A stretch of 64,000 nucleotides of DNA, taken from contig OCMG01000004.1 in assembly GCA_900215285.1 (NCBI GenBank), forward strand, positions 868,001 through 932,000, in the 5' to 3' direction. A program made the position numbers and the translations under genes. The DNA is from Ensifer adhaerens. GTDB taxonomy: Bacteria; Pseudomonadota; Alphaproteobacteria; Rhizobiales; Rhizobiaceae. Positions 1 through 64,000 of this stretch are shown here, piece after piece (within the stretch, counting starts at the first letter, position 1; each line of letters opens with the position of its first letter). The notes beneath the pieces were generated by a model, which did no database searches, was not told where the DNA came from, and saw only the letters and a list, made by a program, of their open reading frames with translations.

Positions 1-2
1 CG

Positions 3-56
3 CCGACCGGAAAGCCCACCGGGCCGGTGGTGGCTAGCGGCAAGATCGGCGCCTGA
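3..56 (+). CDS. C-terminus of RskA-type anti-sigma factor (partial)
   Basis: Only the last 17 codons are in the window, ending PTGKPTGPVVASGKIGA before TGA at 54-56. The PTGxPTGPVxxxG pattern matches the extreme C-terminus of the periplasmic domain of anti-sigma-K factors (RskA family), membrane proteins that hold an ECF sigma factor inactive. The gene would lie directly upstream of a fasciclin protein, the same partnership as mycobacterial SigK/RskA with MPT70/MPT83. Identification rests on one short motif plus context; the rest of the gene lies before the window. Confidence 0.6.
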   Translation, partial: PTGKPTGPVVASGKIGA

Positions 57-124
57 GGCGCGCACGATACGATGCCTGGCGATATTGGATCAGTTTCAAT
101 CTAAAAATATAATCCGAATAAATT

Positions 125-151
125 TGAAACTTCCTTCACCCTCCCTCCGTA
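125..151 (+). promoter_or_regulatory. candidate ECF-type promoter for the fasciclin gene
   Basis: TGAAAC at 125-130 and CGTA at 148-151 are separated by 17 bases. AAC-N16/17-CGT spacing is a general feature of ECF sigma promoters. It would give a leader of about 130-175 bases before the fasciclin start. Found by eye; chance occurrence is quite possible. Confidence 0.3.
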
Positions 152-294
152 GATGTTCCCGTAACCCCAATGCAGAGAGCGCATGAGCCTGGATGCTCGA
201 GCGGTAAACTCCTGCATTACTACGAAGTACTGCACCGGTCTTCTGTCTAATATGGCGGAATCGTGAAACTTGCAGTGGGGGAGGAGCAGAATGA

Positions 295-312
295 GGCGTA
301 AGACCTTACGCC
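295..312 (+). repeat. perfect 8-bp inverted repeat upstream of the fasciclin gene
   Basis: GGCGTAAG (295-302) and CTTACGCC (305-312) form a perfect inverted repeat with a two-base spacer, 20 bases before the ATG at 333. It overlaps the alternative in-frame start at 291. It could be an operator or a small mRNA hairpin affecting start choice. Confidence 0.5.
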
Positions 313-332
313 CAGACAAAGTGGAGTCGACA

Positions 333-884
333 ATGTTGCAGAAACTGATCCGTATTCTCACCGTGACCAGCATCGCCGCCGTTCCGGCGATCGCACTTGC
401 CGCCAATCCGATGGTCGGCGGAGCCCCGATGTATCCCAACAAGAACATCGTCGAGAACGCCGTCAACTCGAAGGATCACACCACGCTCGTTGCCGCCGTG
501 AAGGCGGCCGGCCTGGTTCCGACGCTGGAAGGCAAGGGCCCGTTCACCGTCTTCGCCCCCACCAACGAAGCCTTCGCAAAGCTGCCGAAGGGCACGGTCG
601 AAACGCTGCTGAAGCCGGAAAACAAGGACAAGCTCGTCAAGATCCTGACCTGCCACGTCGTCGCCGCTGATGCGATGTCTTCGGCCATTGAAAAGATGAT
701 CAAGGATGACGGCGGCACCCACGACGTCAAGACCGTCGGCGGCTGCATCCTCAAGGCCAAGGAAAAGGGCGGCAAGATCACGCTGACTGACGAAAAGGGC
801 GATGTCGCCCATGTTACGATCGCCGACGTCAAGCAGTCGAACGGCGTGATCCACGTCATCGACCATGTGCTTCTGCCGAAGTGA
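333..884 (+). CDS. secreted fasciclin-domain protein
   Basis: A 183-residue protein with a signal peptide (basic MLQKLIR, hydrophobic core, AIALAA cleavage region) followed by a single FAS1 domain. Recognisable FAS1 elements are the H1-like FTVFAPTNEAFAKLP segment and the H2-like NGVIHVIDHVLLPK end. Fasciclin domains are extracytoplasmic adhesion or cell-surface modules; the exact role here is unknown. The ATG at 333 is preceded by GTGGAG at 321-326 and starts the signal peptide cleanly. An in-frame ATG at 291 has a stronger Shine-Dalgarno (GAGGAG at 281-286) and would add 14 residues to the N-region. The upstream gene encodes an RskA-like anti-sigma factor, so expression is probably under an ECF sigma factor (inference). 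Confidence 0.9.
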   Translation: MLQKLIRILTVTSIAAVPAIALAANPMVGGAPMYPNKNIVENAVNSKDHTTLVAAVKAAGLVPTLEGKGPFTVFAPTNEAFAKLPKGTVETLLKPENKDKLVKILTCHVVAADAMSSAIEKMIKDDGGTHDVKTVGGCILKAKEKGGKITLTDEKGDVAHVTIADVKQSNGVIHVIDHVLLPK

Positions 885-917
885 TCCGCGCCGGTTCGAC
901 ATGAACTGACGAGGACG

Positions 918-948
918 GAGCCCGCCGCATCCCATCTGCGGCGGGCTC
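918..948 (+). terminator. hairpin downstream of the fasciclin gene
   Basis: A perfect 12-bp stem (918-929 with 937-948) and a 7-base loop lie between the fasciclin gene and the convergent engB. There is no T-tract on either side, so it is a weak intrinsic terminator or a transcription barrier between convergent genes. Confidence 0.5.
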
Positions 949-992
949 ATCGCGTTAAGCGGGCCCTGCGCCGAGCGCGGGCCGATGCCTTA

Positions 993-1646
993 TCAGCTAC
1001 GAAGCGCCGTTTCGATGGCGGCGCGCAGTTCTTCCATTCCTTCACCCTTTTCCGATGAGGTGGCGAGCACGAATGGATAAGCGGCCGGGCGCTTGCGGAT
1101 CTTCTCGGCGGTCTCGGCCAGAAGCTTCACCACGGCCGGGGACTTGATCTTGTCGCACTTGGTCAGCACGACCTGATAGGAAACGGCTGCCTTGTCGAGC
1201 AGGCCGAGAACCTCCTCGTCATTCTTCTTGATCCCGTGGCGGCTGTCGATCAGCACATAGACGCGCTTGAGCGTGGCGCGGCCGCGCAGGTAGTCGAAGA
1301 TCAGCTTGGTCCAGTTGTCCACCGTCTCCTTCGGAGCCTGTGCATAGCCATAGCCCGGCATGTCGACCATGGCCGCCGGCGGCAGGTCGCCATCTTCTCC
1401 GGAATAGCCGTCCGGGACGAAGTAGTTGAGCTCCTGCGTCCGACCCGGCGTGTTGGACGTGCGCGCCAGTCCCTTGACGCCCGTCAACGCGTTGATCAGC
1501 GACGACTTGCCCACGTTGGAGCGGCCGGCAAAGGCGATCTCGGCGGGGCCTTCCGGCGGCAGGAATTTCAGCGATGGCACGCCGCGGATGAAAACCCACG
1601 GCTTGCCGAAAAGGGCGGCATCTCCAGCCTTGGCTTGCGGTTCCAT
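993..1646 (-). CDS. engB: ribosome biogenesis GTP-binding protein EngB/YsxC
   Basis: A 217-residue TrmE-Era-like GTPase needed for assembly of the large ribosomal subunit. Visible motifs: G1 P-loop [10 protein letters not shown]3 DMPGYG, G4 TKCD and the G5 TSS segment near the C-terminus. The start at 1646 (MEPQAKAGD) is supported by GGAGAG five bases upstream. Another in-frame ATG at 1676 has no clear ribosome site, and the open frame further upstream looks spurious. In many Rhizobiales engB directly follows yidC; here yidC is more than 7 kb away, with five unrelated genes between them. Confidence 0.95.
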
Positions 1647-1887
1647 CAGTCTCTCCAGCGGGCCAGTTGAGTTCATCGGCAGCGGGCACCCGGTTTCAAG
1701 CCGGGGGTGCTTCAAGCGTGCCACCAGGCCGGAATTCAAGTTTTGCGTCGCAATGTCAAGCAAAACCGGCGAGGACCCCGCCTTCCAACCCGCTTCGCAG
1801 AGGTGCGCTGCCTCGCAGAAGAAAAGCAATTTAGGAAATACTAAATATTTTGGTCAATTGTGGCGGAATGGATTTTGAGGGGATTTC

Positions 1888-4383
1888 ATGGACAGCGCTC
1901 CGCGGCTGAAAGACGCCGCGCGTTACATCGAGGGGATCGTTTTCGTGCTCCGAAAGGAGCGCGGCAATCGGATTTTTGTCGAGCAGGCCTATGGGTCGTT
2001 GGGTCCGGTCAGCTTTATCGAGCCGTCCTTGAACCAATCGGTATTTGAGGCCGCGCTGGCCAGCATGCCCGAGATCAAGCGAAATGCATTCCTGGAAAAG
2101 ATGCAGGAATTCTTCCGCCTGCGCGGCAGCATCGACCACTTCATGGAGATCACGCTGGGCGAAGTGACCATGAATGTCGAGATCAGGGGCGAAGTGACCC
2201 AAGGCGCCGCCGGGGTCTTCATGTCCGGCTATGTTCGCGATTGTACCGAGACCGAGCGATTGGGCGCGAAGCGCAAGTCGGAGGTCGCGCTGAGCGCTGC
2301 GGTGCGGCTTTTTCCGGACATGGTCTGGCTGAAGGACGAGGACGGCCGGTATGTTCTTTGCAATGACATGTTTGACCGTTTCAATCGCGTTGGTAGCGGT
2401 GAACTGATTGGCAAGACGTCACGCGCGACCGAGCAGGGCGGCAGGGCGCCGATCCACGACCGAACCGATCTGGAGGCTTTCCATAGCAACGACATCGTGA
2501 CATTCGAGCATGCGGTGCCGGGCGGCAATGGTGAAACGCGCTTTTTCGACGTGCGGAAACTGGCGCTTCGCGACGACCAGGGCAAACCGATCGCCATCCT
2601 GGGCACGGCGCGGGAAACGACCGAATGGCGGCGGCTGGTCAACGAGTTGAAACAGAGCGAGCTCGCCTATCGTTCGCTCGCAGACAATATTCCGGACCGG
2701 TTGATCCGCTTCGGCCGCGATGGCGCCTATCTGCATACCAACCGCCCGATGCGGGAGTTCTTCAGCGCAATCGACTACCCTGGCCCGGAGCAACTGATGA
2801 GCGTGGACCCGAAGGCGTTGACCAACGGCCCCGCCGCCTGCGAGGTCATGGCCGCCGTGAACTCGGTGCTGGAGACCGGGAAATCGGTGACTCGGGAACT
2901 GGAATTCGTGGACCGCAATTCTGCCACCTCGGTTCATGAAATCCGCTTCTTTCCGGAATTCGGACCCGATGGGGCGGTCGATTCGGTGCTCGGCATCGGT
3001 CGCGACGTCACCGAACGCATGGAAATGGCGCGGCGGCTTGCCCGCAGCGAGGCAGAGCTTCATGCCCTGGCATTCCGCGACAGTCTGACGGGCCTTCACA
3101 ATCGCCGCTCCTTCCAGATGGTGCTGGGAACTGTTCTCGACGAGGCTCACCGATCCAAGTCCCTCAGCGCGCTGCTGCTTCTCGACATCGACAGATTCAA
3201 ATATGTCAACGATACGCTGGGGCATGCGGTCGGCGACGAACTCATTATGCAGTTCGGCCAGCGCCTGGTTCGTGCGGTGGGAGAGGAAGGCTATGTCAGC
3301 AGGCTGGGCGGCGATGAATTCGCCATCATCATGCCCGTTCTTGCTCAAGAAGCGGAAGCCTGGACCGTGGCGGAGCGCGTGCACCAGGCGCTGGCGACGC
3401 CGGTCAGCGTCAGCGTCGACAGCATCGCCATCACGACCAGTATCGGCATCGCCTTCGGCCTCGGCCAATCATCCGACCAGAATGAACTGTTCCGTTTTGC
3501 CGACATGGCGCTCTATGCGGCAAAATCGGAGGGGCGCGCCCGCACCGCAATCTACGATAAAGGCATGGCCGCACAGGCAGAGCGACGCTTCGAACTCGAA
3601 ACGCTGATCAATGAAGGACTGCGCAACAACGAGTTCACCGCCTATTTCCAGACGAAGATCGACCTGGTGACCGGGGAGATCAACGGTGTGGAGGCGCTGT
3701 GCCGCTGGATTCGGCCGGATGGCAAGTCCTTTTCGCCCGCAGAATTCATCCCCATGGCCGAGGAAACCGGCCAGATCATCGAGATCGGCCGGCGCGTGCT
3801 GGTCGATGCCTGCCGACTTGCTGTCAGCATCAACGCCGATCGGCAGACGCCGATACCGGTTTCGGTGAACGTGTCAGCGCGGCAATTGCTGTTTGGCGGC
3901 TTTCTCGGCACGCTGGGTGCCAGCCTCGAGGAAACCGGCTGCGCGGCCAGCTGGCTTGAGCTGGAACTGACGGAAAGCCTGCTGCTGGGCGAAGACAGCA
4001 ACACCAGCGAGACGCTCGACGCCATCGTGAAGCTTGGCGTCTCGCTGACGGTGGACGACTTCGGAACTGGCTATTCCTCGTTGAGCTACATCGCCCGCTT
4101 CCCCATCACCACGCTGAAGATCGATCAGTCCTTCGTGCGCGACCTCGAAAGCAACAGCAAGAACGCCGTGCTCTGTCGCGCCATCATCTCCATGGCCCAG
4201 GGGCTTGGGCTGCGGACGGTGGCCGAAGGAATTGAAACGCATGACGTTGCCGCACGGCTCCGGGCGCTCGGTTGCAAGACAGGCCAGGGTTTCCTCTGGA
4301 GCAGGCCCGAAGCAGCCGAGACGGTGGTGGCCGCGCTTCGCCGCCAAACCACCGGCTCCCCATGCGGGGCCGTGGCCGGCTAG
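1888..4383 (+). CDS. PAS-GGDEF-EAL cyclic-di-GMP signalling protein
   Basis: An 831-residue soluble sensor-enzyme. The N-terminal ~120 residues are of no recognised family. Two PAS-like domains follow (about 130-250, DMVWLKDEDGRYVLCND; about 255-385, IPDRLIRFGRDGAYLHTN), then a GGDEF domain from about residue 391 with intact GGDEF at 474-478, and an EAL domain with EAL at 602-604, ELTE, DDFGTGYSSL and the AEGIE glutamate. Both cyclase and phosphodiesterase motifs look intact, so it may make or break c-di-GMP depending on the PAS signal. There is no membrane segment. ATG follows GAGGGG. The TAG stop is the first three bases of a palindromic repeat. Confidence 0.93.
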   Translation: MDSAPRLKDAARYIEGIVFVLRKERGNRIFVEQAYGSLGPVSFIEPSLNQSVFEAALASMPEIKRNAFLEKMQEFFRLRGSIDHFMEITLGEVTMNVEIRGEVTQGAAGVFMSGYVRDCTETERLGAKRKSEVALSAAVRLFPDMVWLKDEDGRYVLCNDMFDRFNRVGSGELIGKTSRATEQGGRAPIHDRTDLEAFHSNDIVTFEHAVPGGNGETRFFDVRKLALRDDQGKPIAILGTARETTEWRRLVNELKQSELAYRSLADNIPDRLIRFGRDGAYLHTNRPMREFFSAIDYPGPEQLMSVDPKALTNGPAACEVMAAVNSVLETGKSVTRELEFVDRNSATSVHEIRFFPEFGPDGAVDSVLGIGRDVTERMEMARRLARSEAELHALAFRDSLTGLHNRRSFQMVLGTVLDEAHRSKSLSALLLLDIDRFKYVNDTLGHAVGDELIMQFGQRLVRAVGEEGYVSRLGGDEFAIIMPVLAQEAEAWTVAERVHQALATPVSVSVDSIAITTSIGIAFGLGQSSDQNELFRFADMALYAAKSEGRARTAIYDKGMAAQAERRFELETLINEGLRNNEFTAYFQTKIDLVTGEINGVEALCRWIRPDGKSFSPAEFIPMAEETGQIIEIGRRVLVDACRLAVSINADRQTPIPVSVNVSARQLLFGGFLGTLGASLEETGCAASWLELELTESLLLGEDSNTSETLDAIVKLGVSLTVDDFGTGYSSLSYIARFPITTLKIDQSFVRDLESNSKNAVLCRAIISMAQGLGLRTVAEGIETHDVAARLRALGCKTGQGFLWSRPEAAETVVAALRRQTTGSPCGAVAG

Positions 4384-4428
4384 AGCAATTCCAGCGAAAC
4401 CAGTTTCCACTTTCGCTGGCATTGCTTC
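4381..4428 (+). repeat. rhizobial-type intergenic palindromic repeat, copy 1
   Basis: Arms GAGCAAT (4383-4389) plus CCAGCGAAA (4391-4399) pair with TTTCGCTGG (4411-4419) plus ATTGCTTC (4421-4428), giving a long imperfect hairpin. The TAGAGCA edge is typical of the abundant TAGAGCATTT-type palindromes between rhizobial genes. The stop codon of the preceding GGDEF/EAL gene lies in the repeat edge. A second, diverged copy is at 32425-32466. Confidence 0.6.
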
Positions 4429-4446
4429 CAATCCGGGCGGAAATGC

Positions 4447-4468
4447 AAAAGGCCGCCCAAAGGCGGCC
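4447..4468 (-). terminator. intrinsic terminator of the transaldolase gene
   Basis: GGCCGCC (4451-4457), loop CAAA, GGCGGCC (4462-4468). Read on the minus strand, the hairpin is followed by TTTT (4450-4447), placing it about 50 bases after the tal stop. Confidence 0.7.
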
Positions 4469-4517
4469 CTGTCTCGCTGGTGTCTCGATCGTCCGCCCGA
4501 TGGGCGAAGAATGTCGA

Positions 4518-5471
4518 TCAGCCCATGGCCTTGGCGACAATCTCGCGAAGCTTGCCCAGATCCTTGGCAAAGGCACGGATACCTTCAGAAAGCTTCTCGG
4601 TCGCCATGGCGTCCTCGTTCAGCATCCAGCGGAAGGTCTTCTCGTCCATCGCGATCTTCTCGACCGGCGTGATCTTTTCTTCCGACAGGACGCGCTTGAG
4701 CGTGCCCTTGTCAGCGTCCAGCTCGTCCATCAGCTGGGGCGAGATGGTCAGCCGGTCACAGCCCGCCAACGCTTCGATCTCGCCGATATTGCGGAAGGAT
4801 GCGCCCATGACGACCGTCTTGACGCCATGCGCCTTGTAGTAGTTGTAGATGGCGCGGACCGATACGACGCCCGGATCGGTCTCCGAGGTATAGTCCTCGC
4901 CGGTCGATTTCTTGTACCAATCGAGGATGCGGCCGACGAAGGGCGAGATCAGGAACACGCCGGCATCGGCGCAGGCCACGGCCTGTGCCATCGAGAAGAG
5001 TAGCGTCAGGTTGCAGTTGATGCCCTCCTTTTCCAGGACTTCCGCGGCGCGGATGCCTTCCCAGGTCGAGGCCAGCTTGATGAGGATACGATCCTTCTCG
5101 ATGCCGCGGGCCTTGTAGTCGGCGATGATTTCGCGCGCCTTGGCGATCGAGCCTTCGATGTCGAAGGAAAGGTCCGCATTGACCTCCGTCGAGACACGAC
5201 CAGGCACCAGCTTCGTCAGCTCGGCTCCGACCGAAACGGCGAGCCGATCGGTAACGGCGGCAACCGCCTCGTCATGCGGGCGACCGGAGGCCTTGCCCCA
5301 GGCGATCGCCTCGGCGAACACGTCCTTGAACATGTCCGTGCCGAGCGCCTTCAGGACGATCGACGGGTTGGTCGTGCAGTCGACCGGCTTCAGCCGCGCT
5401 ACGGCTTCGATATCGCCGGTGTCGGCAACGACGGTGGTCATTGCGCGCAATTGTTCAAGCTTGGATGTCAC
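4518..5471 (-). CDS. tal: transaldolase, TalB type
   Basis: A 317-residue transaldolase of the non-oxidative pentose phosphate pathway, moving a dihydroxyacetone unit from sedoheptulose-7-phosphate to glyceraldehyde-3-phosphate. The Schiff-base lysine is K132 in [11 protein letters not shown], the same number as in E. coli Tal[12 protein letters not shown] and [15 protein letters not shown] are family hallmarks. The start is GTG at 5471 with GGGAGAAG a few bases upstream. In-frame ATGs further upstream would add about 48 non-homologous residues. Monocistronic, with a terminator downstream. Confidence 0.95.
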
Positions 5472-5623
5472 GTTCTTCTCCCGTCGTCTTTTGCCGGCTC
5501 GACCGGCCGTCGCGCCGTTCCCGGTCATGCCGGAAACCGACGCTGTTTGAGACCTTATTCCCAACAATGATGCGGCCATGTCAATCGATTTATATCGATT
5601 GAATAGCAAATTCACCTGATGCT

Positions 5624-6019
5624 TCAGACACTACCGGCTGCGTAGGCCTGTCGCGCCAGCCGGATGGCGCCATGATTCGTTTCGGCCCATTCGATCAGAA
5701 CACCGAGCGGGCTGAGCAGAGATCGGCCGAGCGGCGTCAGCTTGTATTCGACGCTGGGCGGCACAGTGGCAAAGACCGTGCGCTCGACCAGCCCATCGCG
5801 CTGCAGGTCCTTGAGCGTCTGCGTCAGCATGCGCTGCGAGATGTCCGGAATGGAGCGTCTAAGTTCGCCAAACCGGTGAGTCTTCTCGCCGAGCAGGCCA
5901 ATGATCAACGTGCTCCATTTGTCGCCCAGTTGGCCCAGAACATCGCGCACCGGGCAATTTCCCGCGTCGAAACTTTCAAACCGCGAACGAATGTCGCCGA
6001 TCGCCTGCACATTGCTCAT
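5624..6019 (-). CDS. HxlR-family transcriptional regulator, QorR-like
   Basis: A 131-residue winged-helix regulator with the HxlR signature [19 protein letters not shown] near residue 22 and the second helix region [19 protein letters not shown]. The cysteine in the CPVR motif is the redox-sensing residue in HxlR members of the HypR/QorR/YodB type. It is divergent from a QorB-like oxidoreductase gene, the usual pairing of such a regulator with its target. It probably represses both genes and is released by quinones or electrophiles (inference from family and layout). AAAGG lies before the ATG. Confidence 0.88.
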
Positions 6020-6202
6020 GGGTGGTTACCTTTCTGTGCCCAGGGCCGCAAACACTGCCTACTTTACAGCCTAACTTTCATATCGTAGCCCTAGTTACCG
6101 AAAGAGACAACAGTGCAGGAACGCATCTTTTGTCGCCTTCCCGGAACAGTTCTGCCTCTGGCAAACAAGCCCTTGCCCATAAGTCCATGAAAGGATGAAT
6201 TC

Positions 6203-7093
6203 ATGTCCGATACGCTTCTCGTCACCGGCGCTTCCGGCCAGTTCGGTCGACTCGTCATCAAGCATCTTATCGAAACGCAAGGCGTCGCGCCTGGTTCCAT
6301 CGTCGCGGCCAGCCGCGATCCATCGAAGCTTGCCGACATCGCCGCCAAGGGCGTGAAGACGGTTGCCGCCGATTTCGACGATGCCGCCTCGCTGGAAAAA
6401 GCCTTTGCCGGCGTCAACCGCCTGCTCATCGTCTCGACGGATGCCCTGGACGGCACTGATCGTCGCCTGCGCCAGCACACCGCCGCCGTTGCCGCGGCCA
6501 AGGCTGCCGGGGTCGGCCACATCGTCTACACCTCGATGCCGCTGCCGGAGGAATCGCTTGTTACGTTTGCGCCTGATCACCTCGGTACCGAGAATGCCAT
6601 CAAAGCCTCGGGTTTGGGCTACACGATCCTGCGCAACAGCTGGTACATGGAAAACCTCTTCGCCTCGATCCCGAACGCGCTGAAGACCGGCCAGTGGTTC
6701 ACGGCTGCCGGTCAGGGCAAGACGGCCTATGTGACGCGCGAAGACCTCGCCCGCACCGCAGCCGCCGTGCTTGCCTCCTCCGACACCTCCAGCAAGACCT
6801 ACACGCTGACCGGCACGGAGGCGCTGACCAATGACGAGATCGCAGCGCTCGCCTCCCAGATCATGGGCAAAGCCATCCAGGTCGTGCATGTTCCGGATGA
6901 AGGCCTGCTGCAGGGCATGATTGCCGCCGGCGTGCCGGAATTCGTGGCCCCCACCTATCTCTCCTTTGACACCAATACGCGCGCCGGCAAGCTCGCCACG
7001 GTGACGAGCGATATCGAGACGCTGACCGGCAAGGCGCCGATCACGCTGAAAAGCTTCTTCGAAGCAACCAAGGACGCCTTCCTGGCCGCCTGA
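6203..7093 (+). CDS. NAD(P)H-dependent quinone oxidoreductase, QorB/NmrA-like
   Basis: A 296-residue atypical short-chain dehydrogenase of the NmrA group. The N-terminal nucleotide-binding motif is TGASGQFGRLV (G-x-x-G-x-x-G). The rest matches the E. coli QorB (YtfG) pattern, including GHIVYTSMPL and TILRNSWYMEN. Likely reduces quinones or related electrophiles in the cytoplasm. AAGGA eight bases before the ATG sets the start. It is divergent from an HxlR regulator, equivalent to the ytfG/ytfH pair of E. coli. A strong hairpin follows the stop. Confidence 0.85.
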   Translation: MSDTLLVTGASGQFGRLVIKHLIETQGVAPGSIVAASRDPSKLADIAAKGVKTVAADFDDAASLEKAFAGVNRLLIVSTDALDGTDRRLRQHTAAVAAAKAAGVGHIVYTSMPLPEESLVTFAPDHLGTENAIKASGLGYTILRNSWYMENLFASIPNALKTGQWFTAAGQGKTAYVTREDLARTAAAVLASSDTSSKTYTLTGTEALTNDEIAALASQIMGKAIQVVHVPDEGLLQGMIAAGVPEFVAPTYLSFDTNTRAGKLATVTSDIETLTGKAPITLKSFFEATKDAFLAA

Positions 7094-7108
7094 GCCGGCA
7101 TGTGATGG

Positions 7109-7141
7109 AAACCGGCCCGGAGCACGCGTCCGGGCCGGTTT
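7109..7141 (+). terminator. hairpin terminator after the QorB-like gene
   Basis: A perfect 13-bp stem (7109-7121 with 7129-7141) and a 7-base loop begin 16 bases after the stop codon. The T-tract is only three bases, but the stem is long and GC-rich. Confidence 0.65.
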
Positions 7142-7193
7142 CAGGCTCACGCAAGCCGCTGTTTCTACAAGATGGAAACGGCGGACGGGCGAC

Positions 7194-8918
7194 ATGAGCA
7201 CGGAAGATCAAGTCAGCGAAATTCTGCAGGCGTTCAGCGCGGGCGACTGGCGATTATGCCTCACCCGGGCAGCCTTGCTGCTGACGGAGGGCAATCCGCC
7301 GGCGCCGGTGCTTCTGGCGGCGGCGCAATCCTATTCCCGCCTCGGCCACATGCCGGAAGCCGCGCATTTCTACGAACTTGCCGCCGACCTGTTGCCGGAT
7401 CAGGCCCCGCTTCTGCTGACGCTGGCGGCGCGCATCCGCGTCCAGATCTTCGAAGACAACAAGGCGCTGGCGCTGATCCGTCGGGTTCAGGCGCTGGGAC
7501 CGCTTGGCGTGGACGCGCTCTTCACGCTGCGACAGCTGTTACGGCCGCGCCTGGCGCTGGCCGAACTGTCGCGTCTTGATGGCCGGGTTCATCAGGCCAT
7601 GCTGGCGGGCGAGGCCTGGACATTCGAAAATGAAGACCCGCTCTTCCATCTCATGTGGTGCGGCGACGAACGACTGAACAGCCTTGTTCGTCACATGCCG
7701 ATCGGGAAACCCTTCACGCCGCAGATGCGGGCCGCGCGCCGCGCACGGCCACATCGCTATGGCGAGAAGATTCGTATCGGCTATCTCAGCAACGACGTCT
7801 CCGACCAGCACCCGACAATGATCCTGTTCCAGGGCGTGCTGGATGCGCATGACCCCGATCGCTTCGAGATCACGCTGTTCTGCTATTCCGATGCCGATAT
7901 CGTTGCCAGCGATCTCGAATTTCGCAAACGCTACCCGAATCTCGTCGTCATCCGTGATCTCGACGATGATAAAGCCGCCGATCTCATTCGTGGCCTCGGG
8001 ATCGACATTCTCGTTGATATGAAGGGCCATACGCGCGACGCGCGCGTCGATCTGGTCAATCGGGGGCTGGCGCCCGTGCAGGTCGCCTGGCTCGGATTTC
8101 CGGGCACATGCTACGGCATCGATTGCGACTATGTCATCGGTGATCCGATCGTGCTGCCCGATGGCTCCGAGCCGTACTTTCACGAACTCTTCTGCCGCCT
8201 GCCGGAAACCTACCAGTGCAACGACTGGCAGCGACGTCCGCGGCCGATCGCCACCCAGCCGCGCTACAGGCTTGGCCTTCCGGAGGACAAGATCGTGTTC
8301 GGCTCGTTCAACAAGCCAGCAAAAATCAATACGCGTGTCGCGGGTCTCTGGGCGCGAGTGCTGCAGGCTGTTCCGGACTCGGTTTTGTGGGTCCTGTGCC
8401 AGTCCAGCCCGGCGCGGGAAAACTTCACCGCGCACATGAAGGCTCTGGGCATCGATCCCGCGCGCATCCTCTATATGCCGAGGGCCGACTATGCCGAGCA
8501 TGTGGCGCGTATAGGAGCAGCCGACGTGGCGCTCGACACCTTTCCCTATAGCGGCCACACGACCACTTCGGATTGCCTGTGGGCCGGCGTTCCCGTCGTC
8601 GCCCTGAAAGGCAGCAATTTCGCCTCACGCGTCTCCGAAAGCCTGCTTTCGGCCATCGGTCTCGCCGACCTGGTTGCCCCTGACGAGGATGCCTTCGTCG
8701 ATGCGGCCGTCACGATCGCCCGCAGCCCGCTGCGCCGCAAGGCTCTGAAGGCCCGCATCGAACAGAATCGGGTTCGCCTGCCGCTCTTCGACACCGAGCG
8801 CTTTACCCGTCATCTGGAAAGGGCTTTCGAGATGATGGTGGAACGTGCGGCTCAGGGCCTGCCGCCGCAGGCATTCAACGTTCCCGCCCTGCCGCCGCGC
8901 AAGGGCCCCTTCACCTGA
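7194..8918 (+). CDS. TPR protein with O-GlcNAc-transferase-like (GT41) domain
   Basis: A 574-residue protein. The N-terminal ~180 residues are helical and TPR-like (YSRLGHMPEAAHFYELAADLLP). From about residue 195 it matches the glycosyltransferase 41 catalytic region of OGT/SPINDLY: RIGYLSNDVSDQHP, the FGSFNKPAKI loop, RILYMPRADYAEH and DTFPYSGHTTTSDCLWAGVPV. Family members transfer a sugar from UDP-GlcNAc or a related donor onto proteins; donor and target here are unknown. It stands alone between convergent or divergent neighbours, with no obvious pathway partner. The assignment to GT41 is firm; protein glycosylation is inferred. Confidence 0.88.
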   Translation: MSTEDQVSEILQAFSAGDWRLCLTRAALLLTEGNPPAPVLLAAAQSYSRLGHMPEAAHFYELAADLLPDQAPLLLTLAARIRVQIFEDNKALALIRRVQALGPLGVDALFTLRQLLRPRLALAELSRLDGRVHQAMLAGEAWTFENEDPLFHLMWCGDERLNSLVRHMPIGKPFTPQMRAARRARPHRYGEKIRIGYLSNDVSDQHPTMILFQGVLDAHDPDRFEITLFCYSDADIVASDLEFRKRYPNLVVIRDLDDDKAADLIRGLGIDILVDMKGHTRDARVDLVNRGLAPVQVAWLGFPGTCYGIDCDYVIGDPIVLPDGSEPYFHELFCRLPETYQCNDWQRRPRPIATQPRYRLGLPEDKIVFGSFNKPAKINTRVAGLWARVLQAVPDSVLWVLCQSSPARENFTAHMKALGIDPARILYMPRADYAEHVARIGAADVALDTFPYSGHTTTSDCLWAGVPVVALKGSNFASRVSESLLSAIGLADLVAPDEDAFVDAAVTIARSPLRRKALKARIEQNRVRLPLFDTERFTRHLERAFEMMVERAAQGLPPQAFNVPALPPRKGPFT

Positions 8919-8921
8919 TCA

Positions 8922-8955
8922 CAAAAAGAAACCCCGATGCCTGGGGCACCGGGGT
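8922..8955 (-). terminator. intrinsic terminator of the rpmH-rnpA-yidC operon
   Basis: The arms ACCCCGATGCC and GGCACCGGGGT (8931-8955, one mismatch) are followed on the minus strand by TTTCTTTTT (8930-8922). It lies 27 bases after the yidC stop. Confidence 0.8.
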
Positions 8956-8981
8956 CAATCCTGTTCGATCGAACGCGGCCG

Positions 8982-10823
8982 TCAGGCCTTGGTTCGTCGC
9001 TTGAACACGCCCTTCAGATTGTTGAAGAGTTCGATCTTGACGCCGTGGCGCTTCATGATGATCGACTGCTGGATGATCGACAGCGTGTTGTTCCAGGCCC
9101 AGTAGATCACGAGACCGGCCGGGAAGGATGCGAGCATGAAGGTGAAGACCACCGGCATCCAGGTGAAGATCATCGCCTGCGCCGGGTCCGGAGGTGTCGG
9201 ATTCATGCGCATCTGCAGGAACATGGTGATGCCCATGATGATCGGCCAGACGCCCAGATGCACGATGGTCGGCGCATCGAAGGGAAGCAGGCCGAAGAGG
9301 TTCACGATCGAGGTCGGATCCGGAGCGGAGAGGTCCCTGATCCAGCCGAAGAACGGCGCCTGACGCATTTCGATCGTGACGTAGATCACCTTGTAGAGCG
9401 AGAAGAAGACCGGGATCTGCAAGAGCACCGGCCAGCAGCCGGCCACCGGATTGATCTTTTCTTCCTTGTAGAGCTGCATGGTCGCCTGCTGGAGCGCCAT
9501 GCGGTCATCACCATGCTTGGCCTTCAGCTCCTCCATCTTCGGCTGAATCTTCTTCATGTTGGCCATCGAGGCATATTGCTTAGATGCCAGCGGGAAGAAG
9601 AGCGCCTTGATGACGATCGTGGTGGCCAGGATCGCAAGCCCGAAATTGCCGAACAGATGGAAGAAGAAGTCCATCAGCGCGAACATCGGCTTGGTGAAGA
9701 AGTAGAACCAGCCCCAGTCGATCAGGAGGTCGAAGCGCGGAATGTCATAGCCCTTCTCGACCGTCTTCGCGCCGATCACGCCGTTGGTGAGCTTGCCGAA
9801 CCAGGAATCATCCTTGGCGTAGCCGTCGACAACCGGCACTTCCTTGGCGCCGGCGAAGACGAGGTTCTTCAGTTCCTTCGTTTCGCCCGGCGCAATCGAG
9901 ACGCCCGCGCTCTTGTAATCCGCCTGGAAGCGCGGCGTTCCGTCTTCAAAATGCGTGAAACGGGCGTCGTATTCCATGTTCTGGGGCGGGATGATCGTCG
10001 TGGCCCAGTACTTGTCGGTCATGCCGAGCCAACCGGTCGTCGTCTTGTCGTAGGTCAGCGGCTTGTCCTTGGCCGCCTTGTATTTCTCCTCGGCCAGACC
10101 ATTGGCGCCGAGCCAGCCGATGAAGCCTTCGTGCAACACGTAGGTCGAGGGAACCTCGGGCTCCTTGTAGCGCGTCACGCGGCCGTAGCCCGCGATGGAG
10201 GCCGCCTGCTGCCCGCCATTGGTGACCTTGTCGTTGATCGTGAACATGTAGTTCTTGTCGACAGAGATCGTACGGGCGAAGGTGAGCCCTTCGGGGCTGG
10301 TGTAGGTGAGCGTCACCGGGGTCGTCGGCGTCAGCTTTGCGTTGGCGTCGGCCTTCCACTCGGTGGCGGGGCCGGGCAGCGCAGTCCCGCCGATATAGCC
10401 GAGTTCAACGAAGTAGCCATCAGCCGTTTCGGCCGGATTGAGCAGCGTGATGATCGGGCTGTCCTTGGCCACCGTCTCGCGATACTTCTTCAGCTTCAGG
10501 TCGTCGAAGCGGGCGCCGCGCAGGTTGATGGAGCCTGAAAGATCCGGCGTGTCGATGACGACGCGACCGCTCGTCGCAAGCGCAGCGTCGCGGCTCACGG
10601 CTGCGGTCGAGGAGCCTGCCGCCGGTGCTGCGCCATTCGGCGTCGCGGCGGGGGTGGCCCCGTTTCCGGCAGCCGGCTGGCTTGCCACGTCCTGCGCACT
10701 CTGCTTGGCGAGGTCGGCCTGGCGCTGGGCTTCCATGCGGGGGCCCATATAGAAATATTGCCAGCCGAACAGGATCAGGACCGAAAGCACGATCGCGACG
10801 ATATAGTTGCGGTTATTTTCCAT
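8982..10823 (-). CDS. yidC: membrane protein insertase YidC
   Basis: A 613-residue inner-membrane insertase with the proteobacterial layout. There is an N-terminal transmembrane segment ([19 protein letters not shown]), a large periplasmic beta domain (about 60-360, preceded by an Ala/Pro-rich linker), then the conserved five-helix Oxa1 core ([66 protein letters not shown]). The start overlaps the end of rnpA by 11 bases, so the two are translationally coupled. No yidD gene lies between them, unlike in many bacteria. Confidence 0.97.
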
Positions 10824-11229
10824 CAGATTTTCCCGAGCTGGCCGATCGCGGCCGCTTCTTGATGTCAGTGCCGGCGATACGCGCCGACATGGCCTGGGTC
10901 AGCCGCTCGAAGGGAGCGGAAAGCATGTCCCGATGCGCGACGATCACGTAGTCGTGCCCGGGCTTCATTGCAAATTGCGCGGAGAGCCGCACGACTTCTT
11001 TCAGCCTGCGACGCATGCGGTTGCGTTCGACAGCGTTGCCCTGGCGGGTGGTTACCGTGAAGCCGACCCGCGGCGGCTCTTCGGGCGCCTGGCGGTCGAG
11101 CACTTCAACGATGAAGAACGGACCCTTGCGGCGCTCTCCCTCGCGGACACGCAAAAACTGGGGCCGGCTTTTCAGCCGCCCCGCAGGCTTTTTCTCATGC
11201 TTGGAGGCGTCCTGCCCGTGCGTTTCCAT
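10813..11229 (-). CDS. rnpA: ribonuclease P protein component
   Basis: A 138-residue basic protein subunit of RNase P, which processes the 5' end of tRNA precursors. The RNR motif region [17 protein letters not shown] and the preceding [12 protein letters not shown] are diagnostic. The start [10 protein letters not shown] at 11229 lies 16 bases after the rpmH stop. The open frame continues upstream through rpmH but has no reason to be translated. The C-terminus carries a basic tail ([15 protein letters not shown]). Confidence 0.95.
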
Positions 11230-11245
11230 CGGGCGGGACCGCTTG

Positions 11246-11386
11246 TCAGGCCGAAAGGCGCTTGCGGCCGCGGTTGCGGCGAGCAGCGAGAACCTTCTGA
11301 CCGCCGGCGGTTGCCATGCGGGAGCGGAAGCCATGACGACGCTTGCGAACAAGCTTGGAGGGTTGGTAGGTACGCTTCGTAGACAT
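11246..11386 (-). CDS. rpmH: 50S ribosomal protein L34
   Basis: A 46-residue ribosomal protein: [11 protein letters not shown], then [11 protein letters not shown] and a very basic tail ending RKRLSA. The [21 protein letters not shown] pattern is unique to L34. It has a two-residue N-terminal extension (MST before KRTYQ) compared with the usual MKRTYQPS. First gene of the rpmH-rnpA-yidC operon. Confidence 0.96.
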
Positions 11387-11709
11387 TTATTTAAATACCG
11401 CGGTGTGCGGCCCTTCTTGAATTTGCAAGTGTTTGCAAGGAGCGTTTTCGCCTGGAACGAGGGCGCAGGGCACCGTCTTTCCATCGACGTGGCGGCTTAT
11501 TGATATAAATCGGCCTGAAAGTCAATTGCCGCAGGCCTTGCGCTGCAAATTGCCTCGCTGCCGCGCCGTCTCATCGAATTCTGCCTCCCCCAAGAATTGA
11601 GGGGAAATATTGTTGATGCCTTTTTAAGCCTTTCCTAACCTAAACAGAACAAGGCTATCACAAACATGTCGGCATGTCCGTCATGCGAGCCTGAAGGGTG
11701 GAGAGCCAG
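11387..11709. other. divergent intergenic region between rpmH and a chemoreceptor gene
   Basis: 323 bases without a gene. It must hold the promoters of the rpmH operon (minus) and of the chemoreceptor (plus). A TTGACT at 11525-11520 on the minus strand is a possible -35 element for rpmH, but no convincing -10 element at the correct spacing was seen. The AT-rich stretch 11590-11650 precedes the chemoreceptor. No DnaA-box cluster was seen. Confidence 0.5.
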
Positions 11710-13710
11710 TTGAAGATCAAAATGAGAATCCTTTCGCTCGTTGCCATCATGAGCGTCGTGGCGTTCATGCTGGGCGGCGTCGGCATATTTGTCGTCGAGA
11801 AATACAATGCGAGACTTTCCGAATTTCAGAATGTCTCCGAGCGCGCCTATCTCGGCGAAAGGCTCAATCGCCTCGTCACGGCTGTCGTGATGGAGGCTCG
11901 CGGCATCTATGCCTCCCCCGATACGGAAAAGGCAAAGCAGTTCGCAGATGGGCTGATGAAGCGTCTTGCCGACATCGACGGCGTGATCCGCCGCTGGGAA
12001 CCGCTTGTCTCTGCCGACCAGAAGCCTGCCTTCGAGGCCATGGCGGCGCGGGCGCGGGAGTTCCGCGAGTTCCGCACGGAAACCGCACGTCTCGGCACGC
12101 AAGTCTCCACGGCGGAGGCCAACAAGCAGGGCAACAACGAGGCCAATCGTAACAATCGCAAGGCATTCCAGGCCGAAATCGACAAGATTGTCGATGCTGA
12201 CCGTACGGTGCTCACCGCCATCACCGATCAGGTCGCCAGCTTTCGCACGCTCATGCTGACGATCGTGGCCGTCGTTGCACTGATCGGCATCTCGATCGGC
12301 CTCCTGCTCGCCTTCTTCATGGCGAAGCGCTCGCTGGCCGACCCGATCCTGACACTGACCGACCAGATGAATGCCATGGCTGCGGGCAATTACGACCGCA
12401 ACATAGTGCTCGCGGAGCGCAACGACGAAATCGGCGACATGGCCCGAGCCGTCGAGGTCTTCCGCCAGAACGGACTTTCGATGCGCGATCTGAACCTTTC
12501 GAAGGAAGAAGAGCGCGTCAACGTATCACGGTTGCAGACGGCGATTACCCAAGCCACGTCGCGCGCCGCTAACGGAGACTTCGCCGAGCGGATCTCCGGC
12601 GACTTCGGGCATCCGGAGCTGAACCGCCTGGCAGAAAACATCAACCGTCTGCTGGAAAACGTCGATCACGGCGTCGGAGAAGCCGGCAATGCGGTGGCGC
12701 TTCTGGCGGAAGGCGACCTCACTCGCCGGATGAACGGCACGTTCGAAGGCGCGTTTGCCAAGCTGCAAAGGAATGTCAACACGACATTCGAGACCCTGGC
12801 TGGCATGATCGGCAATGTGCGCGGCAGTTCCATCAGCATGGATGATAGTACGCGCGAGTTGCGGGCCGCGACCGACGACCTGTCGCGCCGGACGGAACAA
12901 CAGGCTGCGGCGCTTGAGGAAACCTCCGCCGCACTCGACGAGATCACTGCGGTGGTCAAGACCTCCTCGCAGCGCGCCCAGGAGGCAAGCCGCATGGTGG
13001 GCGAGGCAACGTCCGACGCCGCCCATTCCGCCGTGATCGTGCGCGACGCGGTCGAGGCGATGGGGCGCATCGAACAGGCTTCGAGCGAGATCAGCCAGAT
13101 TATCAACGTGATCGACGAGATCGCCTTCCAGACGAATCTCCTGGCGCTCAATGCCGGTGTCGAGGCCGCGCGCGCCGGCGAAGCGGGCAAGGGCTTCGCA
13201 GTCGTCGCCCAGGAGGTTCGCGAACTTGCGCAACGCTCGGCACATGCCGCCAAGGACATCAAGTCGCTGATCACCAAGTCCGGCGAAGAGGTCGGCGCAG
13301 GCGTCCGCCTCGTGCACAAGACGGGCGAGGCACTGCAGAAGATCGAGCGACAGGTTCAGGACATCAATGGTCACATCCAGTCCATCGCGACAGCCGCGCA
13401 GGAACAGTCCGTCGGGCTGGCCGAGGTGAACACGGCCGTCAACCAGATGGATCAGGTGACTCAGAAGAATGCCGCCATGGTCGAGGAGACCTCGGCGGCC
13501 ACCTACAAACTGTCCCAGGAAGCTGCGAGCCTTGCCGAGATGATCGCCTGGTTCCGCCTTGCCGAGGCGCAGGCGACAACACCGGCCAAACCGGCGCCGC
13601 GTCCCGCAGCGGTGACGCAGGCGACGCACGCCCCGCGCACCGCCGCCTCCGCGCCGCGTCCGCTGAAAATGGCCGGCGGGGGTGGCGCTCAGGGCTGGGA
13701 AGAATTCTGA
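11710..13710 (+). CDS. methyl-accepting chemotaxis protein
   Basis: A 666-residue transmembrane chemoreceptor. It has an N-terminal membrane helix ([21 protein letters not shown]), a helical periplasmic sensor of about 160 residues, and a second membrane helix ([22 protein letters not shown]). HAMP domains come next, then the signalling hairpin with the conserved tip [21 protein letters not shown]. The C-terminus GWEEF, after a flexible Ala/Pro linker, fits the xWxxF pentapeptide that tethers CheR/CheB on some receptors. The start is uncertain: TTG at 11710 has GGAGAG at 11700-11705; GTG at 11698 and ATG at 11722 are alternatives. The ligand is unknown. Confidence 0.93.
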
Positions 13711-13738
13711 CGCGGTCCCGACCTTTGGCAAAATTCGG

Positions 13739-13763
13739 CGCCCGGCCCCCGTGTCGGGCGTTT
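13739..13763 (+). terminator. possible terminator of the chemoreceptor gene
   Basis: CGCCCG (13739-13744) pairs with CGGGCG (13755-13760), followed by TTT. A short stem with a weak T-tract, 28 bases after the stop codon. Confidence 0.45.
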
Positions 13764-13772
13764 CAGTAAGTC

Positions 13773-13801
13773 TTGGTATATGCCCGGCGAACCGCTATAG
13801 T
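13773..13801 (+). promoter_or_regulatory. candidate sigma-70 promoter of the histidine kinase gene
   Basis: TTGGTA (13773-13778), a 17-base spacer, and TATAGT (13796-13801). It starts just after the terminator of the preceding gene and about 47 bases before the preferred GTG start. It argues against translation starting at the in-frame TTG at 13773. Confidence 0.45.
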
Positions 13802-13847
13802 CGAGCCGATCCGGGCTGCAGGAACTGCCCGGCGCGAGGCTGGCCAA

Positions 13848-15350
13848 GTGCAGGAAAGCGGACAGGAAACGATAGCGGCTGGCGTGTCCCAAGAGGCGAA
13901 GCTTCGCCCGTGGACCGGGCTATCCGGTCGTCTGCTCCTGCTGACCTTCATCTTCGTCACGCTTGCAGAAATCCTGATCTTCCTGCCCGCCATCGCCAAT
14001 ATGCGATTGAACTGGCTTTCCGACCGGCTGAATACGGCCGCGGCAGCTTCTGTCGTCGTTGATGGGCTGAAGGACGTGGTCCTCCCCAAAATCGTGCGCG
14101 ACCATACGCTGATGGCCACCGACACCAAGGCAATCGTGCTGACCAAGGACGGAATGCGCCACCTGATCGCCATGGCCGACATGCCGCCTACCGTCGACTA
14201 TCAATATGACCTCGACAAGGTGTCGCTGCCACGCGCCATTTATGACGCCTTCGACGAACTCGTCTTCGGCGGCGATCGGGTCATCCGCGTCTTCTGTCCG
14301 ATCAACAAGAGCGATATGAAGATCGAAGTTGTCATGGCCGACGCCAGCCTGCGGGCCGCGATGATCACCTATTCGCAGAATGTGCTCCTCATCTCGCTGG
14401 CGGTCTCGCTGATTTCCGCAGGCCTGATCTTCATGGCGATCAACCGCGTCATGATACGCCCGATCCGCCGGTTGACGAACAGCATCGAGCGCTTTTCAGA
14501 GCAGCCGGAAGCCGCCGACAGCATCTTCGAACCGGGCAGAGGTTCAGACGAGCTCGCGGTTGCCGGCCGTCATCTGCAAAAGATGCAGAAGGAACTGCAG
14601 AAGACCCTGCGCCAGCAGAAGAATCTTGCCGAGCTTGGCCTCGCCGTCTCCAAGATCAATCACGACATGCGCAACATTCTCGCCTCGGCGCAGCTCATTT
14701 CCGACCGGCTCGGCGACACCGAGGATCCGATGGTAAAGCGCCTGGCGCCCAAGCTGCTGCGCACGATCGATCGCGCGGTCAGCTATTCCGACAGCGTGCT
14801 CTCCTTCGGCAAGGCAAGCGAGGCCGAGCCCAAGCGGAGGCTTCTGCGCCTGAAAACCGTAGTGCATGACGTTTGCGACGTTCTCACGGGGGTCGGAGCC
14901 GATGCCGGGATCAGTTTCGACATTCGCATTCCCGACGATCTGACGGTCGACGCCGATCCCGACCAGCTCTTCCGTGTCATCCACAATCTCTGCCGAAACG
15001 CCGTGCAGGCGCTGATGAACGAGCCGGAGGACGATGCGGTCATCAAGCAGATCACCGTCTCGGCCTACCGCACGGGCAGCGTCGTGTCGATCTCCGTGGA
15101 CGACACAGGCCCCGGCATGCCGCAAAAGGCGCGCGAAAACCTCTTCAAGGCCTTTCGCGGATCGGCCCGTTCCGGCGGCACGGGGCTGGGGCTGGCGATT
15201 GCCCGGGAACTGGTACTGGCCCATGGCGGCACGATCGCCCTGGTGGAAAAAGCCCAACCGGGCACCCTCTTCCGCATCGAAATCCCCGACCGCCCCATCG
15301 CCATCGACGGCTTCCGCCGCCACCCCTCGCACCCCTCCTCCATCTCGTAA
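13848..15350 (+). CDS. sensor histidine kinase (orphan)
   Basis: About 500 residues. It has two membrane helices (LLLLTFIFVTLAEILIFLPAI and LLISLAVSLISAGLIFMAI) flanking a periplasmic domain, a HAMP-like region with a DELAVAGRHL segment, a dimerisation helix with H in SKINHDMRNILASAQL, and a HATPase domain (HNLCRNAVQAL N-box, DTGPGM, GGTGLGLAI). The H-box is H-D-M-R-N rather than the usual H-E-x-R-x-P. No response regulator lies next to it, so its partner is elsewhere. GTG at 13848 with GAGG upstream is preferred; TTG at 13773 falls in a likely promoter, and GTG at 13884 is another option. Confidence 0.88.
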   Translation: MQESGQETIAAGVSQEAKLRPWTGLSGRLLLLTFIFVTLAEILIFLPAIANMRLNWLSDRLNTAAAASVVVDGLKDVVLPKIVRDHTLMATDTKAIVLTKDGMRHLIAMADMPPTVDYQYDLDKVSLPRAIYDAFDELVFGGDRVIRVFCPINKSDMKIEVVMADASLRAAMITYSQNVLLISLAVSLISAGLIFMAINRVMIRPIRRLTNSIERFSEQPEAADSIFEPGRGSDELAVAGRHLQKMQKELQKTLRQQKNLAELGLAVSKINHDMRNILASAQLISDRLGDTEDPMVKRLAPKLLRTIDRAVSYSDSVLSFGKASEAEPKRRLLRLKTVVHDVCDVLTGVGADAGISFDIRIPDDLTVDADPDQLFRVIHNLCRNAVQALMNEPEDDAVIKQITVSAYRTGSVVSISVDDTGPGMPQKARENLFKAFRGSARSGGTGLGLAIARELVLAHGGTIALVEKAQPGTLFRIEIPDRPIAIDGFRRHPSHPSSIS

Positions 15351-15385
15351 AACACTCCCGATACAAATTTTTTTCCGAATCCCGC

Positions 15386-15414
15386 TTGCATTCCGAGAAG
15401 CAACCCTTTAGGAG
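15386..15414 (+). promoter_or_regulatory. candidate promoter of the tRNA-Arg gene
   Basis: TTGCAT (15386-15391), a 17-base spacer, TAGGAG (15409-15414), about 40 bases before the tRNA. The -10 element is a poor match. Confidence 0.3.
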
Positions 15415-15455
15415 AGCCCCACACCGCCGCTTCCACAAGAAGCGCCGCGCGGCAC

Positions 15456-15532
15456 GCACCCGTAGCTCAGCTGGATAGAGCACCAGACTACGAATCTGGG
15501 GGTCAGGAGTTCGAATCTCTTCGGGTGCGCCA
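15456..15532 (+). tRNA. tRNA-Arg (anticodon ACG)
   Basis: A 77-base cloverleaf. The acceptor arms are GCACCCG and CGGGTGC (15522-15528), then discriminator G and encoded CCA (15530-15532). The D-arm is TAGCTCAGCTGGATAGAGC, the anticodon stem CCAGA/TCTGG encloses CTACGAA with anticodon ACG (15490-15492), and the T-loop is TTCGAAT. It reads CGN arginine codons after A34-to-inosine editing. No integrase or duplicated 3' end was seen nearby. Confidence 0.97.
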
Positions 15533-15671
15533 TTCTTCCCTAATTTAAAATCTTGTCCGAATAGCTGTTGGTTGCGTGTGAATTTCCTCGCGCAGATTCA
15601 GCAAGCTTGCTCTCACCGCAAGATGGCTCGCTTCGGCGAGAGGATTCGTGCTTTGCCCGATATGGGCCACG

Positions 15672-15706
15672 AAAAAGGCGGCACCGGCCTGCGAGCCAAT
15701 GCCGCC
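15672..15706 (-). terminator. intrinsic terminator of the SDR gene
   Basis: GGCGGCA (15677-15683) pairs with TGCCGCC (15700-15706). On the minus strand the hairpin is followed by TTTTT (15676-15672), 38 bases past the SDR stop codon. Confidence 0.7.
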
Positions 15707-15743
15707 CTGTGACCGGTTTGCGGTCAATCACAGAAATTCCACT

Positions 15744-16493
15744 TTAATGTTGACGCGCCTCGTAGAGCGCAACCGCGTCGCGACCGCCGGGAAACTGAAG
15801 CCGGTCTGACGTATCGTGAACAGCAGTCCAGACCGCCTCCGCGACATCCGTTTCCTTCGTCGTCATGGCGGGCCGCGCAAAAGCCTCGAAGATCGGCGTT
15901 GCAAAACCGGCATAGGCAGGCGGGATCAGATCTTCGATCCGCACATCCGTATTCTGCGCAAAACGCGTCGTCGGCGCATAGCCAGGCTCCACCAGCTTCG
16001 CCCGGACATTGAAGTGGCCAAGCTCATGCGCCAGCGAACCGGTGAAGCCCTCGATCGCCTGTTTGCTGGCGGTGTAGGCGGCAGCCAGCGGCATGGCGGC
16101 GAGCGTCACGCTCGACGTCACATTGACGATCACGCCGGACCGACGTTCGCGCATCTGCGGAATCACCGCCTGGCACATCGTCATGACCCCGAACGTGTTG
16201 GTCGCGAAGACCTTGCGGACATGCGCCATGGGCGTTGCCTCGAATGCGCCGACAACGCCGATGCCGGCATTGTTGACCAGAACGTCGATCTGCCCGGCCG
16301 CCCCGACTGTCGCCGCGATGCTTTCATCACTTGTCACGTCGAGCGGCAAAAGACGCAGCCGCGGCGAGGACGGGAATAGGCTGGCGTCAGGCCGACGCAT
16401 CGTTGCGATGACGTTCCAGCCCTTGTCGAGGAAGTGGCGGGCTGTTTCCAGGCCGTAGCCAGAGGATGTGCCGGTAATCAGGATCGTTTGCAT
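15744..16493 (-). CDS. short-chain dehydrogenase/reductase
   Basis: A 249-residue classical SDR: cofactor motif TGTSSGYG at the N-terminus, NNAG, catalytic serine in VTSSVT and the YTASK Tyr/Lys pair. The substrate cannot be told from sequence. The start at 16493 (MQTILITG) is supported by GGAG six bases upstream; a longer open frame to 16559 lacks support. It lies directly downstream of an AraC-type regulator on the same strand, 119 bases away. That gap contains an inverted repeat also found upstream of the regulator, so it is probably the regulator's target. Confidence 0.9.
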   Translation of the reverse strand: MQTILITGTSSGYGLETARHFLDKGWNVIATMRRPDASLFPSSPRLRLLPLDVTSDESIAATVGAAGQIDVLVNNAGIGVVGAFEATPMAHVRKVFATNTFGVMTMCQAVIPQMRERRSGVIVNVTSSVTLAAMPLAAAYTASKQAIEGFTGSLAHELGHFNVRAKLVEPGYAPTTRFAQNTDVRIEDLIPPAYAGFATPIFEAFARPAMTTKETDVAEAVWTAVHDTSDRLQFPGGRDAVALYEARQH

Positions 16494-16542
16494 GGGAAGC
16501 TCCATTCGTTTCGGATGGTTCGTTCCTAGCTCCGATGAATGA

Positions 16543-16585
16543 GACGATCTATAATCCAAAATCCATAATTATTTTCCAATCGTCC
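16543..16585. promoter_or_regulatory. candidate AraC-type operator upstream of the SDR gene
   Basis: GACGAT (16543-16548) and ATCGTCC (16579-16585) are inverted and separated by 30 AT-rich bases. The same arms with nearly the same spacing occur at 17530-17572, before the AraC-family gene. Arm-to-arm distances are 36 and 35 bases. Confidence 0.45.
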
Positions 16586-16612
16586 AAAACGGGATTTACG
16601 GCGCACTGAAAC

Positions 16613-17527
16613 TCAACCATGATCGCCATTGTGGTTGATCCGGGCGAATTGCCCCGGCGGGCAGCCCAGCCGCTTGCGGAAGGCCGTGCTGAACGCGCTG
16701 GCGGATTCGTAGCCGATCTCGTCGGCAATCCGGTCGAGTGTCTTGGCCCCTCGCAGCAATGCGTCTTTTGCAAGAGCCATTCGCCAGCGAGCCAGATATT
16801 CAATCGGGCCACAGCCCAGCTCCGCGCCAAAGCGTGCTGCGAAGGCGGAACGTGATTGCCCGGCGATGCTGGCAAGACTTGCCACCGTCCAGTCGGCGCG
16901 CACATCGGAATGCATCGCCGCGAGAACGCGCGCCAGAGCCGGATCGCGCATGCCATGCAGCAGGCCGGCGCGGTCATCATTCATCATCGTGTCAGGTGAG
17001 CGAAGCGCCTCGATCAGAAGCACCTCCAGCATACGCTGGAGGATCATGTCCTTGCCCGGTTCTTCGCCGCTGCATTCCTCCGCGATGAGATCGATCAGCC
17101 GGCCAAGCCGCGCCGATCGACCCTCCGACGGCGGCACATGGATCATGCGCGGCAACAGGGCCAGCAGCAGCGGTGCATTCGCTGTCTCGATGCGAAATGT
17201 CCCGCCCAGCGCCATGAAATCCGCCTCACCCTCCTGCTCGCCATGACGAACCGGCATGTCCATTGGCTCTGTCGGTGTCCCTGCCATCCCAGGATGGCTG
17301 CTGAGCGTGAAGGCTGGCGTGGTAGGCAGAAGCAGGAAGGCTCCTGTCTCCAGCTTCAAGGGAGTCTCGCCCTCGAACGTGACATAGCACCCGCCCTTCA
17401 GGACGATGGTGAAGCCGGGAGCATCGTGGGCTGCATAGCGCGCCGCCCAGTCGCCCCGACCGGATATGGGCTTGGAAATGGCCGTGTTCGGCCGAAGCAG
17501 GGCAATCACATCGCTGAGAGGATCCAT
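16613..17527 (-). CDS. AraC-family transcriptional regulator
   Basis: 304 residues with an N-terminal cupin-like sensing domain (ARYAAHDAPGFTIVLKGGCYVTFEG, AraC_binding/cupin_6 type) and a C-terminal double helix-turn-helix (VASLASIAGQSRSAFAARF; DRIADEIGYESASAFSTAFRK). Regulators of this type often control an adjacent dehydrogenase gene and respond to a small organic inducer. A GGACGAT/ATCGTCC inverted repeat lies immediately before its start codon and recurs before the downstream SDR gene, suggesting autoregulation and SDR control. Confidence 0.9.
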   Translation of the reverse strand: MDPLSDVIALLRPNTAISKPISGRGDWAARYAAHDAPGFTIVLKGGCYVTFEGETPLKLETGAFLLLPTTPAFTLSSHPGMAGTPTEPMDMPVRHGEQEGEADFMALGGTFRIETANAPLLLALLPRMIHVPPSEGRSARLGRLIDLIAEECSGEEPGKDMILQRMLEVLLIEALRSPDTMMNDDRAGLLHGMRDPALARVLAAMHSDVRADWTVASLASIAGQSRSAFAARFGAELGCGPIEYLARWRMALAKDALLRGAKTLDRIADEIGYESASAFSTAFRKRLGCPPGQFARINHNGDHG

Positions 17528-17529
17528 CT

Positions 17530-17572
17530 GGACGATCCATATGCAAAATCAAAAAAGTATTATGAATCGTCC
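17530..17572. promoter_or_regulatory. candidate AraC-type operator upstream of its own gene
   Basis: GGACGAT (17530-17536) and ATCGTCC (17566-17572) form a perfect 7-bp inverted repeat with a 29-base AT-rich spacer, three bases upstream of the start codon at 17527. It matches the motif at 16543-16585. Confidence 0.45.
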
Positions 17573-17672
17573 ATTACATCGTGTCCAGTGCTCGAAGGTG
17601 AGCCGCACCTGCCCTTCGATCTGGGCTTGTTCCGGCAATGGGATTCGAATCTCGAGCAGGCGTCGAGACCCC

Positions 17673-19289
17673 TTACTCCCACTTCACCGCCGCCTTCCTC
17701 GGGCTCACCCAGTAGAACCCGCCGGCTGCCACCTTCTGCCACTCGTCCACCACACCATCAGGCCAGATGACGCGGAATTCGACCTCTGTGTCGCCGCCGA
17801 CGCCGAAATGGTGCCAGCCGAGGGAGCCGCCTGCGTGGCCGCCGCCGATCGTGATCTCTCGGCGGAGGATATGGCCATCATGCTTCACCTCGATCCACGA
17901 GCCGATGCCGTCGCGGTTGCCGCCATCATTCTTCAGGCCGATCTCGACGAAATGGCCGGCATCGGGGGTGATGTTGCGCCAGACCTGCGCCGGCTTCCAG
18001 CGATTGGTCACGACGAGATCGACGAGGCCGTCGAGGTTGAAATCAACGAGTGCCGCGCCGCGCGACACATTCATGCTGGCAATGCCGGCCTCCAGCCCCA
18101 TCTCGATGAAATTGCCCTTCGTCGTCTGCACCAGCAGGTCGTTCGGGTCGAGCCTGGCGAAGTCCGGCATTTCGGCGACATTGCCCTTGGCGATGAAGAG
18201 ATCGACGAGACCGTCATTGTTGACGTCCTGGAAATCCGTGTGCCAGGCGGTCGAAGGGTGCCAGTCGCCGCCCGTGTAAGGCCGGTGCGCCGTCACGCCC
18301 TTGGCAAAGGCGATATCCTTGTAGGCGGCCGGCCCCTTCCCGTCCTTCGGCACGGTCACCAGCGCCTGCAGCTTGTTGTCGGCCATGCTGGTCAGGAAAT
18401 ATTCCGGATAACCGTCGAAATCGAGGTCGTAGTTGGCAATGCCCATGCCCCAGATGCGCAGGTATTTCCAGCCTTCCTCCTCGCTATAGAGCACGGGGCC
18501 CTTGCCCGGTTCGACATGCCACATCTGCTCGCGCCCGCCCTTGTAATATTCGCGGTCGTTGGAGACGCGCAAGGACGGCGTGCCCGAGCGGTTCCAGTCG
18601 GTGAAGAGCATGGAGAGCGCGCAATAGCTCGGCGTCAGCGGCAGCGGATTGGCGAATTTCCGCTGCGGCGTGGCGGCCTCCGGCCGATGCAGCCAGTTGT
18701 CGGTGCAGGAGCCCCAGGGCTCCATGTCGGCCTCGGGGTCGATGTAATTGCCGATGGCGATCGTCGGCCAGGTGTTGCCGCGCTCCCAGGTCGCGGCCAT
18801 CGCTGCCGACCACGCCTTTCCGCCCTCGAAGTTCCAGGTCTCGTTGGCGCGCTCGAACTGGCATTTGCCCTTGCCGCGCATGACGATGTTCTCACCAAGT
18901 CGGAGCAGAACGATATCCTTGATCCCGTCGCCGTCGATATCGATGGCGTAGGAGCCGAGCAGATTGTCGACCTCCAGTCCCGATGCCATCGCCTTGAAGC
19001 GGATCGCGCCGCCCTTCCTGCTCTCATTATGGTAGAAGACCGACTTGCCGGAGCCGCCTGGCAACAGCATGTCGGGGAAGCCATCGTCGTCGCAGTCAAA
19101 CGTGGAGACGCCTCCGCCAACCATGAACTCCCAGTCGCCGTCATAGACCGTGCTGACACCGCTTTCGTCCGCCTGTTCCTCCTGGAAGATCGGCGTGACG
19201 GGACGGGGCGGGGGTTCATCCTGCGCCCCCGCCGCCAGTGGCAAAAACAGAAGAAGCGACGAGAGGGCCGAAACTCGGAATCTGTTCAC
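17673..19289 (-). CDS. secreted CRTAC1-like FG-GAP/VCBS repeat protein with ASPIC/UnbV domain
   Basis: 538 residues. It has a signal peptide (MNRFRVSALSSLLLFLPLAAGAQ), then several FG-GAP/VCBS-like calcium-binding repeats seen as DxDxDGxxD motifs (DCDDDGFPDML, DIDGDGIKDIV, DLDFDGYPEYF, DVNNDGLVDLF, DFNLDGLVDLV). It ends with an ASPIC/UnbV domain (GSWIEVKHDG, REITIGGGHAGG, HHFGVGG, WPDGVVDEW). Predicted to be a calcium-binding beta-propeller outside the cytoplasm. The start is GTG, 10 bases after the haloperoxidase stop, so it is probably translationally coupled. The function of the pair is unknown. Confidence 0.87.
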   Translation of the reverse strand: MNRFRVSALSSLLLFLPLAAGAQDEPPPRPVTPIFQEEQADESGVSTVYDGDWEFMVGGGVSTFDCDDDGFPDMLLPGGSGKSVFYHNESRKGGAIRFKAMASGLEVDNLLGSYAIDIDGDGIKDIVLLRLGENIVMRGKGKCQFERANETWNFEGGKAWSAAMAATWERGNTWPTIAIGNYIDPEADMEPWGSCTDNWLHRPEAATPQRKFANPLPLTPSYCALSMLFTDWNRSGTPSLRVSNDREYYKGGREQMWHVEPGKGPVLYSEEEGWKYLRIWGMGIANYDLDFDGYPEYFLTSMADNKLQALVTVPKDGKGPAAYKDIAFAKGVTAHRPYTGGDWHPSTAWHTDFQDVNNDGLVDLFIAKGNVAEMPDFARLDPNDLLVQTTKGNFIEMGLEAGIASMNVSRGAALVDFNLDGLVDLVVTNRWKPAQVWRNITPDAGHFVEIGLKNDGGNRDGIGSWIEVKHDGHILRREITIGGGHAGGSLGWHHFGVGGDTEVEFRVIWPDGVVDEWQKVAAGGFYWVSPRKAAVKWE

Positions 19290-19299
19290 CGCCGATATC

Positions 19300-20625
19300 T
19301 CACTTTTTCGTCTTCAGCGCGTTGACATAGCCGGCTATGCACTCGCCCTGCGTCAGTCCGCGCTCGATGGCCGGGCGGAAGTGGATGCCGCCGTAAAGGC
19401 GCGAGATTGCAGCCTCTTCGGCCGCCGCGCGGAAGTTGGCAAAGTGCCGCGGCTTGATCCCGTCGGCCTCGTGGGTGGCGTCGTCGAAGGCGAGCGCATC
19501 GCCGAAAATATGCGTCATCGCCGCTGCCGCCGCGCCCGATTGCGTGCTGTGGCCGCTCGGATATTCCGGGAAGGGCGGCGTGATCAGGAGCGTATCCCAA
19601 CTGGGATCGATGTTCTTCTTGATATAGGTGACCGGGCGGATGAGATCGAAGACGAATTTCGTGTCCCAGCAGCCGATGAACGAGTCCGAGAGCGCCACGC
19701 CAAGCCGGGCCAGTGTATCGACGGTCGTCGGCAGATCGGCCTTCTTCTGCTCGAGCACGATCAGCGCGATATTCACCCAATGGCCGGGCGGTGTCGGCGA
19801 CAGCATGGGATCGTCCGACCAGAAGCGCGCAATCGTCCGATGCTCGTCCGTCAGGCCTTTGACCGCCGTGTAGACCTCGTGGGCGTCCTTATAGAATTCG
19901 GAATCAGGCTTTTCGCTGAAGGCGGGCGGTTCGGGCAGCCGGCAGGTCGATCCGGCCGGCATGGCCAGCGGCAGAACCTTGCCCCATTCAGGCAGAAGCG
20001 GGGCCTGCTGCTGGCGGATCAGGCTGGTGGGCACCCAATGGCCCGGTTTGTCGGAGACCTTGTAATCGAGCGGAAAGCCCATGTTCTCGACGGTTGCACC
20101 GCCATCGGTCTGCGACCAGTCGAGAACGGCCTTTGAAACCGCCTCGCCATAGGCGCGGCTGCGGGCGACGACGTCCGGCGCAACACCTTGCGACACCTGA
20201 TCGTCCATCTTCTTCGCCATCTTCTTCATGACATGCTGGCCGGTGGGGCCGGTGCGGTCGAAGAAGCGGGTGACGGAAAATTCCATCACCGTATTGAGGA
20301 TCACGGCATCATCATAGGCCGCCCCCTTGTCGCGCGGAGGCAGCGCTTTCAGCCGGTTCAGCTGGCCGGCGAGGCTTTGCAGATTGTCGGAGCCGCTCGC
20401 CACCGCCTCATAGGCCGAAACGCCGATATAGGCGAACGAACGGGCAGCCACCGGTGGGGAATAGTTCGAGGTGTGGCGAACAAGTTCGAGGATCAGCTTG
20501 TACCAGGCCGTCACCACCTGCTGCGGCGCGGTGGCAGCGGCACTCGCGGGCGCGACCGAAACGCTCACAAGACACGAGCACGCTAAAACGAGGCCCAAAA
20601 AGGCCCTTCTCAAAACGACACGCAT
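19300..20625 (-). CDS. vanadium-dependent haloperoxidase-like protein (PAP2 superfamily)
   Basis: 441 residues with a signal peptide (MRVVLRRAFLGLVLACSCLV...). All seven vanadate-pocket residues of fungal chloroperoxidase have counterparts with the correct spacing: K323 and R330 (KFVFDLIRP), S357-G358-H359 (YPSGHS), R409 and H415 (ISRLYGGIH). The enzyme class oxidises halide with hydrogen peroxide, but the same fold also gives phosphatases, so halide activity is inferred. GGGGGAGG before the ATG at 20625 fixes the start; the upstream open frame is not coding. Forms an operon with the CRTAC1-like gene. Confidence 0.85.
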   Translation of the reverse strand: MRVVLRRAFLGLVLACSCLVSVSVAPASAAATAPQQVVTAWYKLILELVRHTSNYSPPVAARSFAYIGVSAYEAVASGSDNLQSLAGQLNRLKALPPRDKGAAYDDAVILNTVMEFSVTRFFDRTGPTGQHVMKKMAKKMDDQVSQGVAPDVVARSRAYGEAVSKAVLDWSQTDGGATVENMGFPLDYKVSDKPGHWVPTSLIRQQQAPLLPEWGKVLPLAMPAGSTCRLPEPPAFSEKPDSEFYKDAHEVYTAVKGLTDEHRTIARFWSDDPMLSPTPPGHWVNIALIVLEQKKADLPTTVDTLARLGVALSDSFIGCWDTKFVFDLIRPVTYIKKNIDPSWDTLLITPPFPEYPSGHSTQSGAAAAAMTHIFGDALAFDDATHEADGIKPRHFANFRAAAEEAAISRLYGGIHFRPAIERGLTQGECIAGYVNALKTKK

Positions 20626-20781
20626 TTTTCCTCCCCCAAGCCGACGCCTGGTCCCGGAAGGACTATCGTTGATTGCGGCCTGAGTGTCCAGCAGGGGAAG
20701 CGGCCGCACATTCGGGACCGCTTCAATCCGAACTTGAAACACTCTAAGACTGCCCCACTGCGTTTTTTGGAGAAAGATCTC

Positions 20782-21492
20782 ATGGTCAGACGGCAAAGCA
20801 GCGAGAAGAAGTTTATCTGCGGCGTCTGCGGCGAAAGCTTTACGCGGCACCAGGGTTTCGGGGCGGATTATGTCCGACCTGAAATCGCCAACCATCTCGA
20901 TACGGATCAGCCCGGCTGGCGCAAATCTGGCTTCATCTGCAAGGCGGATCTGGCCAACGCGCGCCGCCGGTACATAGAAGATCTGATCCGCCGCGAACGT
21001 GGAGAACTCAGTGCGCTCGACCGACAGGTCGTCGATGCGTTGACCCATCACGAGGTGATCGCCCGCGATGTCGAGGAGGACATGGCCGACAACCTCCCCT
21101 TCGGCGCGTGGCTTGCCGACCGTGTCGCCTCCTTTGGCGGGAGCTGGACGTTCATCTCCATCTTCGGCGGCGTCCTGGTCCTCTGGATGGCGTTCAATGC
21201 CGTGAGCATCTTTGCCGCCGAGCGTTTCGATCCCTATCCCTTCATCCTGCTCAATCTCGCCCTGTCCTGCCTTGCCGCGGTGCAGGCGCCGCTGATCATG
21301 ATGAGCCAGCGCCGGCAGGAGGAGAAGGACCGCCAGCGCTCACAAAATGACTACCGGATCAACCTCAAGGCGGAGCTTGAGATTCGACAGCTTCATGAAA
21401 AGCTCGACCATCTGGTGGAGCGGCAGTGGGAGCGCCTGGCAGAAATCCAGGAAGTGCTTCTGGAGCAGATGGAGGACATCAGGCGGCACTAG
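20782..21492 (+). CDS. DUF1003 membrane protein with CxxC knuckle
   Basis: 236 residues. The N-terminus contains ICGVCG, a possible zinc knuckle. The DUF1003 core is two membrane helices (GGSWTFISIFGGVLVLWMAFN and PYPFILLNLALSCLAAVQAPLIMMSQRRQ), followed by a charged helical or coiled-coil tail. Function is unknown. The start at 20782 has GGAGAAAG upstream; an upstream in-frame codon at 20734 is weaker. Divergent from the haloperoxidase operon. Confidence 0.85.
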   Translation: MVRRQSSEKKFICGVCGESFTRHQGFGADYVRPEIANHLDTDQPGWRKSGFICKADLANARRRYIEDLIRRERGELSALDRQVVDALTHHEVIARDVEEDMADNLPFGAWLADRVASFGGSWTFISIFGGVLVLWMAFNAVSIFAAERFDPYPFILLNLALSCLAAVQAPLIMMSQRRQEEKDRQRSQNDYRINLKAELEIRQLHEKLDHLVERQWERLAEIQEVLLEQMEDIRRH

Positions 21493-21542
21493 ACGGCAGC
21501 GAGATCTCAATCTTCCTGTTTGCTCGTTTCGCGCGGGCCGGA

Positions 21543-22550
21543 TCATGCTCCAGCGCCGTCGATCCGGCTCCTGAACCGCGCCGGCGGCTCGCTGTGGAAG
21601 GCGTTCCAAACACGGCGCATGTGGCGGGCCGAGGAAAAGCCGGCGCGTGTCGCGACATGTTCCACCGGCAGATCGGATCCGCTCAACATCTCGGCGGCGA
21701 GGTTGACGCGGATCATGTTGACGTAATCGGTCGCGGCCATGCCTGTCTGCTCGCGGAAGAGCCGCGACAGGTGCCTCTCGCTCAAATGCGCCACGCGGCC
21801 CAGCCGCGCCAGTGACCAATCCGCCGCCGGTTCGGCAACGATGGCGTCCTGCGCACGGTGGATCGCAGGATGGACGTGGTTGCGGCCGGAAAGCCAGGGC
21901 GAGAGTTGCGGATCGTTGCCACTGCGGCGCATGTAGACGACCATCTGGCGGGCAATTGCCAGTGCGGTTGTCGGCGAGATCAACTGGCTGACGATATGAA
22001 GCGCGAGGTCGATACCGGTCGAAATCCCGGCACTGGAAAAGCGGTTGCGATCCTCGACGAACAGCCGGTTGTCGAGCAGTTGCGCCAAGGGGTTGCGTCG
22101 CCCCAATTCCTCCATGCAGGCGGCATGGGTCGTGCAGCGATAGCCATCGAACAGTCCGGCCTCGGCGGCAAGCAGTGCGCCCGAGCAGATGGTGACCAGC
22201 GTCATGCCCGGCTGGAAAACGGTTCGCAGCCAGCGCACGATTCGGGCAAGTGCCTGTGCGTTTCTCTCGCGCACGGCGGAAGCCGTCAGGCTGCCGGAAA
22301 TGAGGATCCATGCGTTATCCGGCAATTTTTCGGGCAGGTCCGTAAGACCGGAGACAGTCAGGCCGATCGAGGTCGCCTGTTCCGGTGCGGGTGCGACATA
22401 AACATAGTCGAAGCGCACTGCGGTCTGCTCCAGATTGGCCCGGCGGAACACTTCCATCGGGCCGGCAACGTCGAGCATCAGCGTATCCGGTGGCAGAACC
22501 ACGAACATCGGAATGATGCGGGTATCGTTGCCGGCGCTCCGATCCATCAT
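21543..22550 (-). CDS. GlxA-family transcriptional regulator (DJ-1/PfpI plus AraC)
   Basis: 335 residues. The N-terminal DJ-1/PfpI-like domain carries the nucleophile-elbow region TICSGALLAAEAGL, and the C-terminus is an AraC-type DNA-binding domain (LARLGRVAHLSERHLSRLFREQTG; VEHVATRAGFSSARHMRRVW). GlxA regulators commonly control amide or amine catabolic genes. The start ATG overlaps the stop of the upstream isochorismatase gene (ATGA), so the two are one operon and the hydrolase is a natural candidate for what it senses or controls. Confidence 0.92.
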   Translation of the reverse strand: MMDRSAGNDTRIIPMFVVLPPDTLMLDVAGPMEVFRRANLEQTAVRFDYVYVAPAPEQATSIGLTVSGLTDLPEKLPDNAWILISGSLTASAVRERNAQALARIVRWLRTVFQPGMTLVTICSGALLAAEAGLFDGYRCTTHAACMEELGRRNPLAQLLDNRLFVEDRNRFSSAGISTGIDLALHIVSQLISPTTALAIARQMVVYMRRSGNDPQLSPWLSGRNHVHPAIHRAQDAIVAEPAADWSLARLGRVAHLSERHLSRLFREQTGMAATDYVNMIRVNLAAEMLSGSDLPVEHVATRAGFSSARHMRRVWNAFHSEPPARFRSRIDGAGA

Positions 22551-23113
22551 GCGGCCTTCTTCTCGGCAAGCCCGGCGAGCGCCTCATCGACGGTAACGAT
22601 CCGTGCAAACCGGGTTGCGAGCACGAGTTCGGTGCGCCTGACAATGTCTGCCTGGCTGAACAGCGTGCCGTCGGCATGCTGCATGGGGAAGGTGAAGGTC
22701 GCTTCGCTGACGAAATCCACAGTCCAGCCGAGATCGGATGCGTGACGCGTCGTCGTCTCGCAGCATTGCTCAGTCCGGATGCCGGAGATGATCAGGCGGT
22801 TGATGCCGTTGCGCGTGAGCCAGATATCGAGACCCGTGCCGGCAAGCGCGGAGTGCCGCTCCTTGTAGAAAATGGCGTCCGGCTCGATGGACAGGCCCTC
22901 CATGGTGCGCACCAGACCGCCATTCCGGTCGAAGGCGGAGCCGGCGCGCGTGTGGAAGATCTGCACGACAGGAATGCCCGCGGCCTTTGCGCCGTCGATC
23001 AGCTGCTGCTGGCGCGCGAGATAGACCTCCAGGCCATTCGCATTCCAGTAGGGCATGTGGCGAAACGATTCCTGGACGTCGATGACGATCAGCGCGGTGT
23101 CAGCATGGGACAT
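22547..23113 (-). CDS. isochorismatase-family cysteine hydrolase
   Basis: 188 residues with the family triad: Asp in LIVIDVQESF, Lys in FYKERHSA, Cys in IRTEQCCETTTRHA. Members hydrolyse amides such as nicotinamide or N-carbamoyl compounds, or isochorismate; the substrate here is unknown. The start at 23113 has AAGGAG upstream. Translationally coupled to a GlxA-family regulator. Confidence 0.9.
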   Translation of the reverse strand: MSHADTALIVIDVQESFRHMPYWNANGLEVYLARQQQLIDGAKAAGIPVVQIFHTRAGSAFDRNGGLVRTMEGLSIEPDAIFYKERHSALAGTGLDIWLTRNGINRLIISGIRTEQCCETTTRHASDLGWTVDFVSEATFTFPMQHADGTLFSQADIVRRTELVLATRFARIVTVDEALAGLAEKKAA

Positions 23114-23338
23114 TTTCTGCTCCTTCAATTGCAGTTGATAGTCGCAGGATACCGCCAATCTCAAGGCAAAAAAGACCGGATGCGGACGAGGAGCGGACAA
23201 ATCCGGCCATGGAATGCCGTCTGGCTGCGCCGATGTCAAAAAAGCTTCACATTCCGACATCTCGACTCCTTGCCCGCACCTCGCTTACACAGCCCCCAGC
23301 CGCGCCGCGTTCACCTGATCCCTGAACGGATATCCGAC

Positions 23339-24331
23339 ATGCATCTTCCCGCCTCGCAAATACCCGGCCTCGTGTGGGCCTACCATCTTCAAGAAGGCTC
23401 GCTCGCCGCTCGCGCGCTGCCGGACGCCGAGGTCAAGGCGCTGCCGGCGGACGGCTTCTTCTGGTTTCACTTCTCGCTGGCCGATGCGCGCCTGCCAGCG
23501 TTTCTGGAAAGTCTCGGCGTGCTTCCGGAAGCGGCGCTTGTTGCCCTCACGACCCATGAGACCCATCCCTCGGTCAATGTCGATGAAGGCTATCTCTATG
23601 GAACGCTCGTCGACTACCAGCGCGATTTCGACCAGAGCACGCGTGAGATCGGCTTCCTTCACTATGCAGTCTTTGGCCGCTTCATCGTGACTACACGACT
23701 TCATCCGCTGGCCAGCGTCGACAGTGTGCGCTTCGCGGTGGAGAAGTCGCCGGGCAAGTTCGACAATCCGATCGATATCTTCGAGCAGATCGTGGCCAAC
23801 TTCCAACGCTCGCTCTTCGGTCTCGTCAAGGAGATCACGGCAGACCTCAACGTCATAGAGGATGCCGTCTATTCCAACCGTGATCCTTTGAAGCATCAGA
23901 AGGAGTTGCAGCCTTTGCGCCGCTCCATCGTGCGCCTGCACCGCCACATGCGCACGCTTCTGACCGCCATGCGCCACGCCGCAGCCGCCGATGAGGACGA
24001 GATGCCGGATGGTTTTGCCGACGTCTCGGCGCGCAGCACCAGCCGGCTGGAGGCCGCAGGTCACGAGGTCGACGCGCTGCAGGAGCGTGCGCGCCTGTTG
24101 CATGAAGAGGTGAATTCCCTCACCTCGATCGAGACCAACCGCCACCTCTACATCATGTCGGTCATGACGGTGCTGATCATGCCGCCGACGCTCGTCACCG
24201 GCTTCTTCGGCATGAACACCGGCGGGCTCCCGTTCCAGCACGACGAAGCGGGCACGATCTCCGCCTTCGGCGCGATCGGCGTGTCGGTGCTGCTGGCCTG
24301 GTGGTTGCTTCGCCGCGCCGGGATCTTCTGA
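23339..24331 (+). CDS. CorA-family divalent metal transporter, ZntB-like
   Basis: 330 residues. A long cytoplasmic alpha/beta and helical domain is followed by two C-terminal membrane helices with the GMN signature between them (VTGFFGMNTGGLPF). The GMNTGG context resembles ZntB, which exports or imports zinc, rather than classic CorA magnesium channels. The ATG at 23339 fits family length; the open frame continues upstream without homology. Convergent with an aldo/keto reductase 7 bases away. Confidence 0.9.
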   Translation: MHLPASQIPGLVWAYHLQEGSLAARALPDAEVKALPADGFFWFHFSLADARLPAFLESLGVLPEAALVALTTHETHPSVNVDEGYLYGTLVDYQRDFDQSTREIGFLHYAVFGRFIVTTRLHPLASVDSVRFAVEKSPGKFDNPIDIFEQIVANFQRSLFGLVKEITADLNVIEDAVYSNRDPLKHQKELQPLRRSIVRLHRHMRTLLTAMRHAAAADEDEMPDGFADVSARSTSRLEAAGHEVDALQERARLLHEEVNSLTSIETNRHLYIMSVMTVLIMPPTLVTGFFGMNTGGLPFQHDEAGTISAFGAIGVSVLLAWWLLRRAGIF

Positions 24332-24338
24332 GACGGGG

Positions 24339-25289
24339 TCAGGCGCCCGCCGCGTCGAGGCGGGCGATGGCCTGAGGTTCAAGCTTCAGGGACGCGGCCC
24401 TTCTCAGGCTCTCGAGTTGCGAAAGGCTCGTCGCGCTGGCAATTGGCGCCGTCACGCCGGGCTTGACCAGCAGCCAGGCAATGGCGATCTCCGCCGGGGT
24501 CGCGCCGGTTTCACCTGCCACCATTTGCAGCGCATCGAGAATGCGGCTGCCCTTGTCGTTCAGATAGGCTTTCATGCCGCCGCCGCGCGCCTTGCCCTCA
24601 GCATCCGCCAGCGTGCGGTACTTGCCACTGAGAAAGCCGGAGGCGAGGCTGAAATAGGTGATGACGCCGATGTCCTCGGCAACGCAAAGATCGGCGAGCG
24701 GGCCCTCGAATTTGTCGCGTGTGTAGAGATTGTATTCAGGCTGCAGAACGTCATAGCGCGGCAACCCCTTGTCTCTGGCCACTTCAAGCGATTCGCCGAG
24801 CTGGTTGGCATCGAGGTTCGAGCAGCCGATCGCGCGGATCTTGCCAGCCTTTTTCAGCGCATCAAAGGCGGCAAGCGTCTCCTCGTAAGGCGTCTCCGAA
24901 TCCGGCCAGTGCGAAAGGTAGAGATCGATATAATCCGTCTGGAGCCTTTTCAGCGAATCCTCGACGGCATGGTTGATCCAGTCAGCCTTCAGCCCCTTGT
25001 TCCCATTGCCCATGTCGGAACCGACCTTGGTGACGATGATCACATCTTCGCGCTTGCGCCCGCTCTGCTTAAGCCACTTGCCGATGATCGTTTCGGACTC
25101 GCCGCCCTTGTTGCCCGGTGCCCAGGACGAATAGACATCCGCCGTGTCGATCGTGTTGAAGCCGGCGTCGAGCCAGCCATCGAGCAGCGCAAACGAGGTC
25201 TTTTCGTCGGCGGTCCAACCGAAAACGTTGCCGCCGAAGACGACGGGCGAGATGTCGAGGCCGGTGCGGCCGAGCTTGCGCTTCTGCAT
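24339..25289 (-). CDS. aldo/keto reductase
   Basis: A 316-residue NADPH-dependent oxidoreductase with a TIM-barrel tetrad: Asp and Tyr in DTADVYSSW, Lys in IVTKVGSD, His in LYLSHWPD. Resembles general stress-type reductases (YajO/GSP69 group); the substrate is unknown. GGAG five bases before the ATG at 25289 supports the start. Divergent from a Gfo/Idh/MocA oxidoreductase gene. Confidence 0.92.
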   Translation of the reverse strand: MQKRKLGRTGLDISPVVFGGNVFGWTADEKTSFALLDGWLDAGFNTIDTADVYSSWAPGNKGGESETIIGKWLKQSGRKREDVIIVTKVGSDMGNGNKGLKADWINHAVEDSLKRLQTDYIDLYLSHWPDSETPYEETLAAFDALKKAGKIRAIGCSNLDANQLGESLEVARDKGLPRYDVLQPEYNLYTRDKFEGPLADLCVAEDIGVITYFSLASGFLSGKYRTLADAEGKARGGGMKAYLNDKGSRILDALQMVAGETGATPAEIAIAWLLVKPGVTAPIASATSLSQLESLRRAASLKLEPQAIARLDAAGA

Positions 25290-25452
25290 GGAAAACTCCG
25301 GAGGCTTGGGTTGATAAGGATGCCGAAATGAATGTAGTCGGCCAACGAGCCCGATCAAGACGGTGACCCGCATTTAACGCCCGCCGAAAGCGATTGCGCA
25401 ACGTGCCTCAATTTTCTACCAATCGGGAAAACCCAACGAGGAGAGAGACCCC

Positions 25453-26439
25453 ATGCTGCGCTTCGGAATCATATCGACCGCCAAGATCGGTCGTGAACTG
25501 GTCATCCCGGCGATCCAGGACGCTGAAAACTGCGTCGTTGCCGGCATTTCGAGCCGCGACAGGGACCGCGCCGAAGCGCTTGCCGCCCGGTTTTCCATTC
25601 CGCATGTCTTTGCCTCGCACGAGGAAATGCTCAGCTCAGACCTGATCGATGCGGTCTACATTCCGCTCCCGACGTCACAGCATGCCGAATGGGCGATCAA
25701 GGCGGCCGATGCCGGCAAGCACGTGCTTTGCGAGAAGCCGATTGCACTCAAGGCAGAGGAGATCGACGGCATCATCGCCGCGCGCGACCGCAACAAGGTT
25801 CTCGTGTCCGAGGCCTATATGGTCACCTATTCGCCGGTGTGGCGGCGGGTGCGCATGCTGATCGCCGAAGGCGCGATCGGCAAGCTGCGCCATGTGCAGG
25901 GCGCGTTCACCTATTTCAACCGTGACCCTGGAAATATGCGCAACATCCCGGAACTTGGCGGCGGCGGCCTGCCGGACATCGGCGTCTACCCCGCGATCAC
26001 GACCCGCTTCTCGACCGGCAAGGAGCCGATTCGGGTGCAGGCAACCACGGAACGCGACCCGCAATTCGGCACCGACATCTATTCCTCGGTGCGCGCCGAT
26101 TTCGGCGATTTCGAGCTGAGCTTCTACATCTCCACCCAGCTCGCCGCCCGCCAGATCATGGTCTTCCACGGCACGGACGGGTTCATTGAAGTCAAGTCGC
26201 CCTTCAACGCCGACCGATACGGTGCGGAGGAAATCGAGGTGACGAATGTGAACCACGCCGAATCCCGCCACTACCGTTTCCAGGACGCCCGCCAGTATCG
26301 CCTCGAAGCCGAAGCCTTTGCTCGTGCGGCGCAAGGTGAGGAAGCGGAGGTCGTCACGCTCGAAAGTTCGAAAAAGAACCAGCTGTTCATCGACGCGATC
26401 TACCGCGCCAGCGAGAGGGACGGCTGGGAGACGGTGTGA
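25453..26439 (+). CDS. Gfo/Idh/MocA-family oxidoreductase
   Basis: A 328-residue NAD(P)-dependent sugar or inositol dehydrogenase-type protein with an N-terminal Rossmann motif ([12 protein letters not shown]), the conserved EKP ([10 protein letters not shown]) and a C-terminal beta-sheet domain. Closest in pattern to D-xylose dehydrogenase or dimeric dihydrodiol dehydrogenase-like members. GAGGAGAGA precedes the ATG. The substrate cannot be assigned. Confidence 0.92.
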
Positions 26440-26442
26440 CGC

Positions 26443-26817
26443 CTATTTCCCGAAGACGAAGCGGGAATATCCGAAATAGGAAAACACCATCGCCACGCCC
26501 GAGCCGATGGCTGCAGCGACGACGGGCCAGAGCGACGGCCAGATCAGCAGGCAGAGCGAGTAGCTGCCGTAGTTGACCAGCGCCGCCAGAATGCCGATCA
26601 GACCGTAACGGGCGCCCTCGGAGGCGAGGTTGCGGTTTGAGCGGCCAAAGGTGAAGGTGCGGTTGATGGTCCAGGTATAGGCCATGGCCGTGGCAATCGA
26701 CAGCACTCGGGCGACATAGGGTCCCAGCGGCGTCAGCCACAGGACGAGCGACAGCGTTCCGGCGTCGACGAGAAAGCCGGTGCCGCCGGCAAAGCCAAAC
26801 CAGAGAAGCTTTTTCAT
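26443..26817 (-). CDS. GtrA-family membrane protein (putative glycolipid flippase)
   Basis: 124 residues with four predicted membrane helices and the conserved TWTINRTFTF and SYFGYSRFVF motifs of GtrA. Family members are proposed to flip polyprenyl-phosphate-linked sugars across the inner membrane. The ATG overlaps the stop of the upstream glycosyltransferase gene (ATGA), an arrangement that supports supply of the sugar-lipid by the neighbour. Confidence 0.92.
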   Translation of the reverse strand: MKKLLWFGFAGGTGFLVDAGTLSLVLWLTPLGPYVARVLSIATAMAYTWTINRTFTFGRSNRNLASEGARYGLIGILAALVNYGSYSLCLLIWPSLWPVVAAAIGSGVAMVFSYFGYSRFVFGK

Positions 26818-27848
26818 GCGGCGCGGCGCTTGCCTTGGCGAGCACCGTGGCGGACAGTCGCCTCCGGGCTTTCGAACGCCATCGGTTGGCGCGACTGGCG
26901 AAGGGAGGCGATGGTCAGGTAATGGATGCGCAACTGTTCGGCTCGCGCCCGCGCCAGGCTGTCCAGAATGAGCCCCGCGGTGAAGATCATGAAGGATATC
27001 ATCATCAGGGCCATGGACAGAACCCAGGTCGGCAGCTTGGGAACCAGACCGGTCTCGACATATTCGGCCAGAACCGGAGCCATGAAGCCGAGGCTGGCGA
27101 TCAGGAATGCGCCGCTGATCAGGCCGAAAAAGGCAAAGGGCCGCGTCTCCTTCATCAGCATGGCGAACATCCAGAGGATTCTCGCCCCGTCCTTGAAGGT
27201 GGAGAGCTTGGAATGCGACCCCTCAGGCCGGCGGCCATAGGAAAGTTCCAGTTCGCTGACGGGCATTTTCAGCCGCGAGGCGTGGACCGACATTTCCGTT
27301 TCGATTTCGAATCCACCGGATACGGCGGGAAAGCTCTTGGCGAAACGGCGCGAAAAGGCGCGGTAGCCTGAAAAGATGTCCGAGAACCCGGTGCCGAAGA
27401 TCATGCGGTAGAGCCGGTTGAAGATCGCGTTGCCGAAGGCGTGGCCCTGCCGACCCGCATCCTCTGTGACGCCGCGCCGCGTGCCCACCACCATGTCCGA
27501 ACCTTCGGACAGAAGCGTACGGATCAGGTCCTGCGCCTCTTCCGGATCATAGGTCCCGTCTCCGTCGGCCATGATGTAGATGTCGGCGTCGATGTCGGAA
27601 AACATGCGGCGCACGACATGCCCCTTACCCTGGCGCCGTTCGCGGGTGACTGTTGCCCCTGCAAGCGCCGCCTTCAGGGCCGTGCCGTCGGTGGAATTGT
27701 TGTCGTAGACGTGGATGCGCGCGCCGGGAAGAGCCGCGCGGAAGCCGGCCACGACCTCGCCGATTGTCGCCGCCTCGTTGTAACAGGGCAGGAGCACGGC
27801 GATGTCGAGATCGTCGAGAATACCATCCGTCGCCCGGTGCGTCGCCAT
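26814..27848 (-). CDS. family 2 glycosyltransferase, polyprenyl-phosphate type
   Basis: 344 residues. GT-A fold with DIAVLLPCYNEAATIGEVV, DNNSTDGT and the DGDGTYDPE metal site, like dolichol-phosphate mannose synthase/GtrB. Two C-terminal membrane helices follow (FAFFGLISGAFLIASLGFM; WVLSMALMMISFMIFTAGL). Predicted to load a hexose on undecaprenyl phosphate. The start at 27848 fits family length; the upstream open frame overlaps the divergent gene's leader. Operon with gtrA; a GT-C protein is divergent. Confidence 0.92.
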   Translation of the reverse strand: MATHRATDGILDDLDIAVLLPCYNEAATIGEVVAGFRAALPGARIHVYDNNSTDGTALKAALAGATVTRERRQGKGHVVRRMFSDIDADIYIMADGDGTYDPEEAQDLIRTLLSEGSDMVVGTRRGVTEDAGRQGHAFGNAIFNRLYRMIFGTGFSDIFSGYRAFSRRFAKSFPAVSGGFEIETEMSVHASRLKMPVSELELSYGRRPEGSHSKLSTFKDGARILWMFAMLMKETRPFAFFGLISGAFLIASLGFMAPVLAEYVETGLVPKLPTWVLSMALMMISFMIFTAGLILDSLARARAEQLRIHYLTIASLRQSRQPMAFESPEATVRHGARQGKRRAA

Positions 27849-28026
27849 CACCCGTTTCCCTGCAGTTTGCGCCTTACGCGGGCGCGCGTTGTCATGCGCT
27901 TTACTATTTCTTGAGAAGGTTAAGTTAGCTTGAACTCCGGGCATCCTCGCCGTGAAATTATCCACCCCCGCCAGTTCGGCCTTCCAGTGCCCAGACGGAA
28001 GACCAGGCGTCATCCTGGAATCGGCC

Positions 28027-29877
28027 ATGGCCAGCATTGAAACGACCGCAGCGCGCTCTCGACCGAAAGCGACCAAAGGCGAGCGGGCAGGCCCGATGCT
28101 TTCCGGCGCAAGCCGACTCTGGCTGGCGGTTCTTGTCGCCTTCGGCATCATCGTCCTGTTCCATCTGGTCAATCTCGCGACGAGCTACACGGACTATGTC
28201 GGGCCGGACAATGACGACGCCATGCGTCTCGTCGAGGTGCGCGACCTGCTGTCCGGACAGGGCTGGTTCGACATGATGCAGTACCGGCTCGGCCCCGCTC
28301 CCGGCACGCTGATGCACTGGTCGCGTTTCGTCGACCTGCCGATCGCGGCGCTCATTTCCTTCTTCGGCCTCTTTCTTTCGCCGCGCATGGCGGAAGCAAC
28401 GGCGCTTTTCGTCTGGCCCGTTTCGCTCTCGCTGCCGGTCTTGTACTTCATCGGGCTTGGCGCGCGTCGAATCGGCGGCGAACGGGCGATGTTCGCCTCC
28501 ATTCCGCTCACGGCGATTTTCCTGATTCAGGTGCATCGCTTCGAACCGGGCGGCATCGATCACCACAATGTTCAGATGGCGCTGGTGGCGATCGTAGCCG
28601 CCGCCCTGGTCGACCCGCTGCATCGCGCCTCCACATATGCGCTTGCCGCGCTGGCCGCCGCCATTGCGCTTGCCGTCGGCGCCGAGACCACCCCTCTTCT
28701 CGGAGTCGCCGCCATGATCGTCGCCGTCCGCTGGGCCGTTCTGGGACAGGCTTATGCGGCGGCAGCACGCAGCTTCGGCCTGCTCTTCGCGCTACTCACG
28801 GGTGCAGCCTATGTCGCAACTGTTCCGCGATCGCTCTATACCACCGTCACCTGCGACAATCTCTCCTTCGGTTTCCTGGCACTCACGCTTTACGGCGGTG
28901 CCGCTCTCTTTTGCGCGGCAAGCCTCGCCAGCCGCGCGCCGAGGACGGTTCGCTTTGCCATTCTCGCCTGTATCGGGGTTGGGGCGGCCGGTCTGGCGCT
29001 CGCGGTGATGCCGCAATGCCTGCAGAACCCGCTCGCGGGCCTCGATCCGCTGCTGAAGACAATCTGGCTCGATCACGTCACCGAGGCGCAATCGGTCCTG
29101 TCCCAGGCAAAGCTTCGGCCCGAGACGGTCGGCGGTTTCTACTTCGTCGGCTTCATCGCCATGGTCGTCTCGGCCTGGCGCGTGAAGATGGGCGACAGGG
29201 TCGGCGTGCACCTTGTGATTTTCGTCCTCATAGGCGCAGCCTGGGCCATCTCGCTCGTACAGGTGCGCGGGGCGACATTCCCGCAAATGCTGTCCATCCT
29301 TCCGCTCTCCGTCCTGATAGCGGAACTCCACGCCATCAGCCGGCGCGATCCGGACTCGGTCATGGCCGGCCTGCCTTTCGCGATCATGACGCTCGCGAGC
29401 ATTCCAGCCTTCTGGTTCGTGGCCGGCTTCGTGGTCTCGGAGGCGTCGGGCAGCGAAAAGGCGACCAAGGCCGCCGAGGCCGGCAGCAGGATTTCGGCCT
29501 GCAACGCGGAAGCCAATCTCGACCTTCTCAATCGGCTACCGAAGGGCATGATCGCTGCGCCCTCGAACATGGGGTCACCGATCCTTCGCTTTACAGGTCA
29601 CGGCGTGCTCTCAGCACCCTATCACCGCAACCCGAAGGGGATGCTGGTCATTCTGCAAGCTGGCCTTGCCGCGCCGGAAAAGGCTGAAGCGATCCTCGGT
29701 GAGGTAGGAACAGATTATGTCGTCTTCTGCCCCGGCGACGGCGAACTGAAGGAACTGGCCGGTCTTGCGCCAAACGGTTTTGCAGCGGCTCTCCTCAAGG
29801 GGCGGCCACCGGCCTTCCTGAAGGACGCTACGCCCTCGGGTGCGACGAACCTCAAGGTCTATCGCCTCGTCCGCTGA
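28027..29877 (+). CDS. polytopic GT-C-type glycosyltransferase-like membrane protein
   Basis: About 616 residues with some 12 membrane helices. After the first helix a loop carries GPDNDDAMRLVEVRDLL and QYRLGPAPGTLMHWSR, an acidic DxD-like first-loop motif found in STT3/PMT-like GT-C enzymes, and GGIDHHNVQ lies in a later loop. The soluble C-terminal region is about 150 residues. Such enzymes use a polyprenyl-phosphate sugar on the periplasmic side. It is divergent from the GT2 and GtrA genes, so the three may form one glycosylation route. The acceptor is unknown. ATG at 28027 is preferred; a GTG at 27952 would add 25 residues. Confidence 0.78.
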   Translation: MASIETTAARSRPKATKGERAGPMLSGASRLWLAVLVAFGIIVLFHLVNLATSYTDYVGPDNDDAMRLVEVRDLLSGQGWFDMMQYRLGPAPGTLMHWSRFVDLPIAALISFFGLFLSPRMAEATALFVWPVSLSLPVLYFIGLGARRIGGERAMFASIPLTAIFLIQVHRFEPGGIDHHNVQMALVAIVAAALVDPLHRASTYALAALAAAIALAVGAETTPLLGVAAMIVAVRWAVLGQAYAAAARSFGLLFALLTGAAYVATVPRSLYTTVTCDNLSFGFLALTLYGGAALFCAASLASRAPRTVRFAILACIGVGAAGLALAVMPQCLQNPLAGLDPLLKTIWLDHVTEAQSVLSQAKLRPETVGGFYFVGFIAMVVSAWRVKMGDRVGVHLVIFVLIGAAWAISLVQVRGATFPQMLSILPLSVLIAELHAISRRDPDSVMAGLPFAIMTLASIPAFWFVAGFVVSEASGSEKATKAAEAGSRISACNAEANLDLLNRLPKGMIAAPSNMGSPILRFTGHGVLSAPYHRNPKGMLVILQAGLAAPEKAEAILGEVGTDYVVFCPGDGELKELAGLAPNGFAAALLKGRPPAFLKDATPSGATNLKVYRLVR

Positions 29878-29903
29878 CGGGTTTCCAGACGCCGATTTCG
29901 ACT

Positions 29904-29938
29904 CTGCCCGTACATGCGGCCTCCGCCTGTCCGGGCAG
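29904..29938. terminator. weak hairpin between convergent genes
   Basis: CTGCCCG (29904-29910) pairs with CGGGCAG (29932-29938), and an inner GCGG/CCGC pairing is possible. There is no T-tract. It lies between the GT-C gene and pheA, which end toward each other. Confidence 0.35.
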
Positions 29939-29946
29939 GATCAACA

Positions 29947-30801
29947 TCAGAACTGCTTGCGCATCGGATGCGCCTTGTAGACACCCAGAATGCGCACCTT
30001 TTCGGAGAAGAACTTGAGTTCGTCGAGCGCGCGCTTGACGTTCTCGTCATCCGGATGGCCTTCGATATCTGCGAAGAACTGCGTGGCGACGAACTTGCCG
30101 CCGATCTGGTAGCTTTCCAGCTTCGTCATGTTGATGCCGTTGGTGGCGAACCCACCCAGCGCCTTGTAGAGGGCTGCCGGAATGTTGCGGACATTGAACA
30201 CGAAGGTCGTGACGATCGTCTCCTCGGCGCTGTCGCGCACGGCATGACTTTCATTGGGCGAGAGCACGACGAAGCGTGTGATGTTGTTGTCGGAATCCTC
30301 GACATTCTCTTCCAGGATTTCGAGCCCGTAGAGATCGGCCGCAAGCCGCGGCGCAAGAGCCGCCATCGAGCGGTCGCCGGTTTCCGAGACGAGCTTGGCC
30401 GCACCGGCCGTATCGCCCGCGACAACCGCCTTCCAGCCGTTGGAGCGCACGATCTTGCGGCACTGGCCGAGCGCATGGATATGGCTGTGCACCGTCCTGA
30501 TCTCGCTCTTGGCGACACCCGGCAGAACCATCAGCTGGAAGCGGATCGGCATGAAATATTCGCCGACGATGTAGAGACGCGACTGCGGCATCAGATAGTG
30601 GATGTCGGCGACGCGGCCGGCCAGCGTGTTCTCGATCGGGATCATCGCCAGATCCGCATCGCCGCTTTCCACGGCGTTGAACGCATCCTCGAACGTCTGG
30701 CAGGGAAGCGGCGACATGTCGGGGAACATGTCGCGGGCGGCCATGTCGGAATTGGCGCCGAAGTCGCCCTGGAAGGAGATGCGGTTGGTTCTTGCGATCA
30801 T
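29947..30801 (-). CDS. pheA: prephenate dehydratase
   Basis: A 284-residue monofunctional enzyme converting prephenate to phenylpyruvate for phenylalanine synthesis. The N-terminal catalytic part shows ISFQGDFGANSD, IPIENTLAGRV and NNITRFVVL (TRF motif). The C-terminal ACT domain has the phenylalanine-binding KLESYQIGG region (ESRP equivalent), so feedback inhibition is likely. Ten bases downstream of kdsB on the same strand, a pairing common in rhizobia. Confidence 0.96.
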   Translation of the reverse strand: MIARTNRISFQGDFGANSDMAARDMFPDMSPLPCQTFEDAFNAVESGDADLAMIPIENTLAGRVADIHYLMPQSRLYIVGEYFMPIRFQLMVLPGVAKSEIRTVHSHIHALGQCRKIVRSNGWKAVVAGDTAGAAKLVSETGDRSMAALAPRLAADLYGLEILEENVEDSDNNITRFVVLSPNESHAVRDSAEETIVTTFVFNVRNIPAALYKALGGFATNGINMTKLESYQIGGKFVATQFFADIEGHPDDENVKRALDELKFFSEKVRILGVYKAHPMRKQF

Positions 30802-30811
30802 GGTCTCTTGC

Positions 30812-31582
30812 TCACTTCATGCGCGCGGCCAACACGCGGCGCGCCTTTTCAAGATCGGCTGGCGTATCGACGCCAAGGGGGACGGCATGGACGATTTCGG
30901 CATCAATGCGCATGCCGGCCTCAAGCGCACGCAACTGCTCCAGCTTCTCGCGCATTTCAAGCACGGACGGGGTCAACGACACGAAGCGCTTCAGCGATTC
31001 GCGGCGATAGGCGTAAAGGCCGATATGGTGGTAGAGCGGCCCGTTGCCCCACGGCGCAGTCGCCCGCGTGAAGTAGAGCGCGCGAAGACGGGTTTCCGAG
31101 ACGGGCGAGCCGACGACCTTGACGACGCTCGGTGCGGTCTTTTCGTCCTCGTCCGTAATCTCGACGGTCAGCGTGGCGATATCGACAGCCTCGTCGCCAA
31201 GTGGAGCAAGAGCGGCACGGACGGTTTCCGGCTCGATGGTCGGCAAGTCGCCCTGCACATTGATCACGAAACGAGCGCGACCCTGCGGATCGGCCTTTTC
31301 CAGCGCCTCGAAAATGCGGTCGGAACCGGACTGATGATCCTCACGTGTCATCACCGCCTGGAAACCGGCCCTGGTGACGGCATCGAAAGTCTCCTGATGA
31401 TCGACGGCGGCGACCACGCGGCCAACATCGGCCTCCACCGCGCGACGCACCACCTGCACGATCATCGGTTCGCCGCAGATGTCGGCCATCGGCTTGCCGG
31501 GCAGACGCGTCGAGGCCATGCGGGCCGGGATCAGGACCAACGACTGATCAAAATGGTTGATCTGCATCAAGGGGGCCTTCAT
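30812..31582 (-). CDS. kdsB: 3-deoxy-manno-octulosonate cytidylyltransferase
   Basis: About 256 residues; activates KDO with CTP for lipopolysaccharide core synthesis. Hallmarks: [19 protein letters not shown], the [12 protein letters not shown] segment, NVQGDLP and [10 protein letters not shown]. The start is uncertain between ATG at 31582 and the in-frame ATG at 31567, which has AAGG upstream; both fit. Divergent from the cytochrome c gene. Confidence 0.95.
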
Positions 31583-31725
31583 TTCGCGTGTGAAAAGTGG
31601 CAAAAGGTCTCAGTCTGGGAGGAACAAGACCTGTTGCGCTTGCGCGCTAAAAGACATACGTTCCGCCCGATTTCAAGATGCGCCGGCGCTGATCACCCGG
31701 ACATCGCTAAGGGGAGCGTTAGCAG

Positions 31726-32358
31726 ATGAATTCACATGTGAACATGGGCGTCGGTGCTCTTTTGGGGACCGTGTTCGTTCTGATGTCGGTGTCGATCCTG
31801 TCGGAAGGCATCTTCAAGTCGGAAGCGCCTGAGAAGCCTGGCTATGCGATCGCAGCCGCCGAAGGCGCAGCTGCCGGTGGCGCGCCGGCTGAAGCTGCTA
31901 AGGCCGATACGCCGGTTGGCGTCGTGCTCGCCAAGGCCGACGCGGCCAAGGGCGCCGCCATCTTCAAGAAATGCGAAGCCTGTCATAGCGGGGAGAAGGG
32001 CGGACCGAACAAGGTCGGCCCCGATCTCTGGGGCGTTGTCGATCGCCCGGTTGCCGCCCACGAGGGCTTCTCCTATTCGGCCGGCATGAAGGAATTTTCC
32101 AAGGGTGGCACGGAGAAGTGGACCTATGACCACCTCTACCACTTCCTGAAGAAGCCCAAGGATTACGTGAAGGGCACGGCAATGGGCTTTGCTGGCCTGC
32201 CGAAGGAAGAAGATCGTGGCGATCTGCTCGCCTATCTGCAGACGCTGGCCGATACCAAGGTACCGTTCCCGCCGGCTGATGCCGCGCCTGCGGCTGCTCC
32301 CGCCGCGGATGCCGCAAAGCCGGCAGATGCTGCAAAGCCGGCAGAACCTGCAAAGTAA
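31726..32358 (+). CDS. cycM: membrane-anchored class I cytochrome c (CycM-like)
   Basis: 210 residues. An uncleaved N-terminal membrane anchor ([18 protein letters not shown]) is followed by an Ala-rich linker, then a cytochrome c domain with the haem site CEACH near residue 84 and axial methionine in KGTAMGFAG. The tail is an Ala/Pro/Lys repeat ([13 protein letters not shown]). Homologues carry electrons from the bc1 complex to cytochrome aa3 oxidase. Placement next to kdsB/pheA is usual in Rhizobiaceae. A strong terminator follows. Confidence 0.92.
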
Positions 32359-32383
32359 GCCGAGCTTCACGAAAGCCGATTTC

Positions 32384-32417
32384 AGCCGGGCGTCGAAAGA
32401 CGGCCGGCTTTTTCTTT
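32384..32417 (+). terminator. intrinsic terminator of the cytochrome c gene
   Basis: An 11-bp stem with one mismatch (32384-32394 with 32399-32409), a GAAA tetraloop, and a TTTTTCTTT tract from 32409. It lies 25 bases after the stop. Confidence 0.88.
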
Positions 32418-32424
32418 GTCGAGC

Positions 32425-32466
32425 TAGAGCATTTCCGATGAAAACCGGATCACCTGAGATGCTCTA
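32425..32466 (+). repeat. rhizobial-type intergenic palindromic repeat, copy 2
   Basis: TAGAGCAT (32425-32432) and ATGCTCTA (32459-32466) are perfect 8-bp inverted ends around a TTCCGATGAAAACCGGA core. The following bases to about 32525, including TTTGTTTTTTCGCA and AAATCCGCTGATGCACTTT, resemble the extended version of this dispersed rhizobial repeat. Related to the copy at 4381-4428. Confidence 0.6.
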
Positions 32467-32533
32467 TCCATTTGTTTTTTCGCAGGCCGAAGGCAAATCC
32501 GCTGATGCACTTTGGGCTCGGACGTGCCCTGGG

Positions 32534-33574
32534 TCAGCCCTCGACCGCCCAGTGCAGCGGGAACATCGGATCAAAGACCGTGACCGGGCCTGCGCCGGTA
32601 TCGATCTTCGAAGGATAGGTGACGGGCGCGTCACGCTTCACGAGCGTGATCGTCTCCTCGTTCGCAGGCAATCCGTACCAGGCGGGACCGTTCAGCGACG
32701 CAAAGGCTTCGAGCCTGTCCAGAGCGCCGACATTTTCAAAGACATGAGCAAGGCAGCTCATCGTGTTGGTCGCTGTGAAGCAACCCGCGCAACCGCAAGC
32801 GCATTCCTTCAGCGGATCGGCATGCGGGGCGGAATCGGTGCCCAGGAAGAATCGGCGATCGCCCGAAGTCGCGGCCTCCACCAGAGCGATGCGATGGCTC
32901 TCGCGCTTGGCCACCGGCAGGCAATAATAATGCGGCTTGATGCCGCCAACGAGAATGGCGTTGCGATTGATGATCAGATGATGCGTGGTCAGGGAACCGG
33001 CGAGATTGCTTTCGGCGCTGCGAATGTAGTTGATGCCGTCAGCCGTCGTGACGTGCTCCATCGTGACCCTCAGCTCCGGCAGCCGCTTGCGCAGCGGGTC
33101 GAGCACGGTTTCTATGAAGACGGCCTCGCGGTCGAAGATGTCGACCTCCGGCGTCGTCACCTCGCCGTGGACACAGAGCGGCAGGCCGATCTCAGCCATG
33201 CGCTCCAGAACCGGCATCACCTTGTCGAGATTGCCCACGCCGCCATGGGAATTGGTCGTCGCGCCGGCCGGATAGAGCTTCACCGCGTGAATCAGGCCTT
33301 CTGCCTTGCCGCGCGCCACATCGTCGGCTTCGGTGGCTTCGGTCAGGTAGAGGGTCATCAGCGGTTCGAAGGTGTCGCCCTGGGGGATGGCGGCGATGAT
33401 GCGCTCGCGATAGGCCGACGCATCCGCAACGGTCGCCACCGGCGGCACGAGGTTCGGCATGATGATGGCCCGGGCGAAATGCCGCGTCGTTTCCGGCAGA
33501 ATGCCTTGAAGCATCGCACCGTCGCGAAGATGCAGATGCCAGTCGTCAGGCCTGCGGATGGTGATTTTCGTCAT
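32534..33574 (-). CDS. pyrC: dihydroorotase, PyrC type
   Basis: A 346-residue class II dihydroorotase of pyrimidine biosynthesis, about the length of E. coli PyrC. Zinc site [10 protein letters not shown], carboxylated lysine in [13 protein letters not shown], metal histidines in LCVHGEV and MEHVTTADG, and the catalytic aspartate in FLGTDSAPH. The start at 33574 ([12 protein letters not shown]) fits the family; an upstream in-frame codon at 33619 is unlikely. Confidence 0.96.
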
Positions 33575-33646
33575 GACGCGCGTCCCCGTGCTTCCAGCTC
33601 GTATCGCGGCTGATAGCATTCCGGCGCGGCGGGTTCAATCGATGGC

Positions 33647-34675
33647 TCAGGCCGCCTCGTTGCCCATAGGGACCGTTTCGGCAAAGGCGATAGCCCTGAT
33701 CTCATCGAGGGCGGCCACGAAGGCGGCGATCAACGTCGGATCGAAATGGCTTCCCGCCTTGCCCCGAATGTAGTCGGCAGCCTTCTCGAAAGGCCAGGCC
33801 TGCTTGAACTGCCGCTCGGAGATCAGCGCATCCAGGCTCACGGCGATCGCCACGATCCGTCCCGCTTCGGGGATGGCAGTCCCCTTCAGGCGGTGCGGGT
33901 AACCCTGGCCATCGAAGCGCTCCCGGTAGGTGCGACCGATTTCGGCGGCAAGATTCAAAAGCGACGTCGATGTCGTCCCGCCTTCCCCGGCATTTGTGCG
34001 ACGGCGGAAATCCGCCTCCGTCATCTTGCCGCGCTTGAGCCGCGCGGTGTCGGATGCCAGGGCTGTTGCATTGTCGAAGAGCGGGGCAGCCAGCCGGATA
34101 TTTCGACAGAGCATGTCGGGAAGCCCGGCAGCGCGCGCGATCGCCTCGGAATAGGCCGCGACCCGCATCCGCTGCTGTGCCGCCAGCGGGTCCTTGTAGC
34201 CCGCGGCCAGCGTGATGCGCTGGATGATTTCGCATTCCTGCTCGCGCAGCGCTTCCGCTGTGCTGACCTCCTCGTCCTGAAGACTTTCGGCATGCCGGCG
34301 CCGCGCCTCGGCAAGCGCCGCAATGTTCTGCACGCGGGCCTTGAACTCCTGGAAATCGACCGGCTTCGTCAAGAAGTCGATGGCACCTGCATTGAGCGCG
34401 TCCATGCGTGTGGTCAGTTCCAGATCGGCCGTGATGAAGATCACCGGCACATGGCTGTACCTGTCGAAATGCAGCATCTCGGTCAGGAACTCGACGCCGT
34501 TGTAAACGGGCATCATGTAGTCGAGGATCGCGACATCGAATTCGAGATCGGGCATGGCTGCCAGCGCATCCGCAGGCGAGGAAAAGGGGATCGGCGAACA
34601 ATCGCGCAGTTTCTGCACCATGCTGGTCAGAAGGCGGAGATTGGTGTTGTTGTCGTCCACGATCAGAATTTTCAT
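33647..34675 (-). CDS. response regulator with degenerate HD-GYP domain
   Basis: 342 residues. The N-terminal receiver is intact (D7-D8, phospho-acceptor D52 in AILDYMMP, K in FLTKPVD). The C-terminal half aligns with HD-GYP phosphodiesterases (RFDGQGYPHRLKGTAIPEAGRIVA, GSHFDPTLIAAF), but the metal ligands are gone. The HD pair is F200-D201, HHE has become YRE (250-252), and the ADV aspartate is V279. Only the GYP loop remains. It probably binds rather than hydrolyses, or acts as a protein-interaction output. Last gene of a four-gene operon, 15 bases after the hybrid kinase. Confidence 0.85.
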   Translation of the reverse strand: MKILIVDDNNTNLRLLTSMVQKLRDCSPIPFSSPADALAAMPDLEFDVAILDYMMPVYNGVEFLTEMLHFDRYSHVPVIFITADLELTTRMDALNAGAIDFLTKPVDFQEFKARVQNIAALAEARRRHAESLQDEEVSTAEALREQECEIIQRITLAAGYKDPLAAQQRMRVAAYSEAIARAAGLPDMLCRNIRLAAPLFDNATALASDTARLKRGKMTEADFRRRTNAGEGGTTSTSLLNLAAEIGRTYRERFDGQGYPHRLKGTAIPEAGRIVAIAVSLDALISERQFKQAWPFEKAADYIRGKAGSHFDPTLIAAFVAALDEIRAIAFAETVPMGNEAA

Positions 34676-34690
34676 GTTGGCTTCCCCCTA

Positions 34691-36916
34691 TCAAGCGGCT
34701 TTTCTGGAGACATAGCTAGCCAGCAGCGCGGCGAGCCGGTCTGACATGTCCGGCGCATCCGGCGCGTGTCGCAGCGCCTGCGCCATTTCGGCGACAGCCT
34801 TGAACCCCACGTTCGAGGCCGCGCCTTTCAGCGTGTGCAATGCCTTGTCGGCCTCAGGGCCATTGCCGGCTGCACGCGCATTCTCGTAGTCTGCCATGAG
34901 CAGCTGAGCGTCATGGAAGAACGAGCCCACGAGTTCTTCGAAAATCTCTTCGCCCAGCACGTCAACCAGTTCGGCCCGGCGGCCGGGGTCGATGCCCTCA
35001 AGGACGCCGGCAGACGCGGTTTCAACGCTTGCCGTATCAGCAGGTTGCTGAGCGCCGGGTGCCGGGCCCACGCGAACGGCAATTCCGCTCAGGATGCAGT
35101 GCAGGCGCTGCAGTGTGATCGGCTTCGGTTCGAACCCGTTCATGCCGGCGTCGCGGCAGGCGTCACGATCCTCATCGGAAGCATTGGCGGTCATGGCAAT
35201 GATGGGCGCCGTGCGGTTGGGACCTTCCTGGCCGCGAATGCGGCGCGCAGCCTCGATCCCGTCCATCACCGGCATCTGCATGTCCATGAGGATGATGTCA
35301 TAAGGCTCTGCGGCCGCGGCCGCGACAGCTTCGGCACCGTTCTTCACAAGATCCGTCGTCTGTCCCAGCCGCTCAAGGAAGCGTAGCGCAATCTGCTGAT
35401 TGACCTTGTTGTCCTCGACCAGCAGCACCTTCAGTGCCGCGATGGGTGCCAGACCCGTTGGTCGCTCGGCCGGGCCACTTTCGGGCGCGTCGATGGCCTC
35501 CACGGGCATTTCCAGCCAGAAGGTGCTGCCCTTGCCCTTCTCGCTCTCCACGCCCAAGGTGCCACCGAGGCGTTCGGCAATTTCCTTGCATATGGTCAGG
35601 CCGAGGCCGGTGCCGCCAAACCGGCGGCTGATCGAGGCGTCGACCTGCGAGAAGGGCTGGAAGAGCCTCTTGCGACCTTCCTCGTCGATCCCGATGCCCG
35701 TGTCCTGGACCTCGATCCGCAGAAGACAGGCACCGCTCGGCGCGCAGGTTTGGCGCAGCCTCAACGTGACCGTGCCGTTGCTGGTGAACTTCGTCGCGTT
35801 GCTCAGGAGATTGAGGATGATCTGGCGCAACCGGGTCGGGTCGGTCCTGACCCAGGGCTGCTCGATGCTTTCCGGCCTGTCGAGCACCAGCGTGTTGCCA
35901 CGCTCCTTGGCCCGGCTAGCCATGATATCGATGACTGTCTGTGACAGGTCGGCCACATTGACGGGCCGCATCTCGATTTCCAGACGGCCGTATTCGATCT
36001 TGGAATAGTCGAGAATTTCGTTCAGCACTTCCAGCAACGCCTCGCCGGACGAGCGGATGGTCTGGATGCCTTCGCGCACATTGTCCGGAATGCCAGAGAG
36101 CTGCAGCAATTCGGCCGTTCCGAGGATGGCATTGAGCGGCGTGCGGATCTCGTGGCCCATCGTCGCCATGAATTGCGACTTCGCCCTGTTGCCGGCATCC
36201 GCCGCCTGGTAGGCGGAGGCGAGATCGTTCGCCATGGCCTCGAACCCGAGGCCGGCATCACGCACGGCGTTCAACTGCCGGCGCAGCGTGAAGATCAGGA
36301 AGCCGACCGAGCTTGTCAGCAGGATCACGTATATGCCCGACATCCGCTGGAGATGGATCAGGGCGTCGCGGGCTTCCGCACGATTGTCGGAGATCACCGT
36401 GTTGGAAGCCAGCAGGAGCTTGTTGGTCTGCTCGTGCAGTTCATAGGCGGAGGCACGAACGGCGTCGAGCTGCGCACGAGGATCGGCCGATTTCTGCAAA
36501 CCCGAATAAACCGGGTCAATCGCATGGATCATCTGCCTGACCTTGGTACTGATCTGGCCGACATCCCCTGGCTGGATGAAGAAATCGAGGAAATGCCCCT
36601 GGCGCAGAAGATCGGCGCGCGAGTAGACGATATCGAACCGCTGCGAGAGCTTCTTGAGCTGGTCCGGCGTGATCCTGGCCGTGGCAAGGGCGAGTTCGGT
36701 TTCCATTTCCAGCTCATGTGCCTCTCGGTCCAGCTGGAAAGCAGCCCACATGGCGTTTTCGCGAATGCCATTCCGCAGCGAAGCCTGGCGGTCCGACATA
36801 TCCATGTAGAGAAAGATGAGGATGACCAGGAGAACCGCGGCAAAGGCCTGCAGCAAGGCCGTGCGCTTGCCGGCCTGCCGGAGAATCTCGCTGGTCTGTT
36901 TCCCCGGTGTTGTCAC
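34691..36916 (-). CDS. hybrid sensor histidine kinase with receiver and Hpt domains
   Basis: 741 residues. Membrane helix 1 (21-40) and helix 2 (about 194-211) flank a helical periplasmic sensor of about 150 residues. Then come HisKA with H255 (MGHEIRTP), HATPase ([22 protein letters not shown]), a receiver with D545 (ILMDMQMP) and a C-terminal Hpt domain with H694 ([13 protein letters not shown]). The full phosphorelay set suggests transfer to the flanking response regulators. The GTG start overlaps the stop of the periplasmic sulfite-oxidase-fold gene (GTGA), so the two are tightly coupled. Confidence 0.93.
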
Positions 36917-37416
36917 TCGACGACCTCGATTTCCTTGATCTGCCAGACCGAGCGGGAAAAATACTTCTCGTTATAGAGCCCCTTGTCCTCGTCGAATGGA
37001 TAGATGAGGAAGACCGGGCCTTTTTCACGCACCGACATTTCGTCGCCGTTCATGCGCACGGCCAGGATCGTGTCGAGCTTTTCGGCATCTTCGAACGGCA
37101 CTTCGGAGGCATAGTCGTTCAGCGCCTTGACGATCAGCTTCTTGCCGCTCGCACCGGCTGCGGCAAGCACGGCGCGCAGATAGGGGCCTGAAAATTCCGT
37201 CTTGCCCGTCGTCCACGGCGTTTCCATCGTCGCCTTCCGTCCGTCGAGCTTCTCCAGCATCGCCAGGTCGAATGTCGCGGTGTCGCCAGCATTGGCCTGG
37301 CTGATATGGCCCGTAATGGTAAGGATCGGATCGCCGACAGGCTTGTCGAGCGCGAAGGCGGCGGGCGCGAGCGCGAACGAACCGGCGAGAAGCAGAGCCT
37401 GGATCGAGAACTTCAT
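36913..37416 (-). CDS. periplasmic sulfite-oxidase-fold protein lacking the molybdenum cysteine
   Basis: 167 residues with a signal peptide ([22 protein letters not shown]). The remainder matches the oxidoreductase molybdopterin-binding fold: [64 protein letters not shown] and the C-terminal [10 protein letters not shown]. The protein contains no cysteine at all, so it cannot coordinate molybdenum as true members do. It lies between a receiver gene and a hybrid kinase gene and overlaps the latter. The likely role is a periplasmic sensing or adaptor subunit for the kinase (inference). Confidence 0.82.
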
Positions 37417-37437
37417 GGCATATCTCTCTTGGGATGA

Positions 37438-37830
37438 TCAGATTGAAGGTGCGGCGGCGGGGTGTCGGCGGGCAAGCAGACCGCTCATCATATGGGTGAA
37501 GCCCAGGGCTTCGATCGGCTTGGTGAGGAATGTGTCGACGCCAGCGGCCAGCGCCTCCTCCTGGAGTTCGCGCGAGGTATCGGCAGTCACCATGACGATT
37601 GAGGTTTCCTCGAAACCAGGCAGTTGCCGCACGAGGCGCACGAATTCCACACCTGTCATCGACGGCAGCATATGGTCCACGATCAGGACATCGAATCGCT
37701 GCGTCTGGCAGACGTTCAATGCCTTGAGGGGGTCTTCGCAGACCATGATCTCATCGGCACCCGTCTTCGTCATCAGGTGACGCAGAATCAGCCCGTTCGT
37801 CGGATTGTCTTCCACGATCAGAATCGTCAT
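37438..37830 (-). CDS. single-domain response regulator (CheY-like)
   Basis: 130 residues with only a receiver domain: ILIVEDNPTN, phospho-acceptor Asp in VLIVDHMLPSMTG, conserved Thr in VMVTADTS and Lys in FLTKPIE. There is no output domain. The start at 37830 follows GAGGGG. First gene of the operon receiver, periplasmic protein, hybrid kinase, second regulator; probably an intermediate or sink in the phosphorelay. Confidence 0.92.
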   Translation of the reverse strand: MTILIVEDNPTNGLILRHLMTKTGADEIMVCEDPLKALNVCQTQRFDVLIVDHMLPSMTGVEFVRLVRQLPGFEETSIVMVTADTSRELQEEALAAGVDTFLTKPIEALGFTHMMSGLLARRHPAAAPSI

Positions 37831-38010
37831 GCAGCCCCTCGGGAACATCATCACTCAAAGCCGTGGTAAAGACACAACCTGTGAATTGGGTCTTGCGCCA
37901 CGCATATAGGGTTTATCGCAAGGGAGCTGACATAAGTTAAAACGTATATGTAAAATTCGAGCGATCCATCCCATTTCGGGGATTTTCGATGCGGCTGAGC
38001 CCAATCTGTC

Positions 38011-39261
38011 TCAGCTCTGGGCAGATTGAGATGTCATGAAGCGCCTGATGGCGCGGATATGCCAGAGATAGAACAGGCCGCAGAGTGCACCCATGCCCGG
38101 CATGAGGAAATGGAGCGAAAGCACCGGTTCACCCATGGTGGCAGCAATCGTGCCGCCGAGTACACCGGAGCCCATCTGCACGAAGCCCAGCATGGCGGCG
38201 GCCGTGCCGGCAATGCGCGGAAACGGCATGAGGGCCGCCGTTGTCATATGCGGCATGACAAAGGCGATCCCGAACGCGTAGAAACCGACGGGTACCATCA
38301 CGGAAAGATAGGACAAGGGTAGAAACTGCAGAGACAGAACGGCGAGCAGACTGCCCAGAAGAACGAGGACGATCCCGGGGATCACCAGCCGTTCGGCCGA
38401 AATCGAGGGAAGCAGAAGCCGGAAGAGCACGGACCCGAAGAAGTAGCTGCCCGTCTGCGCCATCATGCCAAGCCCGAATTGCGCCGGCGTCAGACCAGCC
38501 ACGTCGATCAAGACGAAGGGCAGAACGGTTGCCAGCATGTAGAGCGCCCCGACGGCAAAGCCGATCGTCAGTGCCGCCGACATGACCGGAGCGCTCATGA
38601 CCAGCCGGCGGTAGGATATGAAGAGCGGGCCAGGCGCGGCGCGCGACGGATCGGGCGTGGTGGTCTCCTTCAGCGCCAGGATCGAGATGCCGATGCCGGT
38701 CAGGCCCATGCCCGCCATGACCAGAAAAATGGCCTGCCAGGAGGAAAACTCCAGGATCAGCCCGCCAATTGTCGGCGCGATACCCGGTCCCACGGCCAGA
38801 ACGATGCCGATCATGTTCATGATGCGGGACGACTGCTCGCCGGTGAACTGGTCGCGGACGATCGCGCGCGAGACGGTCGTGCCGACGGAGGCGCCGATGC
38901 CCTGGATCAGCCGCGCGAACATCAGCCACTCTATGGTCGGTGCGTAGATCGCCATCAGGCTTCCGGCCATATAGACCAGCATGAAGACGATGGCTGCCTT
39001 GCGGCGGCCGATGGCGTCCGACGCCGGTCCCGTCACAAGCTGCGCAAAGGCGAAGCCCGCGAAATAGAAGGTCAACGTCATCTTTGCAGAGGCTGCGCTG
39101 ACACCGAACGCATGCGCGAGCGCCGGCATGGCTGGCGTATAGAGAGACATGGACATGGAACCGACCATGGTCATGAACGCGCCGATCAGGCTCGTTCGCC
39201 GCTCCGACATGAGCGGCCTGGTCTTCGCCATCACGGGTGTCTCTGCAGGCGCAACATTCAT
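38011..39261 (-). CDS. Bcr/CflA-type MFS drug efflux transporter
   Basis: 416 residues, 12 predicted membrane helices. The loop 2-3 MFS motif is GPASDAIGRRKA, and the motif C region of proton antiporters is seen near GIVLAVGPGIAPTIGG. This places it in the DHA1 Bcr/CflA group, which exports small drugs or metabolites. The start overlaps the stop of the MarR gene (ATGA), so the regulator and pump form one operon. A hairpin (38002-38008 with 38022-38028) overlaps the stop codon but has no T-tract. Confidence 0.92.
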   Translation of the reverse strand: MNVAPAETPVMAKTRPLMSERRTSLIGAFMTMVGSMSMSLYTPAMPALAHAFGVSAASAKMTLTFYFAGFAFAQLVTGPASDAIGRRKAAIVFMLVYMAGSLMAIYAPTIEWLMFARLIQGIGASVGTTVSRAIVRDQFTGEQSSRIMNMIGIVLAVGPGIAPTIGGLILEFSSWQAIFLVMAGMGLTGIGISILALKETTTPDPSRAAPGPLFISYRRLVMSAPVMSAALTIGFAVGALYMLATVLPFVLIDVAGLTPAQFGLGMMAQTGSYFFGSVLFRLLLPSISAERLVIPGIVLVLLGSLLAVLSLQFLPLSYLSVMVPVGFYAFGIAFVMPHMTTAALMPFPRIAGTAAAMLGFVQMGSGVLGGTIAATMGEPVLSLHFLMPGMGALCGLFYLWHIRAIRRFMTSQSAQS

Positions 39262-39707
39262 TCCGTTTCGCGAGCGGACATGCTCAGCAAAGCGGTTTTG
39301 GCCGCCACCAGGGCATTGCGCAGAGCTTCGCGCTCGTCCTCGTTCAACTCCACGAGCATGTCGGAAAGAAGATACTTCGCAAGCTTGCGCACTTCGGCCA
39401 GCATCGGCTCCGCCTTCGGCGTCAATATCACATTGCGGGCGCGTCGGTCGGTCGGGTCGGGCATTCGTTCGACGAGCCCGAGACTTTCCAGCTTGTCGAT
39501 GTAACCGCTCATGGTCATGGGCTCGACGCCCATCTTCTCGGCGATCTCATTCTGACGGCAGCCCGATCGGTGTCCGATGCTCAGGAGCGCGCGCGCCTCT
39601 CCGGGCGTCAGTTCGAAGCCCGCAGAGGCGATTCGCTTCTCAAATTCGGTCCGCTGCAGGCGTGCTGTCTCTGCGATAAGGAAACCGATGGATTCCGGTT
39701 CGATCAT
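39258..39707 (-). CDS. MarR-family transcriptional regulator
   Basis: 149 residues with the winged-helix core CRQNEIAEKMGVEPMTMSGYIDKLESLGLVER and the wing DPTDRRARNVILT. MarR proteins repress adjacent efflux genes until a phenolic or drug-like ligand binds. It is translationally coupled to the downstream MFS pump, and an inverted repeat in its promoter region is a likely operator. Confidence 0.92.
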   Translation of the reverse strand: MIEPESIGFLIAETARLQRTEFEKRIASAGFELTPGEARALLSIGHRSGCRQNEIAEKMGVEPMTMSGYIDKLESLGLVERMPDPTDRRARNVILTPKAEPMLAEVRKLAKYLLSDMLVELNEDEREALRNALVAAKTALLSMSARETE

Positions 39708-39723
39708 GATAGGGTCCAGTCAG

Positions 39724-39743
39724 TTAATAAGGCCGTCTTATTA
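39724..39743. promoter_or_regulatory. candidate MarR operator
   Basis: TTAATAAG (39724-39731) and CTTATTA (39737-39743) form an inverted repeat with a 5-base spacer, 17 bases upstream of the marR start. An AT-rich 20-bp palindrome is typical of MarR autoregulatory sites. Confidence 0.45.
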
Positions 39744-39857
39744 TAACAGTCGTTGTTTTGCAAGAATTAGCGCTTCTTTTTTTGGAACGCCATGTTCCAA
39801 AGGATCAAGCTGTCCCTATATTGCCGACGATAATCGATTCAATTGAGGATAACTCCC

Positions 39858-41921
39858 ATGGCGAACGCAAACATCAATCCTGCGCTCATTGACTGGAACG
39901 GTCGCAACGGTCTTCCGGATTTCGGTCGCATCAGCGAAAAAGATTTCGCGCCGGCTTTTGAGGCTGCGTTCAAGTTGCATGAAGCCGAAATAGAAGCAAT
40001 CGCCAATAATCCCCAGGCGCCAACCTTCGACAATACGATCGTTGCTCTGGAAATCGCCGGCGACGAACTTTCGCGCATCTCTTCGATCTTCTGGAATCGT
40101 GCCGGCGCGGACACCAATGATACCATTCAGGCGCTGGAGCGGGATATCTCGCCGAAAATGTCGCGTCATTATTCCAAGATCGGTATGAACGAGGCGCTTT
40201 TCAAGCGCATCGACACGCTGTGGGAGGCGCGCGAGGCGCTGCAGCTCGATCTGGAGCAGACCCGGGTTCTGGAACGCCACTGGAAGGGCTTTGTCCGTTC
40301 GGGGGCAAAACTGCCGCGCGCGGAGCAGGAGCGGCTGGCGGCGATCAATGAACGGCTGGCCTCACTCGGCGCGACCTTCGGCCAGAACGTCCTGGCGGAC
40401 GAGAAGAGCTGGTCGCTCATCCTCGCCGATGAGGCCGACCTCTCCGGTCTGCCGGAGTTTCTCAAGGACGCAATGGCTGCCCAGGCCGAAGCGCGCGGCG
40501 AGAAAGGGAAGTATGCGGTCACGCTGTCGCGCTCCATCATTGAGCCTTTCCTGACCTTCTCCGAACGGCGAGACCTGCGCGAAATCGCCTTCAAGGCCTG
40601 GATCGCCCGCGGCGAGAACGGCGGCGAGACAGACAATCGCAGCGTGATCGCCGAAACGCTGAAGTTGCGCGACGAGAAGGCGAAGCTCCTCGGCTTTGCC
40701 AATTTCGCCGAACTCAAGCTCGACAACACGATGGCCAAGTCACCGGCCAACGTGAATGGTCTTCTGATGCAGGTCTGGGAAAAGGCCCGCACCCGCGCCC
40801 TTGAAGAAGAGGCCGATATCGCGAAAGCCATTGCCGCCGAAGGCAAGAACCACGACGTCAAGCCTTGGGACTGGCGGCACTATGCCGAGAAGATCAGGAG
40901 CCAGCGCTTCAACTTCTCCGAAGGCGAGCTGAAGCCATATCTGCAGCTTGAAAAGATCATCGAAGCCTGCTTCGAGGTCGCCCGCCGCCTTTTCGGCATC
41001 ACCGCGACGGAACTGAAGGACGTGAAGGCCTATCATCCGGACGCCCGCGTCTTCGAAATCCGAAACGCTTCGGGCGCGCTGAAGGCCATGTTCGTCGGCG
41101 ATTACTTTGCGCGGCCCTCTAAGCGTTCCGGCGCCTGGATGAGTTCGTTCCAGAGCCAGCACAAGCTGACGCTGAAGAACGGCGCACACGGTGAAATTCC
41201 GCTGATCTACAATGTCTGCAATTTCGCCAAGCCCGCCGAAGGCAAGCCGGCATTGCTGTCGCTGGATGACGCGCGCACCCTCTTCCACGAATTCGGCCAT
41301 GCGCTGCACGGCATGTTGTCCGACGTGACCTATCCGACGGTGTCTGGAACGGGCGTATCGCGTGACTTCGTTGAACTGCCCTCGCAGCTCTACGAGCACT
41401 GGCTGACTGTTCCGGAGATCCTCAAGACCTATGCGGTGCACTACGAGACGGGAGCGCCGATGCCTCAGGCGCTTCTCGACAAGGTTCTCGCCGCCCGCAC
41501 CTTCAATTCCGGTTTCGCGACGGTCGAATTCACCTCCTCCGCCCTGGTCGACATGGCCTATCACACCGCCGCCGAACCGCCCGCGGATCCGATGGCGCTG
41601 GAGGCGAAAGTGCTCCAGAACATCGGCATGCCCGACGCCATGGTGATGCGCCATCGCAGCCCGCATTTCCAGCACGTCTTCTCCGGCGACGGATACTCGG
41701 CGGGATACTATTCCTACATGTGGTCGGAAGTGCTCGACGCGGATGCTTTCTCCGCCTTCGAGGAAACCGGCGATGCCTTCAACGCCGCCATGGCCAGGAA
41801 ATTGAAGCTGAATATCTACTCCTCAGGCGGGTCGGTCGATCCGGAGGACGCCTATATCGGCTTCCGCGGGAAGCTGCCGAGCCCGGATGCGATGCTGCGA
41901 AAGAAAGGCCTTGCGGCCTAA
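39858..41921 (+). CDS. dcp: M3-family peptidyl-dipeptidase (Dcp-type)
   Basis: A 687-residue cytoplasmic zinc metallopeptidase. HEFGHALHG is the HExxH zinc site, with the downstream glutamate in RDFVELPSQLYEHW and the substrate-binding HRSPHFQHVFSGDGYSAGYY region. Length and order match Dcp/oligopeptidase A. It trims short peptides, removing C-terminal dipeptides if Dcp-like; oligopeptidase A specificity is the alternative. ATG at 39858 with GAGG upstream. Divergent from marR. Confidence 0.9.
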   Translation: MANANINPALIDWNGRNGLPDFGRISEKDFAPAFEAAFKLHEAEIEAIANNPQAPTFDNTIVALEIAGDELSRISSIFWNRAGADTNDTIQALERDISPKMSRHYSKIGMNEALFKRIDTLWEAREALQLDLEQTRVLERHWKGFVRSGAKLPRAEQERLAAINERLASLGATFGQNVLADEKSWSLILADEADLSGLPEFLKDAMAAQAEARGEKGKYAVTLSRSIIEPFLTFSERRDLREIAFKAWIARGENGGETDNRSVIAETLKLRDEKAKLLGFANFAELKLDNTMAKSPANVNGLLMQVWEKARTRALEEEADIAKAIAAEGKNHDVKPWDWRHYAEKIRSQRFNFSEGELKPYLQLEKIIEACFEVARRLFGITATELKDVKAYHPDARVFEIRNASGALKAMFVGDYFARPSKRSGAWMSSFQSQHKLTLKNGAHGEIPLIYNVCNFAKPAEGKPALLSLDDARTLFHEFGHALHGMLSDVTYPTVSGTGVSRDFVELPSQLYEHWLTVPEILKTYAVHYETGAPMPQALLDKVLAARTFNSGFATVEFTSSALVDMAYHTAAEPPADPMALEAKVLQNIGMPDAMVMRHRSPHFQHVFSGDGYSAGYYSYMWSEVLDADAFSAFEETGDAFNAAMARKLKLNIYSSGGSVDPEDAYIGFRGKLPSPDAMLRKKGLAA

Positions 41922-41963
41922 GACCTGACGCAACTGCAGACCGTGTCTGGAGTTCCCCCTCCG

Positions 41964-42010
41964 CAAACAAAATCCCGCCCGGCGCGAACCGGGCGGGATT
42001 TTTCTTGTTT
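41964..42010. terminator. bidirectional terminator between dcp and frcA
   Basis: A perfect 12-bp stem (41971-41982 with 41989-42000), loop CGCGAA, flanked by AAAC on the left and TTTCTT on the right, so it can work in both directions for the convergent genes. Confidence 0.88.
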
Positions 42011-42024
42011 GCGTCGACGTTGCC

Positions 42025-42798
42025 TTATGCGGCTTCCTTCGGCGCCATGGCGCCGGTCATCAGGGCGACAGCGTCCGACATGGAATATTCCTTCGGATTG
42101 ATGACGGTGAGACGCTTGCCGAGGCGGTGAATGTGGATGCGGTCGGCCACTTCGAACACATGCGGCATGTTGTGCGAGATGAGCACGATCGGCAGTCCGC
42201 GCGAGCGGACGTCGAGGATGAGTTCGAGAACGCGGCGCGATTCCTTCACGCCGAGAGCAGCCGTCGGCTCGTCCATGATCACAACCTTGGAGCCGAAGGC
42301 GGCGGCACGGGCCACTGCCACGCCCTGACGCTGGCCGCCCGAAAGCGTTTCCACCGCCTGGTTGATGTTCTGGATCGTCATCAGGCCCAGTTCGGAGAGC
42401 TTTTCTCGGGCCACGCGCTGCATTTCCTTGTGGTCGAGCAGGCGAAACACATTGCCGAGTGGACCCTTGCGGCGGATTTCGCGGCCGAGGAACATGTTAT
42501 CGGCGATCGACAGAGCCGGCGACAGCGCGAGGTTCTGGTAAACCGTTTCGATACCGGCTTCGCGAGCCTGCATCGGCGAGGAGAACTGCACCTTCTGCCC
42601 GTCCAGATGGATTTCCCCCTCGTCCGGGGTTACCGCGCCCGAAAGCGCCTTGATGAGCGAAGACTTGCCGGCGCCGTTATCGCCGATGACGGCCAGGATC
42701 TCGCCCGGATAGAGATCGAAATCAGCCTGATCGAGAGCGGTCACGCGGCCATAACGCTTGACGAGACCACGAGCCTTGAGAATGGGTTCCTGAGACAT
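42025..42798 (-). CDS. frcA: sugar ABC transporter ATP-binding protein, FrcA-like
   Basis: A 257-residue single ABC domain: Walker A GDNGAGKSS, signature LSGGQRQ, Walker B VVIMDEP, H-loop ISHN. Length and sequence match the fructose-type FrcA of Rhizobium/Sinorhizobium, which has one nucleotide-binding domain rather than the double domain of RbsA. The ATG at 42798 overlaps the permease stop. Ends in a strong terminator. Confidence 0.92.
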   Translation of the reverse strand: MSQEPILKARGLVKRYGRVTALDQADFDLYPGEILAVIGDNGAGKSSLIKALSGAVTPDEGEIHLDGQKVQFSSPMQAREAGIETVYQNLALSPALSIADNMFLGREIRRKGPLGNVFRLLDHKEMQRVAREKLSELGLMTIQNINQAVETLSGGQRQGVAVARAAAFGSKVVIMDEPTAALGVKESRRVLELILDVRSRGLPIVLISHNMPHVFEVADRIHIHRLGKRLTVINPKEYSMSDAVALMTGAMAPKEAA

Positions 42799-43856
42799 TA
42801 GCCAGCCACCTTTCTGATCCACTGGTCAACGGCAACCGCCGTGATGATGAGAACACCGGTCAGGAAGACCTTCCACTGCGGGTCTGCACCCAGCATGTTC
42901 AGACCCATCGAGACGACACCGACGATCATGGCGCCGATCAGCGTGCCGAGGATGGAGCCGCGCCCGCCGAAGAGCGAGATGCCGCCGATCACGGCTGCGG
43001 TGATGGATTGCAGGTTATATTCAGTCACGGCCGAGGACGGCGAGATCGAGCCGTTGCGGCCGATGGACACCCAGGCGGCGAGCGCCGCGATGATGCCCGC
43101 AAGCATGTAGGTCGACATCAGCACGCGCTTGGTGCGGATACCGGCGAGCTCCGCCGCATCCGGGTCGTCGCCCACGGCATAGAGATGTCGGCCCCAGGCG
43201 GTATGGTTGAGCGCGATCCAAAGGACAACAACCAACAGGACCATCACGACCACGCCGAGGGTGAACACGGCCCCGCCCGCCTGGAAGCTCAGGCCGAAGA
43301 AGTGCAGGAACGGCGCATTGGCGGTGATGTCGGCATCCCGGATCGTGGCGTTGTCCGAATAGATGAAGTTCGTCGCCATGACGATATACCAGGTGCCGAG
43401 CGTCACGATGAACGGTGGCAAGCGCATGAAGGCGACCAGAAACCCGTTCAGCAGGCCGGCCGCGGCGCCGACAAGGAAGCCGATGGCAATGGAAATCGGG
43501 GCCGGAAGTCCGTAGACCACGGCGCAATTGCCCATGACCACCGATGCGATCACCATGACGACCCCGATCGACAGATCGATGCCTGCCACGAGAACGACCA
43601 ACGTCTGGCCCGCAGCCAGGATGCCGACGATGGCGATCTGCTGGAGAATGAGCGTCATCGTGTAGGCCGAGAAGAAGCGGTCGCCCTTCAGCACGCCGAA
43701 GATGATGATGGCCGCCACCAGCACGATGGCGGGAACCGCTGCCGGCGTTGAATGCAGGAAATGCTGCAAGCGCTGAAGCGGCGTATGTTGTTTGAAGCTG
43801 GCGACGTTCTTGTCGCTCTGCTCGATGACTTTTTCGAATTCCTGCATCGCAGCCAT
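42798..43856 (-). CDS. frcC: sugar ABC transporter permease, FrcC-like
   Basis: 352 residues, about ten membrane helices, BPD_transp_2 type. Conserved GQTLVVLVAGIDLSIG and the GRHLYAVGDDPDAAELAGI coupling-helix region. Inner-membrane channel of the high-affinity fructose (also ribose/mannose in S. meliloti) importer. Preceded by a 272-base gap from frcB that holds a terminator-like hairpin. Confidence 0.92.
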   Translation of the reverse strand: MAAMQEFEKVIEQSDKNVASFKQHTPLQRLQHFLHSTPAAVPAIVLVAAIIIFGVLKGDRFFSAYTMTLILQQIAIVGILAAGQTLVVLVAGIDLSIGVVMVIASVVMGNCAVVYGLPAPISIAIGFLVGAAAGLLNGFLVAFMRLPPFIVTLGTWYIVMATNFIYSDNATIRDADITANAPFLHFFGLSFQAGGAVFTLGVVVMVLLVVVLWIALNHTAWGRHLYAVGDDPDAAELAGIRTKRVLMSTYMLAGIIAALAAWVSIGRNGSISPSSAVTEYNLQSITAAVIGGISLFGGRGSILGTLIGAMIVGVVSMGLNMLGADPQWKVFLTGVLIITAVAVDQWIRKVAG

Positions 43857-44062
43857 GGCGAATTTTCCTCCCCTTTTTTCCGGAGCTGTCTTCGCTTGTT
43901 CGTGGGAATGCGCACCATGCTTGCATGAAGCCGGGGGCGCGCCCGCTCTTTTTCATCAGCAATTCCGGAACCGAAAGCGTGCCACACTTCCTGCAGAATT
44001 GCTCGATTTCTTTTTGGACCGGGCTGGAAGGCGAAACCGTTGGGGCCTCACCGGGCTCGGCT

Positions 44063-44092
44063 TAATAAAAAGGGCGGCCGGAACCGCCCTTT
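44063..44092 (-). terminator. intercistronic terminator/attenuator between frcB and frcC
   Basis: AAAGGGCGG (44069-44077), loop CCGGAA, CCGCCCTTT (44084-44092). On the minus strand the stem runs into TTTTTATT (44070-44063). It should stop part of the transcripts after frcB, giving more binding protein than permease. Confidence 0.78.
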
Positions 44093-44128
44093 CGCTCATT
44101 TCAGTGGGTTGCTGTCAAAGACCGGGCA

Positions 44129-45154
44129 TCAGCCCCAGCACTTCGCCAGACCTTCCTTGACGCTGATCGAGGGAACGCCCTTGGCCGGCTTGTCGGTCAC
44201 GAGGTTCACGCCGGTGTCGAAGAAGTTCTTGCCGTCCGTTGCCTTCGGCTTGGTGCCGTCCTTGGCATAGGCAGCAATGGCTTCGATGCCCTTGGAGGCC
44301 ATCAGGAGCGGGTACTGCTGCGAAGTCGCGCCGATCTGGCCATCCTGGACAGCCTTGACGCCCGGGCAACCGCCGTCAACCGACACGATCAGAACGTCCT
44401 TTTCCTTGCCGACAGCCTTCAGGGCCTGGTAGGCGCCAACAGCAGCCGGCTCGTTGATCGTGTGGATCACGTTGATGTCCGGATCCTTCTGGAGAAGGTT
44501 TTCCATGGCGGTGCGGCCGCCTTCTTCGTTGCCGTTGGTGACGTCATGGCCGACGATGCGCGGGTCGGTCTCGTCGCCGATCTTGTTCGGATCCTTGGGG
44601 TCGATCCCGAAGCCGATCATGAAGCCCTGGTCGCGCAGAACGTCGACGGAGGGCTGCGACGGGGTCAGGTCGAGGAAGCCGACCTTGGCGTCCTTCACCT
44701 TGTCGCCCATCGTTGCCTTGGCCCATTCGCCGATCAGCTTGCCGGCCTGCAGGTTGTCGGTGGCGAAGGTCATGTCGGCAGCGTCGAGCGGCTCAAGCGG
44801 CGTGTCGAGAGCGATGACCAGAAGACCGGCAGCGCGTGCCTTCTTGACGGACGGAACGATCGCCTTTGTGTCGGATGCGGTGATGAGAATACCCTTGGCG
44901 CCATCGGCGATGCAGGATTCAATCGCGGCCACCTGGCTTTCGCTGTCACCGTCAATCTTGCCGGCATAGGTCTTGAGGTTGATGCCGAGTTCCTTCGCCT
45001 TGGCCGTCGCGCCTTCCTTCATCTTGACGAAAAAGGGATTCGTATCGGTCTTGGTGATGAGGCAGGCGGACACACCGGCGGCCATGGCCGGAGCGCTGAA
45101 GGCCACGCCGAGCGCAAGCGCGCCGACGGCAGCGGAAATCGTAAGCTTTTTCAT
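44129..45154 (-). CDS. frcB: sugar ABC transporter substrate-binding protein, FrcB-like
   Basis: A 341-residue periplasmic binding protein with a signal peptide ([25 protein letters not shown]), peripla_BP_4 fold ([51 protein letters not shown] hinge region). The sequence pattern fits FrcB of the S. meliloti fructose system. GGGAGGAAC before the ATG gives strong translation. First gene of frcBCA. Confidence 0.93.
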
Positions 45155-45260
45155 ATTGTTCCTCCCGAGAACAAGTGTGCCTTGCGGCAGTTGAATGGCC
45201 TCCCCGCCATGATCGATGGTCCCGCAGGAGGCCTGGCCGATCCATGGGCGGGATGATGCT

Positions 45261-45289
45261 ATCAAAGCTCCAAAAAAAGCGGTTGTCAA
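45261..45289 (-). promoter_or_regulatory. sigma-70-like promoter of frcBCA
   Basis: On the minus strand: TTGACA (45289-45284), a 17-base spacer, TTTGAT (45266-45261). Consensus -35 and a four-of-six -10, 107 bases before the frcB start. Confidence 0.6.
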
Positions 45290-45291
45290 TA

Positions 45292-45312
45292 AATAAATCG
45301 AATTGAATTATT
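45292..45312. promoter_or_regulatory. candidate FrcR operator
   Basis: An imperfect AT-rich palindrome with AATAA and TTATT ends around TCGAATTGA, next to the -35 element of the frcB promoter and between the divergent frcB and frcR. ROK repressors bind AT-rich palindromes of this sort. Confidence 0.35.
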
Positions 45313-45369
45313 AAAAAATATCTGGCAGGCTTCGACAAGCTGATTTTGCCAACGGGAGGAGGCATCGGC

Positions 45370-46620
45370 ATGTCAAATCAAAAAGCACCGGAACCGGGCG
45401 ATAGCGAAACTGCACGGATTGTGATCCCTTCGGGAGGCGCAAACCAGGTGCGCGTGAGAGCCTATAATGAACGGCTGGTCCTGTCACTCGTACGAAGTCA
45501 CGAGGCCCTGTCGAAGGCGGAGATTGCCCGTGCCTCGGGTCTTTCTGCCCAAACCGTATCCGTCATCATGCGGGCGCTTGAAAAGGACGGGCTGCTGATC
45601 AAGGGGGAGCCCGTCAGGGGCAAAGTCGGTCAGCCTTCTGTTCCGATGTCGCTCAATGCTGAAGGCGTATTCGCCTTTGGTCTCAAGATTGGCCGTCGCA
45701 GCGCCGACATGATCCTCATGGATTTCGTCGGCGGCGTTCGCGCCAAGCTGAGGCGCATCTATGCCTATCCGACGCCGAGGGAAATCCTCGCCTTCGTGGA
45801 GGAAAGCCTTGCTTCCCTGGAAAGGTCGATGACGCCGCTTCAGCTCTCGCGGCTTGCCGGGCTCGGCGTCGCGGCGCCGTTCGAATTGTGGAACTGGGCC
45901 GACAATGTCGGTGCGCCGCAGGGCGAGATGGACGCCTGGCGCGATTTCGACCTTCGCGCCGAAGTCCAGGCGCTGACCCAATATCCGGTCTATCTGCAGA
46001 ACGACGCGACGAGCGCCTGCGGGGCGGAACTCATGTTCGGCCAGGGCAAGACCTACACGGACTACGTCTACTACTTCATCGGAACCTTCATCGGCGGCGG
46101 CATCGTGCTGAATTCCGCCGTCTTCACCGGGCGGACTGGAACAGCCGGTGCGATCGGCCCGCTGCCCGTGCGCGACCAGAATGGCAAGACGCGCCAGCTG
46201 ATCGACGTCGCCTCCATCTTCGTTCTCGAAACCCTGATGAAGGAGCGCGGCATCGATCCGCGTCCTCTCTGGTATTCTGCCTCGGGCTGGACCGATTGGG
46301 GCGAGCCGCTCGACCGATGGATTTCCGCAAGCGCCGAGGCGCTGGCGCAGGCCATCATCGCCGCGGCCTCCATCATCGACTTCCCGGCCGCCATCATCGA
46401 CGGCGGTTTTCCCGACTGGGTGAGAACCCGCCTCGTCATGGCGACCCGTGCGGCCCTGCAGCGCTACGATCTCCAGGGCATCATCGTGCCCGATATCATC
46501 GAGGGAAAGGTCGGCGATCAGGCGCGCGCCATCGGCGCGGCGAGCCTGCCGCTCTTTGCCCGTTACCTTACCGACCAGACTGTCTTGTTCAAGGAGTTGT
46601 CCAGTGCTGAAGGGGATTGA
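45370..46620 (+). CDS. frcR: ROK-family transcriptional regulator, FrcR-like
   Basis: 416 residues. The N-terminal winged helix-turn-helix (EALSKAEIARASGLSAQTVSVIMRALEKDGLL) is followed by a ROK sugar-kinase-like domain (GLGVAAPFELWNW, DATSACGAELMFG, YYFIGTFIGGGIV). Divergent from the fructose-type ABC operon, as in S. meliloti, where FrcR represses frcBCA. ATG at 45370 follows GGGAGGAGG. Confidence 0.9.
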   Translation: MSNQKAPEPGDSETARIVIPSGGANQVRVRAYNERLVLSLVRSHEALSKAEIARASGLSAQTVSVIMRALEKDGLLIKGEPVRGKVGQPSVPMSLNAEGVFAFGLKIGRRSADMILMDFVGGVRAKLRRIYAYPTPREILAFVEESLASLERSMTPLQLSRLAGLGVAAPFELWNWADNVGAPQGEMDAWRDFDLRAEVQALTQYPVYLQNDATSACGAELMFGQGKTYTDYVYYFIGTFIGGGIVLNSAVFTGRTGTAGAIGPLPVRDQNGKTRQLIDVASIFVLETLMKERGIDPRPLWYSASGWTDWGEPLDRWISASAEALAQAIIAAASIIDFPAAIIDGGFPDWVRTRLVMATRAALQRYDLQGIIVPDIIEGKVGDQARAIGAASLPLFARYLTDQTVLFKELSSAEGD

Positions 46621-47032
46621 TCCCATCCTGAGTCCCGAATTGTTGTTCACGCTGCGCGCGATGGGCCACACCGATGAAATCGCCATCGTTGACGGCAACT
46701 ATCCCGGGCTTGAACATGCGCGCCGACTGGTTCGGACCGATGGGCATGGCGTCATTGCGGTGCTGAACGCGATCCTCTCCGTGATGCCGGTGGACGACTT
46801 CGTGCCGGAGGCCATCTTCCGCGCCATTCCGCGCGGCGACATGGCGGCGCTCGATCCGGTGCATGAGGAAATGATCGCCTGCTGCGCGCGTCACGAGCCG
46901 ATGCGACAGGTCGTTCCCCTCGCGCCTGCCGATTTCTACACGCGGGTCCGCGCCGCACACACGGTCGTGCAGACCAGCGAACCGCGCCTTTACGGCAATA
47001 TCATCCTTCGCAAGGGCGTCATCTACCCCTGA
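46604..47032 (+). CDS. RbsD/FucU-family sugar mutarotase
   Basis: 142 residues. The conserved His near the N-terminus (LRAMGHTDEIAIVDGNYPG) and the C-terminal RLYGNIILRKGVIYP segment place it with FucU/RbsD proteins, which interconvert sugar anomers. The GTG start at 46604 has AAGGAG upstream and overlaps the end of frcR by 17 bases. It likely supplies the correct anomer of the sugar brought in by FrcBCA; the actual sugar is unproven. Confidence 0.88.
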   Translation: MLKGIDPILSPELLFTLRAMGHTDEIAIVDGNYPGLEHARRLVRTDGHGVIAVLNAILSVMPVDDFVPEAIFRAIPRGDMAALDPVHEEMIACCARHEPMRQVVPLAPADFYTRVRAAHTVVQTSEPRLYGNIILRKGVIYP

Positions 47033-47063
47033 CGGACGGCCCATTCAGCCTCCAAGAAACGAC

Positions 47064-47100
47064 GATGCCCGGGTGCGAGAGCCCCGGGCATCTTTCTTTT
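47064..47100 (+). terminator. intrinsic terminator of frcR-fucU
   Basis: GATGCCCGGG (47064-47073) pairs perfectly with CCCGGGCATC (47083-47092), followed by TTTCTTTT. 31 bases past the stop. Confidence 0.9.
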
Positions 47101-47119
47101 CATCAGGACGGATTGCCGC

Positions 47120-49615
47120 TCACGCAGCGTAGGCGTGACGCTCCTCCTGGCTCAAGCGGAACTGGCTGACAAGCTGCATGAGGTGATCGCCTTCATGGGC
47201 AAGCTGCTGCGACATGGCATTGGCCTCCTCCACCATGGCGGCATTGGCCTGGGTCATCTGGTCCATCTGGTTGACGGCCGTGTTGACCTCCTGCAGACCG
47301 GCGGACTGGTCCTGCGCCGCCTGCGCGATCATCTGCACGTGCTCGTAAAGCTGCGCGATGCGGCCGGAGATATCGCCGAGCGCCTCGCCGGTGCGCTGGA
47401 CGTGGTGAACGCCGGTCGAGACTTCGCGGGTTGCGGTGTCAATCAGGCTCTTGATCTCATTGGCAGCACCTGCGGAGCGCTGCGCCAATTCGCGCACTTC
47501 CTGCGCGACAACCGCAAAGCCCTTGCCGGCTTCACCAGCGCGCGCGGCTTCAATGCCGGCATTGAGCGCCAGAAGATTGGTCTGGAAGGCAATGTCCTCG
47601 ATGACGTCGATGATCTGCTCGATCTTGCGCGAGGCGTCCTCGATGCGGGTCATGGAATCCACCGCATCGGCGACGACCTCAGACGAAGCTTCGGCATTCT
47701 TGCGGGTTTCCCTGACGATGGCGTTGGCCTCACCCGCGCGGCTCGCAGTCTGGCGGACGGTCACCGTTATTTCGTCGACGGCGGCGGCCGTCTGCTCGAG
47801 CGAAGCGGCCTGCGTTTCGGTGCGACGCGACAGTTCGTCTGCCGAGGCGCGCATGGCGTTGCCATTGGCCTGGATGTTGTAGGCGTCCTGGCGGATCTCG
47901 GCGAGCGTTTCGTTCAGGCGCTCCAGCGAACCGTTGAAGTCCCGACGCAACTGGTCAAGGCCGCCCGCAAAGGGCGTCGAGATGGCGCAGGTCAGATCGC
48001 CGTCGGACAACTGGCGAAGCGACTGGGCAAGCTGGCGCACGGCGAAATCGATCTGTTCCTGGCTAGCCTGCTTTTCCGCATCATTGCGAACCCGCTCGGC
48101 CTCGGCCGCCAGGCGCTGTTCCTCGCTGACGGTCTCGACACGCAGCTTCTCCAGAGCATTCGCCTTGAAGACACCGAGCGCACGGGCCATGTCGCCAATT
48201 TCATCGCGACGGGTATCGCCCTGGATTGCCGTATCGAGCACGCCTTCGGCCAGGCGACGCATGGCCGCCGTGATCTGGCCGATCGGCCGGCGGAAGATCA
48301 GGATCAGGCCGATCCCCGCGAAGATCGCGATGACGATGCCGGCAATGACGACACTGATCGAAATGCTGTTGGCCGAGGTGCTTTCCTCCTTGGCTGCATC
48401 CTTCTGCTGATCCGCAAAGCGCGAGAGCAGGTTCCAGGTCTGGTCGATCTGGGCGGCGGCGGCGGAAAACTCCGTATTCTTGCGATTAAAGATATCGAGT
48501 AGCGCCTGGACATTATCGGAGAATGTGTCGAGCGTCCCCTTCAACCCGTCAGCCAGATCTTTCAGCGTCGAATCGTCGGTCACCGTTGCGCCGATATCAT
48601 CCAGCGTCTTGCCGAAGAGATAGATGTCGCCGCGCGTGGCGGCGACCTGCTCCTGGGTCGGCGCAGCAGTCATCTTGGCCACGCCGATCTCGATATTGCT
48701 GCGGATGGTGGTCAGCGACGCGATCTTGCGGTTCATTGTATTCGCCAGCGTGATCGCCTTGTCGGCGTTGGTCAGGTCGATGACCGCCTTGCGCATCATG
48801 TCGCTCGCCATCTTGTTGAGCTTGGCGGACAGGAAAAGGAGATCGGCACCGGCCGTGCTGGCGGCGCCTTCGCCGGCCTGACTGTCATCCTTCAGCTTCT
48901 TCAGCGCGGCGTTCAGCTTGACTGCGAGATCCTTCTGGTCGGTCGGCAGCGATGCCGCGAGCCTGTTCAGATCAGGGTCGGCGCGAACGGCGTCGATGGC
49001 CGCAACGCGTTCGGCGATATCGGTAATACCGTTGAGCTTGGTGTAAAGATCGCCAATCTTGCGGCCTTGGGAATCGATATCGACGCTCGACTTCAGCGCG
49101 ATTTTCTGTGCGTTCTGCACCCGCGTGGCATCTGCGACAAGCTTGAAGACGGTCTTTCCGGCAGCGGTCTGGACATCGTTCATGGTCGCGAACGCCTTGG
49201 CGATATCTGCCAGCACGGCACTGCGCTGCTGCTCCAGTTTCCAGAGCTTTTCGTTGTTGTCAGCAATCTTGGCGGTCTGCGTCAGCGCCTGATCGAGCAG
49301 CGTCACGTCGGTCTCACCCCTGAGGGTTGCGATGACATCCGCCAGGCGCGCTTTCTGCTGCGCAACGTCAGCGGCCGCCTTGTCGAAATTCGCCTTCACC
49401 GGTTCCCGCAGAAAGCCGCTGATGCTCGCGAAGACCTGCTTGTAACCATCCATCGACTGCAGAACGACATTCGAGATCTCGATACGTCCGCGCAGGATCT
49501 GGTTGGAGTAGAGGCTGACGACACCGACAAGCAATATGCTCAGTACGAATGGTGTCACCATCAGGAAAATCTTGGTTTGAATGCGGAATCGCGAAAGCAG
49601 GCCGTCAATATTCAT
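47120..49615 (-). CDS. methyl-accepting chemotaxis protein with large helical sensor
   Basis: 831 residues. The N-terminal membrane helix is [22 protein letters not shown] very long helical periplasmic region (about 45-400) includes an HBM-like helical-bundle sensor, and is followed by a second helix ([24 protein letters not shown]). HAMP domains come next, then the signalling tip [21 protein letters not shown]. No pentapeptide tail (ends ERHAYAA). The start at 49615 ([13 protein letters not shown]) is preferred over a codon at 49654. No che genes nearby. Confidence 0.92.
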
Positions 49616-49834
49616 TCTGATTATCCACACACAGAGGGGGCTGGTCGTGACCATGAGACACTATGCGGAAGCAGTAAGCGATCTATTAAGGATAACCGCG
49701 AAATCCAGCCAAGGCGGTGCATATCACGCGCGCGACCGACTTTGGCCCCCATCAGCCCGGCGCGGGTTCGCCAACGCAAACTGCCTCTGGCCGCGGATCG
49801 GCATTTCAAGGGATTGAACAGATGAACAGATGGA

Positions 49835-50080
49835 TCAGTCGCGCACGCGACGGCGCGCCGCTTCAAGCAAGGTCAGCAAACCGACTTCGGCCGCCATGCC
49901 CAGATTGAAGAACAAGACCGACAGAAAAAGGAGCAGCCATCTGGTTTCTCCGCCGGACGTCAGGGCGGCGGCGGCAAAGGCTGCCAGGATGAATATCGAG
50001 ATGAGCGCGTAGGCGGCCGCAGAACGCAACTGGACCACAATCATCCCCAATGCGATGGACGTCGCTGCAATCAATGCCAT
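49835..50080 (-). CDS. small two-helix membrane protein of unknown function
   Basis: 81 residues, two hydrophobic stretches (AAAYALISIFILAAFAAAAL and LLLFLSVLFFNLGMAAEVGL) and a basic end (EAARRRVRD). I do not recognise a family. GGAAGGAG directly abuts the ATG at 50080, which is too close; initiation at the third codon (TTG) would give normal spacing. Coding is likely but not certain. Confidence 0.5.
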   Translation of the reverse strand: MALIAATSIALGMIVVQLRSAAAYALISIFILAAFAAAALTSGGETRWLLLFLSVLFFNLGMAAEVGLLTLLEAARRRVRD

Positions 50081-50252
50081 CTCCTTCCAAGCACACAGAC
50101 CTCGTGCGCAAAGCTTAGAGCCCAGCTTGTGAAGAAATGCCTAACGCCTCGCCCGGTTCCCATCCCGAACGCGTCTCAAACCGGCACGGCGCAAGACGTG
50201 ACCTCCCTCGGTCAAGCATATTGCATGTCACGCTTGCGCCTGCCGTTCGTAA

Positions 50253-50516
50253 TCAGACCAAGCCGACCAAGCCGTTCGCGGTGGTCCCGCCGGCCGCCAC
50301 CTTGGTTACGCGCAGCGGAAGCAGCATTCCCGCGGGAACGTTGGCAAAAGTCACAATCGCGCCGGAAGCGGTCGTCACGATGAGATCACCGCTCACTCCG
50401 CAATAGATGGCGCGCGTGGTTTCGGCGAGATGATCGCTGTCGCTTGGAACAATGGGAAATGCATGGGTCGCCGGGCCCGTGACCGAGGGCGCATTTTCTG
50501 AAAATCGATCTGCCAT
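50253..50516 (-). CDS. spike base protein, RCAP_Rcc01079 (gene transfer agent) family
   Basis: 87 residues. The pattern SVTGPATHAFPIVPSDSDHLAETTRAIYCGVSGD... followed by VTFANVPAGMLLPLRVTKV and GTTANGLVGL fits the RcGTA spike-base family (rcc01079), where such proteins form head fibres with rcc01080. There are no capsid, tail or other GTA genes around it. The start at 50516 (MADRFSENAP) has AAAGG upstream. Probably a stand-alone paralogue; its function outside a GTA particle is unknown. Confidence 0.75.
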   Translation of the reverse strand: MADRFSENAPSVTGPATHAFPIVPSDSDHLAETTRAIYCGVSGDLIVTTASGAIVTFANVPAGMLLPLRVTKVAAGGTTANGLVGLV

Positions 50517-50769
50517 GGTGGAACCTTTCCTGTGCGGCATGAAGGATCTTTATTGTGCCTCCGTGGGAAAAGGCGTGGAAAAGAGAATCCCCATGGGAGC
50601 GTCCCCCGTAGTCGCCCAATTTTCACAACTCCCTGAAAAACCTATCCTAATCATGATGACGCAGGCCTGAAAACGCCCTTGCGACGCACTGGCGATCATC
50701 CAGCTTTCCCCGGTGAAACACACGGCACGCGCTTTTCGCCCCGCCTCCGAGCGTGTATCCCTTGACGTC

Positions 50770-52353
50770 ATGAGCAACCTCTTCGATCCCGATTCGGCAA
50801 CGAATCTCTACGAATATTCGGTCTCGGAACTCTCGGGGTCGATCAAGCGCACCGTCGAGAACGCGTTCGACCACGTGCGTCTGCGCGGCGAGATCTCCGG
50901 CTATCGCGGACCGCATTCGTCCGGTCATGCCTATTTCAGCCTCAAGGACGACCGCGCCCGCATTGACGCCGTCATCTGGAAGGGCAGCTTTTCCAAACTC
51001 CGCTTCCGTCCCGAAGAGGGCATGGAAGTGATTGCCACCGGCAAGGTCACGACCTTCCCGGGCTCGTCGAAATACCAGATCGTCATCGAAAATCTCGAGC
51101 CTGCGGGTGCCGGCGCGCTGATGGCGCTGATCGAGGAGCGCAAGCGCAAGCTCGCAGCCGAGGGCCTGTTCGACGAGGGCCGCAAGCAATTGCTGCCCTA
51201 TATGCCGAAGGTGATCGGCGTCGTGACATCGCCGACGGGTGCCGTTATCCGTGATATCCTGCATCGCATTTCCGATCGCTTCCCGGTCCATGTCATCGTC
51301 TGGCCGGTGAAGGTCCAGGGCGAAGGCTCCGGCGACGAGGTGGCGAATGCGATTCGCGGTTTCAATGCGCTGGAAGACGGCGGGCCAATCGCGAGGCCTG
51401 ATCTTCTGATCGTCGCGCGCGGCGGCGGATCGCTTGAGGACCTTTGGAGCTTCAATGACGAGGCCGTGGTTCGCGCTGCAGCGGAGAGCGAAATCCCGCT
51501 GATCTCGGCCGTCGGCCACGAGACCGACTGGACCCTGATCGACTATGCGGCGGATGTCCGCGCGCCGACACCAACGGGCGCTGCCGAAATGGCCGTTCCG
51601 GTGAAGGCCGATCTCGAGGCGCAGGTGGCGACTTTGTCGGCGCGGCTAAAGGCGGCCGTGACGCGCCAGATGGAGGGCAACCGGCAGTCGCTCCGCGCCC
51701 TCGTTCGCGCCCTGCCCTCGCTCGATCAGTTGCTCGCGCTGCCGCAGCAGAGGCTCGACCGCGCCGCTTCCAGCCTTGGTCAAGGGCTGGAACTCAACAC
51801 TCTCAACAAACGTCGCGCCTTCGACACGGCCGCCGGCAAGCTTAGGCCCGATATGCTTGCCAGTCGCATCGGCGAGCGCCGACAGATGCTCGACCAGCGG
51901 ATGGCGCGTGCGGAACGCTCCGTGGAGCGGCTTGTCGATCGCAGCCGATCCCGTATCAACCGGGCCGATGCCGCGCTCGCAGGTCTGCCCGGACGCCTCG
52001 CGCATGAAATCGGACGTTCGGGCGACCGGCTCAAGGGGCTGGCGCTCAGAGCGGATACAGCCCTTGCCACCCGGCTTTCACGCGAACGTTCGGCGCTCGC
52101 CGCACATGAACGCATGCTGCTGTCGCTCTCCTACAAGAATGTATTGAAGCGCGGCTATGCGGTGATCCGCGATGAGGAGGATTCGGTTCTGTCCTCTGCG
52201 GAAGCCGTTTCCGAGGGCCAGTCGCTTTCCATCGAATTTGCGGATGGACGTGTTTCCGCGGCAGCGGGCGATGGCGGGTCCGTAAGCGCGCGGCCCAAAA
52301 AAGGCGAAAAGCCCGCCCCGGCGAAAAAGCCGGAGCAGGGCTCACTCTTTTGA
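50770..52353 (+). CDS. xseA: exodeoxyribonuclease VII large subunit
   Basis: 527 residues; the catalytic subunit of a single-strand DNA exonuclease working with XseB in repair. N-terminal OB-fold ([25 protein letters not shown]), then the nuclease core ([65 protein letters not shown]), a long coiled coil, and the C-terminal [11 protein letters not shown] Lys/Pro tail ending QGSLF. The start at 50770 (MSNLFDPDS) fits homologues though no clear ribosome site is seen. Confidence 0.96.
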
Positions 52354-52369
52354 CCGAGAAATCACGAGA

Positions 52370-52522
52370 TCAAATTCGTCCCATTAGCAGCAGGATGATG
52401 ACGATCACCACGATCAGGCCGATGCCGCCGGAGGGGCCGTAACCCCAACCCCGCGAATAAGGCCAACTCGGAATCGCGCCAAGCAGCAGCAGAATCAGAA
52501 TGATCAGCAGGATTGTACCCAT
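52370..52522 (-). CDS. DUF3309 small membrane protein
   Basis: 50 residues: two hydrophobic helices (TILLIILILLLLGAIPSW and IGLIVVIVIILLLMGRI) joined by the conserved PYSRGWGYGPSGG loop of DUF3309. Function unknown; the family is common in alphaproteobacteria. GGAGAGGAG eight bases before the ATG at 52522 supports the start over a longer frame. Confidence 0.85.
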   Translation of the reverse strand: MGTILLIILILLLLGAIPSWPYSRGWGYGPSGGIGLIVVIVIILLLMGRI

Positions 52523-52635
52523 CTCGAAACTCCTCTCCGTAACTTTGGCGGAAGGAGAACGAATGTTCACTGGCGAGCCTTCCGCGGGAAGAAGAAGGTC
52601 TTCTTCCTTGCGCGGTTCTAACGTCAGGAGACGCC

Positions 52636-52665
52636 AAAATGTTCCGGGTACGCGAAGGCACCCGG
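52636..52665 (-). terminator. possible terminator of maeB
   Basis: CCGGGT (52644-52649) pairs with ACCCGG (52660-52665). On the minus strand a short ATTTT follows. A short stem and weak T-tract. Confidence 0.4.
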
Positions 52666-52682
52666 GACTTGGGCGCCCTCTG

Positions 52683-54980
52683 TCAGACGCTGGCGTTATA
52701 GGCGGCTATCGCCGCCATATTGACGATATCGCTGTCCTTCGCGCCGATGGACACGATCTGGACCGACTTATCCAGTCCCACGAGGATCGGGCCGATGACC
52801 GTCGAGCCGCCCAGCTCCTGCAACATCTTCGTCGAGATCGAAGCCGAGTGGAAGGCCGGCATGACCAGAACGTTGGCCGTTCCTGACAGACGGCAGAACG
52901 GATATTGCTCCATCACCTTCGGATTGAGCGCCACATCGGCGGCCATTTCGCCATCATATTCGAAATCCACGCGGCGGCGGTCGAGAATCTTCACGGCCTC
53001 GATGACGCGATCCGATCGCTCGCCCGAGGGATGGCCGAAGGTGGAATAGGCGAGCATGGCGACGCGCGGTTCGTAACCCAGCCGCCGGGCGAGACCTGCG
53101 GCTTCTTCCGCGATATCTGCCAGCTGTTCCGAATTCGGCATGTCATGAACGGCCGTGTCGGCCACCAGAACCGTGCGACCGCGGGCAAGCGCGATGGACA
53201 CGCCGATCATCCGATGACCGGCCCTGATATCGATGCAACGCTTCACGTCGTCGAGCACGGTTGAGTAATTGCGCGTCGTTCCCGACACCATGCCGTCGGC
53301 ATCGCCGAGCGCCACCATGCAGGCGGCGAAGTGGTTGCGGTCATTGTTGATGAGGCGCTGGACGTCGCGGTAGAGGTAGCCCTGCCGCTGGAGACGCGCA
53401 TAGAGATAGTCCGTATAGGCTTCGTTGCGGGTCGAAAGCCGGGCATTGACGATCTCAATGCCAGGACGATTAAGATCGACGCCCGCCTTTTCCGCCGTCT
53501 CGCGCATCTGTTCCTCGCGGCCAAGCAGAATGGCCGTGCCGAGCTGCTGGTTCACATAAGAGAGAGCGGCGCGCATGACCTGCTCTTCCTCGCCCTCGGC
53601 GAAGACGACACGCTTCGGGTTACGTCGGACATATTGATAGAGTCGCTGCAAAGTCGAGGCAATGGGATCGCGCCTTGCGTTGAGTTCGCGGGCATAGGCC
53701 TCAAGATCGAGGATCGGCTTGCGCGCGACGCCGGATTCCATCGCGGCCCTGGCCACTGCGACCGGGATCGCCGAGATGAGGCGCGGGTCGAAGGGCACGG
53801 GGATGATATATTGCGGCCCGAAACGCGGGCGATTGCCCTGGTACGCTGCGGCGACGTCATCCGGAACATCGGCACGGGCGAGATCGGCCAACGCATTGGC
53901 GGCGGCGATCTTCATGTGGTCATTGATCGTGGAGGCGCGCACGTCGAGCGCGCCCCGGAAGATGTAAGGGAAGCCCAGCACATTGTTGACCTGGTTCGGA
54001 TAGTCCGAGCGGCCCGTGGCGACGATCGCATCGCCGCGAAGCCGCGCGACATCTTCCGGCGCGACTTCCGGGTCGGGGTTCGCCATGGCGAAGATGATCG
54101 GGTTGGGCGCCATGGAGAGAACCATGTCGTCCGTCAGCGCGCCCTTGCTGGACAGGCCGAAGAACACGTCGGCGCCGACCATCGCCTCCTTCAGCGAACG
54201 GCCGTCCGTCTTAACGGCGTGGGCAGACTTCCACTGATTCATGCCCTCGGTACGGCCCTGATAGATCACGCCCTTGGTGTCGCAAAGGATGACGTTTTCC
54301 GGTGCAAAGCCCATCGACTTGATAAGTTCGATACAGGCAATCGCCGCAGCGCCTGCCCCGTTGCAGACGAGCTTGGTCGTCTTGAAATCGCGACCCGTCA
54401 GCGCGAGCGCGTTGATGAGGCCGGCGGCGGCGATGATTGCCGTGCCGTGCTGGTCGTCATGGAAAACCGGAATATCCATGATTTCGCGCAGGCGCTGCTC
54501 GATGATGAAACATTCCGGCGCCTTGATGTCTTCCAGATTGATGCCGCCAAAGGACGGACCGAGGAAGCGCACGCAATTGATGAACTCGTCCGGGTCTTCC
54601 GTGTCGACTTCCAGGTCGATGGAATCGACATCGGCAAAACGCTTGAAGAGGACGGACTTGCCTTCCATGACCGGCTTCGACGCCAGCGCGCCGAGATTGC
54701 CGAGCCCGAGAATCGCCGTGCCGTTGGAAATGACGGCGACCATGTTGCCGCGCGTCGTATAATCATAGGCGCGCGACGGATCGTCGGCGATGGCTTTCAC
54801 CGGCACCGCAACGCCGGGCGAATAGGCAAGCGACAGGTCACGCTGGGTGGCCATGGGCTTGGTCGGTGCAATTTCGAGCTTGCCGGGGCGTCCGCGTGCG
54901 TGAAAATCAAGCGCTTCCTGTTCTGTGACGGACGCGAGATTGCGCGTGCCCTTGTTCCCGCTCTTATCGTTGCCGGCCAT
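52683..54980 (-). CDS. maeB: NADP/NAD-dependent malic enzyme with phosphotransacetylase-like domain
   Basis: 765 residues; oxidatively decarboxylates malate to pyruvate. N-terminal malic domain ([60 protein letters not shown] nucleotide site, FAMANPDPE) followed from about residue 430 by a phosphate acetyl/butyryltransferase-like domain ([29 protein letters not shown]). This is the chimeric form typical of rhizobia (Dme/Tme); which cofactor it uses cannot be told. Divergent from mutS, a conserved rhizobial arrangement. Confidence 0.95.
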
Positions 54981-55081
54981 GTTTCCTCACCTTTTTACGC
55001 TGGCGGCCTTGTGGCCCCCTCTCCATTATCATTTATAGTTCGCCGACCCGACCTCTGACCTTGAAGACCAACCCTCCTACC

Positions 55082-57823
55082 ATGGTGGCCACCATTTCCG
55101 ATCATCGTCAAACCGTGCTCACCGCAGAATTACTGGCATCGGAGGAGAGCCGTCAATCGGCCACGCCGATGATGGAGCAATATATCGAGATCAAGGCCAA
55201 CAATCCGGGCTCGCTGCTCTTCTACCGGATGGGCGATTTCTATGAGCTGTTTTTCGAAGACGCGGTGGATGCGTCACGCGCGCTCGGCATCACGCTGACC
55301 AAGCGTGGCCAGCATATGGGCCTCGACATTCCCATGTGCGGCGTGCCGATCCATGCGGCCGACGACTATCTTCAAAAGCTGATTTCGCTCGGCTTCCGCG
55401 TTGCCGTCTGCGAACAGGTGGAAGACCCGGCGGAGGCGAAGAAGCGCGGCTCGAAGTCCGTCGTCCGCCGTGACGTCATCCGGCTCGTGACGCCGGGAAC
55501 GCTGACCGAGGAAAAGCTGCTCTCGCCGTCTGAATCCAACTATCTGATGGCGCTTGCCCGCATCAAGGGTGGGTCAGAACCGGCTTACGCTCTGGCCTGG
55601 ATCGACATTTCGACCGGTGTCTTCAGGCTTGCAGAAACCGCCCGCGAGCGGATGCTCGCCGACATCCTGCGCATCGATCCGAAGGAACTGATCCTTGCCG
55701 ATCAGGTCTTCCACGATCCCGACCTTCGCCCGGTTATGGATGTGCTCGGCCGCACCGCCGTCCCGCAGCCGCAGGTTCTGTTTGATAGCGCCACGGCTGA
55801 AAACCGCCTCGCCCGTTATTTCGATGTCGGTACGCTCGACGGGTTCGGAACCTTCACCCGCGCCGAGATTGCAGCAGCAGCCGCTGCCGTCGCCTATGTC
55901 GAGAAGACGCAGATTGACGCACGCCCCCCGCTTGGTCGGCCGGAGCGCGAAAGCAGCGCCTCGACGCTCTTCATCGATCCGGCGACGCGCGCTAATCTAG
56001 AGCTTGCCCGCACGCTTTCCGGCAACCGCGACGGCTCGCTGCTGAAAGCCATCGACCGAACCGTCACCGGGGGCGGCGCGAGACTGCTGGCCGAACGGCT
56101 GATGTCGCCGCTGACGGATCCGGACGCCATCAACATGCGGCTCGACAGTGTCGCCTGGCTGATGGACGCGACGACACTCACCGACGATCTGCGCGACGAT
56201 CTGAAACACGCGCCGGACATGACGCGGGCGCTCTCCCGCCTGGCGCTAGGGCGCGGCGGTCCGCGCGATCTCGGCGCGCTGCGTCAGGGTTTGCAAGCCT
56301 CGCGCATGATCGCCGCTCGGCTGGAGCGCGAAATCCTGCCCCCGGAACTTCTCGATGCGCAGAATGCGCTGCAGGAATTGCCCCTCGATCTCGCCGCCGA
56401 ACTGGAGGCCGTTCTCGGCGACGAACTGCCGCTTCTGAAGCGCGACGGCGGCTTCGTCCGCGCCGGCGCGATTGCGGAACTCGACGAGGTGCGGGCGCTG
56501 CGCGACCAGTCGCGGCAGGTCATTGCGGGTCTTCAGCTCGACTATGTCGAGGAAACCGGCATCAAGTCGCTAAAGATCAAATATAACAATGTTCTCGGCT
56601 ATTTCATCGAAGTGACGGCCGGCAATGCTGGCGCGATGACCGACACGAACGAGGGCCGCGCCCGCTTCATCCACCGCCAGACCATGGCGAATGCCATGCG
56701 CTTCACAACGACCGAGCTTGCCGAACTCGAAACCAAGATCGCCAATGCCGCCGATCGGGCGCTGTCGCTGGAGCTGGAAGCCTTCGACCGGCTGACCGCG
56801 CTAGTCGTGTCCCACGCCGAGGCGGTCAAGGCCGCCGCCCGCGCACTTTCCGTCATCGATGTCTCGGCGGGGCTTGCCACGCTGGCTGGCGAACAGGGCT
56901 ATTGCCGCCCGATGGTGGATGACAGCAACGCCTTTGCCATCGTCGCCGGCCGCCATCCGGTGGTCGAGCAGGCGCTGCGCCGGCAATCGGCGGAACCCTT
57001 TGTCGCCAATGATTGCGATCTTTCGCCGCCAAAGGGTGCGAAGGATGGCGCGATCTGGCTGCTCACCGGTCCCAACATGGGCGGTAAGTCGACCTTCCTC
57101 AGACAGGCGGCGTTGATTGCCATCATGGCGCAGATGGGTTCCTTCGTGCCGGCTGGGTCGGCCCGGATCGGGGTTGTCGACCGGCTCTTCTCGCGCGTCG
57201 GCGCTTCCGACGATCTGGCCCGCGGCCGCTCCACCTTCATGGTCGAAATGGTCGAGACGGCAGCGATCCTCAATCAGGCGACCGAGCGCTCGCTGGTCAT
57301 TCTCGACGAAATCGGCCGTGGTACGGCGACTTTCGACGGTCTCTCCATCGCCTGGGCAGCAGTCGAACACCTGCATGAGGTCAACCGCTGCCGGGGACTC
57401 TTCGCCACGCATTTCCATGAGCTGACCGTGCTTTCGGAGAAGCTCGGGCGTCTGTCCAACGCGACGATGAAGGTGCGCGAATGGAAGGGCGAAGTCATCT
57501 TCCTGCATGAGGCCGGACCCGGCGCGGCAGACCGTTCCTATGGTATTCAGGTCGCGCGCCTTGCCGGCCTGCCTGCCGCCGTGGTCGCCCGCGCCAAGGA
57601 TGTGCTGGCGAGGCTGGAAGACACCGCGCGCAAATCGCCGGCCAGCCAGCTGATCGATGACCTGCCGCTCTTCAAGGTCGCCGCCAAGCAGGTCGAGGAA
57701 AGCCGCCATGCCGGTCCATCCAAGGTCGAGGAGACGCTGGCAGCGCTCGACCTCGATGACATGACCCCGCGCGAGGCGCTGGAGGCCCTGTACGCGCTGA
57801 AGAAAGAACTTCGCAAGGCTTGA
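55082..57823 (+). CDS. mutS: DNA mismatch repair protein MutS
   Basis: 913 residues. N-terminal mismatch-binding domain with the [15 protein letters not shown]he-x-Glu motif, connector, clamp ([14 protein letters not shown]), and ABC-type ATPase (Walker [22 protein letters not shown], Walker [24 protein letters not shown]). It recognises mispairs and recruits MutL. ATG at 55082 is preferred; an in-frame TTG at 55061 would add seven residues. Confidence 0.97.
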
Positions 57824-57912
57824 GCGTTATACCTGTGCTTAAGACATAAAAGCGCCTATAGAGCCGGCTGAATCGTCAGTTGCTTCGCGAAACCCAAGGA
57901 ATCAACGCTGCA

Positions 57913-60750
57913 ATGGATGTCCGCAATCCGGAACATGCCGATCTTCTCGACTGGAAGGCGCTGAAGTCGCAATGCGATTTCATCGCGAGCCGCCAGGCCG
58001 AGAACGCGGCCGCGACCCGCACCGCACTTCTGGCTGCCATCAAGGAAGCCAATGCCAAGGGCCGCGCGCGGGCCGAGGAACTATTGATGGCCGATGGCGG
58101 TGGGCTTGCCTGCGCCATGCGGATTTCCCGCCTGCAGGACCATATCATCACCATTCTGCACGACTTCGCGCTGAACCATGTCTTCAACGCGTCGAATACG
58201 CCCGAAGCCTCGCGGCTCGGTGTCGCCGCCGTCGGCGGTTATGGCCGCGGCACGCTGGCGCCGGGATCGGATATCGATCTTCTGTTCCTCCTGCCCGCCA
58301 AGAAGCCGGCCTGGGTGGAGCCGGCCATCGAATTCATCCTCTATATTCTCTGGGACATGGGGCTGAAGGTGGGCCATGCGACGCGCACGGTGGAAGAGTG
58401 CATCCGCCTCTCCAAGACCGACATGACGATCCGCACGGCCATCCTTGAGGCGCGTTATATCTGTGGCCAGCGGGCGCTGCTGTCGGAACTCGAAACCCGC
58501 TTCGATAACGAAGTGGTGCGCAATTCAGGCCCGCAATTCATTGCCGCCAAACTGGCCGAGCGCGACGAACGTCATCGCAAGAGCGGCGACACACGCTATC
58601 TGGTCGAGCCGAACGTGAAGGAAGGCAAGGGCGGGCTTCGCGACCTGCACACGCTGTTCTGGATTTCCAAATACTATTATCGCGTCCGCGACACCGAGGA
58701 TCTGGTCAAGCTCGGCGTGCTTTCGCGCTCGGAATTCCGCCTGTTCGAGAAATGCGACGACTTTCTCTGGGCCGTGCGCTGCCACATGCACTTCCTGACG
58801 GGCAAAAGCGAGGAACGGCTATCCTTCGACATCCAGCCAGATATCGCCCGCCGTCTCGATTATCATGACCGCCCTGGCCTGACCGCCGTCGAGCGCTTCA
58901 TGAAGCATTATTTCTGGATGGCGAAGAATGTCGGCGATCTGACGCGCATTCTCTGCGCGACGCTGGAAGAGCAGCAGGCGAAGGACGCGCCGGGCCTGAC
59001 CAATGTCATCAGCCGCTTTGCCAACCGGCCACGCAAGATTGCCGGCTCACCGCAATTCCTCGAGGATCGCGGCCGCATCGCGCTCTCGAGCCCCGATGTC
59101 TTCAAGGAAGATCCAGTCAACCTCATCCGCTTCTTCCATGTGGCGGAAATGAAGGAGCTGGAATACCATCCGGATGCGCTGAGCCGCATCACTCGTTCGC
59201 TGTCGCTGATCGACAACGCGTTGCGCGACAACGAGGCAGCCAACGCGATTTTCCTGTCGATCCTGACCTCGCACAAGAATCCGGCCATGACGCTCAGGCG
59301 CATGAACGAGGCCGGCGTGCTTGGTCGTTTCCTGCCGGAATTCGGCAAGATCGTCTCGATGATGCAGTTCAACATGTATCACCACTACACGGTGGACGAG
59401 CATCTGCTGCGGACGGTCGAGGTCGTCGCCTCCATCGAGGCGGGGCGCGACAAGGACATCAATCCGCTCGCGGTGTCGCTCTTTCCGTCGATCGAGGATC
59501 GTCAGGTCATCTACGTGGCGGCGCTGCTCCACGACGTTGCCAAGGGCCGGCCAGAAGATCATTCGACCGCCGGCGCCAAGGTGGCCCGCAAGCTCTGCCC
59601 ACGCCTCGGCATGTCTGCCAAGCAGACGGAACTCGTCGCCTGGCTGATCGAAGAGCATCTCACCATGTCCATGGTCGCACAGACCCGCGACCTCAACGAC
59701 CGCAAGACGATCATGGACTTTTCCGAGCGCGTCCAGTCGCTGGAGCGCCTGCGTCTGCTGCTCATCCTCACGGTCGCCGATATCCGCGCCGTGGGCCCTG
59801 GCGTCTGGAACGGCTGGAAGGGCCAGTTGCTGCGCACGCTCTACTATGAGACAGAGCTGCAGTTGACCGGCGGCTTTTCCGAAGTTTCGCGCAAGGAGCG
59901 CGCGGCCGCAGCCCGGCAGCATTTGGCCGAAGCTCTGGAGGGATGGAGCCAGAAGGACCGCAAGACCTATTCCAAGCTCCATTACGAGCCCTACCTGCTC
60001 AGCGTTTCGCTGGAAGACCAGGTCCGCCATGCCGGCTTCATCCGCGACGCCGACAAGGCCGGAAAGGCGCTGGCGACCATGGTGCGCACGCGCTCCTTCC
60101 ATTCGATCACCGAGATCACGGTGCTGGCGCCCGACCATCCGCGCCTGCTTGCCATCATCACCGGCGCCTGCGCGGCGGCCGGCGCCAATATCGCCGATGC
60201 CAACATCTTCACAACGGCCGACGGTCGCGCGCTCGACACGATCATGATCAACCGCGAGTTCAAGAACGACGAGGATGAAATCCGTCGTGCCACCTCGATT
60301 GGCAAACTGATCGAGGATGTGCTCGCCGGCCAGAAGCGCGTGCCTGAAGTCATCGCCACCCGTCACAAGGGCAAGAAGCGCAACACGGCCTTCACCATCG
60401 CTCCGGGCGTGACCGTGTCGAATACGCTTTCCAACAAGTTCACCGTGCTAGAACTCGAATGCCTCGACCGTCCCGGCCTGCTTTACGAAATCACCTCGGT
60501 TCTTTCCGATCTCTCGCTGGACATCGCCTCCGCCCACATCACGACATTCGGTGAGAAGGTCATCGACACCTTCTACGTGACGGACCTCGTGGGACAGAAG
60601 ATTACCAATGAGAACCGTCAGGCCAATATCACGGCGCGCGTGAAGGCGGTGCTGGCCGAGGTCGAGGACGAAGCACGCAGCGGCATGCCGTCCGGCATCA
60701 TTGCTCCGCCGCCAATCCGCGGCGTGAAGAAGACGAGATCAGGCACATGA
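57913..60750 (+). CDS. glnD: bifunctional uridylyltransferase/uridylyl-removing enzyme GlnD
   Basis: 945 residues; sensor of glutamine that adds or removes UMP on PII proteins. Nucleotidyltransferase motif [19 protein letters not shown] near residue 115, PII-uridylyltransferase core, HD domain ([16 protein letters not shown]), and two C-terminal ACT domains ([38 protein letters not shown]) that bind glutamine. ATG at 57913 preferred; an in-frame TTG at 57880 is possible. Overlaps murJ by four bases. Confidence 0.97.
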
Positions 60751-62336
60751 GCCTTTTCAAGAAGTTCGTCACCGTGGGCGGCGGGACGCTGGGCAGCCGC
60801 CTGATGGGCTTTGCCCGCGAAACCCTGATGGCGGCAGCACTCGGCACCGGCCCGATGGCCGAAGCCTTCTACGCCGCCTTCAAGCTGCCCAACCTCTTCC
60901 GCCGGCTCTTTGCCGAGGGCGCGTTCAACGCGGCCTTCGTGCCGCTCTTCGCCAAGGAAATCGAGGCGGGCGGCATCGACGGGGCAAAACGCTTTTCGGA
61001 AGAGGTCTTCGGCGTTCTCTTCACCGTCCTCCTGGCCCTGACGGTGGTGATGGAGCTTTCCATGCCGCTCCTCATGCGCACGATCATCGCGCCCGGCTTC
61101 GAGGGCGACAAGTATGACGTGACCGTGCGGCTCGCCGTCATCATGTTCCCCTATCTCGCCTGCATGTCGCTGACCGCCATGCTGTCGGGCATGCTGAATT
61201 CCCTGCATCACTATCTGGCCGCGGCCATCGCGCCCATCTTCTTCAACGTCGCCATGATCGGGGCCTTGGCCTACGGCCTCTGGATCAAGGCCGATGCGGT
61301 CTCCATCGCCTACTACTTGTCCTATGCCGTGCTGGTCGCAGGCATTCTGCAGATGCTTGTGCTCTATATCGGGGTACGCTTCGCAGGTATGTCGATCGCT
61401 TTCCGACGGCCCCATATGACGCCGAACGTGAAGCGCCTGCTGCTGCTTGCGCTGCCGGCAGCCGTCACTGGCGGCGTCACCCAAATCAACCTGATCATCG
61501 GCCAGGCCGTCGCCTCGATGAAGGACGGCGCGATCGCATCGCTGCAATATGCCGACCGCATCTACCAGCTGCCCCTTGGCGTCGTCGGCGTCGCCGTGGG
61601 CGTCGTGCTTCTGCCGGAGCTTGCCCGTGCGCTGAAAAGCGGTCACATGGTCGAGGCCGAAAGCCTGCAGAACCGGTCCATCGAGTTCGTGCTGTTTCTG
61701 ACCTTGCCCGCGGCGGCAGGCATATTTGTTCTGTCCGACGAGATCATCCGTCTGGTTTACGAACGCGGTGCGTTCCATCCGGAGGCGACGGCGACAGTTG
61801 CGGCGGTGCTGACGCTCTTCGGTCTCGGCCTGCCCGGCTTCGTACTCAACAAGGCACTGACTCCGGGCTTCTTCGCACGCGAGGACACGAAGACGCCAAT
61901 GCGGTTCACGATGATCTCGGTCTTCATCAACAGCGCCTTGGCCATTTCGCTTTTCCCGTTCTTTGCCGAACGCGGCATTGCGGCAGCCGAATCGATTGCC
62001 GGCTGGCTTTCGACCATCATGCTGTTCGTTGCACTTCGCCGCCGTGGCCATCTGAACATCGAGCGGGCGCTCGTCAGCCGCGCGATCCGCATGGCCATCG
62101 CATCGGTGATCATGGCGATTGCAGCGCATTACATGGCCGTGCATTTTTCGGCCTACCTGCATTCGGGAAGCCCTGCCCTGACGCAGGCCGCCGTGCTGCT
62201 GCCGATCGTCTTCGTATCCTTCGCGCTCTACCTGATTATCGTCTTTGCCATCGGTGGGGCAGATATCGGCATGATCCGCCGCAACATGAAGCGGCGCGGC
62301 AAGGCGGCCCCTGCAATTCCCGAGGACCCGGCTTGA
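60747..62336 (+). CDS. murJ: lipid II flippase MurJ (MviN)
   Basis: 529 residues, about 14 membrane helices, MOP superfamily. N-terminal [21 protein letters not shown] and [22 protein letters not shown] are diagnostic for MurJ. It moves lipid II to the periplasm for peptidoglycan synthesis. Translationally coupled to glnD (ATGA overlap), a conserved alphaproteobacterial order. Confidence 0.97.
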
Positions 62337-62415
62337 TCGCGCACGGCATGCGCGCTATTGCGGCCCCACTATGGTCAGACGCGGGCCTTCCAACCGCCCG
62401 CAAAAGAGGACAAAC

Positions 62416-63477
62416 ATGAAACAGTTCCAGCCGCTCGTCTTTTCCGGCGTCCAGCCCACCGGCAATCTCCATCTCGGCAACTATCTCGGCGCCATCCGCA
62501 AGTTCGTGGCGCTGCAGGAGAAGAACGACTGCATCTATTGCGTGGTCGACATGCACGCGCTCACTGCCCAGCTCGTCCATGAGGACCTGAAGGAGCAGAC
62601 ACGCTCGATCGCCGCCGCCTTCATCGCCTCCGGCATCGACCCGAAGAAGCATATCGTCTTCAACCAGTCCGCCGTGCCCGGTCATGCGGAGCTCGCCTGG
62701 ATCTTCAACTGCGTTGCCCGCATCGGCTGGATGAACCGCATGACGCAGTTCAAGGACAAGGCCGGCAAGGATGCCGAGAAGGCCTCGCTCGGCCTTTACG
62801 CCTATCCGAGCCTGATGGCCGCCGATATCCTGCTTTACCGCGCAACCCATGTGCCCGTCGGCGACGACCAGAAGCAGCATCTGGAACTGACCCGCGACAT
62901 CGCCCAGAAATTCAACCTCGATTTCGCCGACCATATCCGCAAGAGCGGGGAAGGCATCGACATCAAGGTGGGCGACGAGCCGGTGCACGCCTATTTCCCG
63001 ATGGTGGAAGCACTGATCGACGGGCCGGCCCCCCGCGTCATGAGCTTGCGCGACGGCACGAAGAAGATGTCGAAGTCCGATCCCTCCGACCTTTCGCGCA
63101 TCAACCTGATGGACGACGCCGACGCAATCTCCAAGAAGATCAAGAAGGCGAAGACCGATCCCGAAGGTTTGCCGGGCGAGACGGAGGGCCTTGCCGGTCG
63201 TCCAGAAGCCGACAACCTCGTCGGCATCTATGCGGCCCTTGCCGACAAGACAAAGGCCGATGTGCTCAAGGAATTCGGCGGGCAGCAATTTTCGGCCTTC
63301 AAGCCCGCACTGGCCGATCTGGCCGTCACGGTTCTGGCCCCCATCAACGCGGAAATGCGCCGCCTGATGGACGCGACCGATCATATCGACGCGATCCTGA
63401 AGGAAGGCGGCGAACGGGCAGGCGCCCGTGCCGACGTAACCCTGAAACAGGTCCGGGATATCGTCGGCTTCCTCTGA
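62416..63477 (+). CDS. trpS: tryptophanyl-tRNA synthetase
   Basis: A 353-residue class I synthetase: HIGH-type motif in [14 protein letters not shown], the [20 protein letters not shown] substrate region, and KMSKS ([11 protein letters not shown]). The start at 62416 ([11 protein letters not shown]) follows AGAGGA. Downstream of murJ as in other Rhizobiaceae. Confidence 0.97.
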
Positions 63478-63498
63478 TCGAATCGGGCAAGAGATGAC

Positions 63499-63518
63499 GG
63501 CGCGCGCTCGCGCGCGCC
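63499..63518. repeat. perfect GC-only hairpin after trpS
   Basis: GGCGCGCGC (63499-63507) and GCGCGCGCC (63510-63518) with a two-base centre. It may slow transcription between trpS and the next gene. No T-tract follows, so it is not a classical terminator. Confidence 0.45.
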
Positions 63519-63569
63519 CCGCATATTTGAAGGCTTGCGGGGCGGGCGCGCAAATGGCATTGTCCGGCC

Positions 63570-64000
63570 ATGGTTTCAAGACGCCTATCTCGCCTCGAAG
63601 GTCACCGCCGCAAATTCATGGCCGTGGTGGACCAGACGCCCGAATCCAGCCGGGCCGTTCTTTTTGCAGGCTATCGCGCCCGCAACACCGGTGGCGGCGT
63701 CGTTCTCATCTATGTCGTCTCGCAGCAGGATTTCCAGCAATGGCTGGGGGTTGGCGAACTGATGCGCGAGGAGGCGATGGAGGAGGCAAATGCCGCACTC
63801 GCCAAGACTGCGCAATTCATTCGCGAGAAGGTCGGTATCGAGCCCGAACTGGTCATCCGCGAAGGCCAGCCGGTCGAACAAATCCATGCACTGATCGAGG
63901 AGGACCGGGATATCGCGGTTCTCGTGCTGGCATCGGGCTCGACCAAGGACGGTCCGGGGCCGCTTGTGTCTTCTGTGGCCGGCCGCTCTGCCGCCTTCCC
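63570..64000 (+). CDS. universal stress protein (UspA family), truncated by window end
   Basis: The first 143 codons are visible, still open at the window edge. KFMAVVDQTPESSRAVLFAGYRA is the N-terminal USP strand-helix, and VIREGQPVEQIHALIEED then VLVLASGS is the middle of the fold, with the ATP-loop region just reached. Location after trpS matches the order seen in Rhizobiaceae, where a nifU-like gene usually follows. Start ATG at 63570; an in-frame ATG at 63618 would also give a good N-terminus. Confidence 0.85.
   Translation, partial: MVSRRLSRLEGHRRKFMAVVDQTPESSRAVLFAGYRARNTGGGVVLIYVVSQQDFQQWLGVGELMREEAMEEANAALAKTAQFIREKVGIEPELVIREGQPVEQIHALIEEDRDIAVLVLASGSTKDGPGPLVSSVAGRSAAF

Follow-up and report, generated by a model that had tools for sequence, protein, structure and literature searches.

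A conserved PruR, hybrid kinase and REC-HD-GYP locus in Ensifer adhaerens as a probable pterin-sensing phosphorelay

Why should an exported protein with a sulfite-oxidase (SUOX) fold be encoded among signalling genes? The question is raised by four open reading frames, all co-directional on the minus strand (positions 33647..37830), in a 64,000-nucleotide stretch of Ensifer adhaerens DNA (contig OCMG01000004.1), hereafter called the window. In transcription order, they encode a CheY-like single receiver of 130 aa (37438..37830), the exported protein of 167 aa (36913..37416), a hybrid kinase of 741 aa (34691..36916), and a response regulator of 342 aa with a receiver (REC) and a degenerate HD-GYP domain (33647..34675). 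The respective Pfam domains are Response_reg (PF00072, 83 bits); Oxidored_molyb; HisKA, HATPase_c, Response_reg and Hpt; and Response_reg with HD_5 (PF00072 and PF13487), in agreement with the domains predicted. The four genes are real. They had been described as running without gaps. The spacing is indeed tight, although this wording is slightly loose, as the genes are separated by 21 nt, by a 4-nt GTGA overlap of the pruR stop and kinase start (36913..36916, minus strand), which had been correctly noted, and by 15 nt.

A PruR-type protein and a DTB-type kinase

The exported protein matched Oxidored_molyb (PF00174) with 36 bits, above the cut-off of 24, and an N-terminal signal peptide was recognized by inspection; its length agrees with a secreted, SUOX-type PruR of about 170 aa. 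PDB entries for pterin-binding proteins matched it at E values from 1.2e-39 to 8.8e-21, among them those named "Pterin Binding Protein" (7rkb, 1.2e-39; 7kos, 8.5e-38; 7kp2, 3e-25). In At-PruR, pterin is contacted by N102, Y104, and W160 (PMC13259868). The equivalent residues of the window protein, N100, Y102, and W158, are invariant in 90 of 90 aligned rows. The window PruR is predicted to bind a pterin. It is the single PruR of this genome.

The kinase has the layout TM-periplasmic helical domain-TM-HisKA-HATPase-REC-Hpt, with the TM segments assigned by inspection. Its phosphorelay residues are H255 in HisKA, D545 in the receiver, and H694 in Hpt, the last as originally predicted. The best of 147 NCBIfam matches was TIGR02956 (TorS), whose 420 bits fall below the equivalog cut-off of 676.5, and the kinase is therefore termed TorS-like, not TorS. 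When the periplasmic domain was compared by hhalign with the DcpA-type domain from twelve GGDEF-EAL proteins encoded next to other PruR genes, a probability of 99.0% over 213 columns was obtained, against 0.9% for a control consisting of one unrelated chemoreceptor sequence. A WX7E motif (W57..E65) lies in this domain and recurs in 76 of the 78 kinases from the best 80 named loci of at least 537 relatives, the misses being L128 and L146. The reading frames of these two kinases are short or displaced. The predicted structure of the sensor domain is all-helical (mean pLDDT 86.8), and a structure search with this model gave helical-bundle resemblances only, none at E ≤ 0.001. A kinase gene directly downstream of pruR that encodes a DcpA-type periplasmic domain is the arrangement expected of PruR-DTB; in the window, the two genes overlap by GTGA. 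The original prediction had held that no system was described in which a metal-free SUOX fold serves as the sensor partner of a histidine kinase; such a cofactor-less partner has, in fact, already been named PruR, and its kinase form PruR-DTB (PMC13259868).

A putative source of the pterin was found elsewhere in the genome. The SDR reductase L169 carries TGGAKRIG, in keeping with TGxxxRxG, which we take to be the signature of PruA/FolM-type SDR proteins, and its nearest solved relative in the PDB is FolM (5tgd, 3.5e-85). It exceeded the cut-off of NF006597, "SDR family oxidoreductase" (356 bits; cut-off 281), and stayed below those of NF006598 pteridine reductase (182; 288) and NF005066 dihydromonapterin reductase (108; 249). 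The search for PruA with the NF006598 profile gave 62 matches, none over the cut-off.

Conserved linkage and a degenerate HD-GYP domain

PruR, the kinase, and the REC-HD-GYP regulator were linked in 18 of 18 genomes of the family survey, as expected for the shared signalling operon that had been proposed. The same gene order recurred in all 17 family loci fetched (PruR at least 57% identical), an arrangement far beyond chance. The sensor-domain profile had 35 matches in 151 family genomes, and each begins −1 to 97 nt downstream of a co-oriented PruR match. The exported protein is thus a constant neighbour of the sensor domain, as had been supposed, and homologous operons that normally lack the periplasmic gene, which would have spoken against the prediction, were not what this survey returned. 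For all 18 orthologous HD-GYP regulators (>510 bits; next match 399), the distance to the start of the sensor domain in the 18 pairs is 2.2–2.5 kb. The best 80 named loci of at least 537 relatives are a sample biased to the window's lineage for that reason; 71 of them have the regulator, and five have room but no regulator beside the pair, including L124, where the kinase was also not found. With start codons chosen by script, the 4-nt overlap of pruR and the kinase gene was present in 15 of the 17 family loci, and in 54 of 78 of these best 80. Outside the window's order, the neighbourhoods of the 40 strongest matches of the same class, besides the window's own, were surveyed. Among the 31 kinase-type loci for which 4.5 kb or more of downstream sequence was available, a single one had a linked HD-GYP regulator, and a c-di-GMP output is therefore not general for DTB.

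Both D52 and K104 of the CheY-like receiver (E7, D52, K104) are retained throughout the 35 non-redundant rows. Its gene was found in all six congeners, and upstream of pruR in 32 of the best 80 named loci (of at least 537 relatives) and in 4 of 17 family loci, at identity thresholds of 40% and 45%, respectively, so that divergent CheY genes may be missed. The operon of four genes was accordingly rejected as the conserved unit, which consists of three genes, PruR, kinase, and REC-HD-GYP regulator; the CheY-like gene is an optional fourth member.

The regulator carries its receiver aspartate at D52, and its best structural match is PmGH (4mcw), which supports an HD-GYP fold; we claim this fold only, and not membership of the c-di-GMP phosphodiesterases. 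Seven of the eight metal ligands, equivalent to E185, H189, H221, H250, H276, H277, and D305 of PmGH, are lost, as is the equivalent of K225, whereas that of D222 is retained. Where the enzymes have HDxGK and HHExxDGxGYP, the window protein reads FDNAT and YRERFDGQGYP. The domain had rightly been called dead. All six residues for c-di-GMP recognition and the GYP surface (equivalents of GYP, I294, R314, and K317) are kept. All 71 intact regulators have the same six, which may therefore be structural.

The set of 81 non-redundant regulators divides into 71 with all eight ligand positions preserved, three (L132, L141, L145) that differ at H250 only among the ligands, and seven that are degenerate. 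One of the 71, L040, carries D183S. Every one of the six species sampled from the window's genus has a degenerate copy, and the seventh belongs to Rhizobium halophytocola. Sequence comparison indicates that degeneration in R. halophytocola is independent of that in the window's genus, making two losses; the seven degenerate rows, tested as one clade, were defined after the residue pattern and the first tree had been seen. A dead HD-GYP domain as a feature of the whole system was rejected on the count of 71 of 81, and judging from the alignment it is special to the window's genus plus this one case. The same count suggests that the usual output of PruR-linked regulators in most relatives is probably c-di-GMP hydrolysis. 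No novelty is claimed here for degenerate HD-GYP domains in themselves.

Proposed phosphorelay and alternatives

On the basis of what the sequences show, namely the protein families and their motifs, the linkage, the degeneration, and the selection, we consider a PruR-DTB pterin-sensing phosphorelay, with REC-HD-GYP and CheY outputs, to be the best explanation of the locus and a quite probable one. PruR would dock on the kinase, and sensing would change the balance between its kinase and phosphatase activities. Phosphate would pass from H255 to D545, H694, and D52 of the REC-HD-GYP regulator, in an RpfC/RpfG-like layout, and also to D52 of the CheY-like receiver where that gene occurs. In most relatives, the relay would end in c-di-GMP hydrolysis by HD-GYP domains with intact ligands. 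In the window's genus, CheY would be a second output, and the HD-GYP enzyme would have turned into a pseudo-phosphodiesterase without metal that selection maintains. It would most likely act by binding, either GGDEF partners via the GYP surface or c-di-GMP itself. We tentatively propose, as a possibility short of an even chance, that in this genus, and independently in R. halophytocola, the phosphodiesterase ending a pterin-gated phosphorelay became a c-di-GMP receptor or a GGDEF-binding adaptor switched by phosphorylation, having lost the metal and catalytic residues and kept the recognition residues and GYP surface.

It is unlikely, though conceivable, that PruR-DTB sensing is right and the dead HD-GYP domain is a decaying relic, leaving the CheY-like receiver as the only real output in the window's genus. 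The presence of the CheY-like gene in every congener would suit such a loss, as would the position of both degenerations within the CheY-bearing part of the tree. The dN/dS of the domain, estimated pairwise by the Nei-Gojobori method from 10 congener pairs with dS mostly 0.6–1.2, is about 0.10, somewhat faster than in intact relatives (0.03–0.07), and the region surrounding the lost HD site (residues about 201–240) has a low-confidence model (pLDDT 50–55); both would also fit slow decay. However, a value of about 0.10 points to strong purifying selection, and is lower than those of the kinase domain (0.13) and CheY (0.175) in the same operon. Moreover, the reading frame is open in six of six species, and the ERFDGQGYP loop is identical in five of them.

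A far weaker case can be made, from the usual Pfam annotation Oxidored_molyb, for a small redox enzyme or an electron carrier that binds a molybdopterin cofactor and whose redox state the kinase senses. The window protein has no cysteine at all, and hence no molybdenum-ligating one, and 88 of 90 mature PruRs are cysteine-free. Cofactor-loaded periplasmic SUOX enzymes are typically Tat substrates, and 89 of 90 rows are without the twin-arginine-like pattern applied here (L158 has it; in L044 and L105, an RR pair occurs close to the N-terminus). Because of the missing cysteine, and because the nearest solved structures are pterin-binding proteins, whose site is reported to be likely too small for Moco (PMC13259868), a Moco-dependent enzyme was rejected. 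Least probable of all is residual c-di-GMP hydrolysis through an unusual metal site: according to PMC4159591, RpfG is active with two of the eight PmGH ligands missing, but single alanine changes in PmGH at H189, H221, D222, H250, H276, H277, or K225 essentially abolish activity, and here seven ligands and K225 are gone.

Relation to known systems

Among the papers listed in literature searches on PruR and judged by title and abstract, only the review PMC13259868 deals with this system. According to it, PruR-DTB systems are widespread, with TorS/BaeS-like kinases in two-gene operons; its main text contains neither "response regulator" nor "Hpt", and no experiment on a DTB system. The window locus shares with them the periplasmic PruR gene followed by the gene of a TorS-like hybrid kinase whose periplasmic domain is DcpA-type and carries WX7E. 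It differs in that the kinase ends in Hpt and in that a dedicated REC-HD-GYP regulator, degenerate in the window's genus, and a CheY-like gene are added. The linked output regulator is thus the addition to the published picture, and its strict linkage in this rhizobial family offers a concrete, testable output for PruR-DTB.

PruA-PruR-DcpA of Agrobacterium tumefaciens (PMC13259868) resembles the locus in PruR, in a periplasmic sensor domain with WX7E, and in c-di-GMP as the probable output currency in most relatives; the putative PruA/FolM-like reductase of the window genome may be a further parallel. DcpA itself carries GGDEF-EAL, however, whereas the window system would interpose a phosphorelay, and the single PruR of the window genome is another difference. 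This suggests two routes by which pterin sensing came to be coupled to c-di-GMP, a direct one through DcpA and one via a phosphorelay.

RpfC/RpfG of Xanthomonas likewise joins a kinase and a REC-HD-GYP regulator by a phosphorelay. RpfC has the layout HisKA-REC-Hpt; it senses DSF and is not known to use a PruR. A further difference is that RpfG is catalytically active; its GYP motif is required for the binding of GGDEF proteins (PMC3749722). The two independent catalytic-site losses with binding residues kept would provide a natural comparison for roles of HD-GYP domains besides hydrolysis. In TorT-TorS and similar hybrid kinases, a periplasmic binding protein adjoins a helical kinase sensor domain, as here, but TorT adopts the type I fold of periplasmic binding proteins and lacks a SUOX fold.

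An operon built on PruR and a sensor kinase

The four genes on the minus strand of the window (33647..37830) encode a CheY-like receiver (37830-37438), an exported sulfite-oxidase (SUOX)-fold protein (37416-36913), a hybrid kinase (36916-34691), and a REC-HD-GYP regulator (34675-33647); ORF positions and Pfam matches confirmed the gene positions and domain assignments of the original prediction. The successive spacings are 21 nt, a 4-nt GTGA overlap, and 15 nt. Pfam matches identify an amidohydrolase gene, read as pyrC, on the downstream flank, and genes for an MFS transporter and a MarR regulator upstream. Predicted phosphorylation residues are H255 of HisKA, D545 of the kinase receiver, H694 of Hpt, and D52 in each stand-alone receiver. 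Equivalents of H255, D545, and H694 were present in 87, 85, and 83 of 88 non-redundant kinases, respectively, the remainder being gaps from cut or broken reading frames.

The exported protein matched three PDB entries filed as pterin binding proteins (7rkb, 1.2e-39; 7kos, 8.5e-38; 7kp2, 3e-25) and one filed under another name (7kom, 8.8e-21). A figure legend in the excerpts of PMC13259868 identifies 7kos and 7kp2 as PruR of Agrobacterium tumefaciens and Vibrio cholerae. The same excerpts describe PruR as a SUOX-type protein without the molybdenum-ligating cysteine that binds reduced pterins, highlight N102, Y104, and W160 for pterin binding, and name the periplasmic domain of DcpA as the target of PruR action. 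The equivalents in the window protein (N100, Y102, W158) are invariant in 90/90 aligned sequences. Window PruR contains no cysteine, and mature relatives are cysteine-free in 88/90. The relative from Methylobrevis pamukkalensis (L158) has a twin-arginine-like N-terminus, a pattern absent from the other 89 of the 90 rows. The window genome holds a single PruR copy and a PruA/FolM candidate with a TGGAKRIG motif, whose nearest solved structure is FolM 5tgd and whose scores lie under the cut-offs of both NCBIfam pterin-reductase models compared in detail.

In the alternative PruR-DTB set-up, the gene after pruR encodes a kinase whose DcpA-type periplasmic domain bears WX7E (PMC13259868, excerpts). 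The window kinase carries this motif (W57-x7-E65), and its periplasmic domain aligned with those of twelve GGDEF-EAL (DcpA-type) proteins encoded beside other pruR genes, at 99.0% probability over 213 columns, compared with 0.9% for one unrelated chemoreceptor N-terminus used as control. The top NCBIfam profile was TorS, with a score under the equivalog cut-off. The predicted sensor-domain model is entirely helical (mean pLDDT 86.8), and a structure search with it gave no match at E <= 0.001. The original prediction knew of no described system pairing such a fold with a histidine kinase; since the window proteins match the PruR-DTB arrangement in those excerpts, the pairing itself had already been described.

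Linkage of the HD-GYP regulator and the CheY-like gene

A PruR-like match was found in 64 of 151 Rhizobiaceae genomes. Eighteen loci, the window included, were at least 57% identical to window PruR (next locus, 45%), and all 17 others shared the window's gene order of PruR, kinase, and REC-HD-GYP regulator. Homologous operons without the periplasmic gene, the refuting case named in the original prediction, did not appear: for 35/35 sensor-domain matches in these 151 genomes, the start lies -1 to 97 nt from the end of a PruR match. Regulator matches above 510 bits numbered 18, all in the 18 PruR-locus genomes, with the sensor start 2.2-2.5 kb away; later matches, at 399 bits or less, included the window genome's own paralog. 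That second REC-HD-GYP gene (L086; G000 C2:482000-495000) keeps both the HD and the HHExxDGxGYP motif intact and lies in a neighbourhood that looks chemotaxis-like by eye.

Among the best 80 of at least 537 relatives, a set biased to the window lineage, the kinase was present in 78 and the regulator in 71. Four of the nine loci without the regulator stop at a contig edge (L092, L137, L150, L158), and five lack it despite room downstream (L117, L120, L124, L136, L162). L117, L120, and L136 are Rhizobium PruR-kinase pairs with no adjoining HD-GYP regulator. The kinase frame is apparently broken or shortened at L124, L128, L146, and L159. The 23 more distant family PruR loci examined had a GGDEF-type neighbour in 16 and a kinase-like one in seven, with an intact HD-GYP motif downstream in none of the 23. 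At the 40 strongest-match loci outside the taxonomic order, a kinase lay directly downstream in 35 and GGDEF-EAL in one, while four were ambiguous owing to split or cut frames. Of the 31 kinase-type loci whose downstream sequence reached 4.5 kb or more, one had an HD-GYP gene. L186 (genome G364) is the only one of those 40 with an HD-GYP gene 3' of PruR and kinase. Linkage so strict among close relatives and so rare further away makes the HD-GYP-coupled form a DTB subtype specific to this lineage.

The CheY-like gene lies directly upstream of pruR in all six congeners, in 32 of the same best 80 of at least 537 relatives (pyrC also within the fetched stretch at 30 of the 32), and in 4/17 family loci, two of the four being congeners. 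Conserved co-occurrence thus holds for PruR, kinase, and regulator (17/17 family loci) but not for the CheY-like gene, which by its distribution is an accessory branch belonging to one part of the tree.

Degeneration of the HD-GYP domain

Metal ligands and recognition residues were scored by the residue roles of the phosphodiesterase PmGH (PMC4159591, excerpts). In the 81 regulators left after duplicates were removed, all eight metal-ligand positions were kept in 71, three changed H250 alone among the ligands, and seven were degenerate. At L132, L141, and L145 the H250 equivalent is N or Y, with the other ligands intact. The PmGH-numbered alignment bore out the predicted dead domain: the window copy has E185L, H189Q, H221F, K225T, H276Y, H277R, and D305V, its H250 equivalent is gone within a shortened stretch, and D183, D222, D308, G284-Y285-P286, I294, R314, and K317 are retained. 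PmGH 4mcw is the top structural match of the predicted regulator model (mean pLDDT 80.3, pTM 0.53), which has low confidence near the former HD site.

The seven degenerate regulators comprise those of all six sampled species of the window's genus and that of Rhizobium halophytocola (L118). The deepest-branching congener (L085) keeps HD and has lost E185, K225, H250, both HH residues, and the Tyr of GYP. The L118 regulator (8700-9788) has lost H221, K225, H250, H276, and D305, and keeps all six recognition residues, GYP included. On a tree built without the HD-GYP domain, degeneration required two changes, and the seven as one group were rejected (AU p 6e-5); by this phylogeny, the L118 degeneration appears independent of that in the window's genus. 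In 10 pairs of five congeners, the dead domain had a dN/dS of 0.10, above the regulator receiver (0.045) and below the kinase domain (0.13) and CheY (0.175). Four groups of relatives whose HD-GYP domain is intact gave 0.03-0.07, so selection on the dead domain is somewhat relaxed, yet remains strong.

Predicted signalling and comparison with known systems

We propose that PruR loaded with pterin would dock on the WX7E bundle of the kinase and set the state of a phosphorelay, which would end at the REC-HD-GYP regulator and, in the window operon, at CheY. The output in most relatives would be altered c-di-GMP hydrolysis. For the dead domain, a binding role predicts the observed pattern, the metal site lost with the GYP, I294, R314, and K317 residues kept. 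Excerpts of PMC3749722 report that GGDEF-protein binding by RpfG, a Xanthomonas REC-HD-GYP regulator, requires the GYP motif, and that some RpfG outputs survive its change; in excerpts of PMC4159591, substituting alanine for the GYP residues, I294, R314, or K317 caused no substantial loss of PmGH activity. The kept residues could be structural instead, because these positions are invariant in 71/71 intact regulators too.

PruR, DTB, and their pairing are already known, and we claim no novelty for degenerate HD-GYP domains in general. As far as limited literature searches show, three features of the three-gene unit appear new: the strict linkage of an HD-GYP regulator to the other two genes, the presence of a kinase that ends in Hpt, and the putative pseudo-phosphodiesterase, apparently twice evolved and under selection, that ends it.
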